Of a stretch of 37,062 bases of DNA, positions 1-37,062 are shown piece by piece; position 1 is the first letter of the stretch; every line of letters starts with the position of its first letter. The DNA is taken from positions 1-37,062 of the forward strand of contig JAFWAT010000042.1 of NCBI GenBank assembly GCA_017507525.1, in the 5' to 3' direction. The stretch is from Clostridia bacterium (GTDB taxonomy: Bacteria; Bacillota; Clostridia; UBA1381; UBA9506). Position numbers and translations under genes: made by a program. Below the pieces are notes generated by a model. The model was not told the origin of the DNA, ran no database searches, and saw only the letters and a list, made by a program, of their open reading frames with translations.

Positions 1-857
1 ATGTTGCTATGCTTCTTGGTTGTGCAACGATTTTATGGAAAATGAAGGACCGCTTATCCTGCAATATTAAATTACTTTTTCAGCCGGCGGAAGAAGATGC
101 CGGCGGTGCGCTACCTATGATTGAAGCAGGGGTTTTAGAAAATCCCCGTGTGGATGCGGCTATCGGTGCTCATGTGAACAATGCAGTACCTGCAGGCAGT
201 GTTTTAATTAAAGATGGTGAGTTTATGGCGGCACCGGATGATTTTGATTTGGTCATTCATGGAAAGGGTGGTCATGGCGCGCTTCCTCATAAGTGTGTTG
301 ACCCGATTGCGATTGCTGTCCAGATTCTTACAGCCTGGAACATTTTGTCTGCCCGTTATACAACACCTCTTGAAAAACATGTGATTTCTACAAACTTCAT
401 TCAGGCGGGCACGACTTATAATGTCATCCCCGATGAGGCAGTCATTCGCGGAACGGTTAGAACCTATGATGCGGAGTTGCGTCGCAAGCTGCCTGTTGAG
501 ATGGAAAGCATTGCACACAAAATTGCAGAGGCATTTGGTGCCACCTGTGACTTTACATTTACCTTCCGCTATCCGCCCTTGATTAATGATGTCAAAATGG
601 CAGAAGCCTTCCGGAAGAGTGCAGCGAATATTTTGGGGGAAGATTGCGTTGTCCCCGGGAAGGACCCTTCTATGGGTGGAGAAGACTTTGCCTATTTTGC
701 TGAACGTGTGCCCGCTGTGTTTGTTCATGTTGGAACCGGCAATGAAAATGAGGGGATTACCATGCCCTGGCACAGCTCAAATTTTATGATTGATGAAAGC
801 GGTATGAAAGCCGGCGTTTGTGCCATGTGCAAATTTGCCTTGGATTTTGGAAGATAA
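1..857 (+). CDS. M20-family amidohydrolase/metallopeptidase, 5' truncated by the window edge
   Basis: The reading frame is already open at base 3, so the N-terminal ~100 residues, including the first metal-binding HD.H motif, lie outside the window. The visible 284 residues match the M20D amidohydrolase family (N-acyl amino acid, hippurate or N-acetyl-diaminopimelate deacylases). Near the start is FQPAEEDAGGA, with the paired glutamates typical of the catalytic and metal site. Then come GAHVNNAVPAG with a metal-ligand histidine, the dimerisation-domain motif GKGGHGALPHK, GGEDFAYF, and a C-terminal WHSSNF histidine ligand. Such enzymes hydrolyse an amide bond on an acylated amino acid in the cytoplasm. 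It is 12 bases upstream of the ABC exporter and probably cotranscribed with it. The substrate cannot be told from sequence. Confidence 0.9.
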   Translation, partial: VAMLLGCATILWKMKDRLSCNIKLLFQPAEEDAGGALPMIEAGVLENPRVDAAIGAHVNNAVPAGSVLIKDGEFMAAPDDFDLVIHGKGGHGALPHKCVDPIAIAVQILTAWNILSARYTTPLEKHVISTNFIQAGTTYNVIPDEAVIRGTVRTYDAELRRKLPVEMESIAHKIAEAFGATCDFTFTFRYPPLINDVKMAEAFRKSAANILGEDCVVPGKDPSMGGEDFAYFAERVPAVFVHVGTGNENEGITMPWHSSNFMIDESGMKAGVCAMCKFALDFGR

Positions 858-869
858 AGGGGAAAAATT

Positions 870-2642
870 ATGAAACAAAATCACCGAAGCGGGCTCATAC
901 GCCGCTTTCTTCCTTACTTTAAAAAATATAAGTGGATTTTAGTTTTAGACCTGATATGCGCTTCGCTTACAACAGTATGCGAATTGGTTTTGCCTCTTAT
1001 TGTGCGCTTTATTACAGACAGAGCCACGAGTGCACCGCACACACTCACGGTAAGAATTATTTTGTCTGTGGGTATGTTTTATCTGATTCTGCGTGTGATT
1101 GATTCACTGGCAAGCTATTATATGGCAAACATGGGGCATGTCATGGGCGTTAAAATTGAGAGTGATATGCGGCGGGATATGTTTTCTCACCTTGCCAACT
1201 TATCTTTTTCCTACTATGATGAGGCAAAGGTTGGAACAATTATGTCCCGGATCACCAGCGACCTGTTTGACGTAACGGAATTTGCCCACCACTGCCCGGA
1301 GGAGTTTTTTATCTCTTTTATTAAGATTACGGTGGCGTTTTGCATTTTAGCTTCTGTTAACATCTGGCTGACGTTAATTATTTTCTCCATTCTGCCGTTT
1401 TTGTTCGTTGTTGCTTTTGTGTTAAACCGCAAAATGCGCCGGAATTTTAAAGAATCCCGCGTGCAGGTGGGGGAACTAAACTCACAGGTAGAAGACAGCC
1501 TTTTGGGGATTCGTGTGGTAAAATCTTTTGCCAATGAGCCCATTGAGGTTGAAAAGTTTGAAAAGGGTAATACCAAATTTGTCAACATTAAAAAGAAATC
1601 GTATCTGTATATGGGCCTGTTTCAAAGCAGTACCCGCTCCTTTGACGGCATTATGTACATTGCTGTTGTGGTCTCCGGTTCTTTGTTTATGCTGGGCGGC
1701 CATATTACACCACCGGATTTAATTGCTTATCTTTTATATGTCACAACCCTTCTTACCTCCATTCGCCGTATTGTTGAATTTACAGAGCAGTTTCAGCGCG
1801 GTATGACGGGTATTGAGCGTTTTTGCGAAATCATGGATGAACCCGTTACCGTTCAGGATAAAAAAGATGCCATTCCATTGCCAAAAATTCAGGGTCATGT
1901 TCAGTTTTCGAATGTTGGCTTTCGTTACGCCGGAGGCTTGCAGGATGTTTTGGAGCACATTAATTTATCCATTGCTCCTGGTGAAAGCGTGGCATTGGTT
2001 GGTCCTTCCGGCGGTGGGAAAACAACCTTGTGCAGCCTGCTGCCGCGTTTTTACGATGTGACAGAGGGTGCCATTACCATTGACGGATATAACATTCAGG
2101 ATGTAACCTTACAATCACTGCGTTCTCAGATTGGCGTGGTGCAACAGGATATTTATATGTTCTCGGGGACTGTGTTTGAAAATATTGAATATGGTAACCC
2201 CGGTGCTTCTTTAGCCGAGGTTATGGAAGCAGCAAAAATGGCAGGTGCCCATGAGTTTATCATGCAATTGAAAGACGGATATCACACCTATGTGGGCGAG
2301 CGGGGCGTTAAGCTCTCCGGCGGTCAAAAACAGCGCATCGGCATTGCCCGGGTTTTTTTAAAGAATCCGCCGATACTCATTTTGGACGAAGCGACCTCAG
2401 CCTTGGATAATGAAAGCGAGCGACTGGTGCAAAAGTCTTTAGAGAGTCTGGCAAAAGGCAGAACCACCTTTACCATTGCCCACCGACTTTCTACTATCCG
2501 TAACGCTAACCTCATTTTGGTATTGACGGAAGATGGCATTGTAGAGCAGGGGAACCATGAAAGCTTGATGGCAGAAAAAGGTCTGTATTACAAACTGTAT
2601 CAAATGGCATTAGATAGCGGCGAGCAAACGGATAGCGAGTGA
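870..2642 (+). CDS. ABC exporter, fused permease and ATPase (MsbA/LmrA type half-transporter)
   Basis: The 590-residue protein has an N-terminal six-helix transmembrane domain (about residues 20-310) and a C-terminal nucleotide-binding domain. The ATPase has all the motifs: Walker A GPSGGGKTT at about residue 378, the signature LSGGQKQR at about 482, and Walker B LILDEATSALD with the catalytic glutamate at about 507, followed by the H-loop AHRLST. The intact glutamate means it could work as a homodimer. Such proteins export lipids, drugs or peptides. The ATG at 870 follows a GGGGAAA ribosome site and the gap from the M20 gene is 12 bases, so the two probably form an operon. No second half-transporter gene is adjacent. 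The substrate is unknown. Confidence 0.93.
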   Translation: MKQNHRSGLIRRFLPYFKKYKWILVLDLICASLTTVCELVLPLIVRFITDRATSAPHTLTVRIILSVGMFYLILRVIDSLASYYMANMGHVMGVKIESDMRRDMFSHLANLSFSYYDEAKVGTIMSRITSDLFDVTEFAHHCPEEFFISFIKITVAFCILASVNIWLTLIIFSILPFLFVVAFVLNRKMRRNFKESRVQVGELNSQVEDSLLGIRVVKSFANEPIEVEKFEKGNTKFVNIKKKSYLYMGLFQSSTRSFDGIMYIAVVVSGSLFMLGGHITPPDLIAYLLYVTTLLTSIRRIVEFTEQFQRGMTGIERFCEIMDEPVTVQDKKDAIPLPKIQGHVQFSNVGFRYAGGLQDVLEHINLSIAPGESVALVGPSGGGKTTLCSLLPRFYDVTEGAITIDGYNIQDVTLQSLRSQIGVVQQDIYMFSGTVFENIEYGNPGASLAEVMEAAKMAGAHEFIMQLKDGYHTYVGERGVKLSGGQKQRIGIARVFLKNPPILILDEATSALDNESERLVQKSLESLAKGRTTFTIAHRLSTIRNANLILVLTEDGIVEQGNHESLMAEKGLYYKLYQMALDSGEQTDSE

Positions 2643-2751
2643 TTATTGCGTTTTCATTATAAGGGCAAAATTTAATTTTGTGATGAATGCTATCCATGTT
2701 CGGGCAGCGGCAAATGGGTGCAGGCGGCGTTAGATGCCATAATACAAGAAT

Positions 2752-2910
2752 AAAAAGAGACGGTCTCTTTAAACAGATTTGCGTATAAAAACCAATTTTG
2801 TAGGGGCGGATGCCCGCTTCTGTCCGATATGACGGGTCGATGTAGGCATCAACCCCTACAATTTTGAATCATTATACGTTCTGTTTATCGAAAAAGACAG
2901 TCTCTTTTTT
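2752..2910. repeat. Long imperfect palindrome, MITE-like, between convergent genes
   Basis: The two ends are inverted copies: AAAAAGAGACGGTCTCTTT at 2752 and its near complement ending in GTCTCTTTTTT at 2910. The inverted relation continues inward through AAACAG..GCGTATAA against TTATACG..CTGTTT. It ends in an inner stem, TGTAGGGGCGGATGCC (about 2799-2814) against GGCATCAACCCCTACA (about 2845-2860). No open reading frame lies within. The structure fits a miniature inverted-repeat element. Lying between an ABC exporter gene and sigF, which face each other, it could also end transcription from both sides; its last bases overlap the sigF stop codon. Confidence 0.7.
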
Positions 2911-3607
2911 ATAGCTCGGCTTTGAGCTTTGCTAGAATCTTTTTTTCCAGTCTTGATACCTGAACCTGAGAAATGCCCAGTGCTTTAGCAACTTGTGACT
3001 GGGTTTGTTCACGGTGATATCGTAGCAGAAGAATCTTTTTTTCACGATTTGGAAGCTTTCCAATCAGCTCTCTTAGTGCGAGGCGGTCTACCAGATTGTC
3101 TTCGCTGTTTTCTGTCAGAATCAGATCTTTTAGGGTGGTGTTTGCATCTCCCCGCACTTCGTCCAGCGAATCGGGTGGCCTGGTGGCAGTCAGGGCACAG
3201 GAAAGCTCTGCCGGGTCAACGGCTAAGCGGCTGGCGATTTCTGAGAGGGCGGGTTCATCGCCTGTTTCTTTCATTAATTGTTCCCGTATACTAGCAGCCT
3301 TTGATGCTAATGTTTTGTAACTACGGCTTACTTTCATGGGTCCTGAATCCCGCAAATGCCGGCGGATTTCCCCCATCATCATTGGAACGGCATAAGTAGA
3401 AAACTGTAGTCCCATACGGATGTCGAAATTTTTAATCGCCTTTAGTAATCCTATGGCTGCAATCTGGAACAAATCATCTGCTTCGGCACCGCGATTTTTA
3501 AAGCGGTTTACCACCATATAAATGAGGCCGGTATTTTCCTGAATCAATTGTTCTTTAGCAGAGATATCTCCTTGTGTGCTGCGGCGTATGAGGTCAAGTG
3601 TTTCCAT
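2909..3607 (-). CDS. sigF: RNA polymerase forespore sigma factor, sigma-F
   Basis: This sigma-70 family protein (232 residues) is the last gene of a classic spoIIA operon. Region 2 contains DDLFQIAAIGLLKAIKNFD followed by FSTYAVPMMMGEIRRHLRD, close to Bacillus SigF/SigG. The C-terminal helix-turn-helix of region 4.2 is TQSQVAKALGISQVQVSR. The ATG at 3607 was chosen because an AGGAGG site ends 6 bases upstream. The frame is open further upstream, overlapping spoIIAB, but those starts lack a properly spaced site. Sigma-F directs early forespore transcription and is held inactive by SpoIIAB until SpoIIAA is dephosphorylated. The gap from the spoIIAB stop is only 16 bases, so expression is polycistronic. 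Confidence 0.97.
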   Translation of the reverse strand: METLDLIRRSTQGDISAKEQLIQENTGLIYMVVNRFKNRGAEADDLFQIAAIGLLKAIKNFDIRMGLQFSTYAVPMMMGEIRRHLRDSGPMKVSRSYKTLASKAASIREQLMKETGDEPALSEIASRLAVDPAELSCALTATRPPDSLDEVRGDANTTLKDLILTENSEDNLVDRLALRELIGKLPNREKKILLLRYHREQTQSQVAKALGISQVQVSRLEKKILAKLKAEL

Positions 3608-3623
3608 TGTCATCCTCCTGCCT

Positions 3624-4049
3624 TTAGGAGATAGTGCCAATTTCTTTTGTTAATGTGACAATGGTTCCCTGACCAAGCGTTGATTCAACGACCATGGAAT
3701 CCATGAAGGTTTCCATGACAGTAAAGCCCATGCCGGAACGTTCAGCATCCGGAGACCGGGTATACAGGGGCTGGGTGGCAAGAGCAATATCTTCAATCCC
3801 CTGGCCGCAATCGGTGATCTTAATTTTCACCTGTGTTTGTAAAAGCTCGCAGGTGATGGTCACAATTCCATCGGGATGCCCGTATCCGTGGACAATGGCA
3901 TTGGTAACGGCCTCAGATACAGCTGTTTTAATGTCGGCAAGTTCCTCAAGTGTCGGGTCTAGCTGGCTGACAAAAGCCGCCACAGCAGCACGGGCAAAAC
4001 CTTCGTTGGCAGATTTACTTAAGAATTCTAATTTCATTCTATTTTCCAT
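3624..4049 (-). CDS. spoIIAB: Anti-sigma-F factor and serine kinase SpoIIAB
   Basis: This is a 141-residue GHKL (Bergerat-fold) kinase. It has the N-box SEAVTNAIVHGYG (Glu46, Asn50), the G1 box TDCGQGIED and the G2 box SGMGFTVME. Arg20, at the position known in Bacillus to contact sigma-F, is present. It binds sigma-F as a dimer and phosphorylates SpoIIAA. The start at 4049 lies 3 bases after the spoIIAA stop with an AAAGGGGG site ahead of it, so translation is likely coupled to spoIIAA. Order, size and spacing are all as in the family. Confidence 0.97.
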   Translation of the reverse strand: MENRMKLEFLSKSANEGFARAAVAAFVSQLDPTLEELADIKTAVSEAVTNAIVHGYGHPDGIVTITCELLQTQVKIKITDCGQGIEDIALATQPLYTRSPDAERSGMGFTVMETFMDSMVVESTLGQGTIVTLTKEIGTIS

Positions 4050-4052
4050 TTT

Positions 4053-4397
4053 TTACGCCCCCTTTACTTCGCTTAGCGCCTGATCGACGGTGGAATAAAC
4101 AGAAATCAGTCGGGAAAGCCCTGACATGGTCACAAGCTTTTTCATTCGTGGGTTGGTACAAACAAGAGCAACACCGCCGCCAATGGATTTAATTAGTTTG
4201 TACCGCCCGATAATCATGCCTATGCCGGAGCTGTCCATGAATGAAAGAGCCGAAAAATCAAAAATCAGATTTTTTACGTCCTTTTCTGTTATGGCTCGCT
4301 CAATGAGCGTGCGGATTTGTTCGGCACCGTGGTGGTCAAGCTCGCCGGATAGCGAAACGATGAGTGTTCTTTGGTTTAAAGTTAAAGCAATTTCCAA
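4053..4397 (-). CDS. spoIIAA: Anti-sigma factor antagonist SpoIIAA (STAS domain)
   Basis: This STAS-domain protein (114 residues) is the first gene of the spoIIA operon. It contains the conserved SLSGELDHH near residue 15-23 and FMDSSGIGMIIGRYK. By alignment Ser56 corresponds to the Bacillus serine (Ser58) that SpoIIAB phosphorylates. I chose the TTG at 4397: an AAAGGAGG site lies 7 bases ahead of it and the resulting N-terminus matches the family length. An upstream in-frame ATG would add 14 residues that do not resemble the family and would place the ribosome site inside the gene. Dephosphorylated SpoIIAA releases sigma-F from SpoIIAB. Confidence 0.95.
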   Translation of the reverse strand: MEIALTLNQRTLIVSLSGELDHHGAEQIRTLIERAITEKDVKNLIFDFSALSFMDSSGIGMIIGRYKLIKSIGGGVALVCTNPRMKKLVTMSGLSRLISVYSTVDQALSEVKGA

Positions 4398-4444
4398 AAT
4401 AGTTCCTCCTTTGTAGACACATATGTAAAATTTTTCCACTTAAT

Positions 4445-4473
4445 ATGTTCGACGAAAGTCTTTTGCTTCCTTT
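4445..4473 (-). promoter_or_regulatory. Putative sigma-H promoter of the spoIIA operon
   Basis: Read on the minus strand, AAAGGAAGC (-35) and GTCGAACAT (-10) are 11 bases apart. This closely fits the sigma-H pattern RnAGGAwWW/RnnGAATwWW (the -10 has GAAC instead of GAAT). It lies about 50-75 bases upstream of spoIIAA. Bacillus spoIIA is known to be sigma-H and Spo0A dependent, so both content and position agree. The -10 overlaps a partial 0A box (TTCGTCGAA, minus strand). Confidence 0.65.
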
Positions 4474-4486
4474 GATGAAAAAGAAA

Positions 4487-4525
4487 AGGTTTTGTCGAAT
4501 CGTAAAAAACTTTTCGACAAAACCT
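4487..4525. promoter_or_regulatory. Inverted pair of Spo0A boxes that also forms a hairpin
   Basis: The arms AGGTTTTGTCGAA (4487-4499) and TTCGACAAAACCT (4513-4525) are perfect 13-base inverted repeats, and each contains the 0A-box core TGTCGAA. They lie just upstream of the sigma-H-like promoter of spoIIA. On the minus strand the same dyad is followed by a T-rich run (TTTTCTTTTT), so it also looks like an intrinsic terminator for the MATE gene that stops at 4551. Both readings may be true. Confidence 0.7.
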
Positions 4526-4550
4526 ATAAAAGCGTATAATTTTTTTATTT

Positions 4551-5918
4551 TTAATCTGCCAGCACGGTTTTATACACATGCCTTAGGCAGATAACGCACA
4601 TGGCGAGTGAAACGCATTCGGCAATAAAAAAGGCAAACCAGATGTAGTTGATCTTTCCCGTCAGGGATAAAAGGTAAGCTGCCGGCAATAGCACCACAAG
4701 CTGGCGGGTGATGGAAATAAACATGCTGATCATGCCTTTGCCAATTGCCTGAAATACAGAGGTTACAATGATACAGAAGCCGGCAAGCAGGAAATGCAGG
4801 CTGATTATCCTGAGGGCAGGAATGCCAATGGCAAGCATTTCGCTGGAGGCGTCAAAAATTCGCAGCAGTTCTCCGGGAAAGAGCTGCATAATTATAAGCC
4901 CTGCGGTCATTAGTATAGAGGCGTACAAAATGGAAAGCTTTACTGTTTTCACCATACGCTCTTTCTTTTTTGCACCTAAGTTATAAGCAATAATTGGAAT
5001 CATGCCATTGTTTAAACCGAAAATCGGCATAAAGATAAAACTTTGCAGCTTAAAATATACACCGAACACAGCCACAGCTGTTTCTGTAAAGCCCATCAGA
5101 ATCCGGTTTAAACCATAGGTCATAACGGAGGCAATGGACTGCATAATAATGGAAGGGAAGCCTACGGCATAAATCCGTTTAATAATTTTACCGTTAGGGC
5201 GAAACCCTTTAAAGCTGATGGAAATTTCTTTGTTATATTTTAGATTCAGGAAAATGCCCAAACCCAAGGCACAAATCTGTCCGATTACCGTTGCAATGGC
5301 GGCACCGGCAACTTCCAGCCTGGGAACACCGAACCAACCGAAAATAAAAATCGGGTCTAATATGATATTGATAATGGCACCGAGAGCCTGGGTGTACATA
5401 CTGTAAATCGTTTTGCCGGTGGATTGCAGGAGACGTTCAAAAATAATCTGCCCGAATAAACCGAAAGATAGCGTTGTAACAATGGAAAGATAGGATGAGC
5501 CATGGGCAAGAATTGCAGGGACATCCGTTTGGGTGCGGAAGAAAAATCCGGCACCGAAAATGCCGAAGACGGCAAAAGCCAGAGCGCTTAGCACGTAGAG
5601 AAAAATACCGTTTGTGGCAGCACGGTTTACATCCTTCATGTTTTTTTCGCCTAATCTTCGAGAGAGCAGAGCATTCACCCCAACGCCGGTTCCGGCTGCA
5701 ACGGCAATCATCAGGCTTTGCACAGGAAATGCCAGCGAAACCGCTGTGAGTGCATCCTCGCTAATGCGGGAAACAAAAATGCTATCTACAATATTATAGA
5801 GTGCCTGCACCAGCATGGATATCATCATGGGCAGGGACATCGAAATGAGTAGTTTGTTAATGGGCATAACGCCCATTTTATTTTCTTTTACTTCCTGGTT
5901 TTGTATCGCTTCAGACAT
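4551..5918 (-). CDS. MATE family multidrug/sodium antiporter
   Basis: This 455-residue polytopic membrane protein has the MATE layout of two similar six-helix halves. The N-terminal half contains SLPMMISMLVQALYNIVDSIF with the family pattern of a Pro-Met-rich first helix, followed by ALTAVSLAFPVQ. The second half begins near residue 235 with a similar arrangement. The length is typical. MATE proteins export cationic drugs or metabolites using sodium or proton gradients. The ATG at 5918 follows an AAAGGA site and the gap from the patatin gene is 23 bases, so it is probably the third gene of the amidohydrolase operon. The substrate is unknown. Confidence 0.95.
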   Translation of the reverse strand: MSEAIQNQEVKENKMGVMPINKLLISMSLPMMISMLVQALYNIVDSIFVSRISEDALTAVSLAFPVQSLMIAVAAGTGVGVNALLSRRLGEKNMKDVNRAATNGIFLYVLSALAFAVFGIFGAGFFFRTQTDVPAILAHGSSYLSIVTTLSFGLFGQIIFERLLQSTGKTIYSMYTQALGAIINIILDPIFIFGWFGVPRLEVAGAAIATVIGQICALGLGIFLNLKYNKEISISFKGFRPNGKIIKRIYAVGFPSIIMQSIASVMTYGLNRILMGFTETAVAVFGVYFKLQSFIFMPIFGLNNGMIPIIAYNLGAKKKERMVKTVKLSILYASILMTAGLIIMQLFPGELLRIFDASSEMLAIGIPALRIISLHFLLAGFCIIVTSVFQAIGKGMISMFISITRQLVVLLPAAYLLSLTGKINYIWFAFFIAECVSLAMCVICLRHVYKTVLAD

Positions 5919-5941
5919 AGTTTTTCCTTTCGTTTGTCAAT

Positions 5942-6796
5942 CTAGTTTGTCAAAAAAACTTTTAAGGCATCAAGTTGCTCGGCTGCAAGGGTTCTGCCAA
6001 GGTCGTAGACTTCCTGCAACTTCTCGGGGTTACGCTCAATGCGCTCAATGGGCAGGGCTTCTTTGGGGCGAAAAACAAAAACTTCTCCCTTTTCTTCCTT
6101 TTGGTTTATATAACGGATGGTTTCGTTATACATCTCCGTTCGGTTTTTAATTGCCTGGACCAATTTTGGATATTTTGGAAGAAGCATTTTCATCAAGATG
6201 GAAGATGTTTTGCTTTCTTTTTTATAATACCCTTTTTCGCGGGTTAAAATAATCACGTTTTTGTCATATCCCGTGCGCTCGAAGAAACGAATGGGGATGG
6301 AGTCTGCCGTGCCGCCGTCAGAGAGCTTTAACCCATCTATCTCAACCGGTCTTGAAACAAGGGGCAGAGAAGCCGAAGCGCGAATCCACTCACATAACAC
6401 ATCGTGGTCTTTTTTTTCAAGCTTTTTATACACAGCATCACCGGTTAACATATCCGTGCAGACAACGAAAAAATCCATAGGGTTTTCATAGAAGGTTTCA
6501 TAATCAAATAAATCAAGCTCTTCGGGAATTTCCCGGTAGCAAAAATCTGCGCCGAACAAATCACCGGTGGTTAACAGCGAATGCAGGCTGCAGTAGCGCT
6601 TATCCGTGCAATAGGTTTTGTTATAGCGCAAGGCTCTGCCGATTTGCTTTGATTTGTAGTTGCATCCAAAAGCAGCACCGGCGGAAACACCAATGGCACC
6701 ATCAAAAATAATATGATTTTCCATTAAAACATCGGTAATGCCTGCGGTGAAAAGTCCACGCATGGCACCGCCTTCCATAATTAATCCTGTTTTCAT
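5942..6796 (-). CDS. Patatin-like phospholipase (YjjU/RssA type)
   Basis: The 284-residue protein carries the patatin signatures: the oxyanion-loop GGAMRGLF at residues 9-16, the nucleophile elbow GVSAG (about residue 38) and the catalytic-dyad aspartate in SDGGTADSIP. The family hydrolyses acyl esters of phospholipids. No signal peptide is visible, so it should act in the cytosol or on the inner membrane face. Its ATG overlaps the stop of the upstream amidohydrolase by one base (TAATG), with an AGGTGA site inside that gene, indicating translational coupling. Confidence 0.92.
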   Translation of the reverse strand: MKTGLIMEGGAMRGLFTAGITDVLMENHIIFDGAIGVSAGAAFGCNYKSKQIGRALRYNKTYCTDKRYCSLHSLLTTGDLFGADFCYREIPEELDLFDYETFYENPMDFFVVCTDMLTGDAVYKKLEKKDHDVLCEWIRASASLPLVSRPVEIDGLKLSDGGTADSIPIRFFERTGYDKNVIILTREKGYYKKESKTSSILMKMLLPKYPKLVQAIKNRTEMYNETIRYINQKEEKGEVFVFRPKEALPIERIERNPEKLQEVYDLGRTLAAEQLDALKVFLTN

Positions 6797-7962
6797 TATT
6801 TCACCTGATTTCCATTTAAAAAGACGGTTTCAACTTTAGCATTGAGAGAGAAAAGTTCACCGGAGACAATGACGATGTCAGCATCCTTGCCGGAAGCTAA
6901 GCTTCCCACTCTGTCATCAATACCTGTATTTTTAGCGGCGTTAATGGTAATGCCTCGGAGGGTAGCCATAGCACTAACACCGTTTTTGTGCACTAAAGAA
7001 GCCAAGAGGTAGAGTTCGCTAATGGGCATAACGTTATGGTCTGTGATGATTGCAAAGGGCACACCGGCTTCTTCCATTAAGCAGTAAACCTCGTAGCTCT
7101 TGTTTTTCAGCTCAGGCTTTGTGCGGCAGTCTAAAGCAGGCCCCAGCATGACAGGAATCTTTTTTTCAGCCAGAAGCGGTGCAATCAGGTGCCCTTCTGT
7201 GCAGTGCTCGAGGGTAAGGCAAATGTCAAATTCTTCTGCAATACGAATGGCGGTGCAAATATCATCTGCACGGTGAGCGTGAACCTTTAGGGGCAATTTT
7301 TTGCGAATGACGTCAGCCATGGCCTCCATTTTAAAATCCGGCTCGGGGCGGCTTTTTTTCTCGCCAGCAAGGTATGCATCCTGCTTGCGGACATATTCTT
7401 TTGCTTTGAATAATGCTTCGCGCAAGATAGCGGCGTTAGCCATTCTTGTTTTGGGTGCGGTCCCCTTGCTGCCGTAATTTCTTTTGGGGTTTTCACCCAA
7501 TGCGGCTTTCATGGCAACCGGCGCTTTCAGAATCATTTCATCAACCCAGCGGCCACCGGTTTTTAAGGCGGCAAACTGACCGCCGATGATGTTGGCACTG
7601 CCGGGACCGGTGACAACTGTTGTAACACCTGCCATAAGGGCATCTGAGAAAGCTTCATCAAAGGGGTCAACAGAGTCAATGGCACGAAGCTGGGGGGTTA
7701 CCGGGTCAGAGGATTCATTGCCGTCAGCTCCCTCGCTGCCTGCACCCTCTGCCCACAGGCCTACGTGGCAGTGTGCGTCGATAAAACCGGGGAGGGCATA
7801 GTTACCCTTGGCATCGTAAACATCATCAAAAGTATCTTCAGGCATTAAAAGGTCAGCCATATGGCCTACTTCTTTGATTTTTGTTCCCTCTGTTATTATA
7901 TAACCATTATCATATTCTGCATCTTCCATGGTCAGAATATGAGCGTTTTTAATCAATAACAA
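6796..7962 (-). CDS. Metal-dependent amidohydrolase (imidazolonepropionase-like)
   Basis: This 388-residue protein belongs to the amidohydrolase superfamily. Near residue 65 is PGFIDAHCHVG, the first metal-ligand pair. Later come KVHAHRADD and LEHCTEG with the next histidines, and AIITDHNVMP with the catalytic aspartate. The C-terminus has the usual small beta domain (SLASGKDADIVIVSG). The most likely start is the TTG at 7962, 8 bases after AAGGAG. The GTG three codons upstream abuts that site directly and is too close. It heads the amidohydrolase-patatin-MATE operon behind a consensus promoter. Such enzymes hydrolyse cyclic amides, imidazolones or dipeptides; the substrate is not predictable here. 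Confidence 0.9.
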   Translation of the reverse strand: MLLIKNAHILTMEDAEYDNGYIITEGTKIKEVGHMADLLMPEDTFDDVYDAKGNYALPGFIDAHCHVGLWAEGAGSEGADGNESSDPVTPQLRAIDSVDPFDEAFSDALMAGVTTVVTGPGSANIIGGQFAALKTGGRWVDEMILKAPVAMKAALGENPKRNYGSKGTAPKTRMANAAILREALFKAKEYVRKQDAYLAGEKKSRPEPDFKMEAMADVIRKKLPLKVHAHRADDICTAIRIAEEFDICLTLEHCTEGHLIAPLLAEKKIPVMLGPALDCRTKPELKNKSYEVYCLMEEAGVPFAIITDHNVMPISELYLLASLVHKNGVSAMATLRGITINAAKNTGIDDRVGSLASGKDADIVIVSGELFSLNAKVETVFLNGNQVK

Positions 7963-7985
7963 GTGTATCACTCCTTCAACATTTT

Positions 7986-8014
7986 ATTGTATATGAATTT
8001 GTGTACTTTGTCAA
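7986..8014 (-). promoter_or_regulatory. Sigma-A promoter for the amidohydrolase-patatin-MATE operon
   Basis: On the minus strand a perfect TTGACA (8014-8009) is separated by 17 bases from TACAAT (7991-7986). It sits about 25 bases upstream of the TTG start and is divergent from the proS promoter. Confidence 0.8.
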
Positions 8015-8033
8015 TTTATTTTGTCTAAAACAG

Positions 8034-8062
8034 TTGACAGAGAAAGTTTTTGCGTTTATTAT
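8034..8062 (+). promoter_or_regulatory. Sigma-A promoter for proS
   Basis: TTGACA (8034-8039), 17 bases, TATTAT (8057-8062). The transcript would have a leader of about 90 bases before the proS ATG. No T-box sequence (TGGNACC) is present in it, so proS appears not to be tRNA-regulated here. Confidence 0.8.
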
Positions 8063-8160
8063 ATATAATAAGATGTAAACTATCTATTACTATGCCTTAC
8101 ACCGTATTATGTAACTTATACAGATGTTATATCTGGTTTTTGAAAGGATTGGTAACGTAC

Positions 8161-9867
8161 ATGAAAGTATCAAAATTGCTTTTAAAAACTCTCCGTGAAA
8201 CACCGGCAGAGGCAGAAACTGCCAGCCATCAGCTCATGCTCCGCTCGGGCATGATGAGAAAACTGGCTGCAGGTATTTATTCTTATCTGCCAATGGGTCT
8301 GCGTTCTCTTCATAAGGTTGAGCAGATTATCCGCGAGGAAATGGATGCAGCCGGTGCGCAGGAGCTTTTAATGTCAGCACTTTTACCAGCTGAATATTAT
8401 CAGGAATCCGGCAGATGGGATGTTTTCGGTCCGGAAATGTTTCGTTTAAAGGACAGAAATGACCGTGATTTCTGCTTGGGACCTACCCATGAGGAAATCT
8501 TTACCCAGACAGTTAAAAGTGAAGTATCCTCTTACCGTCAGTTGCCTCTGACCCTGTATCAGATTCAGACAAAATACCGTGATGAACGCCGCCCCCGATT
8601 TGGCGTTATGCGTTCCCGTGAGTTTATGATGAAGGACGCTTACAGCTTTGACTGTGATGAGGCAGGACTGGATGCATCTTATCAGGCAATGTATAAAGCA
8701 TATTGCCGGATTTTTGACCGCTTGGGTCTTGACTATATTGTAGTCGATGCAGACAGCGGTGCCATGGGCGGCTCCGGCTCTCAGGAATTTATGGTAAAAT
8801 CCGATTCCGGCGAAGCCGTTGTGGCATATTGTGACGATTGCGGTTATGCAGCAAATGATGAAAAGGCGGAATGCGTACCGGAAATCTTAGAGCAGGAAGC
8901 TAAAAAGGAAATGAAGAAAATACATACCCCGAATGTGGGCACCATTGAGGAACTGGTTTCCTTTATGGGAACAGACAGCAAGCATTTTGCCAAAACGCTC
9001 ATTTATGTAGCGGCTGGTAAGCCTGTTGCCGTTATGGTACGCGGCGATCGTGAAGTAAACGAAACCAAGCTTGCAAACCTTTTGGGTATCAATGAGGGCG
9101 ATCTGGAAATGGCAGAGGCATGTGTGGTAACAGAAGTTACCAATGCAAGGGTTGGCTTTGCCGGCCCTGTGGGTCTTTCCATTCCCGTGTATTGTGATTT
9201 AGAGGTTGCCAAAATGTGCAACTTTATCGTAGGTGCAAATGAAACGGATTATCATTATGAAAATGTGAATCCTGATGACTTTACGCCGGAAAAGGTTGCT
9301 GATCTTCGTACCATTACAGAAGGGGATGTTTGCCCCCGTTGCGGTAAAACCATCAAGACAACCCGTGGTGTTGAAGTAGGTCATATCTTCAAGCTGGGTA
9401 CAAAATATACAAAAGCGCTGGACTGCACTTATTTAGATGAAAACGGCAAGGCGCAGACCCCGATTATGGGTTGCTACGGCATTGGTGTGAATCGTACGTT
9501 AGCCGCAGTCATTGAACAGTATAATGATGAAAACGGCATGATCTGGCCGGTGAGTGCAGCTCCCTATCAGGTTATTGTTGTGCCGGTGAACCGTGATAAT
9601 GAAGAACAGGCGCTACTCGCTGAGTCCATTTATAAAAAACTGCAGGCTGAGGGTATTGAGGTGCTCTTAGATGACAGAGCAGAAAGACCCGGCGTTAAAT
9701 TTAAGGATGCAGATTTAATTGGCATTCCTGTTCGTATTACCGTTGGCAAAAAAGCTGCAGAGGGTTTGGTAGAATATAAGCTAAGAAGAGATAATGCAGT
9801 TTCTGAAATTTCAGCAGAGGATGCTGTAAAACAGGCGTGTGCGTTTATTCGCAGTGAACTTGCCTGA
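8161..9867 (+). CDS. proS: Prolyl-tRNA synthetase, bacterial type with editing domain
   Basis: This 568-residue class II aminoacyl-tRNA synthetase charges tRNA-Pro. Motif 1 lies around [16 protein letters not shown], motif 2 is [21 protein letters not shown], and motif 3 is [18 protein letters not shown]. Between motifs 2 and 3 is the YbaK-like editing insertion (about residues 230-400, with [21 protein letters not shown]) that clears mischarged Ala-tRNA. The C-terminal anticodon-binding domain follows (about 475-568). The ATG at 8161 gives the standard N-terminus [15 protein letters not shown]. The ribosome site AAAGGA is rather far upstream (12 bases). The frame is open further upstream but that extension lacks family similarity. 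Confidence 0.97.
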
Positions 9868-9883
9868 AGAGGGAGAGTGTTTC

Positions 9884-10285
9884 ATGAAAAGAGGTCTTTT
9901 GATGATTGGGTTGATTGGATGTTTTCTGCTTTGCGCCTGCGGTCAAAATCAACAGGTAGAGCCACAAAGCCAGCAGGAAGCAGGGAAGCTAGTGGCAACA
10001 CAAGCCCCTGCTGAGGCGGCAGCAACAAAAACGCCAGAAGCGGAAAGCCGGACAGCAGAGTCTGCACCATCTCTTGCGCCGTCAACCAATCAAGCGATTG
10101 TTACAGAAGAAGAGGCACCAAAGGTGTATTGGACAATGGACATTGCCTATCATTTGGCAAATTGCAAAACCCTTTCCGGTCAAGAACCCAAGGAGGCGTC
10201 TTGGTCTTTGGTTAAAGAAATCGGCTTGCGTCAATGTCCGGAATGTAATCCGCCTCGGTATGAAGGTTATGTTGAGGCTGAATAA
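9884..10285 (+). CDS. Small lipoprotein with a C-terminal Ada-like zinc-binding motif
   Basis: The 133-residue protein has a lipoprotein signal: basic MKRG, a hydrophobic stretch, then the lipobox LCAC with Cys19. A low-complexity Gln/Ala/Glu/Thr linker of about 70 residues follows. The last ~50 residues read VYWT..AYHLANCKTL..EIGLRQCPECNPP, the pattern His, Cys, then CPxC that resembles the Ada/ComEA-associated zinc-ribbon-like module. It would sit on the outer face of the membrane on a flexible tether. It begins 16 bases after proS, so cotranscription is likely. Function is unknown; the motif reading is by eye. Confidence 0.8.
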   Translation: MKRGLLMIGLIGCFLLCACGQNQQVEPQSQQEAGKLVATQAPAEAAATKTPEAESRTAESAPSLAPSTNQAIVTEEEAPKVYWTMDIAYHLANCKTLSGQEPKEASWSLVKEIGLRQCPECNPPRYEGYVEAE

Positions 10286-10317
10286 TCTCGTGGAAAACTA
10301 TGCAAAACGGAGGATGG

Positions 10318-11913
10318 ATGCGTTTGAAAAAAATAATAGCATTATGCTTAACAGCACTTTTTCTCTGCCTTGCTCCGGGATGCGCTTCTAATGTAGAAGA
10401 AGATTTGCAGGTGCCGAAACAGGTTTCAGATTATGAGGTTGGCGGCGAGACACCTAAAAAGGGCGGAACCTTACGGCTTGCCTTGGCAGGTGCGGGGTCA
10501 CTCAACCCGATTTTAGCGGAGAATGAGCATACTATGCAGGTGCTGAATTTGGTGTATGACAGCCTGTTTTGCCGTGATGCCAATGAGGCACTTGTGCCGG
10601 TGCTTTGTTCGCAGTATTCTGTTTCAGCAGACGGTCTTACCTATGAATTTACCATCCGGGACGGGATAGGCTTTCACAACGGGGATACATTATCGGCGCA
10701 GGATGTAGAGGCAACGATTTACATGATTTTATCCTCTGAAAGCTTATATAAATCTAAGCTTTCAGCGATCTCAACCTGCTCCAGCAGTGGCAATACCCTG
10801 TATATTACCCTGCATAATCCGGTTGTTAATTTTCCGGCGCTGTTAGACTTTCCGGTTCTGTCGGAGGAGGATATCAGTGTTTATGACTCTTTGACATATG
10901 TTCCCAACGGCACCGGACGGTACAAGGTACAAAGCTATAAAAAGAGCAAGGAACTGTATCTTTCGGTGAATGAAAACTATTTCCGCAATTTTTCGCCTTA
11001 CATTGAAAACATTGCCGTGTATCTTTTGAAGGATGCCGGTGCAGCGGTTACCATGCTGGAAAACATGCAGATTGATGTTTTGTCATCTCATGTAATTAAC
11101 TTGCATGCATATACACCAAAGCGGAATTTATCGTCGGTGGAACATACAAGCGGCAGGTTTACTTTTGTGGGCATTAACAATCAAAAACAAGCGCTTTTGT
11201 CTGCGAAAACCAGGCAGGTGCTCAGCATGGCTTTAGACCGTAGAGAAATTTTATCAGGGAGTACAGTGCCTTACGGAACAGCTGCAGAGATTCCTGTGCC
11301 GGATCAAAGCTTTTGGAATAGCGGCACCACGTCTATGGAGAAACCTGATATACAACGTGTGAAAACTATGCTCTCTGAAGATGGATGGACAGATAGCGAT
11401 GCAAACGGCGTACCGGAAAAGGAAGTATATGGCGAACAGGTGATGCTTGCTCCTGGTATTTTAGTCAACAGCGAAAACCCGACGCGTCTTAAAATAGCAG
11501 AACAGGTAAAAACATTCTGGAATGCTGCGGGCATTCCTGCTTATGTGGCGGTGGTTCCTTATGAAGAGTATCAGTCGCGCATTGCAAGCGGAGAATATGA
11601 TGTCTTCATTGGCAGCGTTTCGCTTTCTGAAAATTATGATGTATCTTTTTTGTTGAAAACCAATGCAAATCCCTTAGGGGTATCCAGCGAAGTGATTGAC
11701 CGTACACTCAATACGCTGGCAATCTCCAATCAAGAAGCTTACAAGCAAGCACAGTTTTATGAGCTTTGCAATGCTTTGCGAAGTGAAATGCCTTTGGTTG
11801 GCTTGTTTTTTGAAAATGATGTAATTGTTTTTGATTCTCGGGTTAAAGGAAACATTAAACCATCGGGTTCAGATATGTTTTACAGTATTGATCAATGGTT
11901 CTTGTCAGAGTGA
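10318..11913 (+). CDS. Peptide/nickel-type ABC transporter substrate-binding lipoprotein (SBP family 5)
   Basis: The protein (about 531 residues) has a lipoprotein signal with lipobox LAPGC (Cys22) and the family-5 solute-binding fold. It shows KGGTLRLALAGAGSLNPIL near residue 50, then DGLTYEFTIRDGIGFHNGDTLSAQDVEATI, the usual SBP_bac_5 signature region. Such proteins capture oligopeptides, dipeptides or nickel for an Opp/Dpp importer, but no permease or ATPase gene is nearby, so it may be an orphan or serve a distant importer. The start is uncertain: ATG 10318 is 4 bases and TTG 10324 is 10 bases after GGAGG; both keep the signal peptide. Confidence 0.9.
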   Translation: MRLKKIIALCLTALFLCLAPGCASNVEEDLQVPKQVSDYEVGGETPKKGGTLRLALAGAGSLNPILAENEHTMQVLNLVYDSLFCRDANEALVPVLCSQYSVSADGLTYEFTIRDGIGFHNGDTLSAQDVEATIYMILSSESLYKSKLSAISTCSSSGNTLYITLHNPVVNFPALLDFPVLSEEDISVYDSLTYVPNGTGRYKVQSYKKSKELYLSVNENYFRNFSPYIENIAVYLLKDAGAAVTMLENMQIDVLSSHVINLHAYTPKRNLSSVEHTSGRFTFVGINNQKQALLSAKTRQVLSMALDRREILSGSTVPYGTAAEIPVPDQSFWNSGTTSMEKPDIQRVKTMLSEDGWTDSDANGVPEKEVYGEQVMLAPGILVNSENPTRLKIAEQVKTFWNAAGIPAYVAVVPYEEYQSRIASGEYDVFIGSVSLSENYDVSFLLKTNANPLGVSSEVIDRTLNTLAISNQEAYKQAQFYELCNALRSEMPLVGLFFENDVIVFDSRVKGNIKPSGSDMFYSIDQWFLSE

Positions 11914-11952
11914 CAGCAACCAAGTTGTAACAGAAAAGTAAAACATAAACAA

Positions 11953-11981
11953 TTGACCTATGCTACTTTCGATGCTATAAT
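11953..11981 (+). promoter_or_regulatory. Sigma-A promoter of the large SLH protein gene
   Basis: TTGACC (11953-11958), a 17-base spacer, TATAAT (11976-11981). It lies about 55 bases upstream of the ATG, consistent with strong expression of a surface protein. Confidence 0.8.
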
Positions 11982-12036
11982 GAACATATACAATGTTGCA
12001 CATGTATTCATAAATTTAAAAAACGGAGGGAAGAAC

Positions 12037-14880
12037 ATGAGAAAAGCGAAAAAATTTTTGTCACTTCTTTTGGTATTGACAATGACAATTACATTGTCTG
12101 TACCTATGGTTTCTGCATCTGAGTTTACAGATGTTGACACAAAACATTACTATTACAATGCAATTCAAAGTTTGGTGGCGCGCGGCATCATTTCCGGTAT
12201 GGGAGATGGTACCTTTGCACCGGAAGCCAGCATTAAGCGTTCTGAGTTTGCTAAAATGGTGGTTCTGTCCATCGGTATAACCAACGCCGGTAATGCTGTA
12301 GAGTCCAGTGGTTTCCCGGATGTACCAGCTGATCATTGGGCAGCCGGTTACGTGAAAGCAGCACATGGCCAGGGCATTATCAACGGCTTTGAAGACGGAA
12401 CCTTCAGACCGGATGAAAATGTTACATACGAACAGGCTATTACAATGGCGATTCGTGCAAAATCCCTGTTTTTAAAGGCTGAAGCTGAAAAAATCGGTTA
12501 TCCCGATGGTTACATTCAGCTTGCAACCAAGTACAAATTTTTAAAGGGCATTGTTGACGGCGTTAACAAACAGCCTGCAAAGCGTGGTACCATTGCACAA
12601 CTGATGGATAACATGCTGAAGGTTGAACTGCCAAGTGATAGCATAGGTGGTATTCCTCAGATTGAAACTGACCAGGTCGAAGAAGTCAAGGGTCAGGTCA
12701 TGGCAGTCAGAGGCACAAGCCTGATTGATGGCGATTCTGACAGTTTAAACACCTATCAGTTTAAATTAAAAGAAACTGATGGCGATATTGTAATTTATGA
12801 TGCAAAAAATCTTTCTATAAAGGATTCACTTCGTTCTTACCTTGGTAAACAGGTTGTTGTTTATTATGAAGAAGACGAGGGTGCCAGAATTCAGGTTGCT
12901 ACCAGCATGAGTGAACAGAGAAACCGCAACTATGAAGTAACCGTAAGCTTAGATGATATTGAAGATTACTCTAATACTTTAGTTGAGTACGAGGATGATG
13001 GTGAAGAGGCAAGAATCTCTGCTGAAAATGGTGCGATCATCATGTATAACGGTCGTATCACGGCAACTGACTTAGAAGATCTGATTGATGCAAATCTGGA
13101 AAATGCCGGTTCTGTTCGCTTTCTGTGCTCAGAGGGCGAAGGCGCTCCTGCGGATGTTATCTTCTTTACTTCTTACACCAACTGGTATGTAACTTCTACC
13201 ACATCTTCTACAAAGATGGTATACGGTGAAATCGGCGGTGCAAGAAACAGCATTGAAGTTAATGATGAAGCAAGAGACAAGACTGTTACCATTACAAAGA
13301 ATGGTAACACTGTACCGTTCTCCAGCATTAAGAAAGATCAGATTCTGTCTATTTCTAAGAGTGATGACGGAAAGGTTATTGACGTTATTATCTCTGACAA
13401 AACTGTTACCGGCACTGTAACTGCTAAGAATGACAGCTTAAATAACATTACCGTTCAGACTAAGACATATGGCTTTACAGATGGTCTTACAACTGCAGAT
13501 ATTAACTTAGGTGTTACCTTAAAGCTGTACATTGACGCATTTGGCAAGGTTGCAAAATATACACATCAGATGACCTCTACCAACTATATTTACGGTTACC
13601 TGTTAAAGGCAAGCAACGACGGTAGCTCCATGGACGGCAGAGTTGCTATGAAGATTTTGAAGCTGAACACAACCTCTACCGCCACACCGGCTGAGTTGTA
13701 TTTAAGTGAAACGGTTAATATTAACAATACAAATTATAAGCCGGCTAGGCAGGCAGATGATATTATTGCTTTGTTGTGCCAAACTGCAGAATATTATGAT
13801 GCAACAAGCGGTGACTATGATTTCGGCAGCGATGAAGTGTTCCAGCCCATTCGTTACACCACTGGTAGTGACGGCGCAATTACTTCTTTGCTGATTGGTA
13901 CACAGGCAGTTGCGGCAACAGATTCTGACCTTAAGGTTGATAATTCTTTTGTAGATACAGCAATCGCGTGTACGAGCACAGGCTCAAATCCTACTTTCCA
14001 GTACCTCTATAAATTGAATTCATCTACAAAGGTTGTTTATGTTCCTGATAATGATACAGATCGTGAAAACAATACTAAGTATATTATCAGAAACGGTAAT
14101 AATGCTGGGCTGACACAGCGTGATTATAAAATTGTTATGGTTGACCTTAATGCTTCTTCCGTACCGGCAGTTGTACTTATTTACTCTTCATCTGCAAACG
14201 TTGTTTCTACGGAATGGGAAGATTGCATACCAATGGTTGTTACTTACAAGCAAATGGGCACTGGTGAATATCCGTATGAAATCACACTGAAGAGCCATAC
14301 AAGTGAAGAAGTATATTACGATGAAGCAGGTGCTTTCTATGGTGCGGTTAACATGGGTGATGTAGTCAGAGTTTCTGTTGCAGGCGACAAGAAAGTTGAA
14401 GAATATGAAGTTGTTGCAGAAGCAACTGAAATTTATGCAGGTAATGAATATATTAAACCCACTACGCATTTGACAGAAACAGCTCGTGACATTGACAGGG
14501 TTGGTACACCGCTTGGTGATACTTATCCGTTGCATCTGGAAGGTGACCCTGCAAGAGTTCGCGAAATTGTTCTGTTTGCAGGTGTTGCTTATGACATCAA
14601 TAGCGGTTCCATGCTGATTGCAATGGATTACCCTGAAGCCGGCGATGCTTGGACAGAGGGTGCTCTGGCAAGTGCCGGCAACCTGAGAAACATCTCTGTT
14701 TCCGGCGCCAAGGTTGTGGCTGTAGAATTTGATGATGGAGAGTTTGATAGCATCAGTGAAATTGATGTTGCACAGATTCAGCCTTATGTTGATAAAGAAG
14801 AGGCAGCTCATAAGTTAGTTGTATACTGTTATGGTGACACTGCAAGATTGATTGTTGTTTACAAAAACGCAAACGAATAA
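12037..14880 (+). CDS. Large secreted SLH-domain surface protein
   Basis: This 947-residue protein starts at an ATG preceded by GGAGGG. A Sec signal peptide (basic MRKAKK, hydrophobic core, VSA before Ser-Glu) covers about residues 1-27. Two clear S-layer homology domains follow: FTDVDTKHYYYNAIQSL..G.GDGTFAPEASIKRSEFAKM (about 30-75) and FPDVPADHWAAGYVKAA..GFEDGTFRPDENVTYEQA (about 92-140). A degenerate third lies around 155-200. SLH domains bind secondary wall polymers on the peptidoglycan. The remaining ~740 residues look beta-rich, with repeated stretches that alternate DG/NG turns and hydrophobic strands, as in the smaller SLH protein near the end of the window. No catalytic motif is evident. 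It may be a structural S-layer or adhesin component. Confidence 0.9.
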   Translation: MRKAKKFLSLLLVLTMTITLSVPMVSASEFTDVDTKHYYYNAIQSLVARGIISGMGDGTFAPEASIKRSEFAKMVVLSIGITNAGNAVESSGFPDVPADHWAAGYVKAAHGQGIINGFEDGTFRPDENVTYEQAITMAIRAKSLFLKAEAEKIGYPDGYIQLATKYKFLKGIVDGVNKQPAKRGTIAQLMDNMLKVELPSDSIGGIPQIETDQVEEVKGQVMAVRGTSLIDGDSDSLNTYQFKLKETDGDIVIYDAKNLSIKDSLRSYLGKQVVVYYEEDEGARIQVATSMSEQRNRNYEVTVSLDDIEDYSNTLVEYEDDGEEARISAENGAIIMYNGRITATDLEDLIDANLENAGSVRFLCSEGEGAPADVIFFTSYTNWYVTSTTSSTKMVYGEIGGARNSIEVNDEARDKTVTITKNGNTVPFSSIKKDQILSISKSDDGKVIDVIISDKTVTGTVTAKNDSLNNITVQTKTYGFTDGLTTADINLGVTLKLYIDAFGKVAKYTHQMTSTNYIYGYLLKASNDGSSMDGRVAMKILKLNTTSTATPAELYLSETVNINNTNYKPARQADDIIALLCQTAEYYDATSGDYDFGSDEVFQPIRYTTGSDGAITSLLIGTQAVAATDSDLKVDNSFVDTAIACTSTGSNPTFQYLYKLNSSTKVVYVPDNDTDRENNTKYIIRNGNNAGLTQRDYKIVMVDLNASSVPAVVLIYSSSANVVSTEWEDCIPMVVTYKQMGTGEYPYEITLKSHTSEEVYYDEAGAFYGAVNMGDVVRVSVAGDKKVEEYEVVAEATEIYAGNEYIKPTTHLTETARDIDRVGTPLGDTYPLHLEGDPARVREIVLFAGVAYDINSGSMLIAMDYPEAGDAWTEGALASAGNLRNISVSGAKVVAVEFDDGEFDSISEIDVAQIQPYVDKEEAAHKLVVYCYGDTARLIVVYKNANE

Positions 14881-14888
14881 TCTTAAGC

Positions 14889-14936
14889 ACAAAAACCCTA
14901 CGGCATACGCGTAGTGGCCTTAAGGACACTACGCAG
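14889..14936 (+). repeat. Left inverted repeat bounding the 2.2-kb islet; also 3' hairpin of the SLH gene
   Basis: This 48-base segment, beginning ACAAAAACCCTACGGC and ending TACGCAG, recurs in inverted orientation at 17103-17150 (first 16 bases identical, roughly three quarters identical overall). Inside it GCGTAGTG (14909-14916) and CACTACGC (14927-14934) form a perfect 8-base stem around a loop containing CCTTAAGG, followed by AGTTTTA. It lies 9 bases after the SLH stop and could terminate that transcript. Confidence 0.75.
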
Positions 14937-14943
14937 TTTTATT

Positions 14944-15048
14944 CGCCTATCGGCGAGTGGTATTTGCTTTGCAAGCGTTATTGTTTCACAGTGGTATTGC
15001 CTTCGGCAGTTTATCAGCGAATAAAATACCACTAAAACCAAAGGTTTT
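14944..15048 (+). other. Series of small hairpins with repeated AGTGGTATT boxes
   Basis: Four short stem-loops follow one another: CGCC-TATC-GGCG (14944-14955), TTGC-TTT-GCAA (14964-14974), TGCC-TTC-GGCA (14998-15008) and AAAACC-AAA-GGTTTT (15034-15048). The box AGTGGTATT occurs directly at 14956 and 14990 and inverted at 15025-15033 (AATACCACT). A further imperfect stem (CTGTGC..GTACAG) lies near 15081. A 62-codon open frame crosses the region but has no ribosome site and looks non-coding. The block is upstream of the promoter of the four-helix-bundle gene, so it is probably a DNA element or a separate RNA. Confidence 0.65.
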
Positions 15049-15103
15049 AATAACACTTTTGATTTGTCAAAAATATCACTCTGTGCGAAGTACAGAATAC
15101 AAC

Positions 15104-15132
15104 TTGAAAAAACAGAAAAATTACAGTATAAC
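15104..15132 (+). promoter_or_regulatory. Probable sigma-A promoter of the four-helix-bundle gene
   Basis: TTGAAA (15104-15109), 17 bases, TATAAC (15127-15132). It would give a very short leader (about 12-15 bases) before the ATG at 15151, including the GAGAGGTG ribosome site. Confidence 0.55.
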
Positions 15133-15150
15133 TATTGAGAGGTGATGATT

Positions 15151-15501
15151 ATGGCGGATAGTATTTTAAGAGATAAAGCAAAGCAATTTGCAAAAGATAT
15201 TGTTTTCTTGTGTAGAGAAATTAAATCAAGCCATAAAGAAGCGGTATTAGTAAATCAACTGCTTCGTTCGGCAACCTCAATAGGTGCAAATCTTCACGAA
15301 GTACAATATGCTCAAAGCAAGAATGATTTTATTTCAAAACTTGAAATAGCACAAAAAGAATGCTATGAAACAGAGTATTGGTTGGAATTGCTTTTTGAAA
15401 CAGATTGTATAGAAAAAGATAAATATAAGAAAATGCAAAATGAATGTGGTGCTATTCGTCGAATGCTGATTTCATCACTAAAAACAGTTAAATCTAAGTA
15501 A
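15151..15501 (+). CDS. Four-helix-bundle protein, 23S rRNA intervening-sequence (IVP/S23) family
   Basis: This 116-residue, all-helical, charged protein has the family pattern LLRSATSIGANLHEVQYAQS..DFISKLEIAQKECYETEYWLELL (shown with a gap), typical of TIGR02436/PF05635. Relatives occur inside 23S rRNA intervening sequences and as the Avd accessory protein of diversity-generating retroelements, but most are solitary and of unknown function. The ATG at 15151 was chosen because GAGAGGTG lies 6 bases ahead; in-frame GTG/ATG codons two to three codons upstream overlap that site. No reverse transcriptase or rRNA gene is near. It lies inside the islet bounded by inverted repeats and is followed by a good terminator. 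Confidence 0.9.
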   Translation: MADSILRDKAKQFAKDIVFLCREIKSSHKEAVLVNQLLRSATSIGANLHEVQYAQSKNDFISKLEIAQKECYETEYWLELLFETDCIEKDKYKKMQNECGAIRRMLISSLKTVKSK

Positions 15502-15507
15502 AACATT

Positions 15508-15542
15508 AAGCCTGAAACGACAATTCTAGTTTCAGGCTTTTC
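15508..15542 (+). terminator. Intrinsic terminator after the four-helix-bundle gene
   Basis: AAGCCTGAAAC (15508-15518) and GTTTCAGGCTT (15529-15539) form a perfect 11-base stem with a 10-base loop, followed by a short T run. Confidence 0.85.
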
Positions 15543-15551
15543 TAATAAGGT

Positions 15552-15567
15552 TTTAGGATATCCTAAA
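15552..15567. promoter_or_regulatory. Perfect 16-base palindrome
   Basis: TTTAGGATATCCTAAA is self-complementary over its whole length with no loop, more like a protein-binding dyad than an RNA hairpin. It lies about 90 bases upstream of the promoter of the candidate structured RNA. Confidence 0.45.
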
Positions 15568-15600
15568 TGTTTGGAATATGGTACACATTTTCCCTGCTTG

Positions 15601-15639
15601 TTACAGTACCGGACAATTGTACATTACAGTACGGGACAA
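15601..15639 (+). repeat. Two 16-base direct repeats 23 bases apart
   Basis: TTACAGTACCGGACAA (15601-15616) and TTACAGTACGGGACAA (15624-15639) differ at one base. Start-to-start spacing is 23 bases, about two helical turns, and the second copy ends 15 bases before the -35 of the next promoter. They could be activator or repressor sites. Alternatively they may be the remnant end of an insertion sequence, since some IS ends (for example IS21-type) carry such tandem repeats. Confidence 0.6.
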
Positions 15640-15654
15640 ATTTATGGAAAAGTA

Positions 15655-15683
15655 TTGATAAATATAAGAGTTTGATGTATAAT
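15655..15683 (+). promoter_or_regulatory. Strong sigma-A promoter of a candidate structured RNA
   Basis: TTGATA (15655-15660), exactly 17 bases, TATAAT (15678-15683). The predicted start, about 15690, coincides with the first base of the long closing stem of the downstream RNA. Confidence 0.8.
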
Positions 15684-15689
15684 AACTAT

Positions 15690-15890
15690 GCCAAACTAAT
15701 TTAATATGCTTAATGGGTTATTTTTATTAATGGTATAATTATGCCATTTTTGAGAATGCTCGCAATATTGAATTTGATAAAAATGCAAATTCCTTTTATG
15801 CGAGTATTATAACTCATTATGCGTAAAATTAGTTTGGCGACTATCGGAGTTTGCGTTTTTTATGCGTCTGCTTCGGTAGGCGCATTTTTT
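15690..15890 (+). ncRNA. Candidate ~200-nt structured RNA or leader RNA, unrecognised family
   Basis: GCCAAACTAATT (from 15690) pairs with AATTAGTTTGGC (ending 15838), and after an internal mismatch TAATGGGTTA (to 15720) pairs with TAACTCATTA, closing the structure. Inside are a small hairpin TGGTAT-AATT-ATGCCA (15731-15746), a 10-pair stem AATGCTCGCA/TGCGAGTATT (3' arm 15799-15808) and a terminal stem GAATTTG/CAAATTC (3' arm 15786-15792). This makes a three-way-junction layout. The RNA ends in a strong terminator at 15862-15890. TTATGCG occurs three times (15796, 15817, 15860), each able to pair with CGCAT in the terminator, so alternative folding is possible. A lipoprotein gene follows at once, so this may be a standalone RNA or an attenuator leader. 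Confidence 0.6.
15862..15890 (+). terminator. Intrinsic terminator ending the candidate RNA, just before the lipoprotein gene
   Basis: ATGCGTCTGC and GTAGGCGCAT form a 10-pair stem (two G-U pairs) closed by a TTCG tetraloop and followed by six T residues. It lies only about 20 bases ahead of the next ribosome site, the usual place for a transcription attenuator. Confidence 0.85.
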
Positions 15891-15954
15891 ATTGCATGAT
15901 TTTTTAGAAAGGAGAAAAATGGATAAAGAATTTATTTTAGAAAGGAAAATTAAA

Positions 15955-16956
15955 ATGAAAAAAATATTATCTCTGTTATTAGTTCTTGTCACACTCTTTG
16001 GTCTTTGTGCTTGTGGTGAAAATGCGGATTCATCCGTATTTTCCGTTGGTGATTCCGTAGAAACGGATATTTTAAAACTTACGCTTGAAAATGCTCAACT
16101 TGCAATTAATCTTAACGCTACTTCTTATGGTACATACTCTCAAATTCAATCCGGCAATACTACTATTTCTGAAAAATACTTTACTGCAGAAGAATATAAC
16201 CCATCTACAGATGCAGGAAAAGCATATGTGGCACCTAAAGGGCACACATACATTGCGATAGAATGTAAAGTTGAAAACTTAGATAGAGCAAGTGTAGATT
16301 TAGGCGAAAGATTTCTAAAAGTGAGTTATAGCAAGCATGAATTTAAGAATTTAGATCTTAATTATGGATGTAATAGTGTTAATGGTTATGCGTGGGAAAA
16401 ATATGATGCATCAAATATCCTTTTGCTTGCTGGTGAAACAGAATATTTCAGGGCTTATGTAGATATACCTGTTGATGTAGAATCACTTGAAGATGAATTT
16501 GATCTTACTTTTTATATTCCGAATTCTAAAGGAAAAACAGAAGGATTTAGGTATCATGTTACAAGCGGAACCATAGAAAAATCTGAAATGACATTGGATG
16601 AAGCTATATATAAATTTACAAGTGACGAGGGACAAAATTATTTTAAGGAACACCTCTCGGATTATACAACCCTTTCCGGAGAAGATATCGCCTCTTTATT
16701 AAATAACAGTAAATCATGGAATATGACTATTAAATATTCATATGGTTCTTGGAATGGAAAATTCAAATTCGAGGACGATTTGCGAATTAAAGAAACCCTT
16801 TCTGATGGTAGCGTAGGTTATTTTAATAACCGTTCATGGGCTGTAAAGGGAGATAATTTAATTTTAGATAACGAAGATATTTGTAAAGTTTTAAAATTAT
16901 CTGATGACTCGTATTTGCTGACAGTCAATGACGAAATTTATGCCATTATGAATTAA
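15955..16956 (+). CDS. Lipoprotein with a DUF4352-like beta-sandwich and a C-terminal lipocalin-like segment
   Basis: The 333-residue product has a lipoprotein signal peptide with the lipobox LCAC (Cys at about residue 20). Residues ~30-190 resemble the DUF4352/telokin-like immunoglobulin fold: VGDSVETDILKLTLENAQL, then GHTYIAIECKVENLD. The C-terminal ~80 residues (WNMTIKYSYGSWNGKFKFE..AVKGDNLIL) look like a small beta-barrel. The gene is visibly more A/T-rich than its neighbours, with many AAA, TTA and AAT codons. Two in-frame ATGs each have their own ribosome site (15919 and 15955). The second is preferred since it places the signal peptide at the N-terminus. Function is unknown. It probably depends on read-through of the terminator upstream or on an unseen promoter. 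Confidence 0.85.
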   Translation: MKKILSLLLVLVTLFGLCACGENADSSVFSVGDSVETDILKLTLENAQLAINLNATSYGTYSQIQSGNTTISEKYFTAEEYNPSTDAGKAYVAPKGHTYIAIECKVENLDRASVDLGERFLKVSYSKHEFKNLDLNYGCNSVNGYAWEKYDASNILLLAGETEYFRAYVDIPVDVESLEDEFDLTFYIPNSKGKTEGFRYHVTSGTIEKSEMTLDEAIYKFTSDEGQNYFKEHLSDYTTLSGEDIASLLNNSKSWNMTIKYSYGSWNGKFKFEDDLRIKETLSDGSVGYFNNRSWAVKGDNLILDNEDICKVLKLSDDSYLLTVNDEIYAIMN

Positions 16957-17022
16957 TTATAATATAAGAGATTGGGTGTTGCAGAGAATCTTAAAATTTT
17001 TTAAATAAAATTACTAAAAACA

Positions 17023-17064
17023 AAGTCAGACTATTAAAGAGTTCTTATAATAGTCTGACTTAAA
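17023..17064. terminator. Strong hairpin terminator after the lipoprotein gene
   Basis: AAGTCAGACTATTA (17023-17036) and TAATAGTCTGACTT (17048-17061) are perfect 14-base inverted repeats with an 11-base loop, followed by an A/T-rich tail (AAATTTTATTTTT). It may work on both strands. Confidence 0.8.
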
Positions 17065-17102
17065 TTTTATTTTTAAATAGGGTTATACACAAGCAATTAT
17101 TT

Positions 17103-17150
17103 CAGTGTACTGTCCTTAAGAACACTTGGCATAAGCCGTAGGGTTTTTGT
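17103..17150 (-). repeat. Right inverted repeat bounding the islet; 3' of the thioesterase gene
   Basis: Read on the minus strand this begins ACAAAAACCCTACGGC and matches the segment at 14889-14936 in inverted orientation, including the central CTTAAGGACA. It starts 17 bases after the stop codon of the minus-strand thioesterase gene, just as the left copy follows the SLH stop. Together the two arms would form one long bidirectional terminator if the 2.2 kb between them were absent. Confidence 0.75.
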
Positions 17151-17167
17151 TATGCTCTTTTATCTAT

Positions 17168-17563
17168 TTATTCACATAAACGCGGCACGCGGGTAGGGCG
17201 ACCGTTTTCATCTAAGGCAACAAACACAAGGCTGGCTTCGTTTGTCATGATAACAGAGCCGGTTTGCAGGTTTTCAGCCCAGACGTTCACCTTGATTTTC
17301 ATGGAGGTATTACCTACAGATACTAAGGTAGCAATCAGCTTCACCATTTCGCCTAAGCGAATGGGGTGTTTAAAGTCTAGGCTGTCCATAGAGACGGTGG
17401 CGACGATGCGTCCTGAATGCTTTGATGCGGTGAGTGCTGCGGCGATGTCTATCCAGTGCATTAATTGCCCGCCCTTTAGGTTTCTCAGCAAATTTACATC
17501 ATTTGGCAAAACTAATTCTACCATTTCAATCACAGAATCACTGATTTTTTTCATTTGTTCCAT
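17168..17563 (-). CDS. Hot-dog fold acyl-CoA thioesterase (YciA/BFIT type)
   Basis: The 131-residue protein has the hot-dog signature GGQLMHWIDIAAALTASKHSG, with the N-terminal helix pattern of acyl-CoA hydrolases, followed by TVSMDSLDFKHPIRLGEMVKL and VWAENLQTGS. These enzymes hydrolyse acyl-CoA to free acid and CoA in the cytosol. The ATG at 17563 was chosen because AAGGAG lies 8 bases ahead; the longer frame adds 8 residues without a ribosome site. A promoter of the extended -10 type (TGGTACAAT, minus strand) lies near 17605. It is convergent to the SLH gene with the islet in between. Confidence 0.9.
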   Translation of the reverse strand: MEQMKKISDSVIEMVELVLPNDVNLLRNLKGGQLMHWIDIAAALTASKHSGRIVATVSMDSLDFKHPIRLGEMVKLIATLVSVGNTSMKIKVNVWAENLQTGSVIMTNEASLVFVALDENGRPTRVPRLCE

Positions 17564-17694
17564 TACGGTTCTCCTTATAACACTCAAAATTATGATTCTT
17601 ATTGTACCACATTCATAAACAAAATAAAAGGAAAATTGTGCATGATTTAAATTGGTTTATACAGTCATACTAAAAATAAAAAGGAAAAAATCAA

Positions 17695-18303
17695 ATGAAA
17701 AAATTTTCTTTAATTTGTTTATTTTTGGTAATTCTATTGGCGGGTTGCACAAAAAAGGAACAGCCGGTTCCGAAGGTCACGCCGACGCTGGATGCAAGTG
17801 AATCCCCGTCTCAGACACCTGTGCCGACATCCACCCCAACACCCACACCATCACCTGTTTTGCTGGGAAGAGCACAAACGGAGATATTAGACTTTCAAGA
17901 TAGCCGGATTCATAATATAGAGCTAAGTATCGGACAAATTAACGGATATACGTTGGCACCGGGGCAGAGCTTTTCTTTTAACAGGGTTGTAGGACCGAGA
18001 ACGGACGACAGAGGCTACCAAAAAGCCACGGTGCTTATGCATGGTGAAAAGACACAGGACTACGGCGGCGGCGTCTGTCAGGTCAGCTCCACCTTGTTTC
18101 AGGCGGCACGTGCTGCCGGTCTTACAGTTACCCAGCGCCATAGTCACCAGAAAGACGTGGGGTATGCTCATCCAGGAGATGATGCAGCGGTGGATTATGG
18201 AAATAAAGATATGTGCTTTACAAACAACACAGGGGTAAACATTAAAATTGAAGCGACAGTAGGTGGCGGTGTTGTTCGTGCTGAAATATATCAGCTCCCG
18301 TAA
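17695..18303 (+). CDS. VanW-family lipoprotein
   Basis: The 202-residue protein has a lipoprotein signal with lipobox LAGC (Cys18), then a Thr/Pro-rich linker (STPTPTPSP) of about 35 residues. The conserved VanW core follows: LAPGQSFSFNRVVGPRT, GYQKATV, and YGGGVCQVSSTLFQAARAAG, ending DAAVDYG..KDMCFTNNT. VanW proteins are extracellular, are associated with some vancomycin-resistance clusters, and have no proven biochemical role; no other van gene is present. The protein lacks the PG-binding and YabD-like domains of long VanW proteins. The ATG at 17695 follows AAAAGGAAAA. Confidence 0.92.
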   Translation: MKKFSLICLFLVILLAGCTKKEQPVPKVTPTLDASESPSQTPVPTSTPTPTPSPVLLGRAQTEILDFQDSRIHNIELSIGQINGYTLAPGQSFSFNRVVGPRTDDRGYQKATVLMHGEKTQDYGGGVCQVSSTLFQAARAAGLTVTQRHSHQKDVGYAHPGDDAAVDYGNKDMCFTNNTGVNIKIEATVGGGVVRAEIYQLP

Positions 18304-18346
18304 ACAATCAAACGATTGTAAATATCCCCTGAATGCATAAATATAC

Positions 18347-18373
18347 TTTACTAAATGGGAAATTTATAGTAAA
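18347..18373 (+). promoter_or_regulatory. Possible operator dyad upstream of the amino-acid transporter operon
   Basis: TTTACTA (18347-18353) and TAGTAAA (18367-18373) are perfect 7-base inverted repeats in the 120-base gap ahead of the binding-protein gene, overlapping a possible -10 (AAAATATAAG). It could be a regulator site; the promoter itself is not clear. Confidence 0.3.
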
Positions 18374-18427
18374 ATATAAGAGTTGACTGATGATAGCAAC
18401 AAAATAATTAAAAAGGGGATATTTGCA

Positions 18428-19228
18428 ATGAAAAAATTTACAAAAGTTTTAGCTCTGGTATTTGCTGTCATGATGCTGTTGACAGCTTGTACAGCAAACG
18501 TAGCAAAGGACTCTGACCTTAAGTATGTTCAGGAAAAAGGAAAGCTGATTGTCGGTATGACACTTTTTGCACCGATGAACTACTATGAAGGCGAAGAATT
18601 TGTTGGATTTGAAACTGAATTTGCTAAAGCCGTTGGTGAAAAACTTGGCGTTGAGGTTGAATTTATTGAAATCGACTGGAATACTAAGGAAGTTGAGTTG
18701 GAAGCTAAGAACATTGACTGTATCTGGAATGGTATGACCATTACTCCGGAAAGACAGGAAGCAATGTCTATCTCAGTTCCCTATATGCAGAACAAGCAGG
18801 TTGTTGTTGCAAAGGCTGAAAATGCAGAAGCATACAAAACCGCTGATGGTTTAGACAAGATTGTTGTTGTTGCCGAAGCTGAATCTGCAGGTGAAGAAGT
18901 TGCTTCTACTGACGCTTTCTTCTCCAAGGCTTCTTATACTGCTGTTGATTCTCAGGCAAAGGCTTTGATGGAAGTAAGCAGCGGCACAGCCGGCGCTTGC
19001 GTAGTTGACTATGTAGCCAGCATTGGTATGATTGGTGAAGGCACCGATTACGAAAACCTGGTTGTTGTTGAAACTGGTGATTTCTCTCCTGAACAGTATG
19101 GTATTGCTTTTAGAAAGGGCAGCGACATTACAGAAGCTGTGAACAAGGCAATTGCTGAACTGGCAGAAGCCGGCACATTAAAAGAAATTGCTGCGAAATA
19201 TAAACTGGATGCTTTGCTCGAAGTTTAA
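18428..19228 (+). CDS. Polar amino-acid ABC transporter substrate-binding lipoprotein (SBP family 3)
   Basis: The 266-residue protein has a lipoprotein signal with lipobox LTAC (Cys21). The family-3 solute-binding fold is marked by KLIVGMTLFAPMNYYEGEEFVGFE and a following FAKAVGEKLGVEVEFIEIDW, the classic FliY/GlnH signature. It captures amino acids such as cystine, glutamine or arginine outside the membrane. The ATG at 18428 follows AAAAAGGGG; an upstream frame extension lacks a ribosome site. It is the first gene of a complete three-gene importer. Confidence 0.95.
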   Translation: MKKFTKVLALVFAVMMLLTACTANVAKDSDLKYVQEKGKLIVGMTLFAPMNYYEGEEFVGFETEFAKAVGEKLGVEVEFIEIDWNTKEVELEAKNIDCIWNGMTITPERQEAMSISVPYMQNKQVVVAKAENAEAYKTADGLDKIVVVAEAESAGEEVASTDAFFSKASYTAVDSQAKALMEVSSGTAGACVVDYVASIGMIGEGTDYENLVVVETGDFSPEQYGIAFRKGSDITEAVNKAIAELAEAGTLKEIAAKYKLDALLEV

Positions 19229-19257
19229 TTTTCAGTACATATTTTAAGAACGATCTG

Positions 19258-19293
19258 CAAGAACTTTCTGCACAAAAGTGCAGAAAGTTCTTG
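19258..19293 (+). other. Perfect 16-base-pair intercistronic hairpin
   Basis: CAAGAACTTTCTGCAC and GTGCAGAAAGTTCTTG flank an AAAA loop between the binding-protein and permease genes. No T run follows, so it is more likely an mRNA-stabilising or partial-termination hairpin that keeps binding-protein message in excess, as in malE-malF. Confidence 0.8.
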
Positions 19294-19317
19294 TAAGTAA
19301 TTTATTTGGAGAATGCC

Positions 19318-20067
19318 ATGACTTTCACCGTTGTAACCAATGAACTTTTACGAGGGTTTTCAGAAAATTGTCAGTTATTTTTCTTTACCCTTGTTTTCTC
19401 GATCCCGCTTGGACTGATTATCACCTTTGGCTCTATGTCTAAGTGGACTCCGTTTTCTTTTATAAATCGCTTCAATCTGAAGAAAAACAAGCGTAAAAAG
19501 AACGTTTTCTTAGATGTTTTACATAAGGTGCTTTCGACAATTGCTAAATTTATGCCAATCCGGTGCATTACCCGGGTTTTTGTTTGGATTATCAGAGGAA
19601 CGCCACTGCTTTTGCAGCTTTTGGTGGTTTTTTATGTGCCAGGGCTTGTGTTTGACTGTCCGATGACCAATCGAATGTTGGCGGCGCTGATTGCCTTTGT
19701 GATCAATTATGCAGCATATTTTTCTGAAATTTACAGAGGTGGTATTGAAACGATTTCTAAAGGACAATATGAGGCAGGTCAGGTTTTGGGCATGACCAAG
19801 TTTCAGGTGTTTTTCAAGGTTGTCTTGCCGCAGGTAATTAAGCGGATTATTCCCCCTATGGGTAACGAAATTATTACATTGGTTAAGGATACGAGCTTGG
19901 CACGTATTATTGCTGTTGCTGAAATTCTAAAAGCCGCTGAGCGGTTTTCTGCCCGGGGCGTTATCTGGCCTCTGTTTTATACTGGTGCGTTTTTCTTGCT
20001 CTTCTGTGGTGCTTTGACCATTTTGTTTGGTTACATTGAGAAGAAGTTTGACTACTATAAGGGTTAA
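19318..20067 (+). CDS. Polar amino-acid ABC transporter permease
   Basis: The 249-residue membrane protein has the HisM/GlnP family layout. The EAA motif YEAGQVLGMTKFQVFFKVVLPQ lies around residues 155-176 (shown here in part of its context), preceded by RGTPLLLQLLVVFY, the usual family signature. It carries an unusually long Lys-rich cytoplasmic loop (NLKKNKRKKN, about residues 52-61) between the first two helices. The ATG at 19318 has GGAG 6 bases ahead; a TTG four codons earlier lies inside that site. It pairs with the following ATPase. Confidence 0.94.
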   Translation: MTFTVVTNELLRGFSENCQLFFFTLVFSIPLGLIITFGSMSKWTPFSFINRFNLKKNKRKKNVFLDVLHKVLSTIAKFMPIRCITRVFVWIIRGTPLLLQLLVVFYVPGLVFDCPMTNRMLAALIAFVINYAAYFSEIYRGGIETISKGQYEAGQVLGMTKFQVFFKVVLPQVIKRIIPPMGNEIITLVKDTSLARIIAVAEILKAAERFSARGVIWPLFYTGAFFLLFCGALTILFGYIEKKFDYYKG

Positions 20068-20080
20068 GGAGGTGCCGGAT

Positions 20081-20830
20081 ATGTATGTTTTAGAAGCCAA
20101 AGGTATAAAAAAGAGCTTTGGCAAGCTTGATGTTTTAAAAGGTGTTGATCTTTCGGTTTCCCGTGGGGATGCCATTGCGATTATAGGACCTTCCGGTTCG
20201 GGAAAAAGTACATTTTTGCGTAGTTTGATTAACCTAGAAAAAATTGACGCCGGCACAATTATGGTAGAAGGTCAGCCGGTGGTTGAAAATGGCATTTATG
20301 TGAAAAGTGATGAGGCAAGGGAAGCCTATAAAAAATTGGGAATGGTTTTTCAGAACTTCAACCTTTTTCCGCATAAATCAGTTATGGAGAACATTACAAT
20401 GGCTCCTGTTTCTTTAAAAAAAATGTCTCAGGAGGAAGCAGTAGCCGAGGGGAGAAGGCTTTTAGCGCAGATTGGTCTTTCTGATAGGGAAAATGCTTAT
20501 CCTTATGAATTATCCGGTGGTCAACAGCAGCGTGTTGCTATTGCCCGTGCCCTTGCTCTAAAACCGGAAATTCTTTTGTTTGATGAGCCAACCTCAGCAC
20601 TCGACCCGGAACTTACCGGCGAGGTTTTGCGTGTTATCCGCAAGTTGGCAGAGGAGAAAATGACATTGATTATTGTAACGCATGAAATGTCTTTTGCCAG
20701 AGATGTTGCAGACAGAATTATTTTTATGGATGGCGGTGTTATTGCCCATCAGGGTACGCCTGAAGAGGTGTTTAGCTATACTGAAAATGAGCGTTTGGCA
20801 GCATTCTTTAAAAATTTTAATGAACATTAA
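20081..20830 (+). CDS. Polar amino-acid ABC transporter ATPase
   Basis: The 249-residue ATPase of the GlnQ/HisP type has Walker A GPSGSGKST at residues 36-44, the Q-loop in MVFQNFNLFPH, the signature LSGGQQQRVAIARAL and Walker B LLFDEPTSALD. It energises uptake by the permease. The ATG at 20081 follows AAGGAGGTG, 13 bases after the permease stop. An upstream in-frame start would overlap the permease gene and has no site. The transporter operon ends here at a strong terminator. Confidence 0.96.
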   Translation: MYVLEAKGIKKSFGKLDVLKGVDLSVSRGDAIAIIGPSGSGKSTFLRSLINLEKIDAGTIMVEGQPVVENGIYVKSDEAREAYKKLGMVFQNFNLFPHKSVMENITMAPVSLKKMSQEEAVAEGRRLLAQIGLSDRENAYPYELSGGQQQRVAIARALALKPEILLFDEPTSALDPELTGEVLRVIRKLAEEKMTLIIVTHEMSFARDVADRIIFMDGGVIAHQGTPEEVFSYTENERLAAFFKNFNEH

Positions 20831-20843
20831 AAAAGATAAACAG

Positions 20844-20873
20844 ATGACCGCAAGTCTTTTGCGGTCATTTTTA
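20844..20873 (+). terminator. Intrinsic terminator of the amino-acid transporter operon
   Basis: ATGACCGCAA and TTGCGGTCAT form a 10-pair stem with a GTCTT loop (20844-20868), followed by TTTTTA. Confidence 0.9.
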
Positions 20874-20899
20874 CTTGTAAAAAAATATGTAAAAAATGA

Positions 20900-20928
20900 T
20901 TGACACAAGCAGATTTTGGTGATATAAT
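20900..20928 (+). promoter_or_regulatory. Consensus sigma-A promoter of rplU-prp-rpmA
   Basis: TTGACA (20900-20905), exactly 17 bases, TATAAT (20923-20928): a perfect match to consensus, as expected for ribosomal protein genes. Confidence 0.92.
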
Positions 20929-20934
20929 ATTTCG

Positions 20935-21012
20935 TAGCCGCGTGTGCAAGGTTATAAATGACAAAATGTCTACCTTGGTGTTGCAGCGAGCAAGGATGGA
21001 GGAGGTGCAGTT
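20935..21012 (+). ncRNA. L21 ribosomal-protein leader
   Basis: The leader of rplU contains GCAAGGT pairing with ACCTTG, an inner hairpin GACA-AAA-TGTC, and then the sequence TTGCAGCGAGCAAGGA ahead of GGAGG. Firmicutes L21 leaders (Rfam L21_leader) sit at this place and are thought to let L21 control its own operon. The assignment rests on position and the ACCTTGG..GCAGCGAGCAAGG pattern. Confidence 0.7.
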
Positions 21013-21324
21013 ATGTACGCAATTATTAAAACCGGCGGTAAGCAGTATAAGGTGTCTGAAGGCGATTCTATTTTTGTAGAAAAGCTGGGTGCTCAGGCTG
21101 ATGAAACCGTAACCTTCAGCGAAGTTATCGCAGTTGGCGAAGGCAGTGACTTAAAGGTTGGTGCTCCTTTTGTTGACGGTGCTAGCGTTAGCGCTAAGGT
21201 TGTAAAAGAAGGTAAGGCTAAAAAGGTTATTGTATTTAAGTACAAGCCGAAAAAGGGCTATGCTAAAAAGCAGGGTCACAGACAGCCGTACACAAAGGTT
21301 GTTATTGAAAAGATCAACGCGTAA
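21013..21324 (+). CDS. rplU: 50S ribosomal protein L21 (bL21)
   Basis: The 103-residue protein begins [20 protein letters not shown] and ends in the typical basic tail with [17 protein letters not shown], both diagnostic of bL21, which binds domain I of 23S rRNA. The length is standard. The ATG follows GGAGGTG. It is the first gene of the rplU-prp-rpmA operon, and the next gene starts one base after its stop. Confidence 0.98.
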
Positions 21325-21325
21325 G

Positions 21326-21658
21326 ATGATTACTATCAGTTTATTCAGAAACAAGGAACAGAAAATTGTTCGGTTCTCTGTCAGCGGTCATGCAGGTTTT
21401 GCTGAAAGCGGTGCAGACATTGTTTGCGCTTCTGTTACAACAGCAGCGTTTACTGCGGTAAACGGCTTGACGGATGTGGCGGGAATCAACGCAATGGTGG
21501 AAATAGATGACGGGTATTTAACCTGCATTCTTCCCGAAGCACTCTCAGAAAAACCAAGAGAGTCAGCCGATTTATTGCTCGAAAGCATGGTTTTATCTTT
21601 TGAAAACCTGGCAGAGCAGTATGGCGATTATGTAGCAATCAAACGCTACACAGAATAG
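21326..21658 (+). CDS. prp: Ribosomal-processing cysteine protease Prp
   Basis: This 110-residue protein, between rplU and rpmA, has the Prp motifs SGHAGF with His22 and GADIVCASVT with Cys34, the catalytic dyad of the Staphylococcus enzyme. Prp removes the N-terminal extension of L27. It starts at an ATG one base after the rplU stop, so it is translationally coupled. The matching substrate sequence is encoded by the next gene. Confidence 0.95.
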   Translation: MITISLFRNKEQKIVRFSVSGHAGFAESGADIVCASVTTAAFTAVNGLTDVAGINAMVEIDDGYLTCILPEALSEKPRESADLLLESMVLSFENLAEQYGDYVAIKRYTE

Positions 21659-21720
21659 ACTGGAATTTTCGGTTTTAAACCAGAATGTGAGAATCGCTCA
21701 CAAAAAAAGGAGGTTACACC

Positions 21721-21999
21721 ATGATTAAGTTCGATATTCAGCTTTTTGCTCATAAAAAGGGTGTTGGTAGCACAAAGAACGGACGTGACAGCGAAGCTAA
21801 ACGTCTTGGTGTTAAAAAAGGCGACGGACAGGCAGTTCTCGCCGGCAACATTTTGGTGCGCCAGAGAGGTACTAAAATTCATCCCGGCATCAATGTGGGC
21901 AAAGGCGGAGACGATACGCTGTTTGCTTTAATTGACGGTAACGTTAAGTTTGAAAGAAAAGGCAAGAACAAGAAGCAGGTAAGCGTATACTCTGCATAA
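21721..21999 (+). CDS. rpmA: 50S ribosomal protein L27 (bL27) with cleavable extension
   Basis: The 92-residue protein reads [21 protein letters not shown] after a nine-residue extension MIKFDIQLF. In Firmicutes this extension is cut by Prp after the Phe to expose the L27 N-terminus that reaches the peptidyl-transferase centre. Both enzyme and cut site are intact here. The ATG follows AAGGAGG. A terminator comes directly after. Confidence 0.98.
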
Positions 22000-22006
22000 T
22001 TTAAGT

Positions 22007-22048
22007 AAAAAAGCCCATTACGGTTTTCGTATGGGCTTTTTCTTTTTT
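22007..22048 (+). terminator. Intrinsic terminator of the rplU-prp-rpmA operon
   Basis: AAAGCCCAT and ATGGGCTTT form the main stem, with an inner ACG/CGT pair, followed by TTTCTTTTTT. The next ribosome site (AAGGAG) starts in its tail. Confidence 0.88.
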
Positions 22049-22062
22049 AAGGAGTTAACACT

Positions 22063-22746
22063 ATGTCTATTTACTCCATTTCAGATTTACATCTGGGGAT
22101 ATCATCCGATAAACCCATGGATATTTTCGGCCCGAAGTGGGAAAATTATTTAGATATTTTAAAAGAAAACTGGCAAAACACCGTAAAGCCTGAAGATGTT
22201 GTACTGGTGCCGGGGGATATCTCCTGGGCAATGTATATCAGCGAGGCAGAAGAGGATTTTCGCTTTTTAAATGAACTAAACGGAATAAAGTTAATTTCCA
22301 AGGGCAATCATGATTATTGGTGGGAGACCCTGCAGAAGCTAAACACATATGTAGAGGAAAAAGGTTTTTCCACCATACAATTTTTGCATAATTCGGTATA
22401 TGTGCATGAGGGAATTGCCATTTGTGCGGCAAAAGGATATCCTGATAACGGCAAAAGCGAAGAGGACCAAAAGCTGTATCGCCGTGAGGTTGGCCGCTTG
22501 AAGCTTTCGCTGGATATGGCAAAAAAAACCGATGCCAAAATTATCTATGTAATGCTTCACTATCCGCCTATGCTTGGGTCTGATTTTGCAAAGCTGATGG
22601 AGGAATATGGCGTTTCGCGATGCTTGTATGGTCATCTCCACGGTGGAAGCCATAAAACGGCGATTGAGGGGCTTTATGGTGGCGTGGAATATAAACTTGT
22701 GTCTGCAGACTATCTGCAGTTTAAACCCTATTTATTAATGAAATAA
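22063..22746 (+). CDS. Calcineurin-like metallophosphoesterase
   Basis: The 227-residue protein has the five metal-site blocks of the family: SISDLHLG (Asp8, His10), VPGDISW (Asp52), SKGNHDYWW (Asn82, His83), VMLHYPP, and YGHLHGG. It is a cytosolic dimetal phosphohydrolase; this subgroup, common beside translation genes in Clostridia, has no assigned substrate. The ATG at 22063 follows AAGGAG, 8 bases ahead. It is separated from rpmA by a terminator and is closely followed by the ECF sigma gene. Confidence 0.93.
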   Translation: MSIYSISDLHLGISSDKPMDIFGPKWENYLDILKENWQNTVKPEDVVLVPGDISWAMYISEAEEDFRFLNELNGIKLISKGNHDYWWETLQKLNTYVEEKGFSTIQFLHNSVYVHEGIAICAAKGYPDNGKSEEDQKLYRREVGRLKLSLDMAKKTDAKIIYVMLHYPPMLGSDFAKLMEEYGVSRCLYGHLHGGSHKTAIEGLYGGVEYKLVSADYLQFKPYLLMK

Positions 22747-22783
22747 AGCGTTTTTTGTGTATTAGAGAAAGGTGGTGAACACC

Positions 22784-23365
22784 GTGTCTGAGTCAGAATA
22801 TATTAAGCGCAGTCAACAAGGCGATGCAGATGCCTTTGGTCAGCTTGTTACCCTGTATGAAAATAAAATATTGAATTATTGCTATCGCATGCTTGGGAAC
22901 CGGGCAGATGCGGAGGATGCCACCCAGGAAGTGTTCGTAAAGCTGTACCGCTTTATAGACAGCTTTACAGGGCAATCAGTTTTTTCCACATGGTTATACA
23001 AAATTGCTTCTAATGTTTGCCTTGATCTTTTGCGGAAAAACAAACGGCATACAGATACAGTCAGCCTTCACCAGCAAAATGCCGAGGGAGAAGAATTTTT
23101 ACTGAATATAGAAGATAAGGGACTCACGCCTTATGAAAGTGCTCAGGTAAGCGAGGCCCAGCGAGCCTTGTTTTTGGCTCTGGAACAGTTGGGAGAGGAG
23201 CAACGGCAGGTGGTGGTTCTCAGGGATGTAGAGGGGCTTTCTTATGAAGAAATCGCCCAGATTACCGGAACTGCACCGGGCACGGTAAAATCCCGCATTA
23301 ACCGGGCGCGACAGGCACTCAAAAAACTTTTAGAAAAAGATAGGGAACTTTTTTCCCTTTCCTAA
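22784..23365 (+). CDS. ECF-type RNA polymerase sigma factor (SigW/SigE-like)
   Basis: The 193-residue sigma factor has region 2 (ILNYCYRMLGNRADAEDATQ followed by EVFVKLYRFIDSF) and region 4 (LGEEQRQVVVLRDVEGLSYEEIA, with GTVKSRINRARQALKKLL), with no sigma 1.1 or region 3. The GTG at 22784 is chosen: GGTGGTG ends 6 bases upstream, while two earlier GTGs lie inside that site. It is followed after 51 bases by its zinc anti-sigma gene, so its activity is likely held at the membrane and released by an envelope signal. Confidence 0.94.
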   Translation: MSESEYIKRSQQGDADAFGQLVTLYENKILNYCYRMLGNRADAEDATQEVFVKLYRFIDSFTGQSVFSTWLYKIASNVCLDLLRKNKRHTDTVSLHQQNAEGEEFLLNIEDKGLTPYESAQVSEAQRALFLALEQLGEEQRQVVVLRDVEGLSYEEIAQITGTAPGTVKSRINRARQALKKLLEKDRELFSLS

Positions 23366-23416
23366 CGTCTAACTATTAAAGAATGAATATTACCGCCAAA
23401 GAAAGGAGGGGTAACT

Positions 23417-24253
23417 GTGAAGCATACCTGCGAAAACGTAAAAGAACTGCTTTCGTTATACATAGATGAATTGCTGTGTGACGATGAAAGAGATGCGGTT
23501 TTTGCACATCTTGAGACTTGTGCTGATTGCCGAAGTGAATATGAATTTTTATCCGGTATTGTCAAAACAGCAAAGACAATGCCGACTCTTTCAGTTAGTG
23601 AAGAACTCCACGCAAACATTATGCAGACGATAGCAAGGCAGACAAAGGCTAAACCGGTCAAAAGAAGACTGTGGCGTATGGCATCCGGCTTTGTGGCTGC
23701 AGCAGCGGTCATTGCAATTTCGCTTATTTCGCTGGACAGTTTACCCGGACATCCTGATTTGACGACTGAGCCTACACCGAAGGTTACTGCAACAGCAGCA
23801 CCCGTAACAGAAACTGCAGAACCGGCTGAAAAGACGGACACAACGCCGGTTATTACCCTGCCGCCAAGTCGCCCGCAAGAGGCAGTATCTCCGACACCTG
23901 CTGCCCTTCAGGAGCCTGTGGTCCCGGCAGCAGAGGATATACCGGCAGCGCCGGCATCAATGGCGGTAGAGGAGCCGGTTTATACAGGTGATGAAAATCC
24001 ACAGCCGGAGGCGAGAAGCTTTTCCGGAAGCAGAGCCGAAGAGACGGTAAGCTGTTACTATATTGGCGAGGAGAGCTATGAAGAAGCCGTTTTAATTCTG
24101 GATGCTTATGAGTTTGACGGGCTGGCATATTCTATCCCTGCTGGGGAAAAAGAAGCCGTATGCGGCAAATTGGAAAGCTTATCCGGCTATGTGCGGCATA
24201 CAGGCGAACAAAGCGATGCAGATTTCCTTCGCATTACTTTGGTTTGTGAATAA
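23417..24253 (+). CDS. Membrane-bound zinc anti-sigma factor
   Basis: The 278-residue protein begins at a GTG behind AAAGGAGGGG. Its N-terminus has the zf-HC2/ZAS motif HLETCADC (His31, Cys35, Cys38) of RsiW/RsrA-type anti-sigma factors, which bind the neighbouring ECF sigma. One membrane helix follows at about residues 88-107 (ASGFVAAAAVIAISLISL), then an extracytoplasmic Pro/Thr/Ala/Glu-rich stretch (about 110-205) and a small C-terminal domain (about 205-278) with ETVSCYYIGEESYEEAVLILD. The C-terminal domain is unrecognised and may be the sensor. Confidence 0.9.
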   Translation: MKHTCENVKELLSLYIDELLCDDERDAVFAHLETCADCRSEYEFLSGIVKTAKTMPTLSVSEELHANIMQTIARQTKAKPVKRRLWRMASGFVAAAAVIAISLISLDSLPGHPDLTTEPTPKVTATAAPVTETAEPAEKTDTTPVITLPPSRPQEAVSPTPAALQEPVVPAAEDIPAAPASMAVEEPVYTGDENPQPEARSFSGSRAEETVSCYYIGEESYEEAVLILDAYEFDGLAYSIPAGEKEAVCGKLESLSGYVRHTGEQSDADFLRITLVCE

Positions 24254-24261
24254 GCTTATAT

Positions 24262-24345
24262 AAAAAATATCCACCCCATGATATGCACCTCCAAAAGTGT
24301 CTAACTTTTGGGGTGCATATCAATATCATGGGGTGGATATTTTTT
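24262..24345. terminator. Bidirectional terminator between convergent genes
   Basis: AAAAAATATCCACCCCATGA (from 24262) pairs with TCATGGGGTGGATATTTTTT (to 24345), and an inner stem (TGCACC and CCAAAAGT against ACTTTTGG and GGTGCA) follows. The 3' arm has an extra TGATA-like duplication that makes a bulge. A and T runs on both ends suit termination of the anti-sigma gene on plus and the ligase gene on minus. Confidence 0.9.
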
Positions 24346-24350
24346 AATTA

Positions 24351-26645
24351 TTAATTTTTTTCTAAATCCTTATTACGGATTTCGACACGTCTTACTTTGC
24401 CGCTGATGGTTTTGGGAAGTTCATCCACAAAATCCACGATTCTCGGATATTTGTAAGGTGCCGTATGTGTTTTTACATATTCCTGAATTTCTTTTTTCAG
24501 TTCTTCTGTGCCAACGGTGCCTTTTGTCAGCACGATGGTTGCTTTTACAATCTGACCGCGCACTTCGTCTGGTACCGGCGTGATTGCACATTCCAAAACA
24601 TAGGGCAGCTCCATGATAACGCTTTCAATCTCGAAAGGTCCAATGCGGTAGCCGGAGGACTTGATTACGTCATCAATACGGCCGACATACCAAAGATATC
24701 CGTCTTCGTCCATGGTTGCCTGGTCACCGGTATGATAGAAACCGTCATGCCATACCTCGCTGGTTTTTTCATCATCTAAATAATAGCCGATGAAAAGACC
24801 GCAAGGCGTATTTTCTTTGGTGCGAATACAGATTTCACCGGTGTCGCCGACGTTACACTCATTGCCATCAGGATCTAACAGGACAACGTCATACAACGGG
24901 CTGGGTCTGCCCATAGAACCGATTTTGGGGGTAGAGCCCACAAAGTTTGCGATAGACAGGGTGGTTTCGGTCTGACCGAAGCCTTCCATAATCTTAAGAC
25001 CGGTTGCCTTTTTAAACTGGTTATAAACCTCGGGGTTTAATGCTTCGCCTGCTGTGGTTGCATACTCGATGGAAGAAAGGTCATATTTTGACAAATCTTC
25101 TTTGATGAAGAAGCGATACATAGTGGGCGGCGCACAGAAGGTTGTGATATTGTACTTTTTAAAGAGGGGAAGAATATCGTCTGAATGGAATCTGTCAAAG
25201 TCATAGGTGAATACACCGGCTTCACAGAGCCACTGACCGTAAAGCTTACCCCAGAGAGCTTTACCCCAACCGGTATCAGAAATGGTAAAGTGCAAACCGT
25301 TGGGGTTTACATTATGCCAATGCTTTGCTGTAGGGTAGTGACCCAAAGCATATTTATAAGAGTGGGTTGCGATGCGGGGATAGCCGGTTGTGCCGGAGGT
25401 AAACAGCATTAGCATGGGGTCATCACCGCAGGGCGAGTCCTCCTTGCGGTCAAAATGGGTGCTGAAGCGTTCCATTTCCACATTAAAGTCGTTCCAGCCG
25501 TCTTTTTGACCACCAACTAAAATCTTCTTGATTTCCGGAAACTCTGCCGCAGCCTTTTCTGCCTCGATGGATACCTCACCGTCTGCAGTACATACAATGG
25601 CTTTGACACCGGCTGCTTTATATCTGTATGTAAAATCGTGCTCTACAAGCTGATTGGTTGCCGGGATTGCAATGGCACCGATTTTATGAAGCGCCAGCAT
25701 ACAGAACCAGAACTGGTAATGACGCTTTAAAACCAGCATAACAGTGTCGCCGCGCTTGATGCCTAAGGATTCAAAATAATTCGCAGTTTTTGCAGAATAT
25801 TTTTTCATGTCACTGAAGGTAAACCGGCGCTCGGATTTATCGTTGCCAACCCACATCATGGCAAGCTTATCGGGGTTCTTCTTTGCAATGGCATCCACAC
25901 AGTCAAAGGCAAAGTTAAATTGATCATCATTTTTGAAGGTAATTCCGTTAAACACGCCATTTTCGTCATAACTGGATTCAATAAAGTTATCAGCAACAGT
26001 TTTTGAAGTATCTTTCACTGAAACGTTGGTTTTGGTAACTACTGGTCCTTCGGGATATTCGTCGCTGAAGTGGCCGTCTTTGGGATTTAAAACAACGGCG
26101 TGGAACTCACAACCGCCCTCGCTGACAGCAATCATACCGTGGGGGATGATGCTGTTATAGAAAATGGAATCACCTTCGTTTAATACTTCAATATGGTTAC
26201 CCACCTGAACTTTTAAAGAACCTTTTACAACCACATCAAATTCCTGACCATTATGCGAAGCCAGTTTGATGGGTGCGTTTTGTTCTTCAGGGAGGTAGGG
26301 GAACTTAACCAAAAAGGGCTCAGCCAGCTTGCCTTTGAATTTAGGAGCCAGGTTGTTATATACATAACCCTGCTTCTTGACAATTTTCATACCATCGCCT
26401 TTTCTGGTGATGTTAAAGGATGTCAGGGTTGAGCTGGTTCCCTCAAGTAAATCAACAACCTCAACGCCGCAGGCTTTGGCACACTTATAAATAAAGGTAA
26501 AGCTAAAGTCGGTTTCACCTTTTTCTAACAGCTTATAATCTTCTGTTGATACGCCTGTCAGCTTTGCCAGCTCTTCGGGCGAATAACCCTTTGCCTCACG
26601 CAGGTCTTTAATTCTGCCTGCAACCTCTTTCAAACTAAATTCCAT
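24351..26645 (-). CDS. XRE HTH - cupin - AMP-forming acyl-CoA ligase fusion
   Basis: The 764-residue protein joins three parts. Residues ~5-65 are an XRE-type helix-turn-helix (GRIKDLREAKGYSPEELAKL, then LLEKGETDFSFTFIYKCAKACGV). Residues ~100-190 are a cupin (GQEFDVVVKGSLKVQVGNH, then LNEGDSIFYNSIIPHGMIAV). The rest is an ANL-superfamily ligase with the P-loop LFTSGTTGYPR, GEALNPE, GFGQTETT, YHTGDQATMDEDGYLWYVGR and the C-terminal catalytic lysine in PKTISGKVRR. It resembles medium-chain acyl-CoA synthetases, activating a carboxylic acid with ATP and CoA. HTH-cupin units are normally separate regulators. The ATG at 26645 has AAAGGAG 7 bases ahead. A T-box leader lies upstream. Confidence 0.92.
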   Translation of the reverse strand: MEFSLKEVAGRIKDLREAKGYSPEELAKLTGVSTEDYKLLEKGETDFSFTFIYKCAKACGVEVVDLLEGTSSTLTSFNITRKGDGMKIVKKQGYVYNNLAPKFKGKLAEPFLVKFPYLPEEQNAPIKLASHNGQEFDVVVKGSLKVQVGNHIEVLNEGDSIFYNSIIPHGMIAVSEGGCEFHAVVLNPKDGHFSDEYPEGPVVTKTNVSVKDTSKTVADNFIESSYDENGVFNGITFKNDDQFNFAFDCVDAIAKKNPDKLAMMWVGNDKSERRFTFSDMKKYSAKTANYFESLGIKRGDTVMLVLKRHYQFWFCMLALHKIGAIAIPATNQLVEHDFTYRYKAAGVKAIVCTADGEVSIEAEKAAAEFPEIKKILVGGQKDGWNDFNVEMERFSTHFDRKEDSPCGDDPMLMLFTSGTTGYPRIATHSYKYALGHYPTAKHWHNVNPNGLHFTISDTGWGKALWGKLYGQWLCEAGVFTYDFDRFHSDDILPLFKKYNITTFCAPPTMYRFFIKEDLSKYDLSSIEYATTAGEALNPEVYNQFKKATGLKIMEGFGQTETTLSIANFVGSTPKIGSMGRPSPLYDVVLLDPDGNECNVGDTGEICIRTKENTPCGLFIGYYLDDEKTSEVWHDGFYHTGDQATMDEDGYLWYVGRIDDVIKSSGYRIGPFEIESVIMELPYVLECAITPVPDEVRGQIVKATIVLTKGTVGTEELKKEIQEYVKTHTAPYKYPRIVDFVDELPKTISGKVRRVEIRNKDLEKN

Positions 26646-26664
26646 TTTTTTGCTCCTTTCGTTT

Positions 26665-26691
26665 CCGTTGCTTTTTAAAAGCATGTAACGG
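26665..26691 (-). other. Small hairpin between the T-box terminator and the ribosome site
   Basis: CCGTT at 26665 and AACGG ending at 26691 flank an inner GCTTTT/AAAAGC stem. It lies just upstream of AAAGGAG on the minus strand and may shield or space the ribosome site. Confidence 0.4.
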
Positions 26692-26703
26692 TTTTGAATA
26701 AAA

Positions 26704-26982
26704 CAAAAAAACCCGCCTCAAAATAACTTTTGAGACGAGTTATGCAACCCGCGGTACCACTCAAATTGCGAAAATAAATCCGCCACTTACCAGACTCAAA
26801 CAAGTCTTTTGCCTTTACGCAGCAATACGGAAGGAATCTACTTGCTGTTGCTTTCGGTCCTCCAACTCAGAAGTGATAGGTCATTGGAAAGCTCCGCCAT
26901 TGGCTCGCAGCAACCGCCAACTCTCTTCAGGCCTTGCAATCCGACCGTCTTCGTCATAGTTGTTTTGTGATATTCAAATTTA
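26704..26982 (-). ncRNA. T-box riboswitch leader upstream of the HTH-cupin-acyl-CoA ligase gene
   Basis: On the minus strand the leader has the T-box antiterminator sequence GAGTGGTACCGCGGGTT (around 26746-26762). It then has a terminator AACTCGTCTCAAAA/TTTTGAGGCGGGTT (26710-26741) followed by seven T. Stem I shows the distal AGAGAG..GGTTGCTGCGAG..CC element and a base stem CGGTC/GACCG. In the specifier region, CCTATCACTTCTGAGT best fits the common pattern codon-A-CTTCTGAGT with codon ATC (isoleucine). TGGT pairs with an A discriminator base, as in tRNA-Ile. T-boxes bind uncharged tRNA and turn on downstream genes. The T-box call is strong; the specifier is a by-eye guess. Confidence 0.88.
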
Positions 26983-26988
26983 CAATAT

Positions 26989-27017
26989 ATTATACTCTTT
27001 GTTATAGTGATTGTCAA
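26989..27017 (-). promoter_or_regulatory. Consensus sigma-A promoter of the T-box transcript
   Basis: On the minus strand TTGACA (27017-27012), 17 bases, TATAAT (26994-26989): a perfect consensus promoter giving transcription from about 26982, just ahead of T-box stem I. Confidence 0.9.
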
Positions 27018-27042
27018 TAGTTTTTTAAAAAATTTGTGTTTT

Positions 27043-27420
27043 TTAGTTTTCGCAGGAATGAGCTGTGAAATATCCCTCCAAGGGCAAAACATATTCGCCG
27101 TTTTCTTCTTTAAAGCGGAGAATGGAATATAATTCAAAAAGCTCCGGATTATTGCCGTAAACGATTTGGATGCCGGACAGGTCTGCCATGTTCAGTAGTG
27201 CCTTGGCTAGCCCGTGACGCAGACCGAAATCATCCTCTTCTGTATAGATAAAATTCATATAAACCTTTAAATTGACAAGGCTGATGCTGCCCATGCCAAT
27301 TAAACAATCTCCGTCATAGACCCCCATAAATTGTTCTTGCCCCATAGGGTGGTCAATATTTTCCTTCTTAAAATAATTATCAATTTCTTCTGTTGTTATA
27401 ATTTTTTTAATTGTCAGCAT
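27043..27420 (-). CDS. Small GNAT-like acetyltransferase domain protein
   Basis: The 125-residue protein looks like a short GNAT-fold protein: beta strands FMGVYDGDCLIGMGSISL and VYMNFIYTEEDDFGLRHGLAKALLN (shown here in pieces), where the second resembles the acetyl-CoA-binding segment before helix 3, and a C-terminal LPLEGYFTAHSC. The usual Q/RxxGxG/A loop is not clear (FGLRHGLA is the nearest). It starts 4 bases after the upstream pseudouridine synthase stop, whose end contains its AAAGGA site, so it is translationally coupled. Substrate unknown. Confidence 0.75.
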   Translation of the reverse strand: MLTIKKIITTEEIDNYFKKENIDHPMGQEQFMGVYDGDCLIGMGSISLVNLKVYMNFIYTEEDDFGLRHGLAKALLNMADLSGIQIVYGNNPELFELYSILRFKEENGEYVLPLEGYFTAHSCEN

Positions 27421-27424
27421 TTGT

Positions 27425-28141
27425 TTATCCTTTCAAGCGCAGAACTTCTTTTTCGGTTAAATGGCGCCATTCGCCGCTTTTTAAATCTCCTAAGGAAAGG
27501 GGACCTTCAGCCACACGGCGCAGTCGAAGCACTTCATGCCCCACAGCGGCGCACATTTTTCTAACCTGTCGGTTTCGGCCTTCTAAAATCGTGATTAGCA
27601 GCACGCTTTTTTCTGATTCTGAGCGTTTTAGCTCAGCCTTTGCCGGCATGGTTTTTCGCCCGTCGATGACAACGCCGTTGCGAAGCGCAGACAGCGCCTG
27701 TTCAGAAGGCACCCCTGACACCAACACCAGATAGCTTTTTGTAACCTCGTGTCTGGGGTGCGTTAAGCGATAGGTAAAGTCCCCGTCATTCGTCAGGAGC
27801 AACAGGCCTTCGCTGTCATAATCCAGCCTGCCTACGGGAAAGAGCCTGCCCAAATGCGACGGAATTAAATCTAAAACCGTTTTGCGGTCAAAGTTATCCT
27901 TGGCAGTGGTGACGTAGCCCCGGGGCTTATTCAGCATGATATAGACGTTTTTCTGCGGCGGGAAAATGGCTTTGCCGTTTACGGTTACCCGGTCTTTATC
28001 CGGATTTACCTTTGTGCCCAGCTCCGTGACAGTGTGATTGTTTACCATGACGCAACCGGCGGTAATCAAATTTTCTGCAGCACGGCGAGAGGCAACGCCG
28101 CACAGTGCCATATATTTTTGTAAACGCATGAGTTCTGCCAT
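27425..28141 (-). CDS. rRNA pseudouridine synthase, RsuA/RluB family
   Basis: The 238-residue protein has an N-terminal S4 RNA-binding domain (MRLQKYMALCGVASRRAAENLI is the start of this fold, given here as its visible pattern) and the RsuA-family catalytic motif GRLDYDSEGLLLLTNDG with the nucleophilic Asp. It closes with the LLITILEGRNRQVRKMCAAVGH block. It makes pseudouridine in rRNA, RluB-type sites in 23S being most likely. The ATG at 28141 is chosen since AAAGGAG lies 5 bases ahead. It is 30 bases downstream of the carboxypeptidase gene, an order (dac then rluB) also known from Bacillus-type genomes. Confidence 0.93.
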   Translation of the reverse strand: MAELMRLQKYMALCGVASRRAAENLITAGCVMVNNHTVTELGTKVNPDKDRVTVNGKAIFPPQKNVYIMLNKPRGYVTTAKDNFDRKTVLDLIPSHLGRLFPVGRLDYDSEGLLLLTNDGDFTYRLTHPRHEVTKSYLVLVSGVPSEQALSALRNGVVIDGRKTMPAKAELKRSESEKSVLLITILEGRNRQVRKMCAAVGHEVLRLRRVAEGPLSLGDLKSGEWRHLTEKEVLRLKG

Positions 28142-28171
28142 GGCTTCTCCTTTGTGTTTTATCAATATAAT

Positions 28172-29326
28172 CTAATTATAGCACAGCTTGCCGCTAAAGT
28201 TCAATAAATTCGTAAAAACTTTTTGAAAGTTTTCAAGCAGGGTAGGCTTTGCTGGCTCTAAATAGTCAACGGTTACCCCGGCGAGTAAATCCATTTCACA
28301 AAGCTTTTTGCCGTCATAAGAAATGGTCAGCTTTCCAATTTGTGCACCGGCAGAAACGGGGGCCTGTATCTCAGAGGGCAGCTTATAGTCAAGCTTTAGC
28401 TTGGATAAGCTTTCCGTATCGGCTTGCGACAGATAAAAATCTTCTGCCGCCAGTAGCTCTACCGTTTTGCTGGTACCGCACTTGACGGGAATGCTCTTTA
28501 AGATCATATCTTTTAGTACCAACGGGCGGGCAGAGAGAGTAGAAAAAGCGTAGTTTAACATATTTGTGTGGTCGTTCCAATCATTGGGTGCGTTTAGTGT
28601 TACACAAATTGCTGTGGTGTGGTCACGGGTAGCCGCAGAGACCAAGCATCTGCCGGTTTTCTTTGTAAAGCCGGTTTTAACCCCAATACAGCCGGGGTAG
28701 AGGGAGAGTAGTTTATTGTGGTTTACAAAGCTACGTGCTTTGTTGTTTTCTCCTGCCGGAATACTTTTTTTCTTTGTGGAAACAATTTCGGCAAAATCCG
28801 GGTTTTCAAGAGCCGCTCTTGTGATGAGGGCAAGGTCATAGGCGGTGGTATAGTGCCCCTCTGCGTCCAGACCGTTGGGGTTTTGAAAGGCAGTATTTTT
28901 AGCACCTAAACTGTGGGCGCGCTCTGTCATCATTTTGGCAAAGTTTTCAACGCTGCCGCCTACGTGTTCGGCAATGGCGATGGCGGCATCGTTACCGGAG
29001 TTAAGCATTAGGCCGTAGAGCAGATCTTTCATGGGAAGCGTTTCGCCGGCGGCAAGATAAATGCTCGACCCTTCGGTTCCGGCAGCGTTTTTACTGACGG
29101 TCACAATTTCATCGGGCTTAGCGTTCTCCAGCGCCAGCAGGGCGGTCATAATTTTTGTTGTGCTTGCCATGGAATGGGCCGTGTAAGCGTTTTTTTCGTA
29201 TAAGACCTTGCCGGTTTGAGCATCAATCACACAGGCATATTGCGCTGAGACGGAAAGAGCATCGGCAGAGAAGGTGGGGGCAAGCAGGAACAAAAAAAAG
29301 AGTGCAATGGGCATGAGTTTTTTCAT
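28172..29326 (-). CDS. D-alanyl-D-alanine carboxypeptidase (DacF/DacB type, penicillin-binding)
   Basis: The 384-residue protein has a signal peptide (MKKLMPIALFFLFLLAPTFS, cut near ADA) and the three active-site motifs of S11 peptidases: STTK (Ser55, Lys58), LNSGND and GVKTGFT. After the catalytic domain is a C-terminal PBP5-like beta domain (about 290-384). It trims the terminal D-Ala from peptidoglycan stem peptides outside the cell. The C-terminus lacks a clear amphipathic anchor. The ATG at 29326 follows AAGGAG (8 bases); a longer open frame upstream lacks a signal and site. It leads the dac-pseudouridine synthase-GNAT operon. Confidence 0.95.
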   Translation of the reverse strand: MKKLMPIALFFLFLLAPTFSADALSVSAQYACVIDAQTGKVLYEKNAYTAHSMASTTKIMTALLALENAKPDEIVTVSKNAAGTEGSSIYLAAGETLPMKDLLYGLMLNSGNDAAIAIAEHVGGSVENFAKMMTERAHSLGAKNTAFQNPNGLDAEGHYTTAYDLALITRAALENPDFAEIVSTKKKSIPAGENNKARSFVNHNKLLSLYPGCIGVKTGFTKKTGRCLVSAATRDHTTAICVTLNAPNDWNDHTNMLNYAFSTLSARPLVLKDMILKSIPVKCGTSKTVELLAAEDFYLSQADTESLSKLKLDYKLPSEIQAPVSAGAQIGKLTISYDGKKLCEMDLLAGVTVDYLEPAKPTLLENFQKVFTNLLNFSGKLCYN

Positions 29327-29477
29327 ACAGAAAGCTCCTTTTAAAATGAAGATTTCTTTAAAGTATATGAAAAAATTTCTATTTCCATGAAAAAAGTGTT
29401 TAAAACCATCTAAAAGGGGTATATATGTATTACAGGATGACATCCTGTTCATAATACACAGACAAGGAGTGGATCTT

Positions 29478-30014
29478 ATGAAAATTACAATGACTGGCAA
29501 ACAAATCGAATTAACGCCTGCTTTAAAAGAGCGCATCACGGAACGCTTTTCAAGGCTCGACAGGTATTTTCACAAAGAAACAGAGGCGACTGTTACGCTT
29601 TCTGTACAGCGTGAAAAGCAGGTTGTAGAAGCAACGGTCTACTCAGGCAATTTAATTGTTCGTGTTGAAGAAACAACAGATGATATGTACGTTAGCATTG
29701 ACAATGCTGTTGATATTTTGGAACGTCAGCTAAGAAAGCACAAAACCAGAATTGAAAAGAAACTGAAAAAGGATACATTTGATGTAGCTGCAGTAGAACA
29801 GATTCCTTTTGCAGAACCTGTTGAAGAAGAGAAAGAGTTTAAAATCGTTCGTACTAAACGGTTTGAATCAAAACCCATGAGCCCGGAAGAAGCCATTTTG
29901 CAAATGAATCTTTTGGGTCACCAGTTCTACATTTTCACCAATGCTGAAACCGGTGAATCCAATGTGGTATATCAAAGAAAGAACGGCGACTATGGTTTGA
30001 TTGAAGTTATCTGA
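29478..30014 (+). CDS. hpf: Long-form ribosome hibernation promoting factor
   Basis: The 178-residue protein has the HPF/YfiA N-terminal domain (MKITMTGKQIELTPALKERI; residues ~1-95), an acidic linker, and the C-terminal dimerisation domain (FKIVRTKRFESKPMSPEEAI, with LLGHQFYIFTNAETGESNVVY). Long HPF pairs 70S ribosomes into 100S dimers in stationary phase. The ATG at 29478 follows AAGGAG by 8 bases; a GTG three codons earlier overlaps that site. The leader contains a small hairpin CAGGA-TGACA-TCCTG near 29437. No raiA-type structured RNA is seen upstream. Confidence 0.96.
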   Translation: MKITMTGKQIELTPALKERITERFSRLDRYFHKETEATVTLSVQREKQVVEATVYSGNLIVRVEETTDDMYVSIDNAVDILERQLRKHKTRIEKKLKKDTFDVAAVEQIPFAEPVEEEKEFKIVRTKRFESKPMSPEEAILQMNLLGHQFYIFTNAETGESNVVYQRKNGDYGLIEVI

Positions 30015-30024
30015 CCATACGAAA

Positions 30025-30061
30025 AATAACCCCGGAGAAATTCTCTCCGGGGTTATTTTTG
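30025..30061 (+). terminator. Intrinsic terminator after hpf
   Basis: AATAACCCCGGAGA and TCTCCGGGGTTATT form a perfect 14-pair stem with an AATTC loop (30025-30057), ending in TTTTT. Confidence 0.92.
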
Positions 30062-30120
30062 TGCTTGAAATAATTTCTTTCAGTTTGCATCATACTATTA
30101 AAAAATGATGGAGGCATATC

Positions 30121-31434
30121 ATGAAACAATCAGTATGGTCAAAAACGGTGACATTGCCGCATTTTAAAAGTGTGGAGGAAACCCGTCAAACAGATGTTTT
30201 GATTATTGGCGGCGGCATGTGCGGCTTGCTTTGCGCACACTTTTTGCAAAAAGCCGGTGTGGAATATATGCTTTTAGAAGCAAACCGGATTGCATCCGGT
30301 GTGACGCAAAATACCACGGCTAAACTAACGTTTCAACATGGACTGATCTATGACAAATTGATATGTAATTACGGCAGCGAAAAAGCGCAGATGTATTTAA
30401 CCAGCAATCAGAAGGCATTAGAAGAATACAAACGATTATGCAGTGAAATAGACTGTGATTTTGAGATAAAAGACGCTTATACCTATTCTGTGGTGGATAG
30501 ACAAAAAATAGAAAACGAGGTCCGCGCGGTAAATGCCCTTGGTTTTCATGCTGAATTTGCTGACCCGACAGAACTTCCATTTAAAACCTTTGGTGCGGTT
30601 CGCTTTTCGGGTCAGGCACAGTTTCATCCGCTTGCGTTCGTTTCTGAGCTAGCAAAGGATTTAAACATTTATGAAAACGCCTTTGTACAAGAAATTGCAC
30701 CCCGTGGAGTTTTGGTAAACGGCAAAAAAATTCAGGCAAATAAGATTATAGTGGCAACCCATTTTCCGTTTATTAATAAGCATGGGAGTTATTTTTTAAA
30801 ACTGTATCAGCATCGTTCTTATGTCTCGGCTTTTTCCGACGTACCAAAACTTGAGGGAATGTATGTTGATGAGGATCAAAAAGGCTTGTCTTTTAGGAGT
30901 TATCAGAATCTTCTGCTAATTGGCGGTGGCGCTCATCGTACGGGAAAGCATGGTGGTAATTGGACTGAAGTGAATCGATATGCGAACGCTTTTTATCCGG
31001 ATGCGGTTTTGGAATGCGAATGGGCGGCACAGGACTGCATGAGCCTTGACGGGATTCCGTATATCGGGCAGTATTCGAAACATACACCGGATTTGTATGT
31101 TGCCACCGGATTTAATAAATGGGGCATGACATCTGCCATGGTGGCAGCAATGATTCTTTGTGATATGGTTCAGGGAAAACAAAACGATTTTGCGCCGGTG
31201 TATTCACCGAGCCGGAGCATTTTGAAGCCGCAGCTTGTGATAAACGGTATGGAATCTATGGTGAATTTACTGACACCCACGACCAAACGGTGTCCACACC
31301 TGGGATGTGCACTCAAATGGAATCCTGCAGAGCACAGCTGGGATTGCCCTTGCCATGGTTCACGGTTTGATGAGGATGGTGCCTTGCTTGATAATCCTGC
31401 AACAGGCGGATGGAAGAAAAAAGGCAAATCGTGA
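30121..31434 (+). CDS. FAD-dependent oxidoreductase with C-terminal Rieske [2Fe-2S] domain
   Basis: The 437-residue protein combines a DAO-type FAD domain and a Rieske cluster domain. The dinucleotide motif is VLIIGGGMCGLLCA (about 27-39), then LLEANRIASGVTQNTTAKLT. The C-terminal C-terminal region has CPHLGC and, 15 residues on, CPCHGSRFDEDG, the four cluster ligands (CxH and CxxH), all intact. Relatives such as Bacillus YhfW have this layout, but no proven substrate. The protein stops soon after NPATGGW, somewhat shorter than YhfW. The ATG follows GGAGG. Confidence 0.93.
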   Translation: MKQSVWSKTVTLPHFKSVEETRQTDVLIIGGGMCGLLCAHFLQKAGVEYMLLEANRIASGVTQNTTAKLTFQHGLIYDKLICNYGSEKAQMYLTSNQKALEEYKRLCSEIDCDFEIKDAYTYSVVDRQKIENEVRAVNALGFHAEFADPTELPFKTFGAVRFSGQAQFHPLAFVSELAKDLNIYENAFVQEIAPRGVLVNGKKIQANKIIVATHFPFINKHGSYFLKLYQHRSYVSAFSDVPKLEGMYVDEDQKGLSFRSYQNLLLIGGGAHRTGKHGGNWTEVNRYANAFYPDAVLECEWAAQDCMSLDGIPYIGQYSKHTPDLYVATGFNKWGMTSAMVAAMILCDMVQGKQNDFAPVYSPSRSILKPQLVINGMESMVNLLTPTTKRCPHLGCALKWNPAEHSWDCPCHGSRFDEDGALLDNPATGGWKKKGKS

Positions 31435-31446
31435 TTTTTTTGAAAT

Positions 31447-31485
31447 AACAAGCCCTGAAAATAAAGCTTTCAGGGCTTGTTGTTT
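31447..31485 (+). terminator. Intrinsic terminator after the Rieske oxidoreductase
   Basis: AACAAGCCCTGAAA and the complementary TTTCAGGGCTTGTT form a 14-pair stem around ATAAAGC, followed by GTTT. Confidence 0.88.
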
Positions 31486-31548
31486 ACCATACACCATTCT
31501 GCATGTTTTTATAGTTATAATCAATTTTTGAAAGTTTTGTAAAACCTC

Positions 31549-31577
31549 TTGACCATTAGGCAATTTTGAGTTATTAT
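31549..31577 (+). promoter_or_regulatory. Probable sigma-A promoter of the ceramidase-like gene
   Basis: TTGACC (31549-31554), 17 bases, TATTAT (31572-31577). The transcript would have an unusually long leader of about 120 bases. Confidence 0.65.
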
Positions 31578-31583
31578 ATGATT

Positions 31584-31697
31584 GATGGGCTTTATAGCCG
31601 TGCTCAGAATCAGCGAGAACAAATCCACTTTGCATGGAGTCTGCTGGCTTAGCGCAAGCTCATACGCAAACAGCTTTGGGTGGATGGTGAAGAGAGG
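31584..31697 (+). other. Structured 5' leader of the ceramidase-like gene
   Basis: The leader contains nested complementary pieces: ATCCAC near 31622 with GTGGAT near 31680, an inner CTGCTG/CAGC pair and a GCTT-AGCGC-AAGC hairpin near 31645. GAGAGG ends just before. No known riboswitch is recognised. Confidence 0.35.
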
Positions 31698-31706
31698 ATG
31701 AATAAA

Positions 31707-32996
31707 ATGAGTGATATAAAAACAGCAAAGGTCGGCGTTGGTCGCAGTGTTATCTCTCCGGTTAAAATGGCACAGCTTTGGGGTTACCCGCTGATTCGTG
31801 ATACAGAAGTGATTCACGATGATCTGCAGGCAACAGCCTTTGCCTTTGAATATGAGGGACGGCAGTCCTTGCTAGTTAATTTAACAATTATTTTTTTGTT
31901 AAATGATGAGTTTGAAATTTTAAGAGAGCTCATCAGCCGGGAAACCGGTGTGCCCTATGAAAACATTATCATAGATTGCACCCATACCCATTCCAGCCCA
32001 GCGACAGATTCTGACATTAAGGATACGGAATATATAGAAACAGTACTGCGTCCCGGTGCGGTGAAAGCAGCTAAAGAGGCACTTTCTAACCTGCAGGAGG
32101 CACTCATGGGTGTTGCTACTGTGGAAAGCCATGTGGGCATTAACCGCCGTGAGGTTCAGCTTGACGGTTGGATTGGTCTGGGGCAGAACCCCTGGGGCAC
32201 CTTTGACCCGACCATGACGGTTATCAGCTTTGTAACAACTGATAAAAAACCCATTGCCAACATGGTGCATTATGGCACGCATTGTACGGCGGCAGGCAAC
32301 AACTTTGAAGTAACCCGCGACTGGTCCGGTGTGATGATTGATCGCTTGGAGGAACAAACAGGCGCTATGACGGCGTTTATCAACGGCCCTATTGGTGACA
32401 CAGGTCCCAGACTTTCTGACGGCAGCACGGCAGCAACGCTGGAACTTGCCTTAGAGTTGGGTGCAGCTGCAGCTCATGATGCAGTTTTTGCATACAGAAC
32501 CATTAAAGATTACCGTCCGTTTGATATGAAGGTTACCATGCAGGAAGTAAAGCTGCCTTATAAGCCACAAATGTCTTACGAGGATGCGGTTGCAGAGTAT
32601 GCAACCCATACGGAAGAAGAAAAAAATGAATATTACGGCAGATGCTATCATCTTCGTAAAGTTATGGCAGAATACGAAGCGGGGCATCCTGTTGAAACTG
32701 AACTGGTTTTGAAAGAAACAGTGATTGCAGTGGGCAATGTTGTTTTTGTGCCGTTCCCCTTTGAAATGTTTACGGAAATGACCCTACGCTTGAGAAAATT
32801 CAGTCCTTATCAGCATACCTTGTCCCTTTCCATCGGTAACGGTTATTACAGTTATCTGCCCTCTCAGGACCAAATTTGCCGGGGCGGGTATGAAGTGGCA
32901 ATGTTCCGTGACTTTAATCCGTATCAGCTGGAGGACAACACTGATACAACAATTGTAACACAGCTCGTAGACATCGTAAAAGCTTTGGCAGAATAA
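31707..32996 (+). CDS. Neutral/alkaline ceramidase-superfamily hydrolase (short form, atypical active site)
   Basis: The 429-residue protein resembles the N-terminal catalytic domain of neutral ceramidases: KVGVGRSVISPV near the start, DCTHTHSSPATDSD (metal-ligand histidine block) and MVHYGTHCTAAG with the next histidine. At the place of the family's GDxSPN serine motif it has GPIGDTGPR, so the usual nucleophilic serine is absent. It lacks a signal peptide and is shorter than ceramidases (about 650-700). It is more likely an intracellular hydrolase acting on another amide or ester. The ATG at 31707 is preferred (GAGAGG 9 bases ahead); an ATG at 31698 abuts that site. A sugar-kinase-like gene follows on the same strand. 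Confidence 0.8.
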   Translation: MSDIKTAKVGVGRSVISPVKMAQLWGYPLIRDTEVIHDDLQATAFAFEYEGRQSLLVNLTIIFLLNDEFEILRELISRETGVPYENIIIDCTHTHSSPATDSDIKDTEYIETVLRPGAVKAAKEALSNLQEALMGVATVESHVGINRREVQLDGWIGLGQNPWGTFDPTMTVISFVTTDKKPIANMVHYGTHCTAAGNNFEVTRDWSGVMIDRLEEQTGAMTAFINGPIGDTGPRLSDGSTAATLELALELGAAAAHDAVFAYRTIKDYRPFDMKVTMQEVKLPYKPQMSYEDAVAEYATHTEEEKNEYYGRCYHLRKVMAEYEAGHPVETELVLKETVIAVGNVVFVPFPFEMFTEMTLRLRKFSPYQHTLSLSIGNGYYSYLPSQDQICRGGYEVAMFRDFNPYQLEDNTDTTIVTQLVDIVKALAE

Positions 32997-33227
32997 TTAA
33001 TGGCTTATTGCACCATTCGGTTTTAAAACAGAAGGTAGCTTGAGTTGGTTGATATGAAAATTAAATAGGTAGCAAAAATCCATGGTATGGGATGGCGTTG
33101 CAAAAAGCCCTTGCAAGCAAGTATTTTCACTCTTGGTAAAATGATTTCCTGCATCTAAATTGTGTATTGATTTTATAATGATTTTTAGTCATATAAGCTA
33201 GCCGAATAAAATATTAGGAGGCATACA

Positions 33228-34325
33228 ATGAAGGGTTATGATTATAAGGAGCTTTGCTCAAAGTTTGCTTATAAAGGTGATTATATCGGTGCTCGCATTT
33301 ACGGCGAAGGTCACATTAACGAAACATTATTAATTGAAACAACCGGCAGACGTTATATTTTGCAACGGGTTAACAGTGATGTGTTTAAAGAACCGGTTCA
33401 TGTCATTGACAATGTTGTAGCAGTGACGGAATACTTGCATAACAGAATTATCTCAAATTTTGGGGATCCTTACCGCGAAACCTTGACACTAATTCCGGCA
33501 AAAGACGGAACCTATTATCATCAAACAGAGCAGGGCGATGTATTTAGAATGTATCTTTTCATCGATAATGCCCGTAGCTATCAATCTATCGAGAATCCCG
33601 AAATGTTTTACCGCGTTGCGAAAACATTTGGTCATTTTCAAACCCTTTTAAAGGCTTTTCCGGCAGAAAAGCTACATGAGACGATTCCCAAGTTTCATGA
33701 TACCGTTGACCGTTATAGATTATTTAAAGAAGCAATTGAAAAGGACAGAGTCGGTCGTCGGTCTGAGGTTCAAAAAGAGATTAATTTTTTCTTAGAGCGT
33801 GAAAAAGAAGCAGCCTTAGTGGTTGATGCCATTAAAACAGGCGAGATTCCTTTGCGCGTAACCCATAACGATACAAAACTCAACAACGTTTTGATTGACG
33901 ATGCAACCGGTGAGGGCGTTTGCGTTATCGATTTAGACACGGTTATGCCCGGCTCCATGCTGTATGACTTTGGCGATTCTATCCGCTTTGGTGCCAGCAC
34001 GGCAACAGAAGATGAAACGGATTTATCCAAAGTATGGATGAATTTAGAACTCTTTGAGCAGTACACCAAAGGGTATATTGAAGAATTAAAAAGCAGCTTT
34101 ACACCGAAGGAAGTTGAGCTCTTGGCGTTTTCTGCTAAGCTCATGACATTAGAGTGCGGCATGCGATTTTTAACAGATCATCTAAATGGGGATGTCTATT
34201 TTAGAATTCATAAGAAAAACCATAACTTAGACCGTGCCAGAACCCATATTAAGTTGGTAACTGACATGGAAACCAAGATGGAACGAATGAATGAAATTGT
34301 GTATCAGTACTATAATGCGCAATAA
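33228..34325 (+). CDS. APH-fold sugar kinase, N-acetylhexosamine 1-kinase (NahK)-like
   Basis: The 365-residue protein has the aminoglycoside-phosphotransferase fold. Its catalytic loop is HNDTKLNNVLID (His213, Asp215) and the metal site VIDLDTVMPG (Asp235, Asp237). The exact wording of both resembles NahK, the kinase that phosphorylates GlcNAc or GalNAc at C1 in lacto-/galacto-N-biose use. The N-terminal lobe contains GEGHINETLLIETTGRRYIL. The ATG follows TAGGAGG. No lacto-N-biose phosphorylase or epimerase gene is in view, and the upstream neighbour is the ceramidase-like gene, so the substrate is open. A strong terminator follows. Confidence 0.82.
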   Translation: MKGYDYKELCSKFAYKGDYIGARIYGEGHINETLLIETTGRRYILQRVNSDVFKEPVHVIDNVVAVTEYLHNRIISNFGDPYRETLTLIPAKDGTYYHQTEQGDVFRMYLFIDNARSYQSIENPEMFYRVAKTFGHFQTLLKAFPAEKLHETIPKFHDTVDRYRLFKEAIEKDRVGRRSEVQKEINFFLEREKEAALVVDAIKTGEIPLRVTHNDTKLNNVLIDDATGEGVCVIDLDTVMPGSMLYDFGDSIRFGASTATEDETDLSKVWMNLELFEQYTKGYIEELKSSFTPKEVELLAFSAKLMTLECGMRFLTDHLNGDVYFRIHKKNHNLDRARTHIKLVTDMETKMERMNEIVYQYYNAQ

Positions 34326-34332
34326 TATTATA

Positions 34333-34385
34333 AAACAAACAACACCAAGTGCAAATGAAATGCACTTGGTGTTGTTTGTTTTGCG
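34333..34385 (+). terminator. Strong terminator after the NahK-like gene
   Basis: A perfect 21-base stem (34333-34353 with 34361-34381) with an AATGAAA loop, ending in a short T run. Confidence 0.9.
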
Positions 34386-34536
34386 ACTGTATACCTTAAA
34401 AGCGTTTAATCCCTTGTTCCGGTAAAAAACAGTAAAGTCTGAGATGATTGCTTTCGGGCTTTATTTTTTTACGCTTCTAAACCTGAAATTTTACACATAT
34501 AGATAAACTATAAGCAAAATTCCGGGAGGGAGTAGT

Positions 34537-34800
34537 TTGAAGGATTATATATCCAAACGAGCGATTTTACTTGCCGAATATATAATCGAACACAAAGCAA
34601 CCGTCAGAAAAGCAGCAAAAGAGTTTAATATATCAAAATCGACTGTACATAAAGACATCACAGAACGACTTTTGCTCATTAATCAGGCGTTGGCGAAAGA
34701 AGCAAAGCAGGTATTGGAGGAGAACAAGGCAGCACGACACATTCGCGGTGGTTTGGCGACCAAACAAAAATACGAGCATCAAAAAATCTCAGGAGAATAG
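34537..34800 (+). CDS. spoIIID: Sporulation transcription factor SpoIIID
   Basis: This 87-residue DNA-binding protein matches SpoIIID throughout: KDYISKRAILLAEYIIEHKA, the recognition helix-turn-helix RKAAKEFNISKSTVHKDITE, and the C-terminal HIRGGLATKQKY basic segment. It controls mother-cell genes after sigma-E. The start is the TTG at 34537, 6 bases or so after GGGAGGGAG; the length agrees with the family. No certain sigma-E promoter is visible in the 150 bases upstream, although CATATAGAT near 34496 loosely resembles its -10. Confidence 0.97.
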   Translation: MKDYISKRAILLAEYIIEHKATVRKAAKEFNISKSTVHKDITERLLLINQALAKEAKQVLEENKAARHIRGGLATKQKYEHQKISGE

Positions 34801-34852
34801 GAATTTATATTACTTTTTTGTGACAATATAAAAAGCTGTTGAAATTTAATAT

Positions 34853-34902
34853 AAAAAGCGGTATAATAAATATAACAATATGTTTATTATGCCGCTTTTT
34901 TA
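34853..34902. terminator. Terminator between spoIIID and the second SLH gene
   Basis: AAAAAGCGG-TATAATAAA and TTTATTATG-CCGCTTTTT form an 18-pair stem (one G-U) with a 12-base loop and T/A runs on both sides, so it may work in both directions. Confidence 0.85.
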
Positions 34903-34950
34903 CATAGACGGTATAATAAGAGAACGCATTTTAACAAAGGAGGAGTTTTC

Positions 34951-36771
34951 ATGCTTAAAAAAGCAATATCCCTCATTCTCAGTGTGCTGATAATTGTATC
35001 GGCAAGCAGCGTTTTTGCTGCAAGTTTTTCTGATGTTTCATCAGATTTTGCCTGGGCAGAAGAAGCGATTACAACCCTGGCTGGCATTCAGGTGATTAAT
35101 GGTTATCCTGATGGTACTTTTAAACCGGCACAAGACATTACAAAGGAAGAAGCAATTGCCTTGTTTGCCAGAATTTTAGGTGCAAGCGAAAGCTTGAACA
35201 GTTCTGTTGTGTCTTTATCCAATGTCTTGTATGAAGATAAGCTGGAACAATATGAAACATATGCAAAAGAAGCGGCAGCCTATTTGATGTATAAAAATGT
35301 ATTATCAGAAGGTGACCTTTCTACATATCTATCAGCTTCTCATAAGGACGAGCCCTTAAAGCGCTATGAGGCAGCAACTTTAATTGCGAAATGCTTAGGC
35401 GGTGACGTGTGGCTGAAAAAGAACCCCAACGTAACCTTGTCTTACAGCGATGCGGCAGAGGTTCCCACTGCGGCAAGAGGTTATGTTTATTTTGCATCAG
35501 AAGCGCAGATTATTCAAGGCGTGGGTGAGAACACATTCTTACCCATGGGGAATGTGACCCGTGCGCAGGTCGCTGTTATGCTTCACAGAATGCATGACCG
35601 TTTGCAGTATAGTTATGTGCAGGGTGTTATCTCTCAAATTAATACGGCAACGAATGTTATCTCTATTAAAACAGGAGACGGCGAGATTGAAAGCTACAAG
35701 GTTGACAGTAATGTTGCTGTTATGTTAGATGGCGTAGCATCTGAGATTGGAGAACTACCGGTTGGTCAGTCAATTGTTATCACGTTCTCCAATAACGGTT
35801 TATATTCTTTAGATGTTGTTCAGATAGCTGTTGATGATACCTTTGAAGCAATTTATAAAGGCAAGCTCACAGATACAACCGGAACGACAGTAAAATTTGA
35901 GGATTTTGAAACCGCTAAAGTTACATCATACAAATTAGCAAGCGATGCTGTTATTGTGTATGGTGAGAAGAGTGCAAGCATCGATAGCTTAAAATCAAGC
36001 GATTATGTAAGAGTGTCTGTTTCCTCCGGTAAGGTTACATTGATTGAAGCAGAGCCTAAGACAAAGACCTTTAGCAAGGCGAAGGTAGAATCCATTGATT
36101 TTGATTCGGATGTGCTGATTACTTTGAGCCTTTCTGATGGTTCTTTAGCAAGCTATAAGGTTAAATCCGGTGCAACAATCCGCAGAAATGGCGCAGTTAC
36201 AACCTATGCAGACCTGATGGTAGGGGATACGGTAGATGTTACCTTAGAGTACGGTCAAATTAGCGCAGTTGTTGCCATTGGTGTTGATAAAGTGGTAAGT
36301 GGTACAATTGAAGAAATTACGATTTCAAAATCATCCTCTTCTTTAAAGATTAATGTAAATGGTTTAGTTAACACCTATGCAGTCAGCCGCGATGTAGCGG
36401 TTAAGCTTGATGGTGCAGCAGCAACGATGTATGATTTGCGTTTAGGTTATCAGGTAAAACTGCAGACCTCCAGTGCAACCATTAAAGAAATTGAAGTTCA
36501 GTCTGTTGCAACGGCTCTTCAGATTACCGGTCAGATTAAACTGGTTAATACAACCTATAAAATGCTGACTCTTCAGCATACAGATGCAAACGGCAACTTA
36601 ACAGAAACACAGGTATTTGTGAAAGATACTGCTAAGATTTTAGATAGCAATGACGGTAAAATTAAAACTTTAAAGAATTTGCAAGCAGGTCAAAATGTAA
36701 CGGTTGCAGGATCAGATAATATGGGTATTTTTGAAGCAACATCCATTATGGTTCTGGGTTATGCACAGTAA
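34951..36771 (+). CDS. Secreted SLH protein with five tandem beta-rich modules
   Basis: The 606-residue protein has a signal peptide (residues 1-23, cut after VFA). SLH domains follow: FSDVSSDFAWAEEAITTLAG with GYPDGTFKPAQDITKEEAIAL (26-75), a degenerate second (~90-150) and a third (~163-215, LSYSDAAEVPTAARGYVYFA). Residues ~224-603 are five similar units of about 70 residues (224, 299, 376, 448, 525). Each runs strand, DG turn, SYKV/TYAV strand, variable loop, then a DLxxGxxVxV stretch. SLH domains tether it to the wall polymer. The modules have no recognised enzymatic motif and may be structural or binding. The ATG follows AAAGGAGGAG. The protein is related in style to the larger SLH protein at 12037. 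Confidence 0.92.
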   Translation: MLKKAISLILSVLIIVSASSVFAASFSDVSSDFAWAEEAITTLAGIQVINGYPDGTFKPAQDITKEEAIALFARILGASESLNSSVVSLSNVLYEDKLEQYETYAKEAAAYLMYKNVLSEGDLSTYLSASHKDEPLKRYEAATLIAKCLGGDVWLKKNPNVTLSYSDAAEVPTAARGYVYFASEAQIIQGVGENTFLPMGNVTRAQVAVMLHRMHDRLQYSYVQGVISQINTATNVISIKTGDGEIESYKVDSNVAVMLDGVASEIGELPVGQSIVITFSNNGLYSLDVVQIAVDDTFEAIYKGKLTDTTGTTVKFEDFETAKVTSYKLASDAVIVYGEKSASIDSLKSSDYVRVSVSSGKVTLIEAEPKTKTFSKAKVESIDFDSDVLITLSLSDGSLASYKVKSGATIRRNGAVTTYADLMVGDTVDVTLEYGQISAVVAIGVDKVVSGTIEEITISKSSSSLKINVNGLVNTYAVSRDVAVKLDGAAATMYDLRLGYQVKLQTSSATIKEIEVQSVATALQITGQIKLVNTTYKMLTLQHTDANGNLTETQVFVKDTAKILDSNDGKIKTLKNLQAGQNVTVAGSDNMGIFEATSIMVLGYAQ

Positions 36772-36802
36772 TTGACTTATTTCAGCAGAATAAAATAAGT
36801 GG

Positions 36803-36843
36803 GGCTGTAGTAAAATGATTTCGTTTTGCTACAGCCTTTTTTG
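36803..36843 (+). terminator. Intrinsic terminator after the second SLH gene
   Basis: GGCTGTAG-TAAAA and TTTTG-CTACAGCC form a 13-pair stem (one G-U), followed by a run of T. Confidence 0.9.
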
Positions 36844-36942
36844 TATAAAACAAAAAGTACACGTTATCTGCTTTTAGCGTGGAGAATAATTTAATGAAAT
36901 TTGTCGTTGTGTGTATATTGTTGGAGGAAACCAGCGGAAAAT

Positions 36943-36966
36943 GAAATTTCTGTTGACAGAAATTTC
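36943..36966 (+). promoter_or_regulatory. Perfect dyad overlapping the -35 of the last promoter
   Basis: GAAATTTCTG (36943-36952) and CAGAAATTTC (36957-36966) are exact inverted repeats around TTGA. They embed the -35 hexamer of the following promoter, so a bound regulator would block polymerase. Confidence 0.65.
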
Positions 36967-36981
36967 GTTTTTGTATATAAT
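36953..36981 (+). promoter_or_regulatory. Consensus sigma-A promoter
   Basis: TTGACA (36953-36958), 17 bases, TATAAT (36976-36981), with an AGAAGGTG ribosome site at 37006 before the ATG at 37022. Confidence 0.88.
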
Positions 36982-37021
36982 TTAATAGAAATTGTTGTAT
37001 TTTTTCGAGAAGGTGAATAAA

Positions 37022-37062
37022 ATGAGTTTTAAAAATTCGTATTTAGCATCCGTTATGGAAGC
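37022..37062 (+). CDS. Start of an unidentified gene, truncated by the window end
   Basis: Only the first 13 codons are visible, MSFKNSYLASVME, after a good ribosome site. This N-terminus loosely resembles that of some NADP-type glutamate dehydrogenases, but it is too short to identify. It is real mainly because of the strong promoter and ribosome site. Confidence 0.6.
   Translation, partial: MSFKNSYLASVME

Follow-up and report, generated by a model that had tools for sequence, protein, structure and literature searches.

Why should a T-box riboswitch with an isoleucine specifier stand in front of an enzyme that activates a carboxylic acid? The question is raised by a window of 37,062 nucleotides, the whole stretch of Clostridia bacterium DNA analysed here, in which such a leader precedes an acyl-CoA ligase gene on the minus strand. 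The initial annotation of this DNA hypothesized that the ligase feeds a route from 2-methylbutyrate to isoleucine under tRNA-Ile control. That hypothesis, extended below to a wider regulon, is well supported by the specifier, by the likeness of the enzyme to the Methanosarcina acetivorans ligase MacsMa and by the missing IlvA, IlvC and IlvD, while the substrate is predicted. We consider it likely that a ligase controlled by tRNA-Ile supports the formation of isoleucine from 2-methylbutyrate, which would first be activated and then reductively carboxylated. The T-box leader and its specifier, the family to which the enzyme belongs, the set of pathway genes present or absent and the change of specifier among paralogs were established computationally.

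A search of the window with cmscan returned the T-box family RF00230 as the sole Rfam match (26966-26728, minus strand; 99.3 bits against a gathering threshold of 93, E=6.8e-21), and the match covers the full model from 1 to 219. Upstream of this leader RNA (26728-26966), and like all further features of the locus on the minus strand, lies a sigma-70-type promoter (TTGACA-17-TATAAT, 26989-27017) with 12 of 12 consensus bases. In stem I, a GAAG strand (26949-26952) pairs with CUUC (26873-26870) to form the helix below the specifier loop, which holds the codon AUC (26875-26877). The antiterminator sequence UGGUACC (TGGTACC in DNA, 26753-26759) is evident from the sequence and the RF00230 alignment, and its UGGU would pair with a tRNA end carrying A73. 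The leader thus contains both the UGGN antiterminator bulge and a competing intrinsic terminator (26703-26741), whose 14-bp stem (26741-26710) is followed by the T tail TTTTTGTTTT. The terminator and antiterminator region folds with -32.6 kcal/mol (z=-4.4), which beats 200 of 200 shuffles. A Shine-Dalgarno sequence, AGGAG (26653-26657), is located shortly before the ligase start codon. The description of a full T-box with promoter, stem I, TGGTACC and terminator before an acyl-CoA ligase is therefore confirmed by cmscan and sequence, and the interval originally assigned to it, 26646-27017, extends exactly from the -35 box to the base preceding the start codon. The leader shares stem I with kink-turn and specifier loop, the UGGUACC antiterminator, the competing terminator and the isoleucine specifier with the Ile class of RF00230 (ileS and ilv leaders). 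Those leaders control a tRNA synthetase, a transporter or the standard ilv pathway, whereas the target here is an enzyme that activates carboxylic acids. No tRNA-Ile gene was found in the loci scanned.

The isoleucine specifier had been called probable, and running RF00230 on the minus strand reads it as AUC. The alignment resolves the loop as ...GACC-UAUCA-CUUC-UGAG with AUC at the specifier position (26877-26875), followed by the usual purine (A) and the helix strand CUUC. Conservation was assessed in the loci of the best 80 relatives of the ligase protein among the 84,980 species genomes scanned, all 80 of them MAGs and, where a source is named, mostly from ruminant guts. Two of these loci start inside the gene or too near it and were left unread. 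ATC is invariant in the remaining 78 of 78 readable orthologous leaders, whereas the triplet before it varies (CCC 30, CTT 29, CCT 14, others). The base after ATC is A in 70 of the 78, and the helix below the loop changes on both strands in relatives, from GAAG/CTTC to GAGG/CCTC. Since the ligase proteins of these relatives share 86-95% identity, the 78 leaders are not independent; the contrast between ATC and its neighbors is nonetheless clear. ATC is also found before more distant ligases of 62-71% identity (L129, L131, the second copy in L213, L214), and L059, which falls inside the Ile clade of the ligase tree, belongs with the ATC leaders. It is extremely improbable that the specifier lies in another frame, such as UAU (Tyr) one base earlier. 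UAU does occur within CCUAUCA of the window and tRNA-Tyr likewise ends with A73, but the bases preceding ATC in relatives are CCC, CTT or CCT, so that UAU is not kept while ATC is constant, and the covariance-model alignment places AUC at the specifier position.

The controlled gene encodes a protein of 764 residues (P0001, 24351-26645), delimited by its open frame and by domain searches. The AMP-forming acyl-CoA ligase domain (residues 252-750, 24396-25892; PF00501 1.5e-58, PF13193 3.2e-21) agrees with the original assignment, which had missed its fusion to an XRE-type HTH domain (residues 12-65, 26451-26612; PF01381, 1.3e-9) and a cupin domain (residues 128-184, 26094-26264; PF07883, 4.1e-9). 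At a guess, this N-terminal part serves autoregulation or ligand sensing. The closest solved structure is that of MacsMa (3ETC; 686 bits, with the next at 375), to which the ligase domain is 57% identical across 522 residues. MacsMa prefers 2-methylbutyrate, and its pocket combines a critical Trp259 with a Gly where acetyl-CoA synthetases have Trp (PMC10455477). Both residues, corresponding to W465 and G557, are present in all 85 Ile-type sequences. In all, P0001 shares with MacsMa the Trp259 of the pocket, the Gly of GFGQTE, Arg490, Lys519, Tyr525 and Tyr527; it differs by Arg in place of Lys461, by the additional HTH and cupin domains and by T-box control. Among NCBIfam models, the MbcS equivalog (NF047394) scores highest, and its 448.4 bits fall below the curated cut-off of 850, so that P0001 is not filed as MbcS. 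Staphylococcus aureus MbcS is selective for the branched-chain short acids 2-methylbutyrate and isobutyrate and feeds fatty acid synthesis (PMC10026030). P0001 resembles it in this top-scoring model, while MbcS differs in priming fatty acids and in its domain architecture. The genome that carries P0001 encodes another MacsMa-like ligase (contig C62, L186:2809-5037), there with HTH-cupin on a gene of its own; it lies downstream of argG-argH-looking genes and has no T-box.

GUA (Val) specifiers precede five paralogous ligases (L176, L192, L195, L212 and the first listed copy in L213) of 58-63% identity, which form a single clade with 97% SH-aLRT support. Genome G048 carries ligases of both types, Ile and Val, in tandem and each with a separate T-box. 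Moreover, a Gly at a distance of four residues from the Trp of the pocket, G461, is constant in Ile-type ligases and MacsMa and is replaced by Ala in the Val clade, which we infer would suit the smaller isobutyrate. T-boxes are not found before two ligases of the P0001 clade (L132, L133), nor before most of the remoter ligases whose HTH-cupin part is encoded by its own gene. A partial T-box at a contig edge, seemingly GUA (Val), precedes a distant MacsMa-like ligase of 42% identity (G018:C83, L183:1-400) and perhaps represents an independent case.

The gene inventory of the source genome (1.36 Mb in 76 contigs, 96% complete) was then compared with the hypothesis, which had pointed to ilv genes and 2-oxoacid:ferredoxin oxidoreductases as informative. 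IlvA, IlvC and IlvD are absent from this 96% complete assembly according to family searches. In the absence of IlvC and IlvD, neither isoleucine nor valine can be made by any route based on acetolactate. Two PF01063 aminotransferases are present, one of them IlvE-like by length (C9), as are IorAB (C40), a PFOR and a VorB-family oxidoreductase with alpha and beta subunits on C21 and gamma on C12. VorB scores 554.6 bits against a curated cut-off of 399 (NF005507) and is a candidate partner for carboxylating 2-methylbutyryl-CoA. No gene for the carboxylation step adjoins the ligase, and no T-box was detected at the VorB-type oxidoreductase or at IorAB. Other T-boxes of this genome precede pheS (UUC), leuA-leuC (CUC) and an aspartyl-tRNA synthetase. 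As leuA-leuC is kept under a Leu T-box in a genome lacking IlvC and IlvD, 2-oxoisovalerate is needed from a source other than acetolactate.

The same complementarity appears across the order in 37 genomes that are each at least 90% complete. IlvA occurs in 1 of 12 genomes with an Ile/Val-clade ligase versus 17 of 25 without (p=0.0011 by a Fisher test, which ignores shared ancestry), and IlvC and IlvD likewise anticorrelate with the ligase (p=0.005 and 0.001, ancestry again ignored). Within family f4 alone, IlvA is found in 0 of 4 genomes with the ligase and in 17 of 22 without (p=0.008, also disregarding ancestry). Among the 12, IlvA accompanies the ligase in G009 alone. This genome carries a complete ilv-leu operon and, separately, the ligase gene, each following an ATC T-box of its own. 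Thus, the two routes can coexist. IlvD-like matches near 355 bits were excluded from the IlvD count; they occur in G021, where the gene sits in a sugar-acid cluster, in G026, in G046 and, as a second match, in G041.

These features suggest a mechanism in which the substrate, the acting oxidoreductase, the direction of flux and the induction by uncharged tRNA are predicted. Under isoleucine shortage, the uncharged form of tRNA-Ile(GAU) would base-pair both with the specifier AUC and with the UGGU bulge, the antiterminator would be stabilized and transcription would run on into the ligase gene. The ligase may then convert 2-methylbutyrate, a fermentation product of rumen and hindgut, to 2-methylbutyryl-CoA. 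Reductive carboxylation by a 2-oxoacid:ferredoxin oxidoreductase, either VorB-type or IorAB, would yield 3-methyl-2-oxopentanoate, from which an IlvE-type aminotransferase could form isoleucine, and the route would stand in for the missing IlvA/IlvC/IlvD pathway. Isoleucine synthesis from 2-methylbutyrate is an established route in rumen anaerobes (Robinson and Allison, 1969, as cited in PMC2812497). That route matches the present proposal in its carbon path and in the type of habitat; what the proposal adds is a ligase gene dedicated to the route and placed under tRNA-Ile control.

The ligase might instead supply 2-methylbutyryl-CoA and isobutyryl-CoA as primers for anteiso and iso fatty acids, with isoleucine shortage acting as a proxy for a lack of primer. 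This would fit the top NCBIfam match, since S. aureus uses MbcS to feed the synthesis of fatty acids (PMC10026030), and both uses can coexist, so that priming might be an additional role. As the explanation of the switch itself we regard priming as unlikely. With IlvA, IlvC and IlvD missing from the source genome, isoleucine must have another source; the split between Val and Ile specifiers maps one-to-one onto amino acids; and fatty acid priming leaves unexplained the Phe and Tyr T-boxes on arylacetate-type ligases of the same group, described below. Still less probable, and in our judgment very much so, is that the bacterium is a plain isoleucine auxotroph whose ligase handles short acids in energy or redox metabolism, the T-box being accidental or a general starvation control. 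The small genome and the lack of IlvA, IlvC and IlvD are in line with auxotrophy, but AMP-forming ligases use up ATP, the isoleucine specifier is constant over the 78 readable leaders from the best 80 relatives, and paralogs carry a matching Val specifier. Furthermore, leuA-leuC is kept under its Leu T-box even though acetolactate cannot supply 2-oxoisovalerate without IlvC and IlvD.

Synthesis of isoleucine from 2-methylbutyrate might be one branch of a broader scheme, because other acid-activating genes of relatives also stand behind T-boxes. UUC (Phe) T-boxes precede PaaK-type phenylacetate-CoA ligases in G004 and G009 (L182:639-2292 and L175:11131-13201, both minus strand). A UAC (Tyr) T-box in G014 leads an operon of SSS transporter, ligase, iorA, iorB, PaaK and ACT genes (L176:655-8572, plus strand; L188), which probably serves the synthesis of tyrosine or aromatic amino acids from arylacetates. 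For arylacetates, an analogous carboxylation is known. CUC (Leu) T-boxes precede an operon for an IPMS-like protein (about 465 residues) and an 820-residue fusion of a TIM barrel, assigned by eye to the N-terminal part, with a CoA ligase; it is seen in G001, G004 and others (L175:3119-6968 and L177:3500-7371, both minus strand; L179, L184) and possibly provides a route from isovalerate or another acid to leucine. The Ile ligase adjoins this operon in 17-18 of the 80 loci from the best 80 relatives. On balance, we favor the reading that in these gut Clostridia this T-box set constitutes a tRNA-controlled regulon that makes amino acids from carboxylic acids, the specifier of each ligase naming the product amino acid. 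The reading as a whole would comprise the pairs 2-methylbutyrate and Ile, isobutyrate and Val, phenylacetate and Phe, 4-hydroxyphenylacetate and Tyr and, possibly, isovalerate and Leu. If it is true that the specifier of each ligase family is the amino acid that its acid becomes, T-box specifiers are usable as predictors of acyl-CoA ligase substrates, and the Ile/Val switch between paralogs would permit substrate prediction from RNA sequence alone.

Both the T-box and the MacsMa-type ligase are familiar on their own. A search of the open literature brought up no previous account of such ligases under T-box control, or of specifiers that track paralogs; PMC2271356 and PMC2650889, the two principal T-box surveys, lie outside its scope, and priority is therefore unproven. 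That rumen bacteria form isoleucine from 2-methylbutyrate is knowledge dating from the 1960s; the tRNA-Ile switch now points to a ligase as the candidate for the initial step and offers a direct handle for testing. It also suggests an explanation for a possible branched-chain acid dependence of such rumen bacteria, a matter of practical interest in ruminant nutrition.

The genes immediately next to the ligase in the window encode a pseudouridine synthase, a D-Ala-D-Ala carboxypeptidase and a sigma/anti-sigma pair, and are not conserved beside the ligase in most relatives. In this pair, a SigW-like ECF sigma factor adjoins a zinc-finger anti-sigma factor (22772-24253, plus strand). Farther along the window, an FAD-dependent oxidoreductase with a fused C-terminal Rieske domain (30121-31434, plus strand) is followed by a neutral-ceramidase-like protein (31680-32996).
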